From Pikeienuella piscinae (GTDB lineage Bacteria > Pseudomonadota > Alphaproteobacteria > Rhodobacterales > Rhodobacteraceae), in the NCBI RefSeq assembly GCF_011044155.1, contig NZ_CP049056.1, positions 2,852,001 to 2,916,000 on the forward strand: a stretch of 64,000 bases of DNA, read 5' to 3'. The notes below the pieces were generated by a model that was not told the origin of the DNA, made no database searches, and worked only from the letters and a program-made list of their open reading frames with translations. Both the position numbers and the translations under genes were made by a program. This document shows positions 1 to 64,000 of the stretch, one piece after another; position 1 is the first letter of the stretch; every line of letters begins with the position of its first letter.

Positions 1-428
1 GTGATCTTGCCGCCCTTCGCCTTGCAGGCGATGCGGCTCATCTCGTAGCGGCTCTCGGGTTCGGTATGGGCGAGGGCGAGGTGAAGGCCGCCGGCGATCA
101 CGTCCTCCAGCATCTCGTCCTTGCCGGCTCCAATCAGCGGCGTCGCGCCGAGAACGCCGGTGGCGAGGAAGGGCTCGACGACAAGACCGGCGCCGAGCGC
201 CTCGAATACCACCATGATGTCTTCGCCGGCGCCGCCGAAACCGCCCGCCTCCTCTGGCAGCAGCGCGCCAATCGCGCCCAGTTCGGCGAAGCGCGCCCAC
301 ATCTCGGGGTCGAACCCGCCCTCCATCGCGGCGGCCTTGTGGCGGGTTTCGATGTCGTATTGCTCACGCACGAAACGGCCGAGCGTGTCGGTCAGCATCT
401 GGCGTTCTTCGGAAAGCGCGAAATCCAT
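1..428 (-). CDS. acyl-CoA dehydrogenase, N-terminal part (runs off the window)
   Basis: The first 142 codons of an acyl-CoA dehydrogenase are visible; the rest lies beyond base 1. The protein opens with MDFALSEERQMLTDTLGRFV, the usual start of the N-terminal helical domain of the family, and continues with a GALLPEEAGGFGG stretch typical of that domain. The family oxidises acyl-CoA to 2-enoyl-CoA with FAD. The ATG at 426-428 lies two bases after the stop of the upstream acyl-CoA dehydrogenase, so the two are almost certainly co-translated and may form a heteromeric enzyme, as paired acyl-CoA dehydrogenases do in steroid and side-chain catabolism (inference). The active-site region is not in the window, so the substrate cannot be judged. 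Confidence 0.88.
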   Translation of the reverse strand, partial: MDFALSEERQMLTDTLGRFVREQYDIETRHKAAAMEGGFDPEMWARFAELGAIGALLPEEAGGFGGAGEDIMVVFEALGAGLVVEPFLATGVLGATPLIGAGKDEMLEDVIAGGLHLALAHTEPESRYEMSRIACKAKGGKI

Positions 429-430
429 GG

Positions 431-1627
431 TTAAAGCCCGAGCCCCATTTTCGAGATGATGTTCTTCTGGATCTCGTTCGAGCCGCCGTAGATCGAGACC
501 TTGCGCATGTTGAAATATTTCGAAGCCTGCCCCATCGCGCCTTCCGGCCCGACCGGCTCCTCGTTCCAGCCCTCGTCGAAGCTTTCCGGAACGAAAGGCA
601 TGGCGTGCGGCCCGAAGGCGCGACGCATGAGATCGGTCAGCTCCTGCCTCACCTCAGTGCCGCGGATCTTCAACATGGAACTCTCGACACCACCCGCAGC
701 GCCGCCTTCCGCCGCCGCGACGGTGCGAAGGTTGAAGATGTCCATCGCCAGCATATCGATCTCGACCTTGCCCATGCGGGCGGCGAAATACGGGTCTTCC
801 CGAAGCGGTTTGCCGTTCGATTTCATCCGCTTCGCCGCGTCTTTCAGATGCTCCATCGCCTGGCGCGAATAGGCGGCGCCGGCGATCCCGGTCCGCTCAT
901 AGGTCAGAAGATATTTTGCGAGCGTCCAGCCCTTGTTCTCTTCGCCGACGAGGTTTTCGGCCGGCACCTTCACATTGGTGAGGAAAACCTCGTTCACCTC
1001 ATGCTCGCCGTCGAGCGTGATGATCGGGCGTACTTCGACGCCGGGCGTGTCCATCGGAATCAGGAGGAAGGAGATTCCCTCCTGCTGTTTGCCGCCCTTC
1101 TGCGTGCGCACCAGACAGAAGATATGATCGGCGATATGGCCGAGCGTGGTCCAGGTCTTCTGACCGTTCACGACGTAATGGTCGCCCTCCCGCACCGCCT
1201 CGGTCTTGAGCGACGCGAGGTCGGAGCCGGAGCCGGGTTCGGAGTAGCCCTGGCACCACCAATGCTCGGAAGTGAGGATCTTCGGCAGATATGTCTTCTT
1301 CTGCTCCTCGGTCCCGAACTTGATTAGGACAGGCGCGAGCATGTTGACCCCGAAAGGGATGATGCGCGGCGCGTTGGCGAAGACGATCTCCTCATGGAAG
1401 ATGTGCGCCTGCACTGGCGTCCACCCCGTTCCGCCATATTCCGCCGGCCAGTGCCAGGCGAGCCAGCCCTTTTTGTTCAGAAGGTCGTGCCACTCGACGA
1501 GATCGGCTTTCGCGAGGCGCTTGCCGCCCGCGACCTTGCCGGCGAGCCGGGGGGAGAGGTTTTCTTCGAGATAGCTCCGCACTTCGTCGCGAAAGGCGTT
1601 CTCTTCGGGCGTGTAGTTCAGATCCAT
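431..1627 (-). CDS. acyl-CoA dehydrogenase
   Basis: A full-length (398 aa) FAD-dependent acyl-CoA dehydrogenase, catalysing the first step of beta-oxidation. Visible signatures are CQGYSEPGSGSDLAS in the middle beta domain (FAD/substrate binding), WTTLGHIADHIF after it, and IYGGSNEIQKNIISK near the C-terminus, the usual helical-domain motif. The start is chosen because AGGAGG lies just upstream of the ATG at 1627. It follows the thiolase gene by 58 bases and precedes a second acyl-CoA dehydrogenase by two bases, in an operon with SDR and MaoC genes. Chain length or ring specificity cannot be read from sequence alone. Confidence 0.93.
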   Translation of the reverse strand: MDLNYTPEENAFRDEVRSYLEENLSPRLAGKVAGGKRLAKADLVEWHDLLNKKGWLAWHWPAEYGGTGWTPVQAHIFHEEIVFANAPRIIPFGVNMLAPVLIKFGTEEQKKTYLPKILTSEHWWCQGYSEPGSGSDLASLKTEAVREGDHYVVNGQKTWTTLGHIADHIFCLVRTQKGGKQQEGISFLLIPMDTPGVEVRPIITLDGEHEVNEVFLTNVKVPAENLVGEENKGWTLAKYLLTYERTGIAGAAYSRQAMEHLKDAAKRMKSNGKPLREDPYFAARMGKVEIDMLAMDIFNLRTVAAAEGGAAGGVESSMLKIRGTEVRQELTDLMRRAFGPHAMPFVPESFDEGWNEEPVGPEGAMGQASKYFNMRKVSIYGGSNEIQKNIISKMGLGL

Positions 1628-1685
1628 CTCGTCCTCCTGATCCGGCGCCGTTCCGGCCGGGGGCCGGAACGGATCGGTTGCCGGG

Positions 1686-2888
1686 TTACGCGACCTCGAA
1701 AAGTCCCGCCGCGCCCATGCCGCCGCCGCAACACATGGTCGAGACGATATACTTGGCGCCGCGGCGTTTTCCCTCGATCAGCGCATGGCCGACCATACGC
1801 GCGCCCGACATGCCATATGGATGCCCGATCGAAATCGCGCCGCCGTCGACATTGAGCTTGTCGTTGTCGATGCCGAGGAAATCGCGGCAATAGAGCACCT
1901 GCACGGCGAAGGCTTCGTTCAGCTCCCAGAGGTCGATGTCGTCCATCTTCAAGCCATTGAGTTTCAGAAGCTTGGGCACCGCGTAGATCGGGCCGATGCC
2001 CATCTCGTCCGGCTCGCAGCCGACCGCGACCACGCCACGGAATATGCCCAGCGGTGAAAGCCCGCGCCGCTCGGCCTCCTTCGCCTCCATCACCACCGCG
2101 GCCGAAGCGCCGTCGGAAAGCTGCGAGGCGTTGCCGGCGGTAATGTGTTTACCTTCCTTGATGACCATGCCGTCCTTGAAGACGGGCTTCAGGCCGTTCA
2201 ACCCTTCGAGCGTGGTGGAGGGGCGGTTGCCCTCGTCCTTCTCCAGCGTCACCTCGCGGTCGAGAATTTCGCCTGTCTCCTTGTTCTGGAACTTCATCAC
2301 CGTGGTCATCGGGGCGATCTCGTGGTCGAACCGACCAGCCTCTTGCGCCGCCGCGGTGCGCATCTGGCTCTGATACGCGTATTCGTCCTGCGCTGCGCGG
2401 CTGATCCCGTAACGCTCGCCGACCGTCTCGGCCGTCTCCAGCATCGACATGTAGAGCGCCGGAAGCCGCTGCATCAGCTCGGGGTCGGCGATGTTGTCAC
2501 GCCGCTGATGCTCGTTCTGCACCAGGGAGATGCTCTCGCCGCCGCCGCCGACGGCGATCTGGACCCCGTCGGAGATGATCGACTTCGCCGCCGAGGCGAT
2601 CGCCATCATGCCTGAAGAACACTGCCGGTCGATGGTCATGCCGGCGACTGAAACCGGCAGCCCGGCGCGCATCGCGGCCTGCCGGCCGAAATTCATGCCC
2701 GACGATCCCTGTGTCAGGGCATTGCCCATGATGCAGTCCTCGACCTCGCCCGGCTCGATTCCTGCGCGCTCCACGGCATGCTTGATCGCGTGCCCGCCGA
2801 GCGCCTGCGCCGTGGTGGCGTTGAAGGCGCCGCGATACGCCTTGCCGATCGGCGTGCGGGCGGTGGATACGATGACGGCTTCTCTCAT
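1686..2888 (-). CDS. acetyl-CoA acyltransferase (thiolase)
   Basis: A 400-aa thiolase. Acyl-enzyme Cys90 lies in DRQCSSG, the active-site His in [11 protein letters not shown], and the second catalytic Cys in the C-terminal [10 protein letters not shown]. The degradative family cleaves 3-oxoacyl-CoA with CoA to acetyl-CoA and a shortened acyl-CoA. The start is taken at [13 protein letters not shown], the canonical thiolase N-terminus, preceded by AAAGGAG at a good distance; a longer reading from 2909 adds seven residues without support. It sits four bases after the SDR gene, so the two are coupled. The neighbours point to degradation rather than polyhydroxyalkanoate synthesis. Confidence 0.94.
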
Positions 2889-2892
2889 GGGG

Positions 2893-3810
2893 TCACTCCT
2901 TTGCGCCATGGGCCGCGACGGCCTTATCGGCGTATTTCCGGGTTTGTTCGAACGCGCCTTCGAGGGCTTTGGCGCCGTCCATGCTGCTGATCTCTTCGAA
3001 ATGCGCGGCGACGCCTTCGGGTGAAAGTTCGTCGCCGGTCAGGATGACTCCCTCCGTCTCGTGGAGCCAGGTGCGGGCGAAGCATCCGCCGCCGGCGCAG
3101 AGGATGGTCCGCTTCGGTCCCTCCTTCGAGGCGAGGAAAAGCACGCCCGGCGAAATCGACTCCGGCGTGAGCAGGTCTTTCGCGGCGCCTGAAAACAGCT
3201 CCTCCGTCATCCGCGTCACCGCGGTCGGTGAAAGCGTGTTGACCCTGATGTCGTATTTCTCGCCCTCGATCTGCAGGACGTTCATCAGCCCGATCATGCC
3301 GGTTTTCGCGGCGCCGTAGTTCGCCTGGCCGAAATTCCCGTACATGCCGGAGGACGAGGTGGTGAAGACGATACGGCCATATTCCTGCGCGCGCATGATC
3401 GGCCAGACGGCGTGGGCGCAATTGGCCGAGCCCATGAGATGCACGTTCAGCACCTTGATGAAATCCGCGATCTCCATCTTGGCGAAGCTCTTGTCGCGCA
3501 GGATGCCGGCGTTTGCGACAAGCACGTCGATCCGACCCCATTTCGCCACCGCCTGGTCGGCCATCATCTTGACGGCGTCGTAGTCCGATACATCGGCGTC
3601 GTTGGCGATCGCTTCGCCGCCGGCCGCCACGATCTCCGCGACCACCGCGTCGGCCGCGGAGGTGGAGCCGCCCGTGCCGTCGCGCGCGCCGCCAAAATCG
3701 TTGACCACGACCTTAGCGCCGCGCGCCGCGAACTGCAGCGCGTGGCTGCGGCCGAGCCCCGCGCCGGCGCCCGTCACGATAACGACCTGATCCTTGAAAC
3801 TGATGCTCAT
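2893..3810 (-). CDS. SDR family 3-hydroxyacyl-CoA dehydrogenase-like protein
   Basis: A 305-aa classical short-chain dehydrogenase. TGAGAGLG (residues 13-20) binds the nucleotide, NAG follows near residue 98, a Ser-rich strand precedes the YGAAK catalytic Tyr/Lys motif, and a C-terminal extension of about 60 residues is longer than in minimal SDRs. The pattern is that of the dehydrogenase domain of multifunctional enzyme type 2 (HSD17B4), which acts on (3R)-hydroxyacyl-CoA. The ATG overlaps the stop of the MaoC gene as ATGA. With the MaoC-type hydratase next door the pair would be a split MFE-2 (inference). Confidence 0.88.
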
Positions 3811-4283
3811 GCCTTCTCCAGATAGACGCGCCCGATCCACTCCGCAATCAGCGCGGGTTTTTCCTCGCCCTCGATCTCCACCGTCACGTTCTGGCGGTAG
3901 GTGGCCTCGCCGGGGACGCTTTCGTCGAGTTTGGCGAGGGTGAAGCGACCGCGGACACGTTTGCCGGACCGGACCGGTGAAAGGAACCGAACCCGGTCGA
4001 AGCCGTAGTTCACCCCCATTGTCACGCCGTTCAGCGACGGACCGGCCTCATAGACCATGGTCGAGAGCAGAGAGAGGGTGAGAAAGCCATGCGCGATGGT
4101 TCCACCGAAGGGCGTTTCCGCCGCCTTCACCGGGTCGACATGGATGAACTGGTGATCGTCGGTGATCTCGGCGAACCCGTCGATCATGGATTGGTTCACC
4201 TCGATCCAGCGAGATACGCCGATCTCTGACCCTATCAAAGCGCGAAGTTCGGCGAGCGAGCGCTTAGCCTTGAAACCCATCAT
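3807..4283 (-). CDS. MaoC family dehydratase
   Basis: A 158-aa single-hotdog MaoC-type enoyl-CoA hydratase. The catalytic Asp/His region is visible as DDHQFIHVDPVKA followed by FGGTIAHGFLTLS, the hydratase signature. These enzymes add water to 2-enoyl-CoA to give (R)-3-hydroxyacyl-CoA. Two adjacent ATGs (4283 and 4280) follow GGAGGG directly, so the exact start is uncertain by one codon; a longer open frame to 4460 is Arg-rich and unsupported. It is the first gene of the minus-strand operon and is divergent from the radical SAM unit. Confidence 0.9.
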   Translation of the reverse strand: MMGFKAKRSLAELRALIGSEIGVSRWIEVNQSMIDGFAEITDDHQFIHVDPVKAAETPFGGTIAHGFLTLSLLSTMVYEAGPSLNGVTMGVNYGFDRVRFLSPVRSGKRVRGRFTLAKLDESVPGEATYRQNVTVEIEGEEKPALIAEWIGRVYLEKA

Positions 4284-4560
4284 CCCTCCGAATCCCGCGC
4301 CGGTTCGTAGTCGCGTGCGCGCGCATATTGACAGGAGAGATGCAAGGTGACGCAACCGCAAAGTGCCAGCCGCGCCGCGTTGTCCTGACATATGTCCGCC
4401 ATTTGCGCCGATGCGCTGCGCCGTCACGCGGATTTGACGTCGAATTTCGCGGGAATTCACGCGCCCGAGCGCCCCGCGTCACGCAGCGCGCACGGACGGG
4501 ACGCTATCACTCCTCTGCCGGAGATTGTGGGTCCGGCGGTCACTTGAAAGGAGCATGACC
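4284..4560. promoter_or_regulatory. divergent intergenic region with palindrome GACATATGTC
   Basis: This 277-base gap separates the MaoC operon (minus) from the peptide/radical SAM pair (plus) and must hold both promoters. It contains a perfect 10-base palindrome, GACATATGTC, at 4387-4396, which could be an operator. No convincing -35/-10 pair or gene was found. AAAGGAG at about 4547-4553 is the ribosome binding site for the plus-strand gene. Confidence 0.4.
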
Positions 4561-4881
4561 ATGGAGCCGACTTCAGCCAAGGAGCTTCAGAAAGCGTTCG
4601 CCACGCGTTTGGCGCGCCACAAGATCAGCGACGACGTCATCTCGAAGGTCGCCGAGCGCGTCGCCAAGAACGGCCTCAAGGTCGGCGGCGTCGATTTCTG
4701 CCCATACGGGATCTGCATCGACTATTTCGTCGACCGGAGTTTTTCGATCGATGAATTCGTGCGCGACGAGAAATTCCGCGTCGTGAAGCTGTTCCCCTAC
4801 GGCATCCTTGTCGACGACCTGTTCCGGGTGCAGGTCGAGATGCACGCGCCGGAACTGGCGGAATACGGTCTGCGCGGATGA
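4561..4881 (+). CDS. candidate radical SAM-modified peptide/protein precursor with repeated PYG motifs
   Basis: A 106-aa protein I do not recognise as a named family. Residues 5-38 look like an amphipathic helical leader rich in Lys/Arg. Two imperfect repeats follow: VDFCPYGICIDYF (residues 44-56) and VKLFPYGILVDDLF (75-88), each centred on PYG-I followed by an acidic patch. A third Tyr-Gly, in AEYGLRG, ends the protein. The repeat cores flank Cys47 and Cys52 in the first copy only. The start is set at 4561, because AAAGGAG lies seven bases upstream; the ATG at 4555 is too close to it. The stop overlaps the start of the radical SAM gene as ATGA. Small size, repeats and coupling to a radical SAM enzyme suggest a RiPP-like substrate (inference). 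X-Tyr-Gly is the motif from which known splicease radical SAM enzymes (PlpX/PcpX) remove tyramine, but homology was not tested. Confidence 0.7.
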   Translation: MEPTSAKELQKAFATRLARHKISDDVISKVAERVAKNGLKVGGVDFCPYGICIDYFVDRSFSIDEFVRDEKFRVVKLFPYGILVDDLFRVQVEMHAPELAEYGLRG

Positions 4882-5930
4882 CCTGTCCGACCGCGCCTGA
4901 AGGACGGGTGCGGTCAGGCTTCCTGCCTGACCGCACGGTCCATTTGCACCCGCTCCGCCGCTGCAATCTCGCTTGCAGGCATTGCTATTCGCTGTCTTCC
5001 CCCAGGGCGCGCGACATCCTGTCGATGGAGGTTCTGACCCCGGCGCTGAGATCCCTTTACGACGAGGGTTATGAAGTCTTGAGCCTCTCGGGAGGGGAGC
5101 CGATGCTCTATCCCGAACTCGAAGCGCTGACCCGATACGCCAGGGAGCTGGGTTTTCGCATCGTCGGCATCACCAACGGCTTTCGCGTCACACCGCGTTT
5201 CGATCACCTGCTGGACTGTTTCGACGGGCTCGCGGTCAGCTTCGATGGAATGGGCGCGACGCACGATCATGTCAGGGGCTCGCCGAGAGCGTTCGACATG
5301 GCGAAAGCGGCGCTTCGGCGTCTCGCCGAGATTGGCAAACCCGCCGCGGCGGCCTTCACCGTGTCGCGTGACTCGTTGCCCGAGATCCCCGAATTCGTCG
5401 AGATGGCGGCGGCGCATGACGTGCGCGCCGTGCAGCTTCGCCCGCTGGTCATGGCGGGACGCGCGCCCGTCGCCTACGCCGATCCGGCGTTGAGCGTCGC
5501 CGACATGGGCCGGCTCTGGCTGATCGGGCGCGCGCTCGCCGCGGCGTATGAGGGACGGCTTTCCGTGCATGTCGATCTCGCCCATGCGCGGGCGATCGTC
5601 GCCGATGACGCCGCGTGGCGCGGGATGCTGAGCGAGAGCGCGCGGCTCTCGGATATCGTCAATCCGATCGTCGTGACGCCCGACGGCGTGCTGAAACCCT
5701 TCACATTCGATTTTCCGGCGGCGTTCGATCTCGGACGCATAGAGGATCTGACGGACGGCGGAGAGGCCGGGATTCGCGTCGCGGCGCGGCCGCTGAAGGG
5801 CCTCCTTGCGGCTCAACTCGCCGATCTTCGACGGCGCGAGGAGTTCATCGACTGGTTCGCGCATTGCCGCGACTTCGCCGCAGCTCTCGGCGGCGTGGTC
5901 AGATATTCGCCGGCTGCGCCATGCCGATGA
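4878..5930 (+). CDS. radical SAM protein with cysteine-poor SPASM-like C-terminus
   Basis: A 350-aa radical SAM enzyme. Cys29, Cys33 and Cys36 in RRCNLACRHC bind the [4Fe-4S] cluster; SGGEP (residues 71-75) contacts SAM; ITNGF and LAVSFDG follow as expected for the partial TIM barrel. The architecture resembles peptide-modifying SPASM enzymes: QLRPLVMAGRA (186-196) and TPDGVLKPF (267-275) then LGRIEDL sit where SPASM proteins carry PDG-x-x-x-PC and LGN. Here the position of the usual Cys is Phe275, and only Cys330 and Cys349 remain in the last third, so an auxiliary cluster seems unlikely. It overlaps the small protein gene by four bases with no separate ribosome binding site, which implies coupled translation. 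Its 3' end overlaps fabI on the other strand by 32 bases. No peptidase or exporter gene is adjacent. Confidence 0.85.
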   Translation: MTCPTAPEGRVRSGFLPDRTVHLHPLRRCNLACRHCYSLSSPRARDILSMEVLTPALRSLYDEGYEVLSLSGGEPMLYPELEALTRYARELGFRIVGITNGFRVTPRFDHLLDCFDGLAVSFDGMGATHDHVRGSPRAFDMAKAALRRLAEIGKPAAAAFTVSRDSLPEIPEFVEMAAAHDVRAVQLRPLVMAGRAPVAYADPALSVADMGRLWLIGRALAAAYEGRLSVHVDLAHARAIVADDAAWRGMLSESARLSDIVNPIVVTPDGVLKPFTFDFPAAFDLGRIEDLTDGGEAGIRVAARPLKGLLAAQLADLRRREEFIDWFAHCRDFAAALGGVVRYSPAAPCR

Positions 5931-6687
5931 CATGGTAGCCGCCATCGACGAAAATCACGTCCCCGGTCGTGCCGGCGCCGAGATCGGACAGAAGATAGAG
6001 CGCGGCGCCGCCGACATGCTCCAGCGTCGCGTTGTGACGGAGGGGCGCGTTCTCTTCCGTGGTCTTGTAGACCCGCCTCGCGCCGCCAATGGCGGACCCG
6101 GCGAGCGTGCGCATCGGGCCGGGGCTGATGGCGTTGACCCTGACGCCCGCCGGGCCGAAATCATTCGCGAGATAGCGGACCGAAGCCTCGAGCGCAGCCT
6201 TGGCCACGCCCATCACGTTATAATTTGGCATCACGCGCTGCGCGCCGAGATAGGTCATGGTTATGATCGACCCGCCATCCGGCATCAGCGCCGCCGCGCG
6301 GCGTGAGACGTCGACCAGCGAATAGCAGGAGACCTCTAGCGAACGGAGGAAATTATCGCGGCTGGTGTCTGCGTAGCGGCCCGTGAGCTCGTTCCTGTCG
6401 GAGTAGGCGATCGCATGGACGAGGAAATCGAGTCCCCCCCATTCCGACTCGATCCGCTCGAAAGCCTCATCCATCGAGGCGCCGTCGGTGACGTCGACAT
6501 TGACCAGGAAGTCGGAGCCGACGCTCTCGGCGAGAGGCGTCACGCGGCGCCCGAAAGACTCCCCCTGATAGGAGAACCCGAGCGTCGCGCCCTCGGCCGC
6601 GAGCGTCCGGGCGACGCCCCAGGCGATGGAGTGGTCGTTGGCGACGCCCATCACCAGCCCGCGCTTCCCTTTCATCAGATCAGCCAT
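5899..6687 (-). CDS. fabI: enoyl-[acyl-carrier-protein] reductase (NADH)
   Basis: A 262-aa FabI. It reduces trans-2-enoyl-ACP in the last step of each fatty acid elongation round. The FabI-type nucleotide site is [17 protein letters not shown] near the N-terminus, and the catalytic pair is Tyr and Lys in YNVMGVAK, with the second Tyr in MTYLGAQ. It overlaps the end of fabB by eight bases and belongs to fabA-fabB-fabI. FabI is the usual target of triclosan-type inhibitors. Confidence 0.95.
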
Positions 6688-7909
6688 GATAGCGGCTCAG
6701 CAGCAACGTGGCGTTGGTGCCGCCGAAACCGAAACTGTTTGACATCACCGTGTCCAGTCCGGCGCCGTCCACGCGCTCCGTCGCGACCTCGCCGGGGCGG
6801 ATCGCGGGGTCGAGCGTCTCGATATTGGCCGATGCGGTGATGAAATCGTCCTGAAGCATCAGAAGACAATAGATCGCCTCCTGCACTCCGGTCGCGCCCT
6901 GCGAATGGCCGGTCAGCGATTTTGTCGAACTGATCGGTGGGGTCTTTCCCTCTCCGAAGAGCCGGCGCACGGCCTCAATCTCGGGAATGTCGCCGACCGG
7001 CGTCGAGGTGCCGTGCGCGTTGATATAGTCGACGGCGCGCTTTTCGGTCATCGAGCCGATGGCGAGCCGCATGCAGCGTTCGCCGCCCTCGCCCGATGGC
7101 GCGACCATGTCGTGACCGTCGGAAGTGGCGGCGTAACCCGTCACCTCGCCATAGATCTTCGCGCCCCTCGCCTTCGCGTGCTCCAGTTCCTCCAGCACCA
7201 CGACTCCGCCGCCGCCGGCGATGACGAAACCGTCGCGCGCCGCGTCGAACGCGCGCGATGCTTTCTCCGGCGTGTCGTTATACTTGGAACTCAGCGCCCC
7301 CATCGCGTCGAAAAGGCAGGAGAGGGTCCAGTCCAGCTCCTCGCCGCCGCCGGCGAAGACGATATCCTGCTTGCCCCATTGAATCTGCTCGACGCCGTTG
7401 CCGATGCAATGCGCCGAGGTCGAACAGGCCGAGGTGATCGAATAGTTGATCCCCTTGATGCCGAAAGGCGTGGCGAGGCAGGCGGAGTTCGTGGACGACA
7501 TGCAGCGCGTGACCATGAACGGCCCCATCCGCTTTGGCGCCCCCTTCTCCAGCACGATCTGATGCGCGGCGAAAAGGTTCTTGGTGGAAGGACCGCCGGA
7601 GCCCATGACGAGGCCGGTCCGCTCATTGGAGACGTCGCCCTTCTCCAGCCCGCTATCGGCGATCGCCTGCTCCATGGCGATGTAGTTATAGGCCGCGCCG
7701 TCGCCCATGAAGCGAAGCTGGCGCTTGTCGACATGGTCGGCGATCACGATATCCGGCCGGCCTTCGACATGGCTGCGAAACCCGCGTTCGGCGTATTCCG
7801 GCGCGAAGGATATGCCGGAGCGGCCCTCCTTCAGCGACGCGGTCACAGTCTCCGCGTCCGTTCCGATCGAAGAAACGATACCGATCCCGGTGATCACGAC
7901 GCGACGCAT
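6680..7909 (-). CDS. fabB: 3-oxoacyl-[acyl-carrier-protein] synthase I
   Basis: A 409-aa condensing enzyme. The Cys-His-His triad is in [23 protein letters not shown] and GHSQGATGV. FabB elongates the cis-3-decenoyl-ACP made by FabA and so commits carbon to unsaturated fatty acids. Assignment to FabB rather than FabF rests on the fabA-fabB-fabI order. AAGGAG precedes the ATG at 7909. The gene lies 27 bases after fabA and runs into fabI. Confidence 0.95.
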
Positions 7910-7936
7910 CGGCGTCTCCTTCCGCGCGGCCGGCCG

Positions 7937-8455
7937 TCAGGCCGCCGCTTCATCGGTGAACAGGCCGACACGCATGTCGGCGCTCGTGTAGATCGTCTCG
8001 CCGTCGGCCTCCATCACGCCGTTGGCGATGCCGAGCTTCAGCTTGCGGTCGATTATCCGCCGGAAGTCCACCGTGTAGCGGATGAGCTTCACCGCAGGCG
8101 TGACCATGCCGGAGAACTTCACTTCGCCGACGCCGAGGGCGCGGCCGCGCCCCTGAAGCCCCTTCCAGCCGAGGAAGAACCCGGTGAGTTGCCAGAGCGC
8201 GTCGAGGCCGAGGCAACCCGGCATCACCGGATCGCCAAGGAAATGGCACTTGAAGAACCAGGCGTCGGGCTTCACGTCGAATTCAGCGACGATCTTGCCC
8301 TTGCCATGCGCGCCGCCATCCGGCTCGATAGCGGTGATCCGGTCCATCATCAGCATCGGCGGCGCTGGAAGTTGCGGATTGCCGGGGCCGAACAATTCAC
8401 CCCGCGCGCACGCCATCAACCCGTCGAAATCATAGCTGCTTGCGCGTTCGGCCAT
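7937..8455 (-). CDS. fabA: 3-hydroxydecanoyl-[acyl-carrier-protein] dehydratase/isomerase
   Basis: A 172-aa FabA. The catalytic His is in [19 protein letters not shown], which also contains the Asp of the active site and is diagnostic of FabA rather than FabZ. It dehydrates 3-hydroxydecanoyl-ACP and isomerises the trans-2 to the cis-3 double bond, the branch point for unsaturated fatty acids. It is the first gene of the operon with fabB and fabI and is divergent from irr. Confidence 0.96.
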
Positions 8456-8674
8456 GCAGTGGTCCCCTGAAACTGTCGCGCCAGATTGAGTACGACCTGA
8501 CCCAGATTTGTCCCTATCATCGCCACGCCGGGGCGCGCAAGCGCCGGAGCGGGCGCGCGGTGAGCGGCGTGCGCTGGGCGCGCGCGGCCCCCCACCATTT
8601 GGCGCCTATGGTAAAAAGGCTGGTTTTATGTTTTTCTCCGGTTGGATAGACGTAGGAACATCCTCGAAACGCTC
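8456..8674. promoter_or_regulatory. fabA/irr divergent promoter region
   Basis: This 219-base gap lies between two divergent genes. An AT-richer segment at about 8606-8640 (TATGGTAAAAAGG and TTTTATGTTTTTC) just upstream of irr is the likeliest promoter zone for that gene. I looked for an iron-control element of the TTTAGAA-N-TTCTAAA type and did not see one. Confidence 0.35.
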
Positions 8675-9127
8675 ATGACCGCCGCACCGAAAATCACAGA
8701 TCCTTGCGCCGATGAAGACAGACCCAACGACCGGGCGGATCGCTGGCTGGCGACAGCCGGGCTGCGTCCGACGCGCCAGCGCCGCGTGTTGGCCGCGCTG
8801 CTGGTCGGCGATGGCCGGCACCGGCACGTGACCGCTGAACGACTGTTCGACGCCGCGCATGCCGCCGGCGCCGCCGTATCGCTCGCCACGGTCTACAACA
8901 CTCTGAAGAGCTTCACGGAGGCGGGCCTTCTGACCGAGATCGCGGTCGATGGTGCGCGAAGTTATTTCGACACGCGAACCGAGGATCACCCACATTTTTT
9001 CTGGGAGGAAGAGGGCCGATTGACCGATGCGCCGGTCGATTCGGTCCAGTTCTCGCGCCTTCCTGACGCCCCGAAGGACATGCAGGTCGCCAAGATCGAT
9101 GTGGTGATCCGCCTCCGCCGGCGCTGA
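8675..9127 (+). CDS. irr: iron response regulator Irr (Fur family)
   Basis: A 150-aa Fur-superfamily regulator. LRPTRQRRVLAALLVGDGRHR followed by HVTAERLF and VSLATVYNTLKSF form the winged-helix DNA-binding domain; DHPHFFWEEEG carries the HxH motif of the Irr branch. In alphaproteobacteria Irr represses heme and iron-using genes under iron limitation and is inactivated or degraded in response to heme. The ATG at 8675 gives the usual Irr length; an upstream frame from 8642 adds eleven residues without support. A Rhodobacterales-type irr beside fabA is a common arrangement. Confidence 0.9.
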   Translation: MTAAPKITDPCADEDRPNDRADRWLATAGLRPTRQRRVLAALLVGDGRHRHVTAERLFDAAHAAGAAVSLATVYNTLKSFTEAGLLTEIAVDGARSYFDTRTEDHPHFFWEEEGRLTDAPVDSVQFSRLPDAPKDMQVAKIDVVIRLRRR

Positions 9128-9148
9128 GACGAACGGGAAAGACAAACC

Positions 9149-10099
9149 ATGAAAACCAGGCGACTTGGCCGCACCGGCGCGCGCGTGTCGGAACTCTGCT
9201 TCGGGACGATGTCGTTTGGCGGCGACGCTGACGAGGCCGTATCTGGCGCTCTCTACTCGGCCTGCCGCGATGCGGGCGTGGACTTCTTCGATTGCGCCGA
9301 TGTCTACGCCGGCGGAAGGTCGGAGGAGATTCTCGGGCGACTCATCAAGGGCCATCGCGACGAGGTCTTCATCACCTCGAAATGCGCCATGGGCCCGCAT
9401 AAGGGCGCATCGCGCCGGACAATCCGGCTCTCCTGCGAGGCCAGCCTCAGGCGACTCGGCGTCGATCGGATCGATCTCTATTTTATGCATGTGTTCGACG
9501 AGACCGTGCCGCTCGAAGAGACGCTTCGCGCGCTCGAGGATCTTCGCGCCGCCGGAAAGGTTGCGCATATCGGTTGTTCGAACTACGCCGCATGGCAGAT
9601 CGCCAAGGCGAACGGCATCGCAGCCCGCGAAGGATTTGCGCCCTTCGAGGTGATTCAGCCAATGTACAACCTGATCAAGCGTCAGGCGGAAGTGGAGATC
9701 CTGCCTCTGGCGATGGCCGAGGATCTCGGCGTGATCTCCTACGGGCCGGGGGCCGGCGGACTGCTGACCGGGAAATACGTGCAGGGCGCGGATGGGCGCT
9801 TCTCGGTGAATCAGGATTATCAGAAGCGTTATGGCGACGCATGGTTCCATGACGTCGCCGCTGCGTTCGCGGCGTTCGCTGCGGATCGCGGCGTCCACCC
9901 GATGACGTTGGCGGTCGCATGGGCGAAGGCGCATCCCGCGATCAGCTGTCCGATCATCGGCGCCCGTTCGGTCGAACAGCTCCGCGCCTCGCTCGACGCG
10001 GCGAATTTCGATATGTCGCCCGAACTACACGCCGAGATCGCGGCGCTTTCCCGCACGCCCTCGCCAGCCACCGACCGGCTGGAGGAGCAGGGCGGCTGA
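9149..10099 (+). CDS. aldo/keto reductase
   Basis: A 316-aa NADPH-dependent aldo/keto reductase with a TIM-barrel fold. The catalytic residues are seen as Asp and Tyr in DCADVYAGG, Lys in FITSKC and His in LYFMH. The cofactor-binding C-terminal region is present (CPIIGARSVEQL). The family reduces aldehydes and ketones; the substrate cannot be told. It follows irr by 21 bases on the same strand and could be cotranscribed. Confidence 0.9.
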   Translation: MKTRRLGRTGARVSELCFGTMSFGGDADEAVSGALYSACRDAGVDFFDCADVYAGGRSEEILGRLIKGHRDEVFITSKCAMGPHKGASRRTIRLSCEASLRRLGVDRIDLYFMHVFDETVPLEETLRALEDLRAAGKVAHIGCSNYAAWQIAKANGIAAREGFAPFEVIQPMYNLIKRQAEVEILPLAMAEDLGVISYGPGAGGLLTGKYVQGADGRFSVNQDYQKRYGDAWFHDVAAAFAAFAADRGVHPMTLAVAWAKAHPAISCPIIGARSVEQLRASLDAANFDMSPELHAEIAALSRTPSPATDRLEEQGG

Positions 10100-10105
10100 G
10101 CGGCC

Positions 10106-10690
10106 CTATTCCGTCGCGCCCGCTTCCTTTTTGACTTCCTTCGCGATCCGCGCGCGGGCGCGGGCGATCAGGCGCGCGCGGCGGCGGCGCTGATAGGTCG
10201 CGACCAGCGGCCGCACGATGAAGTAGCTGGCGACGGCGGCGATCAGCCCGGGAATGAGTCCGCCGACGAAATACGGAATCACCAGACTCTTGACGTTCTG
10301 CAGGAGTAGAACCGCCATCTGGTGGAAACCGAGCCCGGTGAAATCCGAATTGATCGGGATGCCCATTATCATGCCGCCGACCTCCAGGCAGATGGCGACG
10401 ATGAAGGGGAATGTCAGCGGATTGCCGAAGAACGTGCCGATGGCGCTGGCGAAAATATTGCCGCGGCAGAGCCAGGCCAGGCCGGCGGCGACGATGAAGT
10501 GAAAGCCGAAGAAGGGTGTGAACGACGTGTAGACGCCGCAGGCGACGCCGAGCGCGATACGTGTCGGGCTGTCCGGCAGCCGCTGCATCCGGTGACGCCA
10601 ATAGTCGATCACTCGCCGCCACCCCATCCGCGGCGCGATAAAGGCTCTCACCAATTCCGCGATCGGTCGCTTTTCGCGGCGCTTGAACAC
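10106..10690 (-). CDS. DUF2062 domain-containing membrane protein
   Basis: A 194-aa protein with the DUF2062 pattern: an N-terminal basic segment, then GVACGVYTSFTPFFGFH and IGTFFGNPLTFPF inside two or three membrane segments, another hydrophobic stretch near residue 140, and an Arg-rich C-terminal tail. The molecular function of this family is not established. The start codon appears to be GTG at 10690. It lies about 90 bases downstream of the Rel/SpoT gene on the same strand. Confidence 0.8.
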   Translation of the reverse strand: MFKRREKRPIAELVRAFIAPRMGWRRVIDYWRHRMQRLPDSPTRIALGVACGVYTSFTPFFGFHFIVAAGLAWLCRGNIFASAIGTFFGNPLTFPFIVAICLEVGGMIMGIPINSDFTGLGFHQMAVLLLQNVKSLVIPYFVGGLIPGLIAAVASYFIVRPLVATYQRRRRARLIARARARIAKEVKKEAGATE

Positions 10691-10778
10691 TGGCTCGCCT
10701 CTTCAGATCGTTCCCACTGGCGGCCCAAACGGCCGCCTCGCCCACATCAACCCCGATAGACCAGCCAGCGCCGGCGCG

Positions 10779-12953
10779 CTATGCCGAAAGGTGCTGGGGT
10801 TCTTCAACCTCCGCCTGTTTCAGGGGCGGCGCAGGCTGGCGCGTGCGATGCACGTCGGTGACGATGGTCTGTGCTTCAAGAGCGCTCAGGATCGCGCTCA
10901 TGTGCTTCACGTCCTTGACCGTCAGGCTGATGCGCAAGCGCCAGAAATCCGGCATCCGCGCCAGCGTCGTGATGTTCTCGATATTCGCCCGGTGTTCGCC
11001 GACGAGCGTGGCGATCGCACCGAGCGCGCCGGCCTGGTTGGCCAGTGTCACTTCGATGGAGGTGGAGCGACCGCCGAGTTGCGCGGCGTCTTCGTCCCAT
11101 CTGAGGTCGATCCAGCGTTCGGGGTGCTCCTCGTGAGCCACAAGGCCGGCGCAGTCGATGCAATGCGCCTCGATACCGCGCTTGCCGCGGATGCCGACGA
11201 TGCGCTCGCCCGGAATCGGCTCGCAACATGTGGCGAAGCTGAACTCAAGCCCGGCCGGCGCGCCGACGACGAGCCGGTGCGGACGCCCCGTCGCGTCCTC
11301 CGGCTCCGCCGCTTCGGTCTCCAGGATGCCGGGATAGACTGCGGCGACCAGACGGCGCCCGGAAAGCTCGGCGGCGCCGAGAGCGGCGAGCAGGTTTTCG
11401 ACCGCAGCGAAGCCGAGCTTGCGCGCAGCGGTCTGCAGCGCCTTCGATCCGCCGTCTAGCTTGCGGCGTTCGAAGGCCAGGCGAGCGATCTCTTTGCCGA
11501 GCCGGATATGCTCGTCCCGTTCTTCTTCGCGCAGCGCCCGGCGGATCGCGGCGCGGGCGCGTCCGGTCTTCGCCATGTCCATCCAGACCGGGCTGGGGCG
11601 GGAGCTTTCGACTCTGATGATCTCCACCGACTGCCCGTTCCGAAGCCGGGTCCAGAGCGGAACGCGCGCGCCGTCGACCTTGGCGCCGACGCAACTGTCG
11701 CCGATCCGGGTGTGGATCGCATACGCGAAATCGATCGGCGTCGCCCCGCGCGGCAAGCCGTACACGTCGCCCTTCGGCGTGAAGCAGAACACCTGGTCGT
11801 GGAACATGTCGAGCTTGACCTGTTCAAGAAACTCCCGCGGCGCGTCGCCCTTCTCCATTCTTTCGACCAGACCTGAAAGCCAGTGAAAGGGATCGACCGC
11901 GAACGGGTTCTGGCTTCTCCGCCCTTCCTTGTAGGCCCAGTGCGCGGCGACGCCGGTCTCAGCGACCTCGTGCATTTCGCGCGTGCGGATCTGGATCTCG
12001 ACCCGGCTCGCGGCCGGCCCGTAGACGGTGGTGTGAAGGCTCCGATAGCCGTTGGATTTCGGCCCTGAAATATAATCCTTCATCCGCTCCGGCACGACGC
12101 GCATGGCGGTATGCACGGCGCCGAGCGCGTTGTAGCAGGCGGGAATATCGCGGGTGATGATGCGAAAGCCGTAGATGTCGGAAAGCTGGCCGAAGCCGAT
12201 CTGCTTTTCCTCCATCTTCCGCCAGATCGAATAGGGTTTCTTCTCCCGCCCCTCCACTTCGGAGGAGACCCCGGCCTCGTAAAGCGCCTGTTCGATCGCT
12301 GTCTTGATGCGCGGGATGAGATCGCCGGTCTCCTTCCGCAGCTTCAGGAAGCGGCGCATGATCGAGGTGCGCGCCTCCGGGTTCAGTTCCTCGAAGGCGA
12401 GGTCCTCCAGCTCTTCGCGCATCTGCTGCATGCCCATGCGCCCGGCGAGCGGGGCGAAAATATCCATCGTCTCGCGGGCGATGCGCGCGCGTTTCTCCGG
12501 GCGCAGCGCATTGAGCGTCCGCATGTTGTGGGTTCGGTCGGCGAGCTTGACCAGAAGGACGCGCACGTCGCGCGACATGGCGATCAGGAGTTTCCTGAAA
12601 TTCTCCGCCTGCTCGGTTTCCCGACTGGCGAGCTCGAGCTTGTTGAGCTTGGTGACGCCATCGACGAGTTCGGCGATCTCGGCGCCGAACAGCTCCGTGA
12701 TCTCGGCGAAGGTCGCCTCGGTGTCTTCGATCGTGTCATGGAGGAGCGCCGTGACGATGGTCGCGTCGTCGAGCTTCAGCCCGGTGAGGATCGCGGCGAC
12801 CTCCAGCGGGTGTCCGAAATAGGGTTCGCCTGAAGCGCGCTTCTGCGTCGCGTGCGCGCGCGCGCCGTATACATAGGCGCGGTTGAGCAACGCCTCGTCG
12901 GCGCTCGGGTTGTAGGCCCGCACCATTTCGACAAGTTCGAACTGCCGGATCAC
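10779..12953 (-). CDS. relA: bifunctional (p)ppGpp synthetase/hydrolase, RelA/SpoT family
   Basis: A 724-aa long Rel/SpoT homologue that makes and degrades the stringent-response alarmone. Domains in order are a hydrolase HD domain (HATQKRASGEPYFGHP and LLHDTIEDT, both intact), a synthetase domain (YGFRIITRD, KSNGYRSLHTT, QIRTREMHE), a TGS domain (FCFTPKGDVYGLP) and a C-terminal ACT domain (LANQAGALGAIATLVGEH). The intact HDxxED motif supports hydrolase activity, as expected for the single Rsh of alphaproteobacteria. The start is GTG at 12953. rpoZ lies 1.9 kb away, separated by the patatin gene and a gene-poor stretch. Confidence 0.94.
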   Translation of the reverse strand: MIRQFELVEMVRAYNPSADEALLNRAYVYGARAHATQKRASGEPYFGHPLEVAAILTGLKLDDATIVTALLHDTIEDTEATFAEITELFGAEIAELVDGVTKLNKLELASRETEQAENFRKLLIAMSRDVRVLLVKLADRTHNMRTLNALRPEKRARIARETMDIFAPLAGRMGMQQMREELEDLAFEELNPEARTSIMRRFLKLRKETGDLIPRIKTAIEQALYEAGVSSEVEGREKKPYSIWRKMEEKQIGFGQLSDIYGFRIITRDIPACYNALGAVHTAMRVVPERMKDYISGPKSNGYRSLHTTVYGPAASRVEIQIRTREMHEVAETGVAAHWAYKEGRRSQNPFAVDPFHWLSGLVERMEKGDAPREFLEQVKLDMFHDQVFCFTPKGDVYGLPRGATPIDFAYAIHTRIGDSCVGAKVDGARVPLWTRLRNGQSVEIIRVESSRPSPVWMDMAKTGRARAAIRRALREEERDEHIRLGKEIARLAFERRKLDGGSKALQTAARKLGFAAVENLLAALGAAELSGRRLVAAVYPGILETEAAEPEDATGRPHRLVVGAPAGLEFSFATCCEPIPGERIVGIRGKRGIEAHCIDCAGLVAHEEHPERWIDLRWDEDAAQLGGRSTSIEVTLANQAGALGAIATLVGEHRANIENITTLARMPDFWRLRISLTVKDVKHMSAILSALEAQTIVTDVHRTRQPAPPLKQAEVEEPQHLSA

Positions 12954-13715
12954 TTCGTCTCGCTTCGCCCCGCCTTGCCGTTGAAACGCTAATCTAGGCT
13001 TCGAACCTCACAAACGCGAATCGGTATGAAGATTAACGCGCGGGCTTCCAGCGACGCGACGTCGCAGCGGCGAAGAACGGCGCAGAGGCGCGTGTCTTCG
13101 GCGGCGGGTTCACGGATCATCGCGTCCACCCGGCGCCAGCCTCGCCACCAGCCGGCCGGCGCGCGACTCCCTGGCGCGTGACAGGCGCGAGGTCGGTTCT
13201 ACGCGGTCTCGCGCGCGCCACGCGCCACGCGGCCGTGATCGTCGGCCGCCGCGATCGGCAGGCGGGAACCCGCCGAAGCGGAGCCGAAAGGCGCCGGAGC
13301 GGACCGTAGCGCGTGAATCGGGCCGTAGTTGAATATGCGCACATGGGCGACCACCGCCGCAGCGGCGCGACTTTCTGGTCTCGCCGCACGAAGGCCTTCG
13401 TGCCACGTGCGCGCCCTTTCACAATCCGAATAACGGTCTGCGTCAGTTTCGATCCGGTCGAAAAGCTCAGCGACACGACCGATGGAACCGTGTCGCATGT
13501 CGATGAAGCGGCGGGTCTTCTCCGGGTCGAAGCGTTCGATCTGTTTGGCGAACGTCGGCTCAGCGCCGAGAAGGCGCGGGTTCGCAAGCGGCGGCGGGAT
13601 ACGCGTGGCGCTGAGGGCCCCCTCCCGATGCGAGGGAAGATCACTTGAGCGATTGTGCGTCGCAGCATAGTCTTTCGCCCGTTCTCATCCCGAAACGCGA
13701 CACGGAGGCTGCGCC
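12954..13715. other. gene-poor stretch of about 760 bases
   Basis: There is no intact gene between Rel/SpoT and the patatin-like gene. Several long frames overlap on both strands but are Arg-rich and mutually exclusive. The only segment that reads like a real protein is the minus frame described at 13199-13704. The ribosome binding site of the patatin gene (GGAGG, near 13703) is at the right edge. Confidence 0.5.
13199..13704 (-). pseudogene. possible remnant of a phage portal-like (Mu gp29/DUF935) gene
   Basis: The minus frame has no stop from about 13702 down to 13199, but its first start codon is the ATG at 13498. Upstream of that ATG the frame already looks coding (LANPRLLGAEPTFAKQIER), and across it reads FDPEKTRRFIDMRHGSIGR then VAELFDRIETDADRYSD. 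This spacing resembles the N-terminal part of Mu-like portal proteins (a helix, then GD-x-ELFEE-ME-x-DAH). The C-terminal part degenerates into low-complexity sequence. With no start and only about 165 codons it is at best a fragment. No other phage gene is near. Confidence 0.3.
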
Positions 13716-14849
13716 ATGGCTGCTGAAAGTGCGAAGACGCCCGCCAGCGGGGCGCGACGCCGCCGGGCCGCCCCAAAGGCGGGCGGCGGTTCATCGCCGC
13801 ACCGCAAGGCGAAGCATCAGAAGTCGATCAACCTCGCGCTCCAGGGTGGCGGTAGCCACGGCGCCTTCACCTGGGGCGTGCTCGACAAGCTGTTCGAGGA
13901 TGATCGCGTCTGGATCGAGGCGATCAGCGGCACGTCCGCCGGGGCGATGAACGCCGTCGTTACGGCGCAGGGGCTCTACGAGAACGGTCCGGCAGGGGCG
14001 CGCCGGCGTCTTGACGAATTCTGGCGCGCGGTTTCGAAGGCCGGACAGTCGAGCCCGATTCAGCGTTCGATCTGGGCGCAAATGACGGGAGACTGGTCGC
14101 TTGAGACGTCGCCTGGCTATCGCTTCTTCAATGCGCTGAGCGGTCTGGTTTCGCCCTATGATTTCAACCCCGGAAACATCAATCCGCTCCGCGATCTCGT
14201 CGGCGCAATGGTGGATTTCGACAAGGTTCGCGCGTCCGGGGAAATGGCGGTCTATATCGCCGCGACCACCGTGGAGACGGGACGCGTGCGGATATTCGAA
14301 GGCGAAGAAATCACGCTCGATTCGGTCATGGCGTCAGCCTGCCTGCCACAGCTGTTCAAGGCGGTGGAGATCGACGGCAAACATTACTGGGACGGTGGTT
14401 TCATGGGCAACCCGCCGCTCTACCCGTTCTTCTACGACAGTCCGGCGCGGGACATCGTGATCGTTCAGATCAATCCGGTCGTCCGCGAGGGCGAGCCGCG
14501 CACCGCTGCGGAAATCACCAATCGCATGAACGAGATCACCTTCAATTCGGCGCTCCTGCACGAATTGCGCTCTATCGATTTCGTCGCGCGGCTCCTGGAG
14601 GACGGCAAGCTCGATCCGGCGCAGTATCGCAAGATGAACGTCCATATCATCCATTCGCGAAAACGGATGCGTCCGCTGGATGCGTCGTCGAAGATGAACT
14701 CGGAATGGGCGTTCCTGAAACATCTCTTCGAGATCGGCCGCTACGCCGCGACCAATTGGCTAAGGCGGTATTACGACGATGTCGGCGAACGCAGCAGCAT
14801 CGATATCCGCGAGATGTTCCAGGGCCGCCCGGAGCCAAAAGGCGACTGA
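13716..14849 (+). CDS. patatin-like phospholipase family protein
   Basis: A 377-aa lipid acyl hydrolase. The oxyanion-hole motif QGGGSHGAFTWG (residues 43-54), the nucleophile Ser74 in GTSAG, and the catalytic Asp226 in DGG give the full Ser-Asp dyad. The first 35 residues are basic and low-complexity with no signal peptide, so the enzyme is probably cytoplasmic. Related proteins release fatty acids from phospholipids or act in polyhydroxyalkanoate turnover. Upstream GGAGG supports the start. Its 3' end faces rpoZ with a ten-base gap. Confidence 0.9.
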   Translation: MAAESAKTPASGARRRRAAPKAGGGSSPHRKAKHQKSINLALQGGGSHGAFTWGVLDKLFEDDRVWIEAISGTSAGAMNAVVTAQGLYENGPAGARRRLDEFWRAVSKAGQSSPIQRSIWAQMTGDWSLETSPGYRFFNALSGLVSPYDFNPGNINPLRDLVGAMVDFDKVRASGEMAVYIAATTVETGRVRIFEGEEITLDSVMASACLPQLFKAVEIDGKHYWDGGFMGNPPLYPFFYDSPARDIVIVQINPVVREGEPRTAAEITNRMNEITFNSALLHELRSIDFVARLLEDGKLDPAQYRKMNVHIIHSRKRMRPLDASSKMNSEWAFLKHLFEIGRYAATNWLRRYYDDVGERSSIDIREMFQGRPEPKGD

Positions 14850-14859
14850 GCCTTCGCCG

Positions 14860-15216
14860 TCAGGACTGGCTCTGCTCGGCGAGCAGTGCGCGTAGAAGCT
14901 GCTCTTCGCTCAGGTCGTCCGCCGCCGGCTTGTCGCTGTTTTCTTCGCCCATCAGCATCGACATCCGGTCCTCTTCCGGCTCGTCGACCTCGATATGACG
15001 CTGAAGCGCTTCTATCGCCTGCTCGCGCAGATCCTCGACCGGGATTGTCTCTTCGGCGATCTCACGCAGCGCGACGACCGGGTTCTTGTCATTGTCGCGA
15101 TCCAGCGTGAGAGGTGAGCCGGTGGCGATCTCGCGGGCGCGATGCGCGGCCAGCATGACGAGATCGAACCGGTTCGGAACCTTGTCTACGCAGTCTTCGA
15201 CGGTGACGCGGGCCAT
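14860..15216 (-). CDS. rpoZ: DNA-directed RNA polymerase subunit omega
   Basis: A 118-aa omega subunit, beginning [20 protein letters not shown], the conserved opening that contacts the beta-prime subunit, followed by LAAHRAREI and [11 protein letters not shown]. The C-terminal tail is acidic, as in other alphaproteobacteria. Omega helps assemble RNA polymerase and contributes to the ppGpp site. GGAAGGAG lies at good distance from the ATG. It is the last gene of a minus-strand run starting at parA. Confidence 0.94.
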
Positions 15217-15297
15217 GAGCGACGCTCCTTCCGGGAATGTCCTTGAAGCGCCGCCATATGGCGCCTCCGGCGTCGGATTGCAAGACCTGCGGCGGCG

Positions 15298-16821
15298 TCA
15301 CTTCTCGGCTGGCGGCGAGGTCGCCGCATCGCCGGAAGACGGCGCGCCGGCGAGCGAAAGCCGCTTCGGCTGCGCCAACTGGTCGCCGACGCGCGGCGCC
15401 TCCAGTAGCCAGAAGAGAAGATTGTCGCCGAAGACCGCGCTCTTGGTGATGTCGACATGCTCTTCGGGCAGCAGCAGCACGGACCGGTATTGCACCGGCG
15501 AACGCAGTCCGAGCGCGTAATCGCCGTCCTGCCGCTCGTCGAGGAGTGAGGACGCGCGGAGCACGACGCCGTCGCCCTCCTCCAGCTTCACGATATCGAC
15601 ATGACCGTTCTCGGGGTCGAACTCGACTGCGGCCGGCGTCTCGAATCCGCCGCCGACGACGAGGTAGAGATCGAGCCATTCGGGCACATCGACCGGCCTG
15701 TCCATCGCCCGCTGAAACTGCTCGGCGCGCGCGAGGATCTTGGCGAGATGGCGCTTGGCGCGGGCGCGCCGGGACGCCGCCGTGGGTTCATCGGGCATGA
15801 GGATCTTCAGGACCGGGTCTTGCGACGGATTGAGGATGCCCCACTCGTAGCGATCCCACATGTCAACGTCGAAGAGACTTACGAACTCGTCCGATCCCTT
15901 GATCTTGACCCGCCGGTGACGGTCCCGCGGGAAAAGCTCATAGGTCGAGACATGCGTGCCCAGGAGCGCCGGCTCATAGGTTGGCTGAAATGGGCCCAGG
16001 GTCTTGCCGTTGACGAGATTTTCGAATGAAAGCACCGATCCGGTGTTCGGCGGCGCGATGAAAATGGCGCGATTCACGTTTTTCGCCCCCGCCCAGGTGA
16101 CTTCAGGGAGCGAGCCGTCCTCGGGCAGATCGGCGCCGCCGTACATGAGATAATAGCGCGCCACGAGACCGCCCATCGAATGAGCGATCAGGTCGAACGT
16201 CACCGGCTTGGGGTCGCCCCCGAAAACGCTCCGCCTCGTCTCTCTCACCTGCTCGTTCTTGCGCTTGACGAAATAGTCGAGGTCGCTCGCCGCTTCGACG
16301 ATGTCGCGCCGCCAGTCATAGGGAAACTCGAAACTGTCGAGATTGATCTCCCGCTCCGTCTTCTCCTCTTCGCGCGTTTCGCGAAAGTCGAAGCCGCCGG
16401 CGATCAAGGTCTCGATCACGCCACGATAGATGTCGAGCTCCACGGGAATGCCGAGGATGGAGGCGCGCGCGACGCGTAGGACGCCGTCCGGTCTGAGATT
16501 GTCGCGGAGCTCCCGGAGCCTCTCATCCCCCTCGCCGATGGGCAGTGCGATGAGGCGGGCGTTTTCAGGATCGTCGGGGTCGACGCTCAACCCGTTGGCG
16601 CCGCCCCACACCACGACGCCTGACTCGGTATCTACCAGACGCGAGCCGAGCGTGCCCGGAATCGAGATGACCGGATTGCGTTCCTGCGACTCGAAACTCG
16701 CCGCCGAATCGTAGAGCGTGTCGAGATTCGGCGCTTTCGGCTCCGGCGCGCAGGCGGAGAGCGGAATCAGAATCCCCAGCGTCCAGCAGCGTCTTGCAAA
16801 TCCGCGCGCGCCCCCTCTCAT
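15298..16821 (-). CDS. lecithin:cholesterol acyltransferase-like lipoprotein
   Basis: A 507-aa alpha/beta-hydrolase. A basic N-terminus, a hydrophobic stretch and a lipobox LSAC (Cys24) predict a lipoprotein in the cell envelope. NPVISIPGTLGSRLVD near residue 50 and FDLIAHSMGGLVARYY with Ser215 match the LCAT family (Pfam LCAT), which moves or hydrolyses acyl chains from phospholipids. An FPYDWR motif before the nucleophile is typical of that family. The substrate is unknown. The gene lies about 80 bases upstream of rpoZ. Confidence 0.8.
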   Translation of the reverse strand: MRGGARGFARRCWTLGILIPLSACAPEPKAPNLDTLYDSAASFESQERNPVISIPGTLGSRLVDTESGVVVWGGANGLSVDPDDPENARLIALPIGEGDERLRELRDNLRPDGVLRVARASILGIPVELDIYRGVIETLIAGGFDFRETREEEKTEREINLDSFEFPYDWRRDIVEAASDLDYFVKRKNEQVRETRRSVFGGDPKPVTFDLIAHSMGGLVARYYLMYGGADLPEDGSLPEVTWAGAKNVNRAIFIAPPNTGSVLSFENLVNGKTLGPFQPTYEPALLGTHVSTYELFPRDRHRRVKIKGSDEFVSLFDVDMWDRYEWGILNPSQDPVLKILMPDEPTAASRRARAKRHLAKILARAEQFQRAMDRPVDVPEWLDLYLVVGGGFETPAAVEFDPENGHVDIVKLEEGDGVVLRASSLLDERQDGDYALGLRSPVQYRSVLLLPEEHVDITKSAVFGDNLLFWLLEAPRVGDQLAQPKRLSLAGAPSSGDAATSPPAEK

Positions 16822-16870
16822 CCCCGCGACCCCCCGATCCGGACTCGTTCTCTGCGCGGACGTTAGCAGA

Positions 16871-17500
16871 TCAACGCATGGGCGGAACAGCCCCTGTCGC
16901 CGCGACCGCGGCGGACAGCCCGGCGGACGGGCTGGTCAGCGCCGGTCGCGACGCGAGCGCCGCCGCTGGCGCCATCGACGCCTGCGCGAGTGCGACAATA
17001 TCGGCGGTCGAACGGTCGATCGCGGCGGCGATGATGTGGGCGTAGGTATCGAGGTCACGCGCTTGAAACGCCGCGAGCGCTCCTTCGATGAACGTGATCG
17101 TCAGCCGTGCGCCGGCGGGTAGAGCGAACCGTTCGAAGATCGCGCGGGTCGGCGCTTCGGTTGTCGGGACGGTGATCAGAACATCGATCAGGCCGCCCTC
17201 CCCGGCGGCGCGCGCCGCTTCCTCGGCCAGCGCGGCGTCCACCCGCACCGCGCCGGCGCGTTCGGCGCCCGCCGCGATCGTGGTGCAGGTGAGCAGAACC
17301 CCGTCAGCGCCGCTTTCCTCCGCCAGCGCGCGGAGCGCGGCGGCCGTCTCCTCGATGATACCCTCGTCGGCCTCGCCGGCGGCGAGGGCGCGCTGCAAGA
17401 GATCCTCGCGAACGCCGTGAATCAGCTCGACACCCGGCGGACATGCGGCGTCGAAGAGCGCGGCGTTGGCGTCAAGCGTGTGCAGACATGCGATTTTCAT
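16871..17500 (-). CDS. Asp/Glu racemase superfamily-like protein lacking the second cysteine
   Basis: A 209-aa protein of the Asp/Glu/hydantoin racemase fold. The first active-site Cys is seen in LLTCTTIAAGAE (Cys72). The C-terminal half, where racemases have a second catalytic Cys, reads IVALAQASM instead. Two-base racemisation is therefore doubtful; single-Cys members of the superfamily include decarboxylases and isomerases. Its ATG overlaps the GNAT stop as ATGA. The C-terminal end is Ala/Ser/Pro-rich. Confidence 0.7.
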   Translation of the reverse strand: MKIACLHTLDANAALFDAACPPGVELIHGVREDLLQRALAAGEADEGIIEETAAALRALAEESGADGVLLTCTTIAAGAERAGAVRVDAALAEEAARAAGEGGLIDVLITVPTTEAPTRAIFERFALPAGARLTITFIEGALAAFQARDLDTYAHIIAAAIDRSTADIVALAQASMAPAAALASRPALTSPSAGLSAAVAATGAVPPMR

Positions 17501-18039
17501 GTGTCATGATCCCTTCTCGCCAACCGGTATAGCACATGCGGCGCGAGCGGGCTTTCACGTTTGAGGGCCGGATGCATGAACCCGCCAACCCTTTCGCGGA
17601 CCATGCCGATCCTCTCCATCACCGCCATAGAGCGGTGGTTGCCGGTCGTCGTGAAGGCGACGATCTCGTCGAGTTCGAGCGTCGTGAAACCGTATGTCAG
17701 CCAGGCGCGCGCCGCCTCCGATGCGAATCCCCTGCCCCATGCCGCGCGCCGAAGCCGCCAGCCGATCTCGACGCAGGGGGTGAAATGCGCCGCGAAGCCG
17801 GGACGATTGAGGCCGCACATCCCAAGAAAACCGCCGCCTTCTTCCGCGATCGCGGCGAACCCGAAACCGTGCGCCAAGGTCCGTTCACGAATCGTGGCGA
17901 TGAGATCGTCGCTCTCCGCGCGGCCCAGCGGCGCTGGAAAATGCGCCATCACCTCAGGGTCTGCGTTCAATTCGGCGAAGGGCGCGTGATCGTTCGCCTC
18001 GAACGGCCGCAGGATCAGCCGTCCAGTCTCCAGCCTCAT
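17497..18039 (-). CDS. GNAT family N-acetyltransferase (RimJ/RimL-like)
   Basis: A 180-aa acetyltransferase. It begins MRLETGRLILRPF, the usual opening of the RimJ/RimL group; RRAAWGRGFASEAARAWL is the acetyl-CoA pyrophosphate loop; NHRSMAVMERIGM is the C-terminal motif. The start at 18039 is preferred to a longer frame because it sits in an ATGA overlap with the upstream 77-codon gene and matches the family N-terminus. The acceptor is unknown. Confidence 0.87.
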   Translation of the reverse strand: MRLETGRLILRPFEANDHAPFAELNADPEVMAHFPAPLGRAESDDLIATIRERTLAHGFGFAAIAEEGGGFLGMCGLNRPGFAAHFTPCVEIGWRLRRAAWGRGFASEAARAWLTYGFTTLELDEIVAFTTTGNHRSMAVMERIGMVRERVGGFMHPALKRESPLAPHVLYRLARRDHDT

Positions 18040-18269
18040 TTCCGGGGAAGCCGGTAGCTGCCCTCCGGCAGGTTCAGCGCCGCCTGCAGATCGCGGAGCT
18101 GGTTGAACGAGAGGGTGACGCGCAGCGTCTCGTCGCGTCGCGGATCGTATTGTTCGACGGTGACGCAATCGTCGAAGATGTTGATCGCGACATCCTCCTT
18201 CAGCGGCGCCGCGCCCTCATCGACCAGCGTCACCACGCTGGCGTCGAATTCGTGCTCGATGGTGAACAT
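18036..18269 (-). CDS. small conserved hypothetical protein
   Basis: A 77-aa protein, rich in acidic residues and beta-strand forming, with the segments FTIEHEFDASVVTLVDEG and LSFNQLRDLQAALNLPEG. There is no signal peptide or membrane segment. I know no function. It is sandwiched between rimO (11-base gap) and the GNAT gene (four-base overlap), so it is surely transcribed with them. Confidence 0.75.
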   Translation of the reverse strand: MFTIEHEFDASVVTLVDEGAAPLKEDVAINIFDDCVTVEQYDPRRDETLRVTLSFNQLRDLQAALNLPEGSYRLPRK

Positions 18270-18280
18270 CCCGCCTCCGT

Positions 18281-19663
18281 TCAGGTCCGTCGCGCCCAGA
18301 GGTCGTATTCGGCGGCCTCCTCGATCGTCACCTCGACGATATTGCCGGGGGCGAGGCCCGCGAATCCCTCATCGATGAAAACCTGGCCATCGATTTCCGG
18401 GGCGTCCATCTTCGAGCGCGCGACGGCGCCCTCGTCATCGACCTCATCTACAATGACCTCGATCCGGGTTCCGACCCGCGCGGCCATCTTTTCCTCGGAG
18501 ATCCGCTGCGAAACCTCCATGAAGCGGGCGTAGCGTTCCTCCTTCACCTCGTCGGGAAGATGACCTTCAAGCGCGTTTGCGCGCGCGCCGGCGACATTCT
18601 CGTACTTGAAGCAGCCGACCCGATCGAGCCGGGCCTCGCGCAGCCAGTCGAGCAGATGTGCGAACTCCGCCTCGGTCTCTCCCGGATAGCCGACGATGAA
18701 GGTCGAGCGGAGCGCGATGTCGGGGCGCTCGCGCCGCCAGGCCGCGATCCGGTCCAGCGTCTTCGCGGAGGCGGCGGGGCGCGCCATGCGTTTCAGGACA
18801 TCGGGATGAGAATGCTGGAAAGGAATGTCGAGATAAGGAAGCACCTTCCCCTCCGCCATCAGCGGGATCAGCCGATCCACATGCGGATAAGGATAGATAT
18901 AATGGAGGCGCACCCATATGCCGAGCTCGCCCAGGGCCGACGCAAGATCGGTGATATGCGCGCGCCGCGCCGCGCCGCGCCAGGGGCTTTCGGCGTAAGC
19001 GATGTCCTTTCCATAGGCGGAGGTGTCTTGGCTGATCACCAGAAGCTCCTTCACGCCGGCCTCCGCCAGCCGCTCGGCTTCGCGCAGCACCGCGCCGGCG
19101 GGGCGCGAGCGCAACGGGCCGCGCATCGCAGGGATGACGCAGAACCGGCATTTGTGATCGCAGCCTTCCGAGATTTTCAGATAGGCGTAATGGCGCGGCG
19201 TCAGCCGGACGCCCGCCGCCGGGATCAGATCGACGAACGGGTCGGGCGCGGGGGGGAGCGCGGCGTGCACCGCGTCCAGCACCGCCTCGTATTGCTGCGG
19301 GCCGGTGACGGCCAGCACCTTCGGGTGCTTCTCCCTGATCAGGCCCTCGTCGGCGCCGAGGCAACCTGTGACGATGACCCTGCCGTTCTCCGTCAGCGCT
19401 TCGCCGATCGCCTCCAGGCTTTCCGCCTTCGCGCTGTCCAGAAAGCCGCATGTGTTAACGATCACCGCGCCGGCCCCCTGATAATCGGGCGAGAGCGCAT
19501 AGCCCTCCGCCCGAAGTCGGGTCAGGATACGTTCGGAATCCACCAGCGCTTTCGGGCAACCGAGCGACACCATGCCGACCCGCGGCTGGCCTGGGCGCGG
19601 CGGTTCTGCGGCGTTGATGCGCGGCGCGAGGTCCGGGCGAAGTTCTGGCGGGTTGAGTTTCAT
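18281..19663 (-). CDS. rimO: ribosomal protein S12 methylthiotransferase
   Basis: A 460-aa radical SAM methylthiotransferase that adds a methylthio group to an aspartate of ribosomal protein S12. Order of domains: the N-terminal UPF0004 domain with three cluster cysteines ([23 protein letters not shown]), the radical SAM core with CDHKCRFC, and a C-terminal TRAM domain. This Cys spacing and the length separate RimO from the tRNA enzyme MiaB. The gene lies 42 bases downstream of parA. Confidence 0.95.
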
Positions 19664-19705
19664 CGCGCGCGTATACAGAACGAGCGGGCGGGAAACCAGC
19701 GCGCT

Positions 19706-20352
19706 CTAGCCGAGCTTTTTCAGGATTTCGACGGCGAGCGCCATGATCTCTGTCGCCGCTTTCGAGGATTTCGCCGTTTCGGTGACCGCCCCGCCCTTGC
19801 CGAATGCGGCGGCGAAGGCGATGCGGTTGCCGATCCGCTGGGCCATCAGCTCGGCGCCTTCCGCCTCAAGCATCGCCGCCATTTCCTCTGCCACCAGGCC
19901 ACGGGGGGCACCCGGTTGAGAACCACGCGGGCGTCCGCGCCCTGTTTGGCGGCGGCTCTCAGCGTCGCTCGGGTCGCCCAGACGTCTGGCGCCGATGGCT
20001 GGACCGGGCTGATGACAAGGTCGGTCTCACGCAGAACGCGGTTCAGCATCACGTCCGCGGCGCCCGGACAGTCGATCATGATCAAGTCGGAATCACGCGC
20101 CGCTTTGCCGATATCCGTTCCGACGCGCCATTCGCTCGATTCAATCAGGTCCATGTCAGGTTCGCCGCGCCCGCGAATCCGCTCGTCCATCCACGATGTG
20201 AGCGTCCGCTGCGGGTCGAGATCGATCAGGCCGATCCGCCGCTTCCGGCCGACCCCGCCGCCGCCGCTCGCATACACGACGGCGAGCTGGGTGAGCAGCG
20301 TCGTCTTGCCCGAGCCGCCCTTCTGTTGAGCGAATGTGAGAACCTTGGCCAT
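19706..20352 (-). pseudogene. ParA family ATPase interrupted by a one-base frameshift
   Basis: The frame opens at 20352 with MAKVLTFAQQKGGSGKTTLL, a deviant Walker A typical of ParA/MinD ATPases, then IGLIDLDPQ and LIMIDCPGAAD. After VVLNRVPP the frame turns into a Trp/Arg-rich sequence. The normal ParA C-terminus (LVAEEMAAMLEAEGAELM then AVEILKKLG, ending at 19706) continues in another frame. The junction is a run of six G (19903-19908 on the plus strand); seven would restore one frame of 215 codons. This is a real inactivating deletion, a slippage site or a sequencing error. The family acts in DNA or cargo segregation; no parB is present. rimO follows on the same strand. Confidence 0.8.
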
Positions 20353-20395
20353 ATTCGCCTCGCGAGTAGCGGTTCGCATCCTCATAACAGAACTG

Positions 20396-20409
20396 TTGCA
20401 GTGCAGCAA
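20396..20409. promoter_or_regulatory. inverted repeat TTGCAGTGCAGCAA upstream of parA
   Basis: On the minus strand this reads TTGCTGCACTGCAA and lies 44 bases before the parA ATG, next to a second inverted repeat, AACAG-AA-CTGTT (20386-20397). TGC-rich repeats of this kind resemble the sites bound by PhaR, the polyhydroxyalkanoate regulator of alphaproteobacteria, but no phasin gene is adjacent. Possible operator only. Confidence 0.3.
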
Positions 20410-21044
20410 TTGAGCCTGGCCTTTTTGGCGCGGATTCTGCGTTGGAAACGAGTTGCGTGTTCCTGGTTCCTTCCGTTTACCGCCGATCCGCACCGCGCCT
20501 TCGCTCGTGGTCGAACGTGCGGTTCGGATCGTGCTTCCGCCCAGACTGGCGCTCTGATCACAAGGGGTGGCGTGGACGACGTGGACCGGAACGTGAAAAC
20601 AGAGGCGCCGATCGTGTAATACGAGAATCGTCAAAGCCCGAATGCGGGGGCGAAAGCGCGATTCGCGCCCGATTCGGCGCTCTGGCTCTCCTTGCCAGGG
20701 CGGGCGCGCCCTTACAATAAAAGCCATTCGTGAATAGCCGAGTCCCTCTGTGAGCGGTATTGCAAGCGCCGCGCGCTGCGTGGCTCACGCCAAGTGAACC
20801 ACAGGATTCTGCAAGTTCACGATTTTCGCAATTGAAGTCAGGAAGATACGGGCTTTCGTGACCGCACTCTCCGGTCTGCGCCAATGAATGGCGTTCGTGT
20901 GACGCTTCGGCGGCCATCCATGCGTTGGAGCGATGAAGAATTATTCACGAGGCTTGGTTAATGACGAATAACGACTGGCGGCGATGAGAAGCGGCTCGCG
21001 GAATTGGTGAAATGGTGTAGCTTGATCGTTACGAACAGCGACGA

Positions 21045-21182
21045 TGGGTCAGGCCCCCTCCACATTAGGCTTGATCCGGAACCATCCCGCCCCACAACGG
21101 GTATGGAAGTCCTGAACCGAGCGATCCATGATCGCCCGATACGGCGTTCCGGGAAATGCCCCACACCCCGGAACGCCGTTTT
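21045..21182 (+). ncRNA. candidate small RNA with three stem-loops
   Basis: Reading the plus strand, GGTCAGG (21047-21053) pairs with CCTGAACC (21111-21118), enclosing a hairpin CCATCCCG/CGGGTATGG (21082-21089 with 21098-21106). A small hairpin GCGATC-CAT-GATCGC (21121-21135) follows, and then a 13-base-pair terminator. No plus-strand gene lies nearby, so the terminator is best explained by a stand-alone transcript. The 5' end is a guess; no clear promoter was found. It does not match the conserved core of SRP RNA, and I do not recognise it. Confidence 0.4.
21141..21182 (+). terminator. intrinsic terminator of the candidate small RNA
   Basis: ACGGCGTTCCGGG (21141-21153) pairs perfectly with CCCGGAACGCCGT (21167-21179) over 13 bases with a 13-base loop, followed by TTTT. 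There is no T-run on the other strand, so it acts on plus-strand transcripts. Confidence 0.7.
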
Positions 21183-21315
21183 CATGTCCGGCGGTCGGCG
21201 TGACCCTGATGAAAGCGGGATCATAATCGCGATAAGCAGCCGATTGCGACGAAGTCGGCCATCGCCGGGGTCAAGATACCGTGAATACGGGCGACCGCCT
21301 TGCGGCTCCGTCGCG

Positions 21316-23196
21316 CTATTCCCCCGGGTCCCGTGACGAGAGGGCGGAGCGGCGCAGTTCAGCGGCGATCCGGCCGACGCCGTGTCGCGTCTTTCGCCAT
21401 TTCGAGGGCGCGCTTACCAGCTCCCATAGCGCCAGATAGGCGGCCGCGGCGCCGAACGCCCAGTAAAGCGGCAGCGTCAACACCCAGCCGACCAGATTGA
21501 GTCGGTCCCGTCGCCAAAGGCCGAAAGCCGCGGCGGCGAACATGATCGGCAACACGGCGGATGTCGTGATGACGAGCGCGTCGGTCGCGGCGCCGGCCCC
21601 GGCGGCGCGAAGATTGACCCAGAATCCCGCGAGTGACGCGAGCCAGAGCCAGGGTAGCAGTAGATAGCCGAGCACTGCGCAAAGCAGGATCAGGTTGAAG
21701 CCGATAAACCGCCACGCTCCGAGATCCGCGAGAAGCTCCACGGGCCGGCGCATGTGCGTCACCCAGGTGGAGAGGTAACCTTTCAGCCAGCGGGAGCGCT
21801 GCCGGATCCAGGCGCCCGGGCGGCTGCTCGCCTCCTCCTCGGTCAGCGAATCGGATAGCGCTGTCTTCAGCCCGGCGCGCGCCAGCATCATGCCGAGATC
21901 AGCATCCTCGGTCACGTTGTGGCTGTCCCAGCCCCCGGCGGTCTCCAGCGCCTCGCGGCGAATGAAAAGCGACGTGCCGCCGAGCGGAATCGGCATGCCG
22001 AGCCCGAACAGTCCCGGCAGCATCGCATCGAACCAGCTTGCGTATTCAATCTCGAAACAGCGCGTCAGCCAGTTTTCAGTGGCGTTGTAGTAGCCAAGCC
22101 GGGCCTGGATGCAGGCGACATCCGGGGCTTCTGCGGTGAACTGCGCGGCGATCTTGCGAATCTGGTCGGGCGCTGGTCTGTCCTCGGCGTCATAGACCCC
22201 GATGAACGCGCCGCGCGCGAAATCGAGCGCGAAATTCAGCGCGCGCGGCTTGGTGCGGGGCGCGCCGTCGGGAGCGATCAGAATCTCGACATGCGGCGGC
22301 GGGTTCAGCGCCTTCAGCGCATCCAGCGTCGCACTGTCGTCACGCTCCAGGATCACCTTAATATCGAGGAGTTCGGGCGGGTAGTCCAGCGCGCTGAGAG
22401 AGCGGAGCAGAAGCGGCGCAGTCTCCGGTTCGTGATAGAGCGGCACAAGCAGACTGACGACTGGGAGAGGGCGAAAATCCGCGGATTCGCGCGTTTGCTT
22501 GCGCGCCTGCGGGCGCGCGCGCGGGTGAGCAAGAAGCGCGGCGCCCCAGAGCCCGCCATTGGCGATCATCACCCCCGCCGATGACCAAAGGAAGAGGGCG
22601 AGCGCCAGATCCGGGCGCGTCACCGCAAGCGCGGCCGCGCCGGTCAGCGCGGCGACCGCTGCGCCGCGCTGCCAGCCGGCGGCGCCAGAGCGAAGGCTCC
22701 TTGCATCAGGCCGCCGCACGGCGGAGCGCTCGGCCAGGCGCGGTCCGCAGGCGTCGATCAAAGCCCGCGACAGCGCCCGCGCCTCGACCGCGGCGACGTC
22801 GGTCGATCCCCCGCCCCGCTGCGCCAGACGGGCTGCGGCGGCGTCGGGGGTGGCGGCGACATAGATGACGACGCCCGCCTCTATCCGCCATGGCGCGATG
22901 CGCTCACGAATGAAGAGATCAATATCCTCCGGGCGAATCAGCGCGGCGTCGAGCGAAGAGAACCGGAGATCGATGAACTCGAACCCCGCCTGTCGGGCGG
23001 CGGCCGCGGCGACGGCGGAACGGTCGACGCCCCCGCGCACGACGAGGATCTCGCCGATCCGCGCACGGCTGTCGCGCTGAGCGATGAGCGAGAGCGCGAG
23101 CGCGTCCCGGTCGATCACCCCTTCGGCGAGAAGGATCTCCCCCAAACGTCGGTGGTCGCCATGGTAGTTTGGGCGCGCTTCTCGGTCCTTCGCCAT
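21316..23196 (-). CDS. family 2 glycosyltransferase with N-terminal MshEN-type domain
   Basis: A 626-aa membrane glycosyltransferase. Residues about 15-130 hold two helical repeats (RRLGEILLAEGVIDRDAL and RIGEILVVRGGVDRSAV), the MshEN/GspE N-terminal type that can bind nucleotides such as cyclic di-GMP. Two membrane segments follow, then the GT2 domain: VVSLLVPLYHEPE, YDAEDRPAPDQ, VTEDADLG and QRSRWLKGY (the QxxRW motif of processive enzymes), then three or four further membrane segments. It probably makes or exports an envelope polysaccharide. The start at MAKDREARP (23196) is chosen because longer readings have only a TTG; no clear ribosome binding site is seen. Confidence 0.82.
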   Translation of the reverse strand: MAKDREARPNYHGDHRRLGEILLAEGVIDRDALALSLIAQRDSRARIGEILVVRGGVDRSAVAAAAARQAGFEFIDLRFSSLDAALIRPEDIDLFIRERIAPWRIEAGVVIYVAATPDAAAARLAQRGGGSTDVAAVEARALSRALIDACGPRLAERSAVRRPDARSLRSGAAGWQRGAAVAALTGAAALAVTRPDLALALFLWSSAGVMIANGGLWGAALLAHPRARPQARKQTRESADFRPLPVVSLLVPLYHEPETAPLLLRSLSALDYPPELLDIKVILERDDSATLDALKALNPPPHVEILIAPDGAPRTKPRALNFALDFARGAFIGVYDAEDRPAPDQIRKIAAQFTAEAPDVACIQARLGYYNATENWLTRCFEIEYASWFDAMLPGLFGLGMPIPLGGTSLFIRREALETAGGWDSHNVTEDADLGMMLARAGLKTALSDSLTEEEASSRPGAWIRQRSRWLKGYLSTWVTHMRRPVELLADLGAWRFIGFNLILLCAVLGYLLLPWLWLASLAGFWVNLRAAGAGAATDALVITTSAVLPIMFAAAAFGLWRRDRLNLVGWVLTLPLYWAFGAAAAYLALWELVSAPSKWRKTRHGVGRIAAELRRSALSSRDPGE

Positions 23197-23339
23197 CAGC
23201 GCGCGCGTCGCAGGACGATATATCCCGCCATCGGCATCGCTCCCCCCAGGATCCGCGCACGGGTGACGCGGAAAGGGAAGTCTGTCGTACAACGATTAAG
23301 AGCTGATTAACCGCTAACGCCGCCTGGCCGCGACGTCGC

Positions 23340-24479
23340 TCATCCCATGGATGTGAGGAACCGTTCGAAAAGGTAGAAACTGTCTTTCGGCCCGGGGCTC
23401 GCCTCCGGATGATGCTGGACCGAGAATACCGGCTTGCCCTTCACCCGAATGCCGCAATTCGATCCATCGAAGAGCGAGACATGGGTCTCTTCGACGCCGG
23501 CAGGCAGTGTCTGGCCATCCACCGCGAATCCGTGGTTCATTGAGGTGATCTCGACTTTCCCCGTCGCCACTTCGCGCACCGGGTGATTCGCGCCATGATG
23601 GCCATGGTTCATCTTGACAGTCTGCGCGCCGAGCGCCAGCGCCAGCATCTGGTGGCCGAGACAGATTCCGAATAGCGGAACCCCCGCCTCCAGAACGCCC
23701 CGGATCATGGGCACGGCGTAAACGCCGGTCGCCGCCGGGTCGCCTGGCCCGTTGGAGAGAAAGACGCCGTCCGGGCGGTGCGCCAGCACTTCTTCGGCCG
23801 TGGCCTGGGCCGGCAACACGATGACGTCCGCCCCGGCTGAAACGAGACAACGCAGAATGTTGCGCTTCGCGCCGAAATCGATTGCGACAACCTTTTTCGA
23901 CCCGGCCTCCCGCCGGGGATAGCCGCCGGGCCAGTCCCAGCGTCCCTCGTCCCAGCGGTAGGATTGCGGACACGTGACGTCCCTGGCCAGGTCAGCGCCT
24001 TCGAGGCCGGCGAACGCGCGCGCGATCTCGATTAGTCTTTCGCTGTCAGGCGCGCCATCGTTGGAGAAACCGAGCGCCGCGTGTGGCATGCCTTTGTGCC
24101 GGATCGTCCGGGTCAGGCGCCTGGTGTCGACGCCGCCGATCGCGATTCGCCCGCGCCGGGCGAGCCAGTCTGAAAGCGATTCGGTCGCGCGCCAGTTCGA
24201 GGGCGCCGTCGGGTCCATCCGCGTCACCATGCCGAGCGCGGCGGGCCGTTCAGTTTCGTCGTCTTCCAGATTGGCGCCGGTATTGCCGATATGCGGGAAG
24301 GTGAAGGTGACGATCTGCCCCGCATAAGAGGGATCGGTCATGATCTCCTGATACCCGGTCATCGCGGTGTTGAAGCATAGTTCGCCGGCTGCGACGCCGG
24401 TGGCGCCGAACCCGCGGCCATGGAACAGCGTTCCGTCGGCGAGAGCGAGACAGGCGTTGGGCGGCGCAAGCGCAGGCAT
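23340..24479 (-). CDS. carA: carbamoyl-phosphate synthase small subunit
   Basis: A 379-aa glutaminase subunit that supplies ammonia to CarB for arginine and pyrimidine synthesis. The N-terminal CarA domain ([31 protein letters not shown]) is followed by a class I glutamine amidotransferase domain with nucleophile Cys in FGICLGHQ and His/Glu in [10 protein letters not shown]. The start at MPALAPP matches the usual length; a frame to 24536 adds 19 unsupported residues. carB is not in the window. Confidence 0.95.
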
Positions 24480-24582
24480 GGGTATTTTCCTAACGGTGAG
24501 TCGCCGGAAGCTATTGAAGCTGAGAGGCGCCGTCAACAGCAGGCTTCGCTCCGATTAAGTGTATAAAAACAGAGCGTTACCG

Positions 24583-24596
24583 AATTCTGTAGAATT
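24583..24596. promoter_or_regulatory. inverted repeat AATTCT-GT-AGAATT between carA and the YqeY gene
   Basis: A perfect six-base inverted repeat with a two-base spacer lies in the divergent carA/YqeY intergenic region (24480-24664), which is locally AT-rich (GTATAAAAACAG at 24560-24571). It could be an operator for either gene. The regulator is unknown. Confidence 0.35.
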
Positions 24597-24664
24597 TGCG
24601 AAAGCGTTACGTCTGCGCTAAGTTGGCCGTGAATGTCGCAGGAGCGACGCTACCGGGAAACACC

Positions 24665-25120
24665 ATGTTGCGCGATCGGATCAACACCGCGCTGAAAGCG
24701 GCGATGAAGGACAAGGAGCAGTTGCGCGTCTGTACGCTCCGCTTGGTTGTCGCCGCCCTCAATGAGCGGGAAATCGCCGCGCGGGGCGGCGACGACCCGA
24801 CGGAACTGACCGATGCGGCGACGCTCGACGTGCTCGCCAAGATGGTCAGGCAGCGAGAGGAAAGCGCCAAAGCCTATGACGAGGGCGGGCGCCCAGAGCT
24901 CGCGAAACAGGAACGCGCGGAGATCCGGGTGATCCGTGAGTTCATGCCCAAACCCCTGCCGCCGGAGGAGGTGACGGCGGCGGTGCGCGAGGCGATCCGC
25001 GATTCCGAGGCCCACACGATCAAGGACATGGGCAAGGTGATGGGCGTTCTGAAAGCAAAGTATCCGGGGCGGATGGATTTCGGCAAGGTTGGCGCGACGG
25101 TGCGTCAGGCGCTGGGCTGA
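24665..25120 (+). CDS. GatB/YqeY domain-containing protein
   Basis: A 151-aa YqeY-like protein. MLRDRINTALKAAMKDKE and VCTLRLVVAALNERE form the N-terminal helical domain, and the C-terminal tRNA-binding-like domain ends HTIKDMGKVMGVLK and FGKVGATVRQALG. The family resembles the tail of the GatB amidotransferase subunit, and its role is not settled. The start matches the family N-terminus. In many genomes yqeY lies by carA, as here, in divergent orientation. The nitrile hydratase-type genes follow after 31 bases. Confidence 0.9.
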   Translation: MLRDRINTALKAAMKDKEQLRVCTLRLVVAALNEREIAARGGDDPTELTDAATLDVLAKMVRQREESAKAYDEGGRPELAKQERAEIRVIREFMPKPLPPEEVTAAVREAIRDSEAHTIKDMGKVMGVLKAKYPGRMDFGKVGATVRQALG

Positions 25121-25151
25121 TCCCGGCGGGCTTGGGCGGGGAGGCTGCACG

Positions 25152-25505
25152 ATGAACGCGAACGAGCCCGGGCGGCGCTGGCACGACATGGGCGGCCTGG
25201 GCGATGATCCGGCCGGCGCCATCGACCGCGAATCGCACGATTACGCGCTTTGGGAAAAACGCGTCGATGCGTTGATGGTGCTCGCATCATCCAAGGGCTA
25301 TTTCACCGTCGATGGCCTGCGCCGCGTGCTGGAGGACATGCCGCGCGAGGCATTCGAGACACAGAGCTATTACGAACGCTGGGTGCAGTCTGTCACGCAG
25401 AACCTCATGGAGGCGGGCGTCTTCACGCCGGGAGAACTTGGCGTGAAGATGGAGGAAGTGGCGGCGCGGGGCGAAACCTACGGCGAGTGCTCGCTCGGCG
25501 ATTAG
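25152..25505 (+). CDS. nitrile hydratase/thiocyanate hydrolase-type subunit (beta N-terminal half)
   Basis: A 117-aa protein equal to the N-terminal half of a nitrile hydratase beta subunit: HDMGG at residues 11-15, then DYALWEKRVDALMVLA and SYYERWVQS. In ordinary nitrile hydratase this is fused to the SH3-like half; here the two halves are separate genes, as in thiocyanate hydrolase and toyocamycin nitrile hydratase. The P14K activator of cobalt-type enzymes shares this fold, so a chaperone role is possible, but HDMGG and YYERW favour a structural subunit. The ATG at 25152 is preferred because the sequence before it is unlike the family. Confidence 0.82.
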   Translation: MNANEPGRRWHDMGGLGDDPAGAIDRESHDYALWEKRVDALMVLASSKGYFTVDGLRRVLEDMPREAFETQSYYERWVQSVTQNLMEAGVFTPGELGVKMEEVAARGETYGECSLGD

Positions 25506-25528
25506 CCATAAGGGCGAAGGAGGAGATC

Positions 25529-25819
25529 ATGCCCTATCAAGTTGGCGAAGCCGTCCGGCTGCTGCCGCTTGCGCCGCCGGGCCATGTGCGCACACCTTGG
25601 TATCTGCGTGGCAAGATCGGCGTGATCGAGCGTGACTTGGGCGAGACCGGAGATCCGGAGGCGCTGGCCTATGGCCGGACCGATGCGCCGCCACGACGCC
25701 TCTACCGCGTGCGCTTCTCCATGGATGCGATCTGGGGCGCGGCGGCGGAGCGGCCGGAGGATCGGCTCGACGCGGAAATATTCGACAACTGGCTGGAGCC
25801 CGCAGATGCCCCCGCATGA
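25529..25819 (+). CDS. nitrile hydratase/thiocyanate hydrolase-type subunit (SH3-like beta C-terminal half)
   Basis: A 96-aa protein matching the C-terminal SH3-like half of nitrile hydratase beta: PPGHVRTPWYLRGKIGVIE, then LYRVRFSMDAIWG and EIFDNWLEP. AAGGAGGAG directly upstream of the ATG is a strong ribosome binding site. It lies 23 bases after the beta-N gene and overlaps the alpha-type gene by 14 bases, so the three are one operon. Confidence 0.86.
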   Translation: MPYQVGEAVRLLPLAPPGHVRTPWYLRGKIGVIERDLGETGDPEALAYGRTDAPPRRLYRVRFSMDAIWGAAAERPEDRLDAEIFDNWLEPADAPA

Positions 25820-26459
25820 TCATCACGACCATGACCATCATCACGAGGGTATGAGCCCTTCCGGCCACCCCTATCGCCCCGATCAGGACGCGCCGCTCAG
25901 CTATTTTCAGCGGATGGAGATCGCCGTGCGCGAACTTCTGGTGGAGAAGGGCGTGACATCGGAGGCGGAGATTGCGGAGCAGGTGGCTGCGATGGACGCG
26001 CGTTCGCCGGCGCTCGGCGCGGCGGTCGTAGCGCGGGCCTGGACCGATCCCGAATTCAAGGCGCGGCTCCTCGCCGATGGATCCGCCGCATGCGCGGAGA
26101 TGGGCGTTCCCGTCGAGGCGATGAAGCTGATCGTGGTCGAGAACACGCCTGAGACGCATAACGTCGTCGTCTGCACGCTTTGCTCCTGCTATCCGCGCAA
26201 TCTTCTTGGTCTGCCGCCGGACTGGTACAAGCAGCGCGCCTATCGGAGCCGCACGGTTATCGAGCCGCGGAAGGTTCTGGCGGAGTTCGGTCTGACACTT
26301 CCCGAGGGAACGGACGTGCAGGTCCACGACTCGACTGCGGACATGCGCTATCTCGTTCTGCCGATGCGGCCCGCGGGAACGGAAGATATGGATGAGGCCG
26401 CGCTCGCGGCGCTGGTCGGCCGGGATGCGATGATCGGCGTTGCGGTGCCCACCGCATAA
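25806..26459 (+). CDS. nitrile hydratase alpha / thiocyanate hydrolase gamma-type subunit, cobalt type
   Basis: A 217-aa metal-binding subunit. VVCTLCSCYP supplies Cys123, Cys126, Ser127 and Cys128; Thr between the first two cysteines marks the cobalt type (Ser marks the iron type), and two of the cysteines are normally oxidised to sulfinic and sulfenic acids. DWYKQRAYRSR and a VHDSTADMRYLVLP segment complete the family pattern. The N-terminus is unusual: seven His and three Asp between residues 4 and 13, which could bind or buffer cobalt. The enzyme hydrates nitriles to amides or thiocyanate to carbonyl sulfide; sequence alone does not decide. Confidence 0.9.
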   Translation: MPPHDHHDHDHHHEGMSPSGHPYRPDQDAPLSYFQRMEIAVRELLVEKGVTSEAEIAEQVAAMDARSPALGAAVVARAWTDPEFKARLLADGSAACAEMGVPVEAMKLIVVENTPETHNVVVCTLCSCYPRNLLGLPPDWYKQRAYRSRTVIEPRKVLAEFGLTLPEGTDVQVHDSTADMRYLVLPMRPAGTEDMDEAALAALVGRDAMIGVAVPTA

Positions 26460-26487
26460 GACATTTCGCGCGAGAAGCGCGGCGGCG

Positions 26488-27237
26488 TCAGTGAAGCGAA
26501 ACCCGCGCCGCCCCGAGGATCGGCCCGCCGGCCCCATCCTGCACCAGCACCGCGACCCCATCGACGCCGGTAGGACGGGGCGCACGCAGCGACAGCGGCG
26601 CGCCATCCCATCCGCCAAGATCCGACCAGCCCTTCACGACATTGTGGTAGACCATGTCGCGGCCGCGGTTCTCGCCCTTCTTGATCTCGACCCGCTCGGT
26701 GTCGGAAAAGAGAGCCATCAGCAGTTCGCCCTTCATCTTTCCGGATTCTCCGGGCGGCGGGGCGCCGGGCGTGACTTCCACTAGTATATCGTTCCCCTCG
26801 AGCCGCAAGCTCACCCGCGCCGGGGCGGGCGCAGCGAGCTGGCGCTCAATCGCGGCGCGCACTTTTTCGACCTGGCTGCCGATGGCGTGTTCACGTCCCT
26901 GAATCACCATTTGCGGCGTATAGATCATGCGCTCGTTCATCGTTTCGGCGTAGGCGCGCTGCCGGGTCGTGTGGTCAGGTGAGCCGAATAGGTCGCGCCA
27001 GCCCAGGTAATCCCAGTAATCGACGTGCAGCGACAGTGCGATGACATCGTCGCGCGCGGCGATCCTGCCCAGTTCTTCATCCGCCGGCGGGCATGAGGAG
27101 CATCCCTGCGAGGTGAAAAGCTCGACCACGACAGGATGCCCGGTCGCCTGCGCAGCCACCGGTCCCGCGCCCAGCGCCGCGATGGCGGCGGCGAAGATCG
27201 AGATTGCGATCGAGATTGCGTGGCGCCCCATGCGCAT
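26488..27237 (-). CDS. DUF1223 thioredoxin-like exported protein
   Basis: A 249-aa protein with a signal peptide (cleavage after about residue 29, PVAAQA) and a thioredoxin-like domain carrying Cys-x-x-Cys in FTSQGCSSCPPADE, then LHVDYWDYLGW and YTPQMVIQG, which are typical of DUF1223. It is probably periplasmic; the redox role is unproven. It is convergent with the nitrile hydratase genes and lies on the aconitase side, a common alphaproteobacterial neighbourhood. Confidence 0.82.
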   Translation of the reverse strand: MRMGRHAISIAISIFAAAIAALGAGPVAAQATGHPVVVELFTSQGCSSCPPADEELGRIAARDDVIALSLHVDYWDYLGWRDLFGSPDHTTRQRAYAETMNERMIYTPQMVIQGREHAIGSQVEKVRAAIERQLAAPAPARVSLRLEGNDILVEVTPGAPPPGESGKMKGELLMALFSDTERVEIKKGENRGRDMVYHNVVKGWSDLGGWDGAPLSLRAPRPTGVDGVAVLVQDGAGGPILGAARVSLH

Positions 27238-27293
27238 GACCCCCAGATGACCGGATTATCCGAGAACTACGCCCGCGTCCGGGCACATGCGAG

Positions 27294-27692
27294 TCAAGAC
27301 TTCGGGAGGACGGTCGCGTCCCTGCCGAATATCGAGAGGTCCAGCGGCAGCCCGGCGCCGAGCCAGATCGCGCGGTCGCGGTGATCCGCGAGGGGATCGC
27401 CGGTTTCCGGATGCGCGAAGACGATCAGACCGTTACGGTTCAGCGCGAGCCAGGGGAGCAGCGCGGCGAAGACCGCCGGTGCGCATGCGAGTTGGCGCGA
27501 ACCCATCGGATGTGGCCCGACGGGGCCGGTATGCGCCCGCCCGAGGACGAGCTCGAAACGCGCGGCGGCGGCCTCGGACAGCGCGATGGCCGCGTCCATT
27601 GTCGTCGCGTCGAAATATATGTGGGCGTGATATGAGTCGATCAATTGGTCGGGATCGAGAATTCGGGGGGGAGGAGTGGTCGCGTCTGTCAT
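27294..27692 (-). CDS. DOPA 4,5-dioxygenase-like protein
   Basis: A 132-aa protein of the DOPA 4,5-dioxygenase family. SYHAHIYFD and VGPHPMGSRQL carry the His residues expected to bind metal, followed by LALNRNGLIVFAHPETGD. Characterised members cleave catechols such as DOPA. The start at MTDATTPPPR is chosen because the longer frame from 27794 is unlike the family. It is downstream of acnA on the same strand, separated by about 120 bases. Confidence 0.78.
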   Translation of the reverse strand: MTDATTPPPRILDPDQLIDSYHAHIYFDATTMDAAIALSEAAAARFELVLGRAHTGPVGPHPMGSRQLACAPAVFAALLPWLALNRNGLIVFAHPETGDPLADHRDRAIWLGAGLPLDLSIFGRDATVLPKS

Positions 27693-27816
27693 CCGCGGAG
27701 TATGACGAATGCTGGCTCCGGAAAAAAGCGCGCCAGGGCGCCGATCCCCGACAAAATCGACTCCGCCGCCAGCGGCGGCGGAGCGCGGCTTCACCGGTTT
27801 TCAGAGCCCATGTCGA

Positions 27817-30567
<2,751 letters not shown>

Positions 30568-30788
30568 GAAGTGCCTCCTGGCTGAACGCTGGGCGGATGC
30601 CGTCCTCATGGACGCATCCTGAGAATTCCTGGTGCGGTTCATCGCTGATGCCCGTGAGTCGCGCAATACGCGAAGGCGCGCGGATCAGCCCGCTTCTCCT
30701 GTTGATCTATACGCTCGCCGTCGTGCGCGCAATTGGCGGCGCGGCGGGAAGCCGTTATACCGGCGGCTGAAATCGGTTCGGGGCGAAG

Positions 30789-31430
30789 ATGGCGCTGATC
30801 GCGGAAGACCTGGCGGTGGAGCGGGGCGGACGGCTTGCGCTGGCCGCGCCCGATTTCCGCATCGAGGCGGGGGAGGCCGCTCTCGTCGCCGGCCCGAACG
30901 GCGCGGGAAAATCGACGCTCCTGCGCGCGCTCGCCGGGCTCTCGCCGCTCAAGCGCGGCCGCGTCATGTTCGAGGGCGCGGCGGATGTCGCCGCTCATGT
31001 CGCCTATGCCGGGCATCTCGACGCGGTGAAGCCGGCGCTTTCGGTGCGCGCCAATCTCCGCGCCTGGGCTGCGATCTATCGCTCTGGCGGTGATGTGGAC
31101 GACGCGCTGGCGCGGCTCGGGCTCGCCCATATTGCGGACGAGCCGGCGGCGTTCTGCTCCGCCGGGCAGAAACGCCGGCTCGGTCTCGCGCGGCTCCTGG
31201 TCGCGGGGCGGCGGATATGGCTGCTGGACGAGCCGACCGTGTCGCTCGACGCGGCCTCTGTCGCGGCCCTCTCCGAGCGGATCGCGGCGCATTGCCGGGC
31301 GGGCGGGATCGCGGTCGTCGCGACGCATGTCGAGTTCGGTCTTCCGAAGGGGCCGCGGATCGAGTTGACGGCGCCCGAAGTTGGGGCCGACGCGGTGGGC
31401 GATCCGTTCCTAGCGGGCGCCTGGGCGTGA
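30789..31430 (+). CDS. ccmA: heme exporter ATP-binding protein CcmA
   Basis: A 213-aa ABC ATPase. Walker A is GPNGAGKSTL, the signature is CSAGQKRRLGLARLL, and Walker B is IWLLDEP. CcmA with CcmB and CcmC loads heme on CcmE for cytochrome c maturation (System I). The gene starts the ccm cluster, divergent from acnA, and its stop overlaps the GTG start of ccmB. Confidence 0.94.
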   Translation: MALIAEDLAVERGGRLALAAPDFRIEAGEAALVAGPNGAGKSTLLRALAGLSPLKRGRVMFEGAADVAAHVAYAGHLDAVKPALSVRANLRAWAAIYRSGGDVDDALARLGLAHIADEPAAFCSAGQKRRLGLARLLVAGRRIWLLDEPTVSLDAASVAALSERIAAHCRAGGIAVVATHVEFGLPKGPRIELTAPEVGADAVGDPFLAGAWA

Positions 31431-32083
31431 GGGCGCTTTTCAGCCGCGATCTCGCGCTCGCCTTCAGGATCGGCGGCGGCGGGCTGATGGCGCTCGGCTT
31501 CTTCGCCATGGCCTCGCTCCTGATCCCGATCGGGGTCGGCGGCGCGGAGGAGGCGCTCACGCGGATCGCCGGCGGCGCGCTCTGGGTCTCGGCGCTGCTC
31601 GCCTGCCTTCTTTCGCTCGACCGGCTCTTTCAGGCGGATTACGAGGACGGCTCGCTCGATCTCATCATGCTGTCGCCGACGCCGCCCGAATTGTCGGCGC
31701 TGGCGAAGGCGGCGGCGCATTGGCTCACGACCGGTGCGCCGCTCGTCGCGCTCTCGCCGCTGCTCGGGCTGATGCTGAATCTTGCGCCTTCGGCCTATGG
31801 CGCATTGGTCCTCTCGCTGCTGATCGGCACGCCGGCGCTCTCTCTGATCGGGGCGGTGGGCGCGGCGCTGACCGTGGGGGTGCGGCGCGGCGGGCTGCTG
31901 CTCTCGCTTCTGGTGCTGCCGCTCTATCTGCCGACGATGGTGCTCGGCGCGCGGGCGGTCGAGCGGGCGTCCACCGGGCTTGACCCCAGCGCGGCGCTTT
32001 ACCTTTCCGGCGCGGTGACGCTGGTCGCGCTCGCCGCCGCGCCCTTCGCCGCCGCGGCCGCGCTGCGGGTCAATCTGAGATAG
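31427..32083 (+). CDS. ccmB: heme exporter membrane protein CcmB
   Basis: A 218-aa integral membrane protein with about six hydrophobic segments. FQADYEDGSLDLIMLSP is the conserved CcmB cytoplasmic loop that meets CcmA. It starts with GTG in a GTGA overlap with the ccmA stop; the longer frame from 31217 lies inside ccmA. In most relatives ccmC follows immediately; here two unrelated genes intervene. Confidence 0.93.
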   Translation: MRALFSRDLALAFRIGGGGLMALGFFAMASLLIPIGVGGAEEALTRIAGGALWVSALLACLLSLDRLFQADYEDGSLDLIMLSPTPPELSALAKAAAHWLTTGAPLVALSPLLGLMLNLAPSAYGALVLSLLIGTPALSLIGAVGAALTVGVRRGGLLLSLLVLPLYLPTMVLGARAVERASTGLDPSAALYLSGAVTLVALAAAPFAAAAALRVNLR

Positions 32084-32092
32084 GGAAACGTC

Positions 32093-33172
32093 ATGGCCGG
32101 AATCATCGTGAAAGAAGTGAAGGCGCGGGGCGTCGTGGTTCCGATGCGCCGGCCGCTGGTCACCGGGGGCGGGTCAGTGACGGAGGCGCCGCTGGCGCTG
32201 ATCGATCTGCACGCCTCGGACGGAAGCATCGGGCGGGCCTATCTCTTCGGATATGGGGTCTTCGCGCTCCGGGCGCTGGTCGCGGCGGTCGAGGATCTCG
32301 GCGAGACGCTGGTCGGCCTCCCGCTCGCGCCGCGCGATCTTCAGCGCGGGATGCGGGCGCGGCTCAGGCTGGCCAGTCCGCTCGGCTCGATGGGGCAGGC
32401 GCTTTCGGGGCTCGACATGGCGGCCTGGGACGGGTTCGCCAAGACCCTCGGTCTGCCGCTCCACGCCGCGCTCGGCGCTGCCGGGGCGCCGATCCGCGCC
32501 TATAACTCTAACGGGCTGGGGCTGATCGGCGCGGCGGCGGTTCCGGCGGAGGCGCGGGCGCTCGACGCGGGCTTCGGCGCGCTCAAGCTTCGTCTCGGCT
32601 ATGCGACGCTGGAGGAGGACCTCGCCGCGATCACGGCCTGCCGGGAGGCGGTGGGGCCCGAAAGCTTCGTGATGACCGATTACAACCAGTCGCTTTCGCC
32701 AGCCGAGGCGGCGCGGCGCGCCCGCGCCATCGGCGATCAGGTGTTCTGGATCGAGGAGCCGGTGCGGGCGGACGATGTCGCGGGCCACGCGCAGGCGCGC
32801 GATGCGGCGGCGACGCATATCATGACCGGGGAGAACGCCTGGGGGCCGCATGACATCGCGCGGCTGATCGATGGCGGCGCGGCGGATCTCCTGATGCCGG
32901 ACGCCGGCAAGATCTGGGGCGTGACCGGTTGGCTGGAGGCGGCGGCGCTGTGCGGGGCGGCGGGGATTCCGGTCTCCAGCCACCTTTACCCGGAGGTCAG
33001 CGTGCATCTTCTGGCGGCGACGCCGACGGCGGACTGGCTCGAATATGTCGACTGGGCGGAGCCGATCCTCGCGGAGCCGCTCGTCATCGCTTCGGGCATG
33101 GCGCGGCCGCCGGCGCGGCCCGGAATCGGGATCGAGTGGGACGAGGCGGCGGTGGCGCGTTATCTGCGCTGA
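32093..33172 (+). CDS. enolase superfamily enzyme (mandelate racemase/muconate lactonizing type)
   Basis: A 359-aa enzyme of the enolase superfamily. The capping domain is followed by a barrel with ALKLRLGYA (general base region), VMTDYNQS and WIEEP and MTGEN (three metal ligands), LLMPDAGKIWG and SSHLYPEVS (the Asp-His dyad), and LEYVDW. This pattern is that of the mandelate racemase subgroup, which abstracts a proton alpha to a carboxylate. The substrate is not identifiable. It begins nine bases after ccmB and so is probably cotranscribed with ccmAB, though it is functionally unrelated. Confidence 0.85.
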   Translation: MAGIIVKEVKARGVVVPMRRPLVTGGGSVTEAPLALIDLHASDGSIGRAYLFGYGVFALRALVAAVEDLGETLVGLPLAPRDLQRGMRARLRLASPLGSMGQALSGLDMAAWDGFAKTLGLPLHAALGAAGAPIRAYNSNGLGLIGAAAVPAEARALDAGFGALKLRLGYATLEEDLAAITACREAVGPESFVMTDYNQSLSPAEAARRARAIGDQVFWIEEPVRADDVAGHAQARDAAATHIMTGENAWGPHDIARLIDGGAADLLMPDAGKIWGVTGWLEAAALCGAAGIPVSSHLYPEVSVHLLAATPTADWLEYVDWAEPILAEPLVIASGMARPPARPGIGIEWDEAAVARYLR

Positions 33173-33175
33173 AGC

Positions 33176-34561
33176 TCAGCGCGGGCGCATGTCGCGGGCG
33201 ACGCGGAAGCCGTAATCGTCGTTCCGCCAGTTGATGTCGTTCGAATAGCGCATCGCCGGACGCACGGCCCAGGGCCGGTCCTTGAACGAGCCGCCCTTCA
33301 GGACGTGGCGATGGGCCATCGGGTCGTCACTTTCCCAGATGCGGGCCGAGCCGTCCGTCGGGTTGTTCTCGACATCGTCGCGATAGACGTCCTCGACCCA
33401 TTCGGCGAGGTTGCCGGCCATGTCGAAGAGTCCGAAACGGTTGGGCGGGAAGGACGCGACCGGGGCCGCATCCACCCATTCATCCGCGCCTTCGGCGGCG
33501 CCGATGCAGCAGACTTCGCGCCCCATATTGGCCTTTGAGCGGTCCCATGTCTCACCCCACGCGTAGGCGGTTTGGGTTCCCGCCCTTGCGGCGTATTCCC
33601 ATTCCGCCTCGGTCGGCAGGCGGTAGGGCTCGCCGGGGACCATTTCGTTGAGCCAGCCGATGAAGGTCTGCGCGTCCTCCCATGACGCGCCCATCGCGGG
33701 CATGCCGTCTTTCGGGAGGCCGTCGTCGTGGAGTTTCGCGCAGGCCCCGTCGTCCACGCAGGCGGCGTAGGCCACCCATGTCGTTTCGGTCCTCGATATG
33801 GCGAAGCGGGGGACCGTGACCTGGCGTTGCGGGCCCTCCTGGTCGAGCCGGTCGGACTCGTCTTCGGGCGAACCCATCAGGAAGGCGCCGGCCGGGATCG
33901 CGATCATCTCGGGGCAGCGGTCGCACTCGGTGAAACTGGCGAGATCGGGGGTCCCGGCCGGGTCTTCGGGGCGGGTCAGGCGCTCGTAGCCGACGCCGCA
34001 GGCGGCGGCGAGAAGAAGAAGCGCGAGAATGATCATCGCCGGGCGGCGCAGATCGCGGCGGGGCCGGGCCTCGGCGCGGCGCGTCGCCCCGGCGCCGAGA
34101 GCAGCGCGAATCGCATCCTCAAGGCGGCCGATCTCGTCGCGGAACCCTTCATGGGTAAGACGGACGAACTGGCGCCGCGCGAGCGGGCGCAGGTCGTCCG
34201 GCAGATCGGCGGGCGCGGGGGGCGCGGCGCCGTCGAGGAGGATCGGGATGGTCACCGTTCCTTCGCGCCCGAGCGCGGAGGCGATTTCAATACGGACGAA
34301 GTCCTTCGCGTCGTCGAGGCGGCGCGCGCCGCCCGGCGATCGCAGCGACAGCCATTCCGGGCCGATCAGCGCGAGAAAAACGTCGCAAACCCCGACCTGC
34401 CCCGCCAGCACCTCGATGAAATCCTGCCCCGGAGCGATCTTTTCGACATCCATGAAGATGCGCTCTTCGGGGAACGCGGCCGAGAGCGTGTCATAGAGCC
34501 GCGCGGCCGCCCATTGGCTGTCCGCCCTTCGGTAGGAGATGAAGATCTTGCCGCCCGCCAT
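33176..34561 (-). CDS. TIR domain - membrane segment - FGE-sulfatase domain fusion
   Basis: A 461-aa fusion. Residues 1-150 are a TIR domain: KIFISYRRADSQWAAARLYD, then RIFMDVEKIAPGQDF and VFLALIGPEWL. One hydrophobic segment follows at about residues 182-200 (AMIILALLLLAAACGVGYE). Residues about 220-460 are a formylglycine-generating-enzyme-type domain: FLMGSPEDE, YRLPTEAEWEYAARAG, NRFGLFDMAGNLAEWVED and DYGFRVARD. The start at MAGGKIF follows the TIR fold; a frame to 34684 is unsupported. TIR domains bind or cleave NAD in many bacterial defence and signalling proteins; FGE-like domains also act as ligand binders. It lies on the opposite strand within the ccm cluster. Confidence 0.84.
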   Translation of the reverse strand: MAGGKIFISYRRADSQWAAARLYDTLSAAFPEERIFMDVEKIAPGQDFIEVLAGQVGVCDVFLALIGPEWLSLRSPGGARRLDDAKDFVRIEIASALGREGTVTIPILLDGAAPPAPADLPDDLRPLARRQFVRLTHEGFRDEIGRLEDAIRAALGAGATRRAEARPRRDLRRPAMIILALLLLAAACGVGYERLTRPEDPAGTPDLASFTECDRCPEMIAIPAGAFLMGSPEDESDRLDQEGPQRQVTVPRFAISRTETTWVAYAACVDDGACAKLHDDGLPKDGMPAMGASWEDAQTFIGWLNEMVPGEPYRLPTEAEWEYAARAGTQTAYAWGETWDRSKANMGREVCCIGAAEGADEWVDAAPVASFPPNRFGLFDMAGNLAEWVEDVYRDDVENNPTDGSARIWESDDPMAHRHVLKGGSFKDRPWAVRPAMRYSNDINWRNDDYGFRVARDMRPR

Positions 34562-34904
34562 CGCCGGTCTCCCTTCGGCGGGCAGTCTATCAGGTGAAGG
34601 GCGATCAGTCTCTCCGATCCGGCGACGCGCGGGCTGGCTTATCGCGCGCCCGGAGTGCGTTATCGCACGCGATAAGGGGGTCAAGATATTGAAATATATA
34701 CAAACTTGGAAAGTTCATGCTTTGTTAACGCGCATCTGGCTGTCCGCGGCGGGGTAAGAGGCGCGGCCTCGGGCCGGTCTCCTTCGCCGGGATGCGGGGC
34801 GATTCCCGGCGAGGGAGCGGCGGCCGGACGCGCGGGTTTCGCGGCCCGCGCCCCTCAACACGGTGGCGCGACTGCGACGGGAGGGGCGTTGCCGGACGGA
34901 ACCG
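34562..34904. promoter_or_regulatory. divergent region upstream of ccmC with palindromic site
   Basis: A 343-base gap between the TIR-FGE gene (minus) and ccmC (plus). It contains the palindrome at 34660-34675 and an AT-rich stretch at 34685-34735 that contrasts with its surroundings and is a good place for a promoter restarting ccmC-ccmD-ccmG transcription after the insertion. No gene is seen. Confidence 0.45.
34660..34675. promoter_or_regulatory. operator-like palindrome TTATCGC-AC-GCGATAA
   Basis: A perfect seven-base inverted repeat with a two-base spacer. A same-orientation half site, TTATCGCG, lies at 34639-34646, 21 bases (two helical turns) upstream. This arrangement suggests a dimeric regulator binding between the TIR-FGE gene and ccmC; the regulator is unknown. 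Confidence 0.45.
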
Positions 34905-35657
34905 ATGGCGATACTGCTCAAACCCATGTCGATCTGGCGCTATGCGAACCCGGCCGAATTCATGCGCGTCTCCGGCGCCCTTTTGCCGTGGTGCGCGGGG
35001 CTCGGCGCGCTGGCGCTTTGCGTCGGGGTGGTCTGGGGGCTTTTCCTGACGCCGACCGACGCGACGCAGGGGGAGAGCGCGCGTATCATCTATATCCACG
35101 TTCCGGCGGCGATGCTGGCGATCAACATCTATTTCATGATGGCCATCGCCTCCGTCATCGGGCTGGTGCGCCGGCATCATGTCTCCTTCCTGGCGGCGAA
35201 GGCGGCGGCGCCGATCGGCATGGCGATGACGGCGCTGGCGTTGATCACCGGCGCGCTCTGGGGCGCGCCGACCTGGGGGACGTGGTGGGTCTGGGACCCG
35301 AAGCTGACCTCGGTCCTGATCATGTTCTTCTTCTATCTCGGCTATATCGCGCTCTGGAACTCCATCGACGACCCGGAGAAGGCGGCGGATCTGACCGCGG
35401 TTCTCTGCCTTGTCGGCGTCGTCTTCGCGGTGATGTCGCGCTACGCGGTGGAAATCTTCGACGGGCGGACGCTTCATCAGCCGGCCTCGCTCTCGCTGGA
35501 TGCGGAGGAGAATGTCGCCGGGGTGTTCTATCGGCCTCTGCTCTTCTCCATCGCCGGGTTCTATCTGGCCTTCATCGCGCTTCTGCTGGCGCGGACGCGG
35601 ACCGAGATCCGGCTGCGCCGCGCGCGGGCGCTGGCCTTGCAGGCGGCGCGCGACTGA
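34905..35657 (+). CDS. ccmC: heme lyase/exporter subunit CcmC
   Basis: A 250-aa membrane protein with six hydrophobic segments. GTWWVWDPKLTS is the tryptophan-rich heme-handling motif on the periplasmic side, and conserved His residues occur in YIHVPAAML and GRTLHQPAS. CcmC passes heme to CcmE. The start is placed at 34905; an internal ATG at 34926 is possible. ccmD follows directly. Confidence 0.94.
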   Translation: MAILLKPMSIWRYANPAEFMRVSGALLPWCAGLGALALCVGVVWGLFLTPTDATQGESARIIYIHVPAAMLAINIYFMMAIASVIGLVRRHHVSFLAAKAAAPIGMAMTALALITGALWGAPTWGTWWVWDPKLTSVLIMFFFYLGYIALWNSIDDPEKAADLTAVLCLVGVVFAVMSRYAVEIFDGRTLHQPASLSLDAEENVAGVFYRPLLFSIAGFYLAFIALLLARTRTEIRLRRARALALQAARD

Positions 35658-35658
35658 G

Positions 35659-35823
35659 ATGGAGATCATCACCGACTTGGGGGCGCACGCCCGGTTCGTC
35701 TGGCCCGCCTATGGCGCCTTCGTGGTGATCTTCGGCGGGCTGCTGATCTGGGTGCGGCTCTCTGGCGCGCGGGCGAAGGCGGAGCTGGAGCGGCGTGAGG
35801 CCGCGCGAAAGGAGTCGCGATGA
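35659..35823 (+). CDS. ccmD: heme exporter protein CcmD
   Basis: A 54-aa single-span membrane protein: HARFVWPAYGAFVVIFGG forms the membrane segment and a charged tail follows (LERREAARK). CcmD releases holo-CcmE from the CcmABC complex. The ATG overlaps the end of the ccmC stop region, and the CcmD stop overlaps the ccmG start as ATGA. Confidence 0.9.
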   Translation: MEIITDLGAHARFVWPAYGAFVVIFGGLLIWVRLSGARAKAELERREAARKESR

Positions 35824-36380
35824 GCGATGAGCGGAAACCCCGGTCCGGGCTGCTCAGGTTTCTGCCGGTGGTCGGCTTTCTCGCCGTCGCCGGGGCGTTC
35901 TGGTTCGGGCTTTCGCGCGAGGACGCCAGCGATCTGCCTTCGACGCTGATCGACAAGCCGGCGCCCCGGACCGATCTGCCGCCGCTTTACGAGGATCGCC
36001 CCGGCATCGACGCCGCCGCGCTGAAGGACGGCGGGGTGAAGCTGGTCAATATCTGGGCGAGCTGGTGCGGGCCGTGCCGGGTCGAGCATCCGTTCCTGAT
36101 GCAGCTGGCGGCGGCGGGCGTCGATATCCGCGGCTTCAATTACAAGGACCAGGCCTCGCAGGCGAAATCCTTCCTCGCCGATCTCGGCGATCCCTATACC
36201 GCCGTCGGCGCCGACACCTCCGGCCGCGCGGGCATAGAATGGGGGGTCTATGGCGTGCCGGAGACCTTCGTGATCAACGGCGCGGGCAGGATCGTCTACA
36301 AGCATGTCGGCCCGATCCAAAACGACGATCTGGAAAAGCGGATCATGCCGGCGATCGAGGCGGCGAAGGGCGCGGGCTAG
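35820..36380 (+). CDS. ccmG: thiol:disulfide interchange protein CcmG (DsbE/HelX)
   Basis: A 186-aa membrane-anchored thioredoxin. One membrane segment near residues 13-30 is followed by NIWASWCGPCRVEHP with the redox Cys pair, and YGVPETFVINGAGRI, the cis-Pro motif of the CcmG group. It reduces apocytochrome c cysteines before heme attachment. It ends the ccm cluster; ccmE, ccmF and ccmH are not in the window. Confidence 0.94.
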   Translation: MSDERKPRSGLLRFLPVVGFLAVAGAFWFGLSREDASDLPSTLIDKPAPRTDLPPLYEDRPGIDAAALKDGGVKLVNIWASWCGPCRVEHPFLMQLAAAGVDIRGFNYKDQASQAKSFLADLGDPYTAVGADTSGRAGIEWGVYGVPETFVINGAGRIVYKHVGPIQNDDLEKRIMPAIEAAKGAG

Positions 36381-36401
36381 CAGGGCGGCGCGCGCGGCCG
36401 A

Positions 36402-37157
36402 TCAGCCGCAGGCCGGGCAATCCCTGCGTTTCTCCACATCGAAGGTCCGGGTCTCGCCGTCGAGCGCGTTGTAGATCAGCACGCGGTCCTTCAGCGTCCG
36501 GCCGGCCAGCGCGACATCCTTGATCGTCTCGACGGCGATCAGGGACCCCATGACCCCGGTGAGCGGGCCGAGGACGCCGCCGGCGGCGCAGGAGACCGCC
36601 TGCCCCTCGCGCGGGGGCTCGGGGTAGAGACATTCATAGCAGGGCCCGCCTTCCCACGGTTTGAAGAGGGAGATCTGCCCCTCCCACTGCGTCAGCGCCG
36701 CCGAGATCAGAGTCGTCGAGCGCGCGACGCAGGCGCGGTTGAGGATGTAGCGCGTCTCGATATTGTCGGTGCCGTCGATCACCAGCCGGTAGGGCTTGAT
36801 GAGTTCTTCGACGTTGTCCGCCATCACCCGCGTTTCGTGAAGGCGCACGAATACGTGCGGGTTGAGCGCGGCGATGGCGTCCTTCGCGCTTAGGGTCTTC
36901 ATTTCGCCAACGCGCCGGGTGGTGTGGATGACCTGGCGCTGCAGGTTGGAGAGCGAGACCACGTCGTCATCGACGATGCCGATCGTGCCCACGCCGGCCG
37001 CCGCCAGGTAGATCAGCGCCGGCGAGCCGAGCCCGCCGGCCCCCACCACGAGCACTTTCGCGCCGCGGAGCCGCCGCTGGCCGGGGCCGCCGATCTCGCG
37101 CATGATGATGTGACGGGCGTAGCGCTCCAGCTCCCCTGTCGTGAATGAATCGCCCAT
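36402..37157 (-). CDS. moeB: MoeB/ThiF family adenylyltransferase
   Basis: A 251-aa E1-like enzyme. VVGAGGLGSP binds ATP, DDDVVSLSNLQRQVIH and DGTDNIETRYILN are family motifs, and CYEC with the C-terminal CPAC bind zinc. It adenylates the C-terminal Gly-Gly of MoaD or ThiS before sulfur transfer. There is no rhodanese extension. The cysteine synthase gene is next in line upstream, so a sulfur-carrier role is consistent, but MoeB and ThiF cannot be separated from this alone. Confidence 0.88.
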   Translation of the reverse strand: MGDSFTTGELERYARHIIMREIGGPGQRRLRGAKVLVVGAGGLGSPALIYLAAAGVGTIGIVDDDVVSLSNLQRQVIHTTRRVGEMKTLSAKDAIAALNPHVFVRLHETRVMADNVEELIKPYRLVIDGTDNIETRYILNRACVARSTTLISAALTQWEGQISLFKPWEGGPCYECLYPEPPREGQAVSCAAGGVLGPLTGVMGSLIAVETIKDVALAGRTLKDRVLIYNALDGETRTFDVEKRRDCPACG

Positions 37158-37231
37158 CCGTCCATGGTTCCTGTTGACATTGCGCTAACACATATAGTGC
37201 GGAAACCGTCCCCGGACCATGTGGCGCGCGA

Positions 37232-38182
37232 TCACAAGCCGTCGAAGAGCGCGGTGGAGAGGTAGCGCTCGGCGAAACTGGGCAGGATGACGACGATGCG
37301 CTTGCCGTTCATGCCCGGCCGTTCCGCCAGCTCCAGCGCCGCGGCGATGGCGGCGCCGGCGGAGATGCCGCCGGGAACCCCTTCGAGAAGCGCCAGCCGG
37401 CGGGCCATGTCGAAAGAGGTTTCGTTGCCGATGGTCAGCACTTCATCGATCACGCTCCGGTCGAGGATCTCCGGGACGAAACCGGCGCCGAGGCCCTGGA
37501 TCTTGTGCGGGCCCGGCGCGCCGCCGGAAAGCACCGGGCTGTCCTCCGGCTCCACCGCGACGATTCTCACGTCGGGGTTTCGCTCCTTCAGCACTTTGCC
37601 GACGCCGGTGATCGTGCCGCCCGTGCCGACGCCGGAGACGAAAACGTCGATCTTCCCGCCGGTGTCGGTCCAGATCTCCTCCGCCGTGGTCCGCACGTGG
37701 ATCGCCGGGTTGGCGGGGTTCGAGAACTGCTGCGGGATGATCGCGCCCGGCGTCGCGGCCGCCAGTTCCTCCGCCCGCGCGATGGCGCCGTTGATGCCCT
37801 TGGCCGGATCGGTCAGCTCCAGCGTCGCGCCGAGGAGAAGCAGCATCTTCCGCCGTTCGATCGACATCGATTCGGGCATGCAGAGGATCAGCCGATAGCC
37901 CCGCGCGGCGGCGACGAAGGCGAGCGCGATGCCGGTGTTGCCTGAGGTCGGCTCGATGAGCGTCGCGCCGTCCTTCAACTTCCCCTCGGCCTCCAGCGCG
38001 TCGATCATGGCGACGCCGATCCGGTCCTTGACGGAGGCGAGCGGGTTGAAGAACTCCAGCTTGCCGCAGATTTCCGCCTCGACCCCGCTCGCGGCGGCGA
38101 GGCGGGAGAACCGCACCAGCGGCGTGCCGCCGATGGTTCCGGTGATGTCGTCGTAAATGCGGCCATGCGCGCGGGCGGTCAT
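37232..38182 (-). CDS. cysK: cysteine synthase A (O-acetylserine sulfhydrylase)
   Basis: A 316-aa PLP enzyme making cysteine from O-acetylserine and sulfide. The PLP Lys is in [11 protein letters not shown], the substrate loop is [11 protein letters not shown], and the phosphate-binding loop is [11 protein letters not shown]. The C-terminus lacks the typical CBS or longer extension. Directly upstream is an Rrf2-type regulator. Confidence 0.95.
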
Positions 38183-38209
38183 CGCATATCCCTTTCGGCT
38201 TGGGTGGCG

Positions 38210-38653
38210 TCAGATGGAGAAGTCCGGGACCGCGCCGGCGCGTTTCACGCCTTGCGCCTCGGCCTCGGCGCAGAGATCCTGCATCGTCACGCTCTCCAGC
38301 TCGCGCAGCACCGCTTCCTGGGCGTTCAGCCAGAGCGGGCGGGCGACCTTTTCGCCGAGCGCGGAGGCGGGCGCCTCGTCGCCGTCATTCTCGGCGGCGT
38401 CGACGATGCGGACGATTTCGGCGACGGTGATCCGCCGGCGCTCTCGCGCCAGGGTGTAGCCGCCGCGCGGGCCGCGCACGCCTTTCAGGACGCCCTCGCG
38501 GACAAGCTGCTGCATGACCTGTTCGAGATAGCGCTGCGGAATGCCGAGACGGCGGTTGATGTCCTTCGACTGCACCGGGTCGGGGCGGGCGTTATAGGCG
38601 ATGTCGAGCACGGCTTCGAAGGCGAAGAGGGTCTTGCGTGAGAATTTCAGCAT
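38210..38653 (-). CDS. Rrf2 family transcriptional regulator
   Basis: A 147-aa Rrf2-type winged-helix regulator: INRRLGIPQRYLEQVMQQL is the recognition helix region and GVRGPRGGYTLAR the wing. IscR has three cluster-binding cysteines near the middle; here only one Cys (in MQDLCAEAEA) is present, so a [2Fe-2S] sensor like IscR is not expected. Placement 27 bases before cysK suggests a CymR-like role in cysteine metabolism (inference). Confidence 0.86.
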   Translation of the reverse strand: MLKFSRKTLFAFEAVLDIAYNARPDPVQSKDINRRLGIPQRYLEQVMQQLVREGVLKGVRGPRGGYTLARERRRITVAEIVRIVDAAENDGDEAPASALGEKVARPLWLNAQEAVLRELESVTMQDLCAEAEAQGVKRAGAVPDFSI

Positions 38654-38660
38654 CCCCGCC

Positions 38661-39134
38661 TCATCCGCTCACGCCGGTAGAGCCGAAACCGCCTTCGCCG
38701 CGCCGGGTCCGGTCGAGGTCGGCGGCGGCGAAGGTCGCGCGGACGACCGGCGCAATCACCATCTGGGCCACCCGGTCGCCATGTGCGATCAGGACCGGCG
38801 CATCGCCGAGATTCACGAGGAGCGCCTTCACTTCGCCCCGATAGTCGCTGTCGATCGTTCCGGGCGCGTTCGCCACCGTCAGCCCGTGCCGGAGCGCGAG
38901 GCCGGAGCGCGGCCTGATCTGCGCCTCGAACCCCTCCGGAACCGCCATCGAGAGCCCGGTCGGAACCAGCGCCCGCGCGCCGGGCGCGAGGGTGAGGCCG
39001 GCGGCGCGCGATTCGGGCGCGAACGAGGCGCGCAGATCGGCCCCGGCCGCGCCCGCCGTCGCGTAGGCGGGAAGGCCGAGCGCCGGATCGTGATGCGCGA
39101 GCGGGCGGATGGCGATGGCGACGTCGTTCAGCAT
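38661..39134 (-). CDS. dut: dUTP diphosphatase
   Basis: A 157-aa trimeric dUTPase. Motifs in order: ATAGAAGADLRA, RSGLALRHGL, NAPGTIDSDYRGE, then GDRVAQMVIAPV and the C-terminal arm RRGEGGFGSTG. It hydrolyses dUTP to dUMP, protecting DNA from uracil and feeding thymidylate synthesis. It overlaps the coaBC stop by seven bases. Confidence 0.96.
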   Translation of the reverse strand: MLNDVAIAIRPLAHHDPALGLPAYATAGAAGADLRASFAPESRAAGLTLAPGARALVPTGLSMAVPEGFEAQIRPRSGLALRHGLTVANAPGTIDSDYRGEVKALLVNLGDAPVLIAHGDRVAQMVIAPVVRATFAAADLDRTRRGEGGFGSTGVSG

Positions 39135-40345
39135 TTCGCCGTCTCCGCCGCGAGGTGATCGGCGATGCGATTGGCGAGGCGGCGGGCGACTTCGTCTTTC
39201 GCGGCCTCGGGCCAGTCCTCGACGCCCTTTCCGTCGATCAGCGTCACCCGGTTGCGGGCGCCGCCCATCACGTCTCCGGAGACGTCGTTGGCGACGATCC
39301 AGTCGCAGCCCTTGCGGGCGCGTTTGGCGGTCGCGTTCTCGACCACGTCATTGGTCTCGGCGGCGAAACCGACGACGAGGGCCGGGCGCTTGCCCGGCGG
39401 CAGGGCGCAGATGGTGCGCAGAATATCAGGATTCTCGGACAGCTTCAGATCGGGAATGGCGCCGGAACCGTCCTTTTTCAGCTTACGCACGGAGGCCTCC
39501 GCCGCGCGCCAGTCGGCGACGGCGGCGGCGAAAATCGCGGCGTCGACCGGCAGCGCCGCCTCCACCGCCGCCAGCATCTCGCGCGCGGTCTCGACCCGCG
39601 CCAGTTTCACGCCCGGCGGGGCGGGCTCCGCCGTCGGGCCGGTGATCAGCGTGACTTCGGCTCCTTCGGCGAGAAGCGCGGCGGCGATCGCCGTTCCCTG
39701 CTTGCCCGATGAGCGGTTGGCGATATAGCGCACCGGGTCGATCGGCTCATGCGTCGGCCCGGAGGTGATGAGGACGCGCTTGCCGGCCAGCCGCCCGGCG
39801 CCTTTGCCGAGAAGCCGCTCCGCCGCGGCGAGAATCTCCGCCGGCTCCGCCATCCGACCGGGTCCGAATTCGCCGCAGGCCATGTCGCCCTCATCGGGGC
39901 CGACGACATGAACGCCGTCGGCGCGCAACGTCGCGAGATTGCGCCGGGTCGCGGCGTGCTCCCACATCCGGACGTTCATGGCCGGGGCGATCAGGACGGG
40001 CTTGTCGGTGGCCATCAGCAGGGTGGAGGCGAGATCGTTTGCGTGACCATTGGCCATCTTGGCCATCAGATCGGCGGTCGCCGGGGCGACGACGACCAGA
40101 TCGGCGGCGCGCGAGAGCTGGATATGGCCCATCTCCGCCTCTTCCGTCAGGTCGAAAAGGTCGGTCTTGACCGCAGTTCCGGCCAGCGAGGAAACGGAGA
40201 GCGGCGTGACGAATTCCGCCGCCGCCCGCGTCATCACCGGGGTCACGCGGATCCCGCGTTCGCGCGCGCGGCGAATGAGTTCGAGGCATTTGTAGGCGGC
40301 GACGCCGCCGCCGATCACCAGAAGGATGCGCTTTTGCGCCATCAT
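39128..40345 (-). CDS. coaBC: bifunctional phosphopantothenoylcysteine decarboxylase/phosphopantothenate-cysteine ligase
   Basis: A 405-aa CoA-synthesis enzyme. The N-terminal CoaC flavoprotein domain has LVIGGGVAAYK, APAMNVRMWEH and ACGEFGPGRM; the C-terminal CoaB domain has TSGPTHEPIDPVRYI and NRSSGKQG. It joins 4'-phosphopantothenate to cysteine using CTP, then decarboxylates. The two ATGs at 40345 and 40342 are both possible starts. dut follows with an overlap. Confidence 0.95.
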   Translation of the reverse strand: MMAQKRILLVIGGGVAAYKCLELIRRARERGIRVTPVMTRAAAEFVTPLSVSSLAGTAVKTDLFDLTEEAEMGHIQLSRAADLVVVAPATADLMAKMANGHANDLASTLLMATDKPVLIAPAMNVRMWEHAATRRNLATLRADGVHVVGPDEGDMACGEFGPGRMAEPAEILAAAERLLGKGAGRLAGKRVLITSGPTHEPIDPVRYIANRSSGKQGTAIAAALLAEGAEVTLITGPTAEPAPPGVKLARVETAREMLAAVEAALPVDAAIFAAAVADWRAAEASVRKLKKDGSGAIPDLKLSENPDILRTICALPPGKRPALVVGFAAETNDVVENATAKRARKGCDWIVANDVSGDVMGGARNRVTLIDGKGVEDWPEAAKDEVARRLANRIADHLAAETAKC

Positions 40346-40346
40346 C

Positions 40347-40366
40347 GTATTCGCATGCGTGAATAC
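40347..40366. promoter_or_regulatory. inverted repeat next to the coaBC start
   Basis: GTATTC (40347-40352) and GAATAC (40361-40366) enclose GCATGC. The repeat touches the coaBC ATG, so it would lie in the leader of the mRNA. A separate 12-base perfect palindrome, CCCGATATCGGG, lies at 40416-40427. Function unknown. Confidence 0.25.
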
Positions 40367-40433
40367 CCGTGTTTCGCACCACCTGACTGTAATTTGCCGC
40401 GCCGGCCATGTCTAACCCGATATCGGGAGCGTT

Positions 40434-41045
40434 TCATCCGGCCGCGGATCGGCGCGCGACTTCCTGGCGCCACCAGGTGTCGGCCCGAAGAGCGCTGCGC
40501 AGCGGGGTTTCGGTCGTCTCCGGGGCGCGTTCGATATAGCGGACGGCTTCGTCGAGGGACGCGCCTTCGAGCGTGCGGAGATAGGCGATGGCGGCCGCGA
40601 TGGAGTAATCGGAGCCGTTCATCCCGGTGAAATTGCTGTCGAGATCGGTCCAGACCGCGCCAGCGGCGCCGGTCGCTTCGCACCACTCTGCGAAGACCGG
40701 GGTGATTTCGGGCAGGCGCGAGCGATGGAAGCCGGTGCGGGCGCAGAAGGCGCCGATGAAGCCGATCTCCCTGGCTCGCTCGCGCGCGCGGAGATCCTCG
40801 GCGGCCTGATGAATGTCGGCGCGCATCGAGAGGATGGCGTTGGTCGGACAGGGCGCGCCATGCTCGGGGTCGAGGCAAAGCGCGAGCGCGTTCTGACGTT
40901 TCGGCGAGATGCGAGAGAACTCGAACGGCAGCGACGGGCCGGCGCGCATCAGCCACGGCCCTTCGACCTTGGGCGCGAGATCGTCGAGATCCCAGATCAG
41001 CGAGCCCCAGCCGATCACCGCGATCCGGCCATTCAACTCATCCAT
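40434..41045 (-). CDS. gamma-glutamylcyclotransferase-like hypothetical protein
   Basis: A 203-aa cytosolic protein. The N-terminal IAVIGWGSLIWDLDDL resembles the YGSL loop of the GGCT/AIG2-like fold, and FEFSRISPKRQNALAL could contribute the rest of the barrel. The catalytic Glu of true gamma-glutamylcyclotransferases could not be placed with certainty. The function is not known. It lies seven bases from the stop of the SDR-side neighbour and upstream of coaBC on the same strand. Confidence 0.65.
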   Translation of the reverse strand: MDELNGRIAVIGWGSLIWDLDDLAPKVEGPWLMRAGPSLPFEFSRISPKRQNALALCLDPEHGAPCPTNAILSMRADIHQAAEDLRARERAREIGFIGAFCARTGFHRSRLPEITPVFAEWCEATGAAGAVWTDLDSNFTGMNGSDYSIAAAIAYLRTLEGASLDEAVRYIERAPETTETPLRSALRADTWWRQEVARRSAAG

Positions 41046-41051
41046 CGCCGC

Positions 41052-41780
41052 TCAGCGCCCGGCGAGGCGGACGCCGCCGAAGGCCTGGTCGGTCGGCGTG
41101 ATCTCCAGGGCGGAGATGTTCACATGCGCCGGCAGCGCCGCGACCCAGCGGATCGCCTCGGCGACGTCCTCGGCCTGAAGCTCTTCGATGCCGGTCTCCT
41201 TGATCGCTTCGCGCTTTCCCGCGTCCTTCACCGCGACATCGTAGAATTCCGTCCTGACCCGGCCGGGCTGGATGTCGGTGAAGCGGACGCCCTTGCCGAG
41301 CTGGTCGAGCCGCATGTTGCGCACGAAGCCGCGCACCGCGTGTTTCGAGGCGCTGTAGAGCGCGGCGCCGGTCGCGTAGAGCCCGGCGACCGAGCCGAGC
41401 GTCACGACATGACCGCGCCCGCGCGCCGCCATGCCGGGCAGAATCGCGCCGACGAGCTGGATCTGCGCGGTGACGTTGATCTCGATCAGTTCGGCGATGT
41501 CCGCGGGCGCGGCGTCCTCCAGCGCTGTCATCGCGGCGCCCTTGCCGGCGTTGGCGACGAGCAGATCGAATTGCGTTTGCTCGACCAGTTCGCGCATCCG
41601 GGCGTGGTCGCGGATGTCGATGGCGTGCGCCGTCGCCCCGGTCTCCTTCGCCAGCGTCGCAAGCCGCTCGGCGCGGCGCGCGGTCATGTGGACGGCCCAG
41701 CCATCCGTGACCAGCGCGCGAACCGTCGCGGCGCCGATTCCGGCGGAGGCCCCGGTGACCAGCGCTGTTCCCTCCGGCAT
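41052..41780 (-). CDS. SDR family oxidoreductase
   Basis: A 242-aa classical short-chain dehydrogenase. TGASAGIG binds NADP, NAGKG follows in the beta-4 strand region, GSVAGLYATGAALYSASKHAV carries the Ser-Tyr-Lys catalytic residues, and IQPGRVRTEF follows. The start at MPEGTALVTG fits the family; the frame to 41918 includes unlike sequence. It resembles YdfG-type 3-hydroxy acid dehydrogenases, but the substrate is uncertain. Confidence 0.87.
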   Translation of the reverse strand: MPEGTALVTGASAGIGAATVRALVTDGWAVHMTARRAERLATLAKETGATAHAIDIRDHARMRELVEQTQFDLLVANAGKGAAMTALEDAAPADIAELIEINVTAQIQLVGAILPGMAARGRGHVVTLGSVAGLYATGAALYSASKHAVRGFVRNMRLDQLGKGVRFTDIQPGRVRTEFYDVAVKDAGKREAIKETGIEELQAEDVAEAIRWVAALPAHVNISALEITPTDQAFGGVRLAGR

Positions 41781-41916
41781 GTCGTTCTCCCTTATCTTTA
41801 TCGCTCCGGCGCGAAGATAGGCGGCGGAGGGGCGGCGTTTCAATTGCGCATGAAGGGCTTGCGCCGCAGGGCGCGCGCCGGTCTTATCCGCGAAACACCG
41901 AGGAGAGGAAATTCCC

Positions 41917-42240
41917 ATGCCGTTTTACGAACTTCGCCAGTATGTCATCCGCCCCGGAAAGATGGCGGCCTGGGTCAAGCTCTTCGACGAGGTGATCCTG
42001 CCGTTCCAGATCGCGCGCGGCATGGTCGTTCCCGGCAGTTTCAGCGGGGAGACGGACGACAGCGTCTTCGTCTGGATCCGGCGTTTCGAATCTGAAGCCG
42101 AACGCGAGCGGCTCTACGCCGCCGTCTATGAAGACCCGGAATGGAAGGACGAGATCGGGCCGAAGGTCCGCGAACTGATGGATCGCGAGAAGATCAAGGT
42201 GCTGCGACTGACGCCGACGCCGTCTTCGGTCCTGAAATAG
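41917..42240 (+). CDS. NIPSNAP family protein
   Basis: A 107-aa protein with one NIPSNAP domain, a dimeric alpha-beta barrel fold. It opens MPFYELRQYVIRPGKM and has VFVWIRRFESEAERERLY near the middle. The family has no agreed function; members occur in many alphaproteobacteria. GAGGAG precedes the ATG. It is divergent from the SDR gene. Confidence 0.85.
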   Translation: MPFYELRQYVIRPGKMAAWVKLFDEVILPFQIARGMVVPGSFSGETDDSVFVWIRRFESEAERERLYAAVYEDPEWKDEIGPKVRELMDREKIKVLRLTPTPSSVLK

Positions 42241-42264
42241 CAAGAATACAGCGGGTGGCGCCGG

Positions 42265-43515
42265 TTATCGACAGCCGGCGGCGCGCTCCGCCGCCGCAAT
42301 CCGTTCGATCTCGCCGATGTCCGCGGGCGTCATCGCCGCCCGAGCGCCCTCCATGTCGCGCGAGCACCCGTTCGCGCCGAAGGCGGCGCGTCCGCGCGCG
42401 CTGGTGAAGCAATAGCCGTAGCTGTCCCATATCGCGTTTCGCGCATGCCAGAGCGCGTCGCAGCCCTGCGGCGCGGCGTCCGCGCTGGCCGCGCGCGGCG
42501 TTTCGGCCTTCGCGCCGGCGGCGCGGCAGCAACGGATCCAGTTCGAATGGGCCCACCCCTCGCGCCCGTCGCGCAAACGCACCCGGGCCCAGGCGCCGTC
42601 GCGGTCGAGAACCTCCAGTTCGGTTCCCGGCGCCATCTTGTCGATCCGGCCGCCGCGCCCCGCCGGCGCGCTGCGCAGCGCCAGGAAATTGTCGCCCTGG
42701 GGATCGAGCCCGTCCACATAATGCAGCGAAGCTGGCGCCGGCGCTTGCGGCGTGTCGCCCGTCGCCGACTGGTCGGGCGGGGCGGCGAGGTACACCTCCC
42801 GCAGTAAAGAGGAATTCTCCCACGGCGTTTGTCGCCCGCTGGTCTCGCGGACAACGTCGGCGCGCACATGGCGCATGACTTCGTGAATGTCGTCGTCCCG
42901 CGTTCCGATATGCCGGATCAGCGCGGCGGTGAAGGGGCTGTTGCCGCCGGCGCCGTCCGTCGCGACATCGTTGGGCGCGGTCGAGAAGGCGATGAAGGAG
43001 CCGACCCCGGCCTCCAGCCGCGCGAGGCCTCGAGACGCCGCCCCGGCGGAGCGGCTCGCCGTCGTGTCGACGAACGGGTTGTTGCGGCAGGCGTCGAGGA
43101 TCACCACCCGCGTGCGCGCCCGCAGCTCCATCGTTCGCAGCACCGCCTTGAGCTTGACCGAGCTTGACTGTAGCGCATCGGCGCCGGCGAACCGCGCATC
43201 GACCGGGATCAGGTAGTTCTCTCCACCCAATTGCGCGCCGTGGCCCGAATAATAGAACAGCGCGACATCGTCCCGCGCGACCCGCCTCGCGAACGTCTCG
43301 ACCTGTTCGAGCATCTCGATCCGGGTGAGATCGTAGCCGTCGATCACGTCATATGCGAGGCCGCGAAGGCGGTCGGCCATGTCGCGCGCGTCCTTCGCCG
43401 CGTTGCGAAGCGAGCCGCTCTCCGCATAGGCGCCGTTGCCGATGACGAGCGCCACGTTCTTCGCCATCGCGGCCGGCGCGAACAGAACGAGGATGAGGAC
43501 CAGAATGCGCAGCAT
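42265..43515 (-). CDS. secreted caspase-like peptidase with SH3 and YARHG domains
   Basis: A 416-aa protein. A signal peptide (cleavage after AAMA, residue 18) is followed by a caspase-type p20 domain with the catalytic dyad His92 in YYSGHGAQ and Cys143 in ILDACRNNPF. An SH3-like domain (about 265-325; LALRSAPAGRGG and DGREGWAHSNWI) and a C-terminal YARHG-type domain rich in Cys (CDALWHARNAIWDSYGYCF) come after. Bacterial caspase homologues cleave after Arg/Lys. The protein is probably periplasmic or secreted. The next gene upstream is a nucleotide cyclase. Confidence 0.88.
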   Translation of the reverse strand: MLRILVLILVLFAPAAMAKNVALVIGNGAYAESGSLRNAAKDARDMADRLRGLAYDVIDGYDLTRIEMLEQVETFARRVARDDVALFYYSGHGAQLGGENYLIPVDARFAGADALQSSSVKLKAVLRTMELRARTRVVILDACRNNPFVDTTASRSAGAASRGLARLEAGVGSFIAFSTAPNDVATDGAGGNSPFTAALIRHIGTRDDDIHEVMRHVRADVVRETSGRQTPWENSSLLREVYLAAPPDQSATGDTPQAPAPASLHYVDGLDPQGDNFLALRSAPAGRGGRIDKMAPGTELEVLDRDGAWARVRLRDGREGWAHSNWIRCCRAAGAKAETPRAASADAAPQGCDALWHARNAIWDSYGYCFTSARGRAAFGANGCSRDMEGARAAMTPADIGEIERIAAAERAAGCR

Positions 43516-43576
43516 CGGACTCCGATTCGCCTGTCGCGGGCCATGACTATAGCAGGAATCGCCGCCGCCGCTCGCG

Positions 43577-44860
43577 TCACGACCGGTCGAGCCGCCCCTC
43601 CAGTAGCCAGGTTCGCATCCTGCCCTTGCCCTTCACCTCGATCTCGCCCCGCGCGGCGAAGGCGAAATCGGCGGCGAGCAGGTCGTGGACCGCTTCGGTC
43701 ACCTGGATCTCGCCCGCCGGGGCGGTCGATTCCATCCGGCTCGCGACGTTCACGCTGTCGCCCCAGAGGTCGTAGACGAATTTGGAGCGGCCGATGACGC
43801 CCGCGACCACCGGGCCGACATGGACCCCGGCGCGCATCGAGATGTCGACGTCGCGCGCCTTCGCCACCTCGTCGAGTCGGACGCGCATGGCGAGCGCGGC
43901 GTCGAGCGCATGGGCGGGATCGGCGCTGCGCTCCGTCGGCAGGCCCGCGGCCATCATGTAGGCGTCGCCGATGGTCTTGATCTTCTCCAGATCGAACTCG
44001 TCGGCGATGCGGTCGAAACCAGTGAAGATGTCGTCGAGGATCGCCACGAGCGCCTCGGGCGTCATGGTGGCGGAGAGCGGGGTGAAGTTCACAATATCGG
44101 CGAATACAACGGTCGCTTCGTCATGACTGTCGGCGATCAGCGTCTCGCCGGCGCGCATCCGCCCGGCGATGGAGGGCGGCAGCACGCTGAGGAGGAGACG
44201 TTCGGTCAGCGCCTTCTCGTCGGCGAGATCGCGCGCGCCGGCCCACGCCTCGCGCCGCGCGCGCTCGATGGAGTAGGCGACCCAGGACATCACCGCGAGC
44301 GTGGCGTAAAGGATGAAGAGCGGCGCGTAGGGCACCTCCATCCAGAAGGCGACGACGGGCGTGAAGGCGAGGGCGAAGATCAGGCCGAGCGGCGCCGCGA
44401 AGCGAAAGAGGAGCCCGAGCCCGACCAGCATGATCGTCAGGGTGAAATTGAAGAGCGTCGCCGACCGCTCGATCCAGAGCCCGTAATTGCCGCTGCCGAA
44501 CATGAAGATCGCGAACAGCCCGGCCGCGAACAGCCCGACGACGATCTGGCCGTTGCGGACCGCCGCCGGCAGCGTCGTGATCCAGAGCGCAAGGAGCAGC
44601 ACGACGATGTTGGCCGCGCGAACCGCGAGGCCGGCGAGGAACACGTCATAATGCGCCCAGCCCTCGACGATCATTCCGTAGAATTCCAGCGCGCCCTGCA
44701 GCAGGGCGAACAGGATCATCACCAGAATGACGACGCGGAGCGGCCCGACGGCGCGGCGGTTGTTCTCCTGGATGAAGGCGCTCTCCAGCGCCGGATCGCG
44801 AAAGGCGAGGGTGAACCGGTTGAAGCCGCGATCCGCCGCCGGGCTCAGCGCCTCGGTCAC
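43577..44860 (-). CDS. membrane class III adenylate/guanylate cyclase
   Basis: A 427-aa protein. The first 220 residues hold about six membrane segments; a class III cyclase domain fills the rest, with VVFADIVNFTPLSA (first metal Asp), KIKTIGDAYMMAAGLP (second metal Asp and substrate region), MRAGVHVGPVVAGVIGRS and DLWGDSVNVASRME. This is the MASE-like/cyanobacterial Cya type. It makes cAMP (or cGMP). hemF is one base upstream on the same strand. Confidence 0.9.
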   Translation of the reverse strand: MTEALSPAADRGFNRFTLAFRDPALESAFIQENNRRAVGPLRVVILVMILFALLQGALEFYGMIVEGWAHYDVFLAGLAVRAANIVVLLLALWITTLPAAVRNGQIVVGLFAAGLFAIFMFGSGNYGLWIERSATLFNFTLTIMLVGLGLLFRFAAPLGLIFALAFTPVVAFWMEVPYAPLFILYATLAVMSWVAYSIERARREAWAGARDLADEKALTERLLLSVLPPSIAGRMRAGETLIADSHDEATVVFADIVNFTPLSATMTPEALVAILDDIFTGFDRIADEFDLEKIKTIGDAYMMAAGLPTERSADPAHALDAALAMRVRLDEVAKARDVDISMRAGVHVGPVVAGVIGRSKFVYDLWGDSVNVASRMESTAPAGEIQVTEAVHDLLAADFAFAARGEIEVKGKGRMRTWLLEGRLDRS

Positions 44861-44861
44861 A

Positions 44862-45776
44862 TCACGGCCATTTCGCCACCGGAGGCAGGCTCATCAGCAC
44901 CGCTTCGGGGTTGTGGCCGGTCTCCAGTCCGAATTTCGTGCCGCGGTCGTAGACGAGGTTGAATTCGGCGTAGCGGCCGCGTTTCACCAATTGCGCCTCG
45001 CGATCCGCGTCTGTCCACGGCTCGTCGCGACGCTTTTCGGTGATCGGCAGGAAGGCGTCGAGAAAGGCGCGGCCGACATCCTGCGTATAGGCGAAATCGG
45101 CCTCCCAATCGCCGGTGCAGAGATCGTCGTAGAAGATCCCGCCTACGCCGCGCGGCTCATCCCAGTGACGGATCATGAAATACTCGTCCGCCCAAGCCTT
45201 GTGCGCGGGGTAATAGGCCGGATCGTGCCGGTCGCAAGCGGCTTTCAGGACGCCATGAAAGAACGCAGTGTCCTCGGCGACCTCGACCATGGGGTTGAGA
45301 TCGGTTCCGCCGCCGAACCACCAGCAGAAGGGCGTCCAGAACATCCGTGTGTTCATGTGGATCGCCGGCGTCTTCGGGCTTCGCATATGGGCGACGAGCG
45401 AGACGCCGGAGGCCCAGAAGCGCGGGTCGTCCTTCAGCCCCGGCACCTCCTTTCGCGCGGTGAGCGAGCGCTGGGCGGCCTCGCCGAGCCGGCCGTGGAC
45501 GGTGGAGATGTTGACGCCGACCTTCTCGAAAACCCGGCCCTCGCGCATGACGCTCATCACACCGCCGCCGGACTCCTCGCCCGCCTCGCCCTGACGGCGG
45601 GTTTCCTTTCGCGTGAAGCGGCCGGCGGGGAGGCGGGCGTGGGGGCCAGTGGTCTGTTCGTCCTCCAGCCGTTCGAAAGCCGCGCAGATCGTGTCGCGAA
45701 GTTCGGTGAACCATGCGGCCGCGCGGGCTTTCTCGGCGCGCATCTCGCCGGGACGTTCGGCTTGGGCGTCGGTCAC
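44862..45776 (-). CDS. hemF: oxygen-dependent coproporphyrinogen III oxidase
   Basis: A 304-aa HemF, converting coproporphyrinogen III to protoporphyrinogen IX with oxygen. Typical segments are GGGVMSVMREGRVFEKVGVN, IHMNTRMF, WWFGGGTDLNP, HYPAHK-type PAYYPAHKAWAD, GGIFYDDL, and the C-terminal EFNLVYDRGTKFGLETG. The start is taken as GTG at 45776, because GGGGAG lies nine bases upstream and the length fits; the ATG at 45743 is an alternative. It fits the heme and cytochrome content of the window. Confidence 0.94.
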   Translation of the reverse strand: MTDAQAERPGEMRAEKARAAAWFTELRDTICAAFERLEDEQTTGPHARLPAGRFTRKETRRQGEAGEESGGGVMSVMREGRVFEKVGVNISTVHGRLGEAAQRSLTARKEVPGLKDDPRFWASGVSLVAHMRSPKTPAIHMNTRMFWTPFCWWFGGGTDLNPMVEVAEDTAFFHGVLKAACDRHDPAYYPAHKAWADEYFMIRHWDEPRGVGGIFYDDLCTGDWEADFAYTQDVGRAFLDAFLPITEKRRDEPWTDADREAQLVKRGRYAEFNLVYDRGTKFGLETGHNPEAVLMSLPPVAKWP

Positions 45777-46012
45777 GGGTTGTGTCTCCCCTGCATCTTC
45801 GTCGGGTTTATCGGCATTGGGGCGCGGCGGCGCAAGGCGCGGCGCTTGCCTGCGACGGAAGGCCGGGCTACCACCCTCGCCGGAACCGAAGGGATCTTGC
45901 CGATGGATCAGATCAGGACCTGCCCGCCTCGCGCGTGACGCGGCCCGTCTGACCGGGCCCGGCGCCCGCATCCGTCGCCTTTTCCCGTCTCGCCCCTCCG
46001 GAGGGTCGTCGC

Positions 46013-47850
<1,838 letters not shown>

Positions 47851-47854
<4 letters not shown>

Positions 47855-48783
47855 GCGCTGGCGATACGTTCGGACGCACCATCCAGCTCTTTCTGGCGGA
47901 CGGCAAGCCCACAGGGTTGCGCAAGGCGACCATCCACGGCTGGACCGGGCTGCTTTTTGTGAGCGGCGCCTCCGCCTTCGGCGATCTGACCGCGCGGGAG
48001 GAGGTGGACCGCACCGGTGTCTACATTCTCTCCGGCCCCGATCCCGACAAGCCGGGCGGCGCGCGCGCCTATATCGGGTCGGGAAATTCCGTCGCCGAGC
48101 GGATCAGGCAAAGCGCCCTGAAGCGCGACTTCTGGGAAACCGCGATCACCGTGACCACCAGCGATGACGACCTCTCCAAGGGCCATGCCGAATATCTCGA
48201 GGCGCGGCTGATTCAGGTCGCGGCGCAGGCGGGCCGCGTGACGCTCGACAACGGCACGCAACCCGACACTTTGCGCCGGCGCCTGCCGGAGGCCGACGTG
48301 GCCAACATGGAGCAGTTCCTCGCCAATCTCAGGATCATCCTGCCGGTGATCGGCCTCGACATGCTCAAGCCGCAACCCCGCGCGGTGACGCAGACGGTCA
48401 GGCCGGTCGAGGAGCGCACCACAGGCGAGGTGCGCTTCGAGATCCGGCACAAGAGCGGCGTCAAGGCCACGGCGGTGGAGGAGGACGGCGAATTCATCGT
48501 GCTCGAGGGGTCGGAGGCCCTGACCGGCACGGGCTATGTCCAGCAAAGCTATGGCGGGCTGAAGGAAAAGCCGATCGCCGACGGCGTGCTGGTTCCACAT
48601 GACGCGCCCGGCGCGGAGAAGCTGCGCTGCGTCCGGCCCTGGTCGTTCTCCAGCCCCTCGGGAGCGGCGGCGGTCGTGCTGGACCGGAACAGCAACGGGC
48701 GAACGGAATGGAAGGTGAAGGGCGCGAGCCAGACCTATCACGACTGGCAGCAGACGCAGGCTTTGAGGCAGGACGCGGAATGA
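47851..48783 (+). CDS. GIY-YIG nuclease family protein
   Basis: A 310-aa protein with a GIY-YIG fold: RTGVYILSG at about residues 54-62 and ARAYIGSGNSVAERI at about 71-85, followed by HAEYLEARLIQ with the expected Glu. The C-terminal half (EIRHKSGVKATAVEEDGEF and later a WKVKGASQTYHDW end) matches the DUF4357 tail of such proteins. The nuclease residues look present. It starts inside the end of the first ABC gene (ATGA) and overlaps the start of the second by four bases, so it is embedded in a transporter operon. Confidence 0.86.
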
Positions 48784-50618
48784 GGAGTTTCTTCGCCTCG
48801 CTCATCCAGCCTTTCGCCCATGCCGACGGGCCGCCGCCGCAGCGCTTCGGCGCGTTCCTGATGTGGCTCCTGAGCGGGGCGTGGCCGGCGATCACGCTGG
48901 CGGCGCTGGCCGGGTTCATCCTCGGCGTCGTCGAATCGGCGGCGGCGCTGATCATCGGCTGGGTGATCGACGATGCAGCGGCGCACGGGGTGACGGGGTA
49001 TTTCGCCGCGCGCTGGCCGATGCTGCTGCTCATCGCCGGGTTCTTCATCGTCCTGCGCCCGGCGCTGATGGCGCTTGGCGCCGCCATGACCTCGATCGCG
49101 CTCGGCCCGAATCTCTTCTCTCTGGTCATCACCCGGCTCAACCGCCACACGCTCGGCCAGTCGCTCAGGTTCTTCGACGACGATTTCGCCGGCCGGCTGA
49201 CGCAGAAGGCGGTGCAGACCGCGAACTCCGTCACAGAAGTGGTGCTGGAGACCTGCAACGCCATCACTTTCGCCTTCGCCACGCTGGTCGGCGCGGCGCT
49301 GGTGCTGGGGCAGGTGGACTGGCGCCTCTCGGCGCTGCTTGCGCTCTGGATCGCAGCCTATTTCGCGCTGATCCGCTGGTATCTGCCGCGCATCCGCGTG
49401 CGGGCGCGGGCGCGGGCGGCTGCGCGGGCGGCGGTGACCGGGCAGATCGTCGATACGCTCTCCAACATCGCCACGGTCAAGCTGTTCGCGCATGTCGGGC
49501 GCGAAGAGGAGGCGGCGGAGCGCTCGGTCGGCGCGTTTCGCGAGCGGGCGCTGGAGTTCGGCGGCCTGGCGGCGGGGTTTCGCGGCGTGCTGATGGCGCT
49601 GGCCGGGGTGCTGCCCGTCCTCCTGATCGGTTGCGCGCTCTGGCTCTGGAGCGAGGGCGCGGCGACGGCCGGGGACATCGCGGTCGCCGGGCTTCTCTCG
49701 ACCCGCATCGCGCAGATGTCGGGCTGGATCAGCTTCACGACGATGACCATCTTCTCGCATCTCGGCGAGGCCGAGGACGGCATGCGGACGTTGACGCCGG
49801 GCCATGACATCACCGACCGGAAGGGCGCCGCGCCGATCGCGCGGGCGGCGGGCGACATCCGGTTCGAGGATGTCCACTACAATTACGGCAAGGCGGAGGG
49901 CGGCGGGCTCAACGGATTCGACCTTCACATACGCCCCGGCGAGAAGGTGGCGCTGGTGGGCCGCTCCGGCGCCGGCAAGACGACGGTGCTCTCGCTCCTC
50001 CTGCGGCTCTATGACGTGGAAACGGGGCGGATCACGCTCGACGGGCGGGACATCCGCGATCTTACGCAGGACGGGCTGCGCCGGCAGATCGCGATGGTCC
50101 GGCAGGAGACCTCGATGTTCAACCGTTCCGCTTCGGAGAACATCTTCTACGGCCGCCCGGAGGCGACATGGGAGGAGATGATCGAGGCCGCGCGCGAAGC
50201 CGAGGCGCATGATTTCATCGAGGGGCTGGAGGATTCCAGCGGGAGGCGCGGCTATGACGCGCATCTCGGCGAGCGCGGCGTTCAGCTTTCGGGCGGCCAG
50301 CGCCAGCGTGTCGCGCTCGCCCGCGCGATCCTGAAGGACGCGCCGGTTCTGGCGCTGGACGAGGCGACCTCGGCGCTGGATTCCGAGGTCGAGGCGGCGA
50401 TCCAGGAAAGCCTCGACCGGCTGATGGAGGGACGCACGGTGATCGCCATCGCGCACCGGCTCTCCACCATCGCGCGGATGGACCGGATCGTGGTGCTGGA
50501 GGAAGGCCGCATCGCCGAGGAGGGCAGTCACGAGACGCTGCTGGCGCAGGACGGGCTCTACGCCGGGTTCTGGACCCGGCAATCGGGCGGCTTCATCGGG
50601 CTGGAGGCGGCGGAGTAG
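48780..50618 (+). CDS. ABC exporter half-transporter (permease-ATPase fusion), second of a pair
   Basis: A 612-aa half ABC exporter homologous to the first. Six membrane segments lead to Walker A GRSGAGKTT near residue 395, LSGGQRQRVALAR near 502 and Walker B VLALDEATSALDSE near 522. Both halves keep consensus ATP sites, so each may also be homodimeric. The ATG at 48780 is in an ATGA overlap with the GIY-YIG stop. Its C-terminus (ARQSGGFIG-like TRQSGGFIGLEAAE) closely mirrors that of the first copy, which points to duplication. Confidence 0.93.
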   Translation: MRSFFASLIQPFAHADGPPPQRFGAFLMWLLSGAWPAITLAALAGFILGVVESAAALIIGWVIDDAAAHGVTGYFAARWPMLLLIAGFFIVLRPALMALGAAMTSIALGPNLFSLVITRLNRHTLGQSLRFFDDDFAGRLTQKAVQTANSVTEVVLETCNAITFAFATLVGAALVLGQVDWRLSALLALWIAAYFALIRWYLPRIRVRARARAAARAAVTGQIVDTLSNIATVKLFAHVGREEEAAERSVGAFRERALEFGGLAAGFRGVLMALAGVLPVLLIGCALWLWSEGAATAGDIAVAGLLSTRIAQMSGWISFTTMTIFSHLGEAEDGMRTLTPGHDITDRKGAAPIARAAGDIRFEDVHYNYGKAEGGGLNGFDLHIRPGEKVALVGRSGAGKTTVLSLLLRLYDVETGRITLDGRDIRDLTQDGLRRQIAMVRQETSMFNRSASENIFYGRPEATWEEMIEAAREAEAHDFIEGLEDSSGRRGYDAHLGERGVQLSGGQRQRVALARAILKDAPVLALDEATSALDSEVEAAIQESLDRLMEGRTVIAIAHRLSTIARMDRIVVLEEGRIAEEGSHETLLAQDGLYAGFWTRQSGGFIGLEAAE

Positions 50619-50643
50619 AGGCGGCGCCGCCGCCCGATTGACG

Positions 50644-50675
50644 AAAAAGCCCCGCCCCTTTTTCAGGAGCGGGGC
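50644..50675 (-). terminator. intrinsic terminator for the 77-codon gene
   Basis: On the minus strand GCCCCGC pairs with GCGGGGC (50649-50655 with 50669-50675), extended by CCT/AGG inside the loop, and is followed by TTTTT (50644-50648). The T-run is on the minus strand only, so it ends the minus-strand gene at 50733 rather than the ABC operon. Confidence 0.7.
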
Positions 50676-50732
50676 GAGTTCGTCGCCTGGCAGGGACAGG
50701 ATGCGGCGACGGGGAACCCGGGCGTTAGCGGG

Positions 50733-50966
50733 TCAGTCGGTGAGGGCGGCGGGCGCGACGGCCTCGGCGGCGGCGCGCCGCACCGCGCCGGCGAGCCGGT
50801 CGAGGTCGCCTGCGCAAGCGCTGAGGAAAGGAGTCGCCTCCGCCAGCGTGCGCGTCTGGCCGCGGGCGCGGATCAGCGCGCCGAGCGTTCGCCCGCAGGC
50901 CGCCTCGGCCTCGTCAATCTGGCGGCGGAGCGAAGCGAGATTGTCGATGGTGGCATGATCGAGCAT
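50733..50966 (-). CDS. small hypothetical helical protein
   Basis: A 77-aa predicted all-helical protein. It begins MLDHATIDNLASLRRQIDEA and has two Cys (CGRT and SACAGD). AGGAGAG lies just upstream of the ATG, and a strong terminator lies 60 bases downstream, so it is a single-gene transcription unit. I do not recognise a family. There is no signal peptide. Confidence 0.65.
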   Translation of the reverse strand: MLDHATIDNLASLRRQIDEAEAACGRTLGALIRARGQTRTLAEATPFLSACAGDLDRLAGAVRRAAAEAVAPAALTD

Positions 50967-51676
50967 ATTTCTCTCCTCTTCCACTACATGATGTATGTCT
51001 GCCGAACGTAACGACAAGATATTTGTTCCGTGAACTTTCTGTGATCGCCGCGCCGCAACCGCTTGGCCGAAGCCCGACCGCGCGCCGCGCGCGAAGCAAT
51101 TGTCGTTTCCGCTGGTTGTGACGGAACATGGCGTTCCGGCCGCGACCGTCATGGATCTGGAGATCGACCTCCCGTCCGATGTGGTTCAGTCCGGCGCCGG
51201 ACGAATCGCGGATCTTCGCCTTCATCGGGCTAGCCTCCGCCGGTAGCGGCGCGCCGCACGATCTTTCGCTTCCCGCGCCCGTCGGTTTCGCCGCGGGCTT
51301 CGAACCTTCGACGGCGTCTTGGCGCGGATCGGGCTGGATCGGGCTCCGGGGGGGCGATTCCCCGGCCCGGAGGCGACGATCGCTCCGACCGTCCCTGCGG
51401 CCGAGGCGCTGGCGGCCCCGACGCTGGCTTCGGCGGCTCTGTTCCTCTCGGGATTCGGGTTGCTCGGGCTCCCGGCCCCGCCGCCCCCCGCTGGGGGCGC
51501 GGCGACAAGGGGTGCGACCAGAGCGCAACCCCGGACGCCGCCTAACCGCTGGACGCGCCGCGCGTCACGCGCTAAGCCCGCAAACGTGAGCGAAACCGCG
51601 CCGCCCGGCGCGCGGCGCCTGTCGCCGTGCAGGCCGGCGCGAAAGCAACTGCCGGACCGCCGGCCGATTAGAGGGG
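50967..51676. other. gene-poor stretch of about 710 bases upstream of petA
   Basis: No intact gene is supported. An AT-richer segment at 50985-51040 is the probable promoter zone of the 77-codon gene and contains GTTCCGTGAAC (51025-51035), a short inverted repeat. A plus-strand frame at about 51100-51246 (including VVTEHGVPAATVMDLEIDL) reads like a protein piece but has no good start. The rest is Pro/Arg-rich low-complexity DNA. Confidence 0.45.
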
Positions 51677-52237
51677 ATGGGACCCGTGTCCGAAGCAATT
51701 GGAACCCGCCGCGACTTTCTCTATGTCGCGACCGGCGCCGCAGCCACCGTGGGCGTTGGCGCCGCCGTCTGGCCGCTGGTGGACCAGATGAACCCGAGCG
51801 CCGACGTGCGCGCGCTCGCCTCGATTGATGTGGATATTTCCGGCGTCGAGGAGGGCACCCAGCTCACCGTCAAGTTCCTCGGCAAGCCGATCTTCATCCG
51901 TCACCGCACGCAGGAAGAGATCGAGGCGGCCCGCGAAGTCGATGTCAGCACGCTGCGCGATCAGGTCGCGCGCAACCCCAACATCGCGGGCGACGCGATC
52001 GCGGACGACAAGAACCGCACCATCGGCGACCGCGAGGACTGGCTGGTGATGATCGGTGTCTGCACGCATCTCGGCTGCGTTCCGTTGGGCAACGCCGGTG
52101 ATTTCGGCGGCTGGTTCTGCCCTTGCCACGGCTCGCATTACGACACCGCGGGCCGCATCCGCAAAGGCCCCGCGCCGGAGAACATGCATGTTCCGATCGC
52201 GTCATATCCGGACGAAAACACCGTCAAGCTCGGCTGA
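51677..52237 (+). CDS. petA: ubiquinol-cytochrome c reductase Rieske iron-sulfur subunit
   Basis: A 186-aa Rieske protein of the bc1 complex. The N-terminus has a twin-arginine motif and anchor ([12 protein letters not shown] with a hydrophobic segment), and the [2Fe-2S] site is CTHLGC at about residue 125 and CPCHGSHYD at about 145. It transfers electrons from ubiquinol to cytochrome c1. The ATG at 51677 is used; a GTG nine bases on (51686) lies at a better distance from GAGGGG and may be the true start. Confidence 0.96.
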
Positions 52238-52248
52238 GGAGATCTGAT

Positions 52249-53565
52249 ATGAGCGGCATTCCTCACGAACCCTACGAGCCGAAATCGGGCGCGGAAAAAT
52301 GGATCGAAAGCAGGCTACCGTTTATCGGCATCCTGCATTCGACGCTTTTCATCCCGACGCCGAAGAACCTGAACTGGATGTGGATCTGGGGCATCGTGCT
52401 CACGTTCTTCCTGGCGGTTCAGATCGTGACCGGCATCACCCTGGTGATGCACTATACGCCCGACACCACGCTCGCTTTCGCCTCTGTCGAGCACATCATG
52501 CGCGACGTGAACGGCGGTTGGCTCCTGCGGTATCTCCATGCGAACGGCGCGTCGATGTTCTTCCTCGCGGTCTACATGCATATCTTCCGGGGGCTCTATT
52601 ACGGCTCCTACAAGGCCCCGCGGGAGATCACCTGGATCATCGGCATCCTAATCTACCTGGCGATGATGGCGACCGCGTTCATGGGCTATGTGCTGCCCTG
52701 GGGGCAGATGTCGTTCTGGGGCGCGACGGTCATCACCGGGCTCTTCGGCGCGCTGCCGCTGATCGGCGAGCCGATCCAGACCTGGCTGCTCGGCGGCCCG
52801 GCGGTCGATAATGCGACGCTGACACGCTTCTTCTCGCTGCACTATCTGCTGCCCTTCGTGATCGCCGGGCTGGTGATCGTCCATATCTGGGCGTTCCACA
52901 CCACCGGCAACAACAATCCGACCGGGGTTGAGGTGCGGCGCGGATCGATCGACGAGGCGAAGAAGGACACGCTGCCCTTCTGGCCCTATTTCGTGATCAA
53001 GGACGTGCTGGCGCTGATCGCCTTCCTGATCTTCGCTTCGATCTTCGTCTTCTTCATGCCGAACTTCCTCGGCCATGCCGACAACTATATTGAGGCGAAT
53101 CCGCTGGTGACGCCGGCGCATATCGTGCCCGAATGGTATTTCCTGCCATTCTACGCGATCCTTCGGGCGATCACCTTCGATCTCTTCTGGATCATCCCCG
53201 CCAAGCTCGCCGGCGTCCTGCTGATGTTCGGGTCGATCGCGGTGATGGCGCTGGTTCCGTGGCTCGACACCAGCCGCGTGCGTTCGGGCCGCTACCGGCC
53301 GATGTTCCGCTGGGCGTTCGTCGTCCTCGTCATCGATTTCCTGGTGCTGATGTGGGCCGGCGGGCAGCCGGCGGAGGGGATCGTGCCGCTCCTGTCGCTG
53401 ATCGGCACGGTCTACTGGTTCGGCTATTTTCTGGTGATCCTGCCGGTCCTCGGCATCACCGAGAAGCCGAACCCGCAGCCAGCGACGATCGAGGCGGATT
53501 TCGACGCGCATTATCCGCCAAAGGCCGGCGGGGCGCCCGGCGCGCAGCCCAGCCCGGCCGAGTGA
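52249..53565 (+). CDS. petB: cytochrome b subunit of the bc1 complex
   Basis: A 438-aa membrane protein with eight or more membrane segments. The ligands of the two hemes lie in MHYTPD/HANGAS and HVHIWAFH-type ([12 protein letters not shown]) helices; PEWY of the quinol oxidation site is at about residue 293. GGAGATCTGAT precedes the ATG. The gene lies 11 bases after petA and eight bases before petC. Confidence 0.97.
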
Positions 53566-53573
53566 GAGAGGGA

Positions 53574-54377
53574 ATGAAAGCCATGAAACATGTTCTCTCC
53601 GCCACGGTCGCGACCGCCGCCGCCCTGGCGCTCGCGACGCCGGCGTTCGCGGCCGGCGACGGCGGTCATGTCGAGGACATCGACTTCAGCTTCGAAGGGC
53701 CGTTCGGCACCTATGACGCCGCGCAGCTTCAGCGTGGATTTCAGGTCTACTACGAGGTCTGCTCGGCCTGCCACGGGCTGAAATTCGTTTCCTTCCGCTC
53801 GCTTGGCGAGGAGTCCGGCCCCGGCTATCCCGAAGTCCAGCAGAAGGCGATCGCGGCGAGCTACGACGTCGCCGACGAGGAGGGCGACCCCGGCGACACG
53901 CGGCCGGGCAAGCCGTCCGACAATTTTCCGGCGAACGACACCGTCGGGGCCCCCGATCTCAGCCTGATGGCGAAGGCGCGCGCAGGGTTTCACGGGCCGG
54001 CCGGGCTCGGGATCAATCAGCTCCTCAAGGGCGGCGGCGGCCCCGAATACATCCACGCCATCCTCACCGGCTATACCGGCGAGGAGAAGGAGGAAGCTGG
54101 CGCAATCCTCTACGAGAACCACGCGTTTCCGGGTGGGTATCTGCAGATGACGCCCCCGCTTTCCGCCGGGCTGGTCGAGTATCAGGACGGGACGGAAGCG
54201 TCCGTCGAGCAGATGTCGCAGGATGTCGCCGCATTCCTGATGTGGACGGCCGAGCCGAAGATGACCGAGCGGAAACAGGCGGGTTTTCGCAATATCGGCT
54301 TCCTGATCCTGCTGCTGGTGCTGTTCTATTTCACCAACAAGAAAATCTGGGCCCCGGTGAAGCGCAAGGAAAGCTGA
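53574..54377 (+). CDS. petC: cytochrome c1
   Basis: A 267-aa c-type cytochrome. A signal peptide ends near residue 27 (ATPAFA). The heme site is CSACHG at about residues 63-68, with the Met ligand region in [15 protein letters not shown]-terminal anchor, [17 protein letters not shown], fixes it in the membrane. Start candidates are the ATGs at 53574 and 53583. The CcmABCDG proteins in the window would be needed for its heme attachment. Confidence 0.96.
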
Positions 54378-54402
54378 GCCGACACGCCGTTTCACAGACC
54401 AG

Positions 54403-54438
54403 AAAGCCGCGCCGGGATGACCCGGCGCGGCTTTCGCT
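54403..54438 (+). terminator. intrinsic terminator of the petABC operon
   Basis: AAAGCCGCGCCGGG (54403-54416) and CCCGGCGCGGCTTT (54421-54434) form a perfect 14-base-pair stem with a four-base loop, ATGA. A further CGCTTTTCC follows. It lies 25 bases after the petC stop. Confidence 0.85.
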
Positions 54439-54441
54439 TTT

Positions 54442-54982
54442 CCTGGCGCGCCGGATCGCGCGGCCTGCCGCGGGAACGGCCCGCCGGCGGCCCTGTTCGC
54501 TCTCGTTGCGAATGAGCCGGCCGTGGGGCCGACGGAGAAACTGCTTCTGTTGAAACGATACCACGCGCCGAGCATCCCGAACTGGCTGGCGTTGATATCG
54601 CGACGTGCGAACTCCCGACCGCCGAGGCGAGACTCCCTTACCGCGAGTCCGGTTCCCGCCGCGACGCCGTAGAGCGGCCCGCCTGTGAAATGCGCGCCGG
54701 CGCCGTATCTTGAGAAACCCTGCGGGCCGTTCCATGCTCGCGCCGCGCCGTAGGCGCTTCGGAGCGGGGGAGAGCGCCCCTCAAGACCGGCGCGTGCGCG
54801 AGATTGGTTACGACGCCGAAGCCGCCATCCGTTACGGGTTCGGTGATGCCGCCCGGCAGCGACGGCAACCCGTCGTGGGCGATGAGGTCGGGAACATCGG
54901 GCGTTCCGTTCTTCTCATCGAGGAAAATGCGCTTGCGGCCGGATTCCGCCGCCATGCGAAATCGCGCAACGGCGGTCCAGGC
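54442..54982. other. gene-poor stretch of about 540 bases
   Basis: Nothing is clearly supported between the petC terminator and the VOC gene. The minus frame 54638-54955 begins with a plausible protein stretch (FLDEKNGTPDVPDLIA and GGFGVVTNLAHAPV) but ends in Arg/Ser-rich low-complexity sequence and has no clear ribosome binding site. It may be a gene remnant. Confidence 0.4.
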
Positions 54983-55567
54983 TCAGGCATAGGGGTTACG
55001 CGGCGCGCGGTCGGAGGAAAGCGAACTCCGCCCGTGTTCGACGAGCCGTTCGATGGCGTCGACGAGATGCGTGTCTCCGATGGCCCGGTCCTGACGCTCG
55101 ACCCGGATTCGGTGCGCCTCATGCAGGACATCGGCATGGGACGCGCCTGCGGGCGGCTCGAACCGGTAGCAGGCGAGCTCGATCAGGAGCCCGAGCGGCT
55201 CCCTGAAATAGATCGAGTCCATGAAGCCCCGGTCTTTCGGGCCGGAATGCGCGATTCCGCGTTCGTCGAGCCGCTCGACGGCTTGCGCGAATGTGGAGCG
55301 GCTGACGGCGAAGGCGAGATGATGGACATGTCCGGGCCTGGCCGGAGGCGGACGCGTATCCGCTTTCCGCCCTTCATTGGTGAAGACGGTGATCAGCCGG
55401 CCGTCGCCGGGATCGAAGTAGAGATGGCCTTCGTCAGGATTGTCGAGATTCGGCTGCTCGAAGAGGAACGGCATGCCGAGGACGCCCTCCCAGAAATCGA
55501 TCGAGGTCCGCCTGTCGGCCCCGGTGATGGTGATGTGATGAACGCCCTGAACCTGAAGCTTTCGCAT
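54983..55567 (-). CDS. VOC family (glyoxalase/dioxygenase-type) protein
   Basis: A 194-aa metal-dependent VOC protein. VQGVHHITITGADRRTSIDF with a metal His near the start, then HLYFDPGDGR, PGHVHHLAFAVSR and SIYFREPLGLLIEL (C-terminal metal Glu) give two paired beta-alpha-beta units. Length and motifs resemble ring-cleaving dioxygenases of the LinE/PcpA branch, but glyoxalase-like activity is not excluded. A poorly conserved C-terminal tail of about 40 residues follows the core. Confidence 0.82.
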   Translation of the reverse strand: MRKLQVQGVHHITITGADRRTSIDFWEGVLGMPFLFEQPNLDNPDEGHLYFDPGDGRLITVFTNEGRKADTRPPPARPGHVHHLAFAVSRSTFAQAVERLDERGIAHSGPKDRGFMDSIYFREPLGLLIELACYRFEPPAGASHADVLHEAHRIRVERQDRAIGDTHLVDAIERLVEHGRSSLSSDRAPRNPYA

Positions 55568-55662
55568 CGCTCCCTCCTTTCGTGCGCCCGCTCGTGGCGC
55601 GGCGCCGCAGATGGTGGCCTTCGTCGCCCCCGGCGGCCAGCGTCAAATCGGCGCGGCGGCGC

Positions 55663-56988
55663 TCAGCGCGGAGCGCGGAACCGCGCCTTCAACCCGCCAA
55701 GACGCTCGCTCTCATGGAGCGACAACTCGCCGCCGTGGCCACGCGCGATGTCGAGCGCGATGGAGAGGCCGAGGCCGACGCCGCCGCCCTTGTCCTGATT
55801 GCGCGCCGCGTCCAGCCGTTCGAACGGGCGGAACGCCGCCTCGCGCGCGGCTTCCGGAATGCCGGGGCCGTCATCCTCGACGGTGAACTCGATGAATTTG
55901 CGCGTCACCCGCGTCGAGATGTCGATTCGGTCGCCGAACTCCACGGCGTTGCCGACAAGATTGCCGAGCGCGCGTTTCACCGCCATGCGTTTCAGCGGCG
56001 CGGTCGCGTCGCCGGGCGTATCGACCGTGGAGAGGACCGAGACGGTCGCCCCGCGCCGCCGCGCGTCGGCCGCCACTTCCTCGGCGATCTCCACCGGGTC
56101 GACGGCGGAGATCTCTTCCCCCTGCTCGCCCCGCGCGAAGGCGAGGAACTCGCCCAGCATCCGCTCCATTTCGTCGACATCCCGTTGAAGCTCGCGCACT
56201 TCCGCGTCCGGGGGCAGCATGGCGAGCGCCAGCTTCATCCGGGTCAGCGGCGTCTTCAGGTCGTGGCTGACGCCGGAGAGCATTTTCGTGCGCTGTTCGA
56301 TCTGCCGTTCCAGCCGGACCTTCATGTCGAGAAAGGCGGCGCCGGCGCGGCGCACTTCTTCGGCGCCGCGCGGCCGGAAGGGCGTGTCGCGCCCCTTGCC
56401 GAAATCGTCGGCGGCGGCGGCGAGGGCGCGGATCGGCTGGATCTGCCGGCGGAGGAAGAAAACCGCCACCGCCATCAGCGCGGCCGCGGTGCCGAACATC
56501 CAGAAGAGCAGGTATTCCGGGTTGGACGAGATCATCCGGTCGCGCGGAATGAGCACCCTTAAAACGCCCTTCGCCGTCTGCACCCGAGCGTCGATCACCT
56601 TCGCGTCGGAGACCAGATCGAGCGCCAGCGGGCGATGAACCTCGCGTTTGAACGCCTCCTCCACCGCGCCGCCGGGAATGTCGTAGAAGTCGCGGATCGC
56701 CGCAGGCTCGACGATCGCGCCCTCCACGAGGCCGAACTTCATGCCCAGGGGGTCGATCAGCTCGTCCAGGGTCGATTGCGCGATGACCGGGTCATCGGTC
56801 CGTTCGACGAGGTCGACGGCGTAGTTCAGCTCCTTCGCGACGGCGCGCGCCATTTGTGCGGTCGCGCCGTCGAAATGGCGCTGGATGAACACGTAGGCGA
56901 CGACCGCCTGCAACAGGATCACAGGCGCGACAAAGATGATCAGCGCACGGCCGAAGAGACTGCGCGGAAAGTATCTCTTGAAGATCAT
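55663..56988 (-). CDS. EnvZ-type sensor histidine kinase
   Basis: A 441-aa kinase. Two membrane segments (about residues 15-35 and 165-180) enclose a periplasmic sensor domain; a HAMP linker follows (RRQIQPIRALAAAADDFG), then the H-box MLSGVSHDLKTPLTRMKLAL with the phosphoaccepting His near residue 240, and the ATPase domain with NLVGNAVEFG, DDGPGIP and GVGLGLSIA. It belongs to the EnvZ group. No response regulator is adjacent in the window, so its partner is elsewhere. Confidence 0.92.
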   Translation of the reverse strand: MIFKRYFPRSLFGRALIIFVAPVILLQAVVAYVFIQRHFDGATAQMARAVAKELNYAVDLVERTDDPVIAQSTLDELIDPLGMKFGLVEGAIVEPAAIRDFYDIPGGAVEEAFKREVHRPLALDLVSDAKVIDARVQTAKGVLRVLIPRDRMISSNPEYLLFWMFGTAAALMAVAVFFLRRQIQPIRALAAAADDFGKGRDTPFRPRGAEEVRRAGAAFLDMKVRLERQIEQRTKMLSGVSHDLKTPLTRMKLALAMLPPDAEVRELQRDVDEMERMLGEFLAFARGEQGEEISAVDPVEIAEEVAADARRRGATVSVLSTVDTPGDATAPLKRMAVKRALGNLVGNAVEFGDRIDISTRVTRKFIEFTVEDDGPGIPEAAREAAFRPFERLDAARNQDKGGGVGLGLSIALDIARGHGGELSLHESERLGGLKARFRAPR

Positions 56989-57050
56989 GTCCGTCCTCGC
57001 GACGGTGAAAGCCTAGGCGCGCGAAGCGCCCTCCGCAATCGTGAGCGCTC

Positions 57051-57977
57051 ATGGACGACCCTTTCAACCGCAACCCGGACGTCGAATACGGCGGCGCCGT
57101 GCGTCTGGCGCCACAGGTGCGCCGGGTGACGGCGCCGAATCCCTCGCCGATGACCTTCACCGGGACGCAGAGCTATATCGTCGGCGAGGGCGATGTCGCG
57201 GTGATCGATCCGGGCCCGGTCTCACCTGACCATCTGAAGGCGCTTCTCGGCGCACTGGCGCCGGGGGAGAAGGTCGGCGCGATCCTCGTCACCCATACCC
57301 ATATCGACCATTCGCCGGGCGCGGCCGCGCTGAAAGCGGCGACCGGCGCGCCGACCTACGGGTTCGGCCGGCACGGCGCCGGAACCAGCGCGATGATGGC
57401 CGAACTGGCGGCCTCGGGCGCCGCGTTCGGCGGTGGCGAAGGCGCGGACCGGGATTTCACGCCAGACGAGACGATGGCTGACGGCGCGGCGCTGGATATC
57501 GGCGGCGCGCGGCTGACGGCGATCCACACTCCGGGGCATCTTTCGAATCATCTGGCGTTCGAACTGGGATCGGGGGGTGTCTTCACCGGCGATCTGGTGA
57601 TGGGCTGGGCGACGACGCTGGTCTCGCCGCCGGAAGGAGACATGGCTGGCTTCATGGCGTCGATGGCGCGGATGGCGGCGCGCGGCGACAGGGTGTTCTG
57701 GCCCGGCCATGGCCACCCGGTGGACGACCCGGCGGCGATGATCGCGCATCAGGTCGATCATCGGCGGGGCCGCGAGGCGCAGATCGTCGCGGCGCTGGCC
57801 GCCGATGGCGCGGCGACGCCGGCGGCGCTGACCGCCGCGATCTACACCGATATCGATCCGCGCCTTCACGGCGCGGCGGCGCGCAATGTCTTCGCGCATC
57901 TTCTCGGCCTGGTCGCGGAGGGGCGGGCGGAGGCCGAGGGCGCGATCGCTCCGGATGCGCGCTATCATCTGACCTGA
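57051..57977 (+). CDS. metallo-beta-lactamase-fold hydrolase (LACTB2-like)
   Basis: A 308-aa MBL-fold protein. The metal site HTHIDHSPGA is at about residues 82-91, with further ligands in HTPGHLSNHLAFEL, TGDLVMGWAT and WPGHGHPVDDP. The arrangement and C-terminal winged-helix (AARNVFAHLLGLVAEG) resemble the LACTB2 group of nucleases/hydrolases. The ATG is divergent from the kinase gene. Confidence 0.85.
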   Translation: MDDPFNRNPDVEYGGAVRLAPQVRRVTAPNPSPMTFTGTQSYIVGEGDVAVIDPGPVSPDHLKALLGALAPGEKVGAILVTHTHIDHSPGAAALKAATGAPTYGFGRHGAGTSAMMAELAASGAAFGGGEGADRDFTPDETMADGAALDIGGARLTAIHTPGHLSNHLAFELGSGGVFTGDLVMGWATTLVSPPEGDMAGFMASMARMAARGDRVFWPGHGHPVDDPAAMIAHQVDHRRGREAQIVAALAADGAATPAALTAAIYTDIDPRLHGAAARNVFAHLLGLVAEGRAEAEGAIAPDARYHLT

Positions 57978-57980
57978 GCG

Positions 57981-59096
57981 TCAGCGGCAGATATTGCGCA
58001 GCGCGACCCAGTCCTGATCGGAGAGCGCCGGCTCATAGGGTGCGTCGCCGATGGTGTCGGCGGCCCGCATCTCCGCCGCGCGGCCGTCGAGATCGGGATG
58101 CGACGAGAGATGCGAGAGCGCCGGCGCGCCGTCGCCCTTCTCGCCCTTCAGCTTCCGGAAGAACCCTGCGAGCGGCGCGGTCGGCAACCCTTCGGCGGCG
58201 AGCAGCTTCGCGGCGTAGTCGTCGGCCGCGGCCTCCGCCTCGCGCTGATAGCCGGAACGCAGAAGCGCCTCGGAAAGCGCCACCGTGACCGTCGCACCGG
58301 TGAAATCGCCGAGAAGCAGCCCGATCATTCCCGCGGTTCCCGCCGATCGGAGCGTCAGCCGGGTCGGGTCGCGGGCGGCGACATGGCCGATCTCATGCGC
58401 AAGGACGCCGGCCAGCGCCTCCGGGCTGTCGGCATTTCGCAGCAGGCCGCGAAAAAGGATGATCTGACCGCCGGGAAGGGCGAAGGCGTTGACCATAGGA
58501 TGATCGAGCACCCGCACGGTGAGCGGCAGATGCGCGTCGGCGGCGCCCTCCAGTCGGGCCGTCAGCGTCGCCAGCGCCCGGCCGCCGGCGCCGCCAGCGC
58601 AGAATCGCGGCTCGCCCTTGGAGAGAATCATGGCGAACTGCGTCGCCATCTCTTCGCCCATCGCGATCTCGGCCTCGGGCGGGATGAGCGCGGCCATCCG
58701 GTCTGAAAGCGCCGGTGCGAGGTGGAACACGATCACGTAGACCGAACCGAGCGCGGCCGCCGCCCAGACAATCGCCCGCCGCCAGCGCGAGCGTGAAACC
58801 GGACGCGGCAACCCGAGCGCCGGGCAGACCTGGCGAATCGCCGCGACCATGTCGGGGTCGTCCAGCACCAGCCGCTCGTCGCTCTCGTAGTCGGGCGTCA
58901 GCGAGAGCGCGCCGGCCCCCGCCCCGAGGTCGCGGAGCCCGGCCAGCGACCAGTGGGTGATCGGCATGTCCTCATGCGTCATCAGAATGAGCGAGGCGTC
59001 GCCGAACTTCACCACCACGTCGCGGGCCGCCGCGGTCCGGCCGTCGAAATAGCGGCCCGGAGCTTCGAGCAGGTCGTATTTGACCGGGGCCGCCAT
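57981..59096 (-). CDS. M48 family metallopeptidase
   Basis: A 371-aa zinc peptidase. An N-terminal cytoplasmic region is followed by one membrane segment (about residues 110-125, AIVWAAAALGSVYVIVFHLA) and a peptidase domain with HEIGH in LAHEIGHVAARDP at about residue 234 and a downstream EAAADDYAAKLL metal ligand region. YfgC/Oma1-like envelope peptidases share this layout. The gene overlaps the DUF898 gene by three bases. Confidence 0.87.
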   Translation of the reverse strand: MAAPVKYDLLEAPGRYFDGRTAAARDVVVKFGDASLILMTHEDMPITHWSLAGLRDLGAGAGALSLTPDYESDERLVLDDPDMVAAIRQVCPALGLPRPVSRSRWRRAIVWAAAALGSVYVIVFHLAPALSDRMAALIPPEAEIAMGEEMATQFAMILSKGEPRFCAGGAGGRALATLTARLEGAADAHLPLTVRVLDHPMVNAFALPGGQIILFRGLLRNADSPEALAGVLAHEIGHVAARDPTRLTLRSAGTAGMIGLLLGDFTGATVTVALSEALLRSGYQREAEAAADDYAAKLLAAEGLPTAPLAGFFRKLKGEKGDGAPALSHLSSHPDLDGRAAEMRAADTIGDAPYEPALSDQDWVALRNICR

Positions 59097-60406
59097 CAGA
59101 ACGCCCCGCCGATATCGGCGCCGAGCGCGTCGGCGAAACCGCCGGCCTCCGCCTGCTCGTCATGGCGGCGCTGCCGCGCGCGGCTGGCCGCCCCGAGATC
59201 GTGGAAGCGGATGGTTTTCGCCGTCGCGGCGATGAGCGGGTGGCTGATGAAGGCGTGCCTGAGAGCGGAAAAGACCGCGATCACCGGCAGGTAGACCAAC
59301 CCGGAGATTGCGAGCGCGATCAGCCCGGAGAGCGCGGGAATCTCACCGCTCCCGAGCACGTCGAACAGGTCCGTCGGCTCGGGTCCGGCGGCGAGCAGGC
59401 CGAAACCGATCACCGTGAAGACCAATGCGGTCAGTCCGACGCCGATCCCGATCACCAGCCCGGCGAGAACGTAGATGCCGATCACCGACCAGACGCTGAG
59501 CGTCACATTCGCCGAGGCGCGCCCGTCAAGCACCTTGCCGCTGTTGAGATAGCGGAAGCTGAAAACCCGGTGCCGGATGAATGCGAAAACCAGCCAGAAG
59601 GCGGTGAGGATGAGGAGCCCGGGCCCCCCGGCGATCCCGGCGGCGAAGGAGAAAACCTCCCTCTCACCGGAGATCCGGTCGAATTCGAACCCGGCGAGGG
59701 CGGAGGCGATGAGACCGACGGCCAACGCCAGTGGCGCCCAGAACCAGAGCCAGCTCAGGAGGAGCGGCCCCCAGCCGCCCCGCTGCTCGAAGCGGAGATC
59801 GCCGTAGAAGCTCCGGTCGGTCGTGTAGCGGGCGAGCATCATCTGCTTCAGCGGATAGAGAAAACCGAGCGTGAGCACCGTCGCCGCCCACCAGAACAGC
59901 GCGCGTGCGGCGTAACCCCAGGCCCCCGGCGCCAGCCCGAAGCGGATGCCGCGCCAGCGGGTTCGGGCGAGGATATAGCGCCGGGCCCGGTAACGAGCCC
60001 AGAAGATCAGCGGCAAGAGGGCGAGAAAGGGAAGCTGCAACGCCAGCGGATTGCCCTGGAACCAGGAGAGCCCGACGAAGGCGAGCGCCAAATTCACCAC
60101 CAGGAGATAGACCGCGAGAATCACCACCGCGACGAGAAAGCCGATCAGCTTCTCACCGGCCCGCCCGGTATATTCGAGCGGCGCGCCATCGATCACCACC
60201 GATGACCAGTAATAACGCCTGAGGCGGGTGATCATCCAGAAGCGGCCGATCCCGAACGTGAGAATCGTGACGATCATCCGCGTCAGCGCGATCAGGAAGA
60301 GGCTCAGCCGGGCGCCGGAATATTCCGGGCGAACCGGCTCAGCCACGCGCGCCCCCCCTGACGGCGCGTCGCCGTGCGGCTGGGCGGCCTGGCCCGTGAA
60401 TGTCAT
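59096..60406 (-). CDS. DUF898 (YjgN-like) membrane protein
   Basis: A 436-aa protein with about ten hydrophobic segments. It carries repeated motifs typical of DUF898: LTFGIGRFWMITRLRRYYW with TRWRGIRFGL in the first half, and FSFRYLNSGKVLDGRA in the second. The start is placed at MTFTGQAAQPHG (60406). DUF898 and M48 genes often pair in alphaproteobacteria. Function unknown; a partner of the peptidase is plausible. Confidence 0.82.
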   Translation of the reverse strand: MTFTGQAAQPHGDAPSGGARVAEPVRPEYSGARLSLFLIALTRMIVTILTFGIGRFWMITRLRRYYWSSVVIDGAPLEYTGRAGEKLIGFLVAVVILAVYLLVVNLALAFVGLSWFQGNPLALQLPFLALLPLIFWARYRARRYILARTRWRGIRFGLAPGAWGYAARALFWWAATVLTLGFLYPLKQMMLARYTTDRSFYGDLRFEQRGGWGPLLLSWLWFWAPLALAVGLIASALAGFEFDRISGEREVFSFAAGIAGGPGLLILTAFWLVFAFIRHRVFSFRYLNSGKVLDGRASANVTLSVWSVIGIYVLAGLVIGIGVGLTALVFTVIGFGLLAAGPEPTDLFDVLGSGEIPALSGLIALAISGLVYLPVIAVFSALRHAFISHPLIAATAKTIRFHDLGAASRARQRRHDEQAEAGGFADALGADIGGAF

Positions 60407-60539
60407 CTTCGCTGCGCCTCGAGCCCTTCCACAATATGCGGGCGACCATATGGCGGGCATGGTGGGGGCGCAATCCGGCGCGCGCCTTGCATCCCCGGAA
60501 CGCCGGGCTAGAGTGCCGGAAAACGCAGGTGACGAAGAC

Positions 60540-61847
60540 GTGACCGAGCCCGCGCCAACCCAGGCCAGCACTTTCGCCGCCGAGGACGCGCGCCGGCTGA
60601 GATGGATCACCGTCGCCCGGACCGTCGCGCTGGTTGGGATCATCGGCGTCGTGGCTGCGGTCAACCCGCCCGCCTCCTGGTCCTATTATTTCTCGTTGAT
60701 CTCATGCTTCGCCATCACAGGCTGGGCGAATTACGCGGTCAGCCGCTCGCGTTGGGAGGGCGCCTGGCGCGCCTACGCGTTCGCCGCCCTCGATTTCGCG
60801 CTGCTGACCTTCACGCTGATCGTTCCCGCCCCCGGCGCGCGGGAGGGTCTGCCGGACGTCTTCTTCCTCCGCTTCGATAGTTTCGATTACTTCTACGTGA
60901 TCCTCGCAAGCCTGGCGATCTCGCTGCGCCCCTCGCTGCTGGTCTGGGGCGGGCTCTGTGGCGTCGCGTTCTGGAGCGTCGGTCTCGTCTGGCTGGCCCG
61001 GGGCGAGGCCGTCACCCTCGAGGAGCCGGGAGGCCCCGACGACGCAGCGATACGGGCGCTCGCCAACGCCGCTAATCCGCATCACCTCGATCTCGGGGTG
61101 CAATTCCAGGGGCTGGCGATCTTCTTCATCACCTCCATCCTGCTTGCGGTGGCGGTGGCGGCTTCGCTGCGCCTCGCGATGCGCGAGGCCGCGCAGGAGC
61201 GCCGGGCGGCCAATCTCTCGCGCTATCTTCCCGCCGAAATGATCGAGTCGCTCGCCGACAGGGATGCGCCTTTCGGCGCGGAGCGCGAGACGGAGGCGGC
61301 GATCCTCTTCGCCGACATTGTCGGCTTCTCCCGCATCGCCGAACAGCGCGCGCCGCATGAGGTCGTCGCCCTTTTGCGCGAGGTTCAGGCGTTGATCGAG
61401 GCTCAGGTCTTCGCCCAGGGGGGCGTCCTCGACAAGTTCATCGGCGACGGCGCGATGGCGAGCTTCGGCGCCGTCCGGCGGGACGGGGAGGACGGCCGCG
61501 AGGCCGCTGTGCGCGCCGTGGAATGCGCTCGCGGGATCCTCGCCGCCGCGGCGGAACGGAACCGCCGCGGCGGCGAGCCGGCGCGGATCTCGGTCGGCCT
61601 GCATTTCGGACCGGTCGTGGTCGGCGATGTCGGCTCCGCGCGCCGCATGGAGCTCGCGGTGATCGGCGACGCCGTCAATGTCGCGGCCCGGCTGGAGACG
61701 ATGACGCGTGAACTCGGAGTCGGCGCCGCGGTCAGCGACCAGGCGGTGGCGGCCGCGGGCCGGCCGGCGGGGCTGAGGCTGATCGGCCCGCGCCCGATCC
61801 AGGGCCGGGAAAAGCCGGTGACCGTCTGGGCGATCGACCAGCCCTGA
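60540..61847 (+). CDS. membrane class III adenylate/guanylate cyclase
   Basis: A 435-aa protein from the GTG at 60540 (AGGTGA lies upstream); the ATG at 60450 would give a longer, also possible, product. Four to five membrane segments lie in the first half, then a class III cyclase domain: ILFADIVGFSRIAE (first metal Asp), LDKFIGDGAMASFGA (second metal Asp), ISVGLHFGPVVVGDVGS and LAVIGDAVNVAARLE. It differs from the cyclase at 43577-44860, so the window has two separate inputs to cyclic nucleotide signalling. Confidence 0.88.
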   Translation: MTEPAPTQASTFAAEDARRLRWITVARTVALVGIIGVVAAVNPPASWSYYFSLISCFAITGWANYAVSRSRWEGAWRAYAFAALDFALLTFTLIVPAPGAREGLPDVFFLRFDSFDYFYVILASLAISLRPSLLVWGGLCGVAFWSVGLVWLARGEAVTLEEPGGPDDAAIRALANAANPHHLDLGVQFQGLAIFFITSILLAVAVAASLRLAMREAAQERRAANLSRYLPAEMIESLADRDAPFGAERETEAAILFADIVGFSRIAEQRAPHEVVALLREVQALIEAQVFAQGGVLDKFIGDGAMASFGAVRRDGEDGREAAVRAVECARGILAAAAERNRRGGEPARISVGLHFGPVVVGDVGSARRMELAVIGDAVNVAARLETMTRELGVGAAVSDQAVAAAGRPAGLRLIGPRPIQGREKPVTVWAIDQP

Positions 61848-61853
61848 CCGGGT

Positions 61854-63482
61854 TCAGCGGAATTCCGGCAGCTTGTAGTCCATCTCCTTCAGCCGCTGGC
61901 GGAGATGGAGTTTGGAGATCTTGCCGGTCGCGGTGTGCGGCAGTTCGTCAACGAAGAGCACGTCGTCCGGACGCTGCCATTTCGCGAGACCCTTGGACGC
62001 GAGTTCGATGATGTCTTCCGGGTCCGGGTTCTCGCCCGGCGCCTTGACGCAGACGAGGATCGGCCTCTCATCCCATTTCGGATGCGGGACGCCGACCGCG
62101 GCGGCCTCCGCGACGCCGGGATGGCCGACGGCGGCGTTCTCCATGTCGATGGAGCTGATCCACTCGCCGCCCGACTTGATGACGTCCTTGGAGCGGTCGG
62201 TGATGCGCACATAGGCGTTGGCGTCCATCGTCGCGACGTCGCCGGTGTCGAACCAGCCATCCGGTTCAGCCGCGTCCTTCTCCGCTTTCAGGTAGCGCCG
62301 GACGACGCCGGGGCCGCGGACCCAGAGCTTGCCCTGGCCAGCGCCGTCCCACGGCAGCTCTTCGCCGGAATCGTCGGTAATCTTCAGATCGACGGTGAAG
62401 GGCGGGTGCCCGACCGTGCACTGGATGTCGAGCTTGGCCTCGTCGTCCAGCGACGCCACCTCCGGCTTGAGGGAGCCGGTGCTGCCGAGTGGTGAAGTCT
62501 CCGTCATGCCCCAGGCGTGAAGAACCTGCACGCCGTAATCGTTCTGGAACGCCTCGATCACCGCGCGCGGGCAGGAGGAGCCGCCGATCACCACGCGCTT
62601 GAGCGTGGAGAAGCTTTTCCCGCCTTCCTTCAGGTAGCGCAGCATGCCGAGCCAGATCGTCGGGACCGCGGCGGTCAGGGTGACGCCATGCTCAAGCATC
62701 TCGTAGAGCGCGGCCGGGGTCATGTCGCGGCCCGGCATCACCATGGCCGCGCCGTTCATCGGCGCCGTGTAGGCGAGCGACCAGCCATTGGCGTGAAAGA
62801 GCGGCACGACCGGCATCAGCACGTCGCGCGACGAGAGGTTGACGCAGTCCGGCGCCGAGGCGGCCAGCGCGTGCAGCATGTTGGAGCGATGCGTGTAGAC
62901 GACGCCCTTCGGGTTGCCGGTGGTGCCGGAGGTGTAGCAGATGCCGCAGGCTTCGCGCTCGTCGCCCTCCACCCATGCGAAATCGCCGTCCTCGGCGCCG
63001 ATCCATTCCTCATAGCAGAGCGCGCCCGGCAGATGGTCAGGCATGTGCGCGCGGTCGGTCAGGATGACGTATTGCTTCACCGTCTCCAGCCGGTCGGCGA
63101 TGGCGGCGATGACCGGCGCGAGGTCGGGATCGACCATCAGCATCCGGTCCTCGGCATGGTTGATGATATAGACCAGTTGGTCGGCGGAGAGCCGCGGGTT
63201 GAGCGTATGGAGCACGCAGCCGGCTCCGGAGACGCCGTACCAGACCTTGAGATGGCGCGCGGTGTTCCATGCCATGACGCCGACCGCCTCGCCCGGCTTC
63301 AGCCCGGAGGCGGTGAGCGCCTGCGCTGTCTTGCGCGCGCCCTCGTGAATGCCCGCCCAGTTCGTCGTTTCGATCGGCCCTTCGACCGAGCGCGAAATGA
63401 TCGGGCGGTTCGGATGATATTTCGCGGCGTGGTCGATGATGTGCGAGACGCGCATCTCCCAGTGCTGCATCAGGTCGCGCAT
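61854..63482 (-). CDS. long-chain fatty acid-CoA ligase (AMP-binding)
   Basis: A 542-aa adenylate-forming enzyme. [17 protein letters not shown] near residue 184 is the AMP/ATP loop, [12 protein letters not shown] is the adenine motif, [12 protein letters not shown] and [13 protein letters not shown] lead to the C-terminal hinge, and TATGKISKL holds the catalytic Lys. It activates fatty acids for beta-oxidation. A frame to 63605 is rejected because GGAGAAAACGCA precedes the ATG at 63482. It lies downstream of the partial membrane protein gene on the same strand. Confidence 0.93.
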
Positions 63483-63601
63483 TGCGTTTTCTCCATTCGT
63501 TTTTTCTATACTGAGATTAGCAGCGAATCCGGCGCATGAAAGGGCGCGCAGGCGGTTTCGGCCGCCAGCGGCGACGAAAGTCGCAGGCCGGTTCTCGGCG
63601 C

Positions 63602-64000
63602 TCACCGCCGTGCGCGCAAACGGCGGACAATCTGCCGCGGGTCGATCGCGAATAGCCGGAAGCCGAGCGCGGCGTAGATCGCGGTGAAGAGCGCGGCGTG
63701 GATGAAGAGATCGCCGGTCACGCCGCCGGTGATCGCCCCTGGCTCGACTGCGCTGGCGAAGAGGAGAACGAGCAGCGCCGGCGCGGCGCTGGCCAGAAGC
63801 GCCTTCGCCAGCCGCTTCACCGCGGCGGCGGCGGCGGCTTCGTAAAAGATGATGCAGGCCCTGAGACGCAGCGCCAACGCGGCCGTGTTGCCGACGAGCG
63901 TGGCGATCGCGATGGTTTCGAACCGCGAGTCGAGCGCGGCGAGCGCGTAGCAGAGCGCGAAGATGAGCGCCATGCGATAGTGCTGGCGCTCGGTGATGTC
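63602..64000 (-). CDS. membrane protein, C-terminal part (runs off the window)
   Basis: At least 132 C-terminal residues of an open frame that continues past base 64000. Four hydrophobic stretches are seen (ALIFALCYALAALD, AIATLVGNTAALAL, ALLVLLFASAV, FIHAALFTAIYAALGF) and the end is basic (RQIVRRLRARR). The pattern is compatible with the last helices of a polysaccharide flippase-type protein, but this is a weak guess. Confidence 0.55.
   Translation of the reverse strand, partial: DITERQHYRMALIFALCYALAALDSRFETIAIATLVGNTAALALRLRACIIFYEAAAAAAVKRLAKALLASAAPALLVLLFASAVEPGAITGGVTGDLFIHAALFTAIYAALGFRLFAIDPRQIVRRLRARR

What the first reader, a model, noticed from the sequence alone, without database searches (positions are those of the whole stretch)
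33176..34561. TIR-transmembrane-FGE-sulfatase fusion
TIR domains often act as NAD-consuming effectors in defence systems, and FGE-like domains are frequent partners of caspase and kinase domains in signalling or conflict modules. With TIR on one side and FGE on the other side of a membrane segment, the protein could couple an outside ligand to an inside effector.
Basis: partly seen in the sequence, partly recalled or inferred. Interest (0 to 1): 0.55.

Follow-up and report, generated by a model that had tools for sequence, protein, structure and literature searches.

The report
Membrane TIR protein with lectin-like sensor
A single bacterial gene joins a probably NAD-cutting TIR domain inside the cell, through one membrane segment, to a lectin-like domain outside the membrane, so it looks like a small receptor; it is one fixed example of a known, mix-and-match group of bacterial sensor-effector proteins.

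Summary
Window 33176-34561 (-) encodes 461 aa: TIR_2 at 6-144, one membrane helix at about 174-192 and an FGE-sulfatase-type domain at 216-456. The TIR keeps the glutamate aligned with the SARM1 catalytic one (E92). The FGE-fold domain lacks the CxxxxC pair of true formylglycine-generating enzymes; the same genome has a separate gene with that pair. 'Sulfatase' is therefore misleading; a C-type-lectin-like binding role is more likely.
All 3 other genomes of the genus carry the gene, one with an internal stop. Related genera fuse this kind of C-terminal domain to caspase or TIR domains. In one sister genus (G020) its ends resemble diversity-generating-retroelement (DGR) variable regions. The window gene shows no such sign.
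Best reading: a fixed single-pass receptor, periplasmic lectin-like sensor plus cytoplasmic TIR NADase. Activity, topology and ligand are inferred. No defence operon was recognised among the neighbours scanned, so an anti-phage role is unproven. The domain pairing is already in print; this is a new variant of a known kind.

The parts
33176..34561 (-). whole gene, 461 aa, TIR - membrane helix - FGE-fold domain
34130..34546 (-). TIR_2 domain, residues 6-144; putative catalytic E92 in DFVRIE
   Evidence: Pfam; phmmer to SARM1; position
33986..34042 (-). predicted membrane helix, residues 174-192, positive inside at the N side
   Evidence: hydropathy and charge
33194..33916 (-). FGE-sulfatase-type (C-type-lectin-like) domain, residues 216-456, no CxxxxC after GGSF
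   Evidence: Pfam; PvdO 5hha E 3.4e-32; cysteine positions
33179..33298 (-). residues 422-461, counterpart of the DGR variable region of other FGE-fold proteins; here without DGR signature

Best explanation
A single-pass inner-membrane receptor. The N-terminal TIR domain is in the cytoplasm and the C-terminal FGE-fold domain, which has lost or never had formylglycine-generating chemistry, is in the periplasm and binds a ligand there. Binding or clustering brings TIR domains together and switches on NAD+ cleavage, which stops growth or makes a signal. It is a fixed, germline-like member of a group in which C-terminal FGE-fold sensors are joined to exchangeable N-terminal effectors (caspase, TIR). 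Shown: domains, order, hydrophobic segment with charge bias, conserved Glu, missing FGE cysteines, lack of DGR signs. Inferred: topology, NADase activity, ligand, trigger, outcome.
For: Pfam domains. E92 aligned with the Glu of SARM1 in KDFVRIE/KDWVHKE (that this SARM1 Glu is the catalytic one is recalled). [WF]VxxE kept in 10 of 12 TIR-FGE genes checked. Charge bias +5/-2 around the helix. No Cys after GGSF; GGSWLCATSYC in the other FGE gene of the same genome; CxxxxC in 3 of 71 rows that have a GGS motif, of 95 collected. Partners in those 95 rows: caspase in 20, TIR in 13 rows (12 genes, one G003 gene appears twice). Several caspase-FGE relatives begin with a signal-peptide-like stretch, so their FGE domain would also be outside. 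One related TIR protein carries OpuAC, a solute-binding domain, in the same C-terminal place (G263). TIR and FGE parts are 78% and 80% identical to G001, the linker and helix 56%, with third codon positions most changed, so both domains are under constraint.
Against: No defence operon was recognised. Several TIR-FGE relatives in G020 show no membrane helix with the same cut-off (L018, L059, L067, L070), so the FGE domain need not be outside in general, and published work treats FGS sensors as intracellular invader sensors (PMC8195603 abstract and passages). G003 has an internal TGA, so the gene may be dispensable there. W is F in the TIR motif. The structure model was too poor to use (mean pLDDT 48.5).
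Confidence: 0.5

Rival explanations
1. The FGE-fold domain is an enzyme of the PvdO type in the periplasm and the TIR domain only scaffolds or regulates it.
For: Closest solved structure is PvdO (5hha, E 3.4e-32), which shares the CxxCPEM start; NCBIfam's best match is the PvdO model, at 155 bits against a cut-off of 500.
Against: Score far below the curated PvdO cut-off; the same domain is swapped between TIR and caspase partners, which fits a binding part better; no siderophore genes among the 10 window proteins scanned, the gene itself included.
Confidence: 0.12
2. A non-immune envelope or cytochrome-c-maturation stress sensor: the gene lies divergent to ccmC and reads out the periplasm.
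For: It sits between ccmB plus an enolase-type gene and ccmC in the window, and next to ccmC in G003.
Against: In G001 and G002 the gene is elsewhere and ccmC has other neighbours; in G005 and G020 ccmA-B-C are contiguous without it.
Confidence: 0.12
3. The TIR domain works by protein-protein assembly only, without NAD+ cleavage.
For: F in place of W in the WxxxE-like motif; many TIRs are scaffolds (PMC7075850, passages).
Against: Glu kept in 4 of 4 genes of the genus and 10 of 12 TIR-FGE genes.
Confidence: 0.18
4. An orphan remnant without present function.
For: One TGA in the G003 copy; different gene neighbourhoods within the genus.
Against: Intact in the window and G001 (G002 cut by a contig end) with 76% identity and mostly third-position change.
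Confidence: 0.05

Closest known systems
FGS/CLec antigen-sensor proteins of bacterial conflict systems (PMC7159879, PMC8195603, PMC10907252; cyanobacterial DGR proteins PMC7517822)
   Same: C-terminal FGE-fold domain behind an N-terminal effector, TIR among them; some with membrane helices or signal peptides
   Different: no NTPase, MoxR, vWA or reverse transcriptase partner found; one polypeptide; variable region not diversified
Metacaspase-FGE-sulfatase fusions (PMC3501461)
   Same: same C-terminal domain and layout; 33 of 671 metacaspases in that paper
   Different: effector is TIR, on the other side of the membrane by prediction
Animal Toll-like and IL-1 receptors
   Same: outside binding domain, one helix, cytoplasmic TIR
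   Different: order reversed (TIR at the N end), no LRR or Ig, no homology of the outer part tested
SARM1 and bacterial TIR NADases
   Same: TIR fold and aligned Glu
   Different: single-pass membrane protein with a lectin-like outer domain; activity unknown
PvdO (5hha)
   Same: FGE fold with CxxCPEM start
   Different: below the PvdO cut-off; fused to TIR

Membership tests
Formylglycine-generating enzyme (SUMF1) | FGE fold | tested here: met
   Pfam FGE-sulfatase 2.4e-50
Formylglycine-generating enzyme (SUMF1) | catalytic cysteine pair CxxxxC after GGS (pair recalled) | tested here: not met
   no Cys after GGSF; the other FGE gene of the genome has GGSWLCATSYC
TIR NADase | TIR fold | tested here: met
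   TIR_2 5.5e-13
TIR NADase | catalytic Glu | tested here: met
   E92 aligned with SARM1
TIR NADase | NAD+ cleavage | not testable with these tools
   needs an assay
DGR variable protein | reverse transcriptase in the genome | tested here: not met
   0 RVT_1 matches in G000
DGR variable protein | template or second copy of the variable region | tested here: not met
   last 245 nt match only themselves in G000
DGR variable protein | variation in first and second rather than third codon positions | tested here: not met
   window against G001, residues 422-461: 0.225, 0.15, 0.375
NTPase or ternary conflict system (FGS type) | C-terminal FGS domain behind an effector | tested here: met
NTPase or ternary conflict system (FGS type) | MoxR, vWA or STAND NTPase partner nearby | tested here: inconclusive
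   none in 9 neighbours by Pfam or in the PADLOC table for 43 neighbours, of which 25 of 30 families were shown; partners elsewhere in the genome not searched
Thoeris ThsB | ThsB-type TIR over its length with ThsA next door | tested here: not met
   ThsB model matched only over residues 5-71, 37.4 bits; no ThsA shown among neighbours
Type III Thoeris ThcB4 | score over the curated cut-off | tested here: not met
   43.4 bits against 220
PvdO | score over the curated cut-off | tested here: not met
   155.2 against 500

The most novel reading that the evidence does not exclude
A hard-wired bacterial counterpart of a Toll-like receptor: a periplasmic lectin-like sensor that directly drives a cytoplasmic NADase across the inner membrane, and a fixed relative of a receptor pool that a sister genus (G020) appears to diversify, or to have diversified, by retroelement hypermutation.
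Probability: 0.2. Interest if true: 0.72.

Novelty: new variant of a known kind. Interest (0 to 1): 0.4.

Why it matters
Bacterial TIR effectors studied so far are mostly switched on from inside the cell (recalled). A one-gene receptor with its sensor outside would show a direct route from an outside signal to NAD+ loss, and with only one gene it is easy to test. The fixed gene here and the DGR-like paralogues in G020 would allow a comparison of germline-like and hypermutated sensors within one bacterial family.

Tried and rejected
DGR target: rejected for the window gene. In G020 and G011 one RT each was found; both are RT-TIR fusions with a QGAPTSP/QGACTSP stretch that I read, from recall, as retron-like rather than DGR. 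No A-rich template was among the 9 pattern matches in G020, so the DGR reading of G020 rests on sequence signature alone; the first pattern had wrong spacing and found nothing. In the statistic the third codon position is the least changed in the variable region (0.113, against 0.225 and 0.167) in 6 sequences, but with all 8 the contrast is weaker (0.18 against 0.254 and 0.195); by count of columns that are not uniform in the 6 sequences (19, 14, 15 for positions 1, 2, 3) there is little contrast.

Cyclase partner: in G001 a cyclase-domain gene lies about 50 bp downstream (Guanylate_cyc 1.2e-06; spacing), but its homologue in the window genome is far away and it matches no PADLOC model; taken as a chance neighbour.

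Defence neighbours: the PADLOC scan of 43 neighbours showed E1-E2 (the ThiF gene 36402-37157), mad3 (the CcmA ABC protein), caspase (42265-43515) and PycC (43577-44860); 5 of its 30 families were not shown. I read the first two as generic matches, and no operon with the TIR gene is seen.

Structure: AlphaFold2 with 10 rows gave mean pLDDT 48.5; not used, no fold search made. Viral contigs: no relative of the TIR part. Genome contigs gave 10 loci at 30-37% identity, matched on the FGE side.

Full report
What is there. Window 33176-34561 on the minus strand encodes 461 aa. Pfam finds TIR_2 (6-144, E 5.5e-13) and FGE-sulfatase (216-456, E 2.4e-50), both over the curated cut-offs. Between them lies one strongly hydrophobic stretch, 174-192, with net charge +5 before and -2 after it, which by the positive-inside rule (recalled) puts the TIR in the cytoplasm and the FGE-fold domain in the periplasm. 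The finding as observed is confirmed.

Is the TIR competent? phmmer aligns it with SARM1 over residues 6-139 (E 1.7e-06), with KDFVRIEIASAL against KDWVHKEIVTAL. The Glu is E92; that it is the catalytic one in SARM1 is recalled. It is present in all 4 genes of the genus, and [WF]VxxE is present in 10 of 12 TIR-FGE genes checked. The two without it are L057:4298-6886 and L078.

Is the other half a sulfatase-modifying enzyme? Probably not. After GGSF there is no cysteine, while the second FGE gene of the same genome (G000:C1:2942582-2943469) reads GGSWLCATSYC. Of 95 collected FGE rows, 71 have a GGS motif and 3 of these the CxxxxC pair. The best solved relative is PvdO (5hha, 3.4e-32), but the PvdO model's cut-off is far from met (155 against 500 bits). 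Papers on bacterial conflict systems describe this domain as a C-type-lectin-like sensor or effector (PMC7159879, passages; PMC8195603, passages; PMC10907252, abstract and sections 11, in part, and 14).

Relatives. In 61 genomes (the window's own included) 25 have some match at E 0.001. The three other genomes of the genus have the gene: G001 76%, G002 76% but cut by a contig end, G003 58% with one TGA. In other genera of the family the FGE part is common and in two of them much expanded, in G020 and G011. In the ORFs scanned, the partners are caspase (Peptidase_C14), TIR_2 and PG_binding_1. In 289 genomes of the class, 4 (the window's own and three more) have a TIR of this type at 1e-12; none of the three other hits carries FGE by Pfam. 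One of them carries OpuAC, a solute-binding domain, in the same place, with a hydrophobic stretch between the two that I saw by eye only. In the same 289 genomes 34 have the FGE part at 1e-35. Over all 95 FGE rows that I held, local profiles find caspase in 20 and TIR in 13 rows, which are 12 genes. This set is not a random sample. Several TIR-FGE genes of G020 have no helix at the cut-off used, and others have six or seven.

Diversification. FGE-fold tails are targets of diversity-generating retroelements in other bacteria. The tails of G020 paralogues share scaffold DNA while codons between vary, often with a fixed third base. In six of them the changed fraction by codon position is 0.225, 0.167, 0.113 in the tail, against 0.292, 0.225, 0.296 upstream; with all eight the contrast is weaker. 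No template and no DGR-type reverse transcriptase was found there, so this is suggestive only. The window gene shows none of it: no RT in the genome, no second copy, and ordinary third-position divergence from G001.

Context. In the window the gene lies between ccmB plus an enolase-type gene and ccmC. G003 keeps ccmC beside it; G001 and G002 have it elsewhere; G005 and G020 have ccmA-B-C together. The neighbours are otherwise metabolic or housekeeping genes (some named by eye from their sequence), and I saw no defence operon. A caspase-like gene with a signal-peptide-like start and a cyclase gene lie 8-9 kb away, with housekeeping genes between.

Mechanism. I take it as a single-pass receptor whose periplasmic lectin-like domain controls a cytoplasmic TIR NADase. 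Domains, order and key residues are shown; topology, activity, ligand and outcome are inferred.

Novelty. TIR-like domains with a C-terminal C-type-lectin-type domain are in print for cyanobacterial DGR proteins (PMC7517822, passages), and TIR effectors on STAND-type DGR targets (PMC10907252, section 11); membrane or secreted forms are also described. Metacaspase-FGE fusions are in print (PMC3501461, passages). My searches for TIR together with FGE, SUMF1 or lectin-fold terms gave these works and otherwise papers that look unrelated from their listings; that covers open-licence papers only. A search for PvdO terms found nothing. I therefore call it a new variant of a known kind: fixed, single-pass and free-standing.

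Noticed in passing
window 42265-43515 (-) and 43577-44860 (-): A caspase-like gene (Peptidase_C14, SH3_3, YARHG) with a signal-peptide-like start lies 61 bp after a membrane class III cyclase-type gene that matches the PADLOC PycC model at 2.5e-17; same strand, possibly one operon.
   Followed up: partly
window 34660-34675: Perfect inverted repeat TTATCGCACGCGATAA between the TIR gene and ccmC; 1 match allowing 2 mismatches against 0.28 expected by chance; no exact copy in the three same-genus loci.
   Followed up: partly
L049, L054, L058, L059, L067, L069 (G020): Tails of TIR- and caspase-FGE paralogues look like DGR variable regions (third codon base often fixed), yet no template or DGR reverse transcriptase was found in the assembly.
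   Followed up: partly
L061 724-2313 (-) and L062 1345-2878 (+): Reverse transcriptase fused to a C-terminal TIR-like region (by eye) in G020 and G011, retron-like by its motif (recalled).
   Followed up: no
L084 277-1953 (-) (G263): TIR_2 followed by OpuAC solute-binding domain in one protein: another candidate membrane TIR receptor.
   Followed up: no
L078 6265-9321 (-) (G011): 1018-aa protein with TIR-like start, an ATPase-like middle (by eye), a hydrophobic stretch and an FGE-fold end.
   Followed up: no
window 30789-35657: The ccm genes are split: ccmA-ccmB, then an enolase-type gene and the TIR gene, then ccmC; contiguous in G005 and G020.
   Followed up: partly
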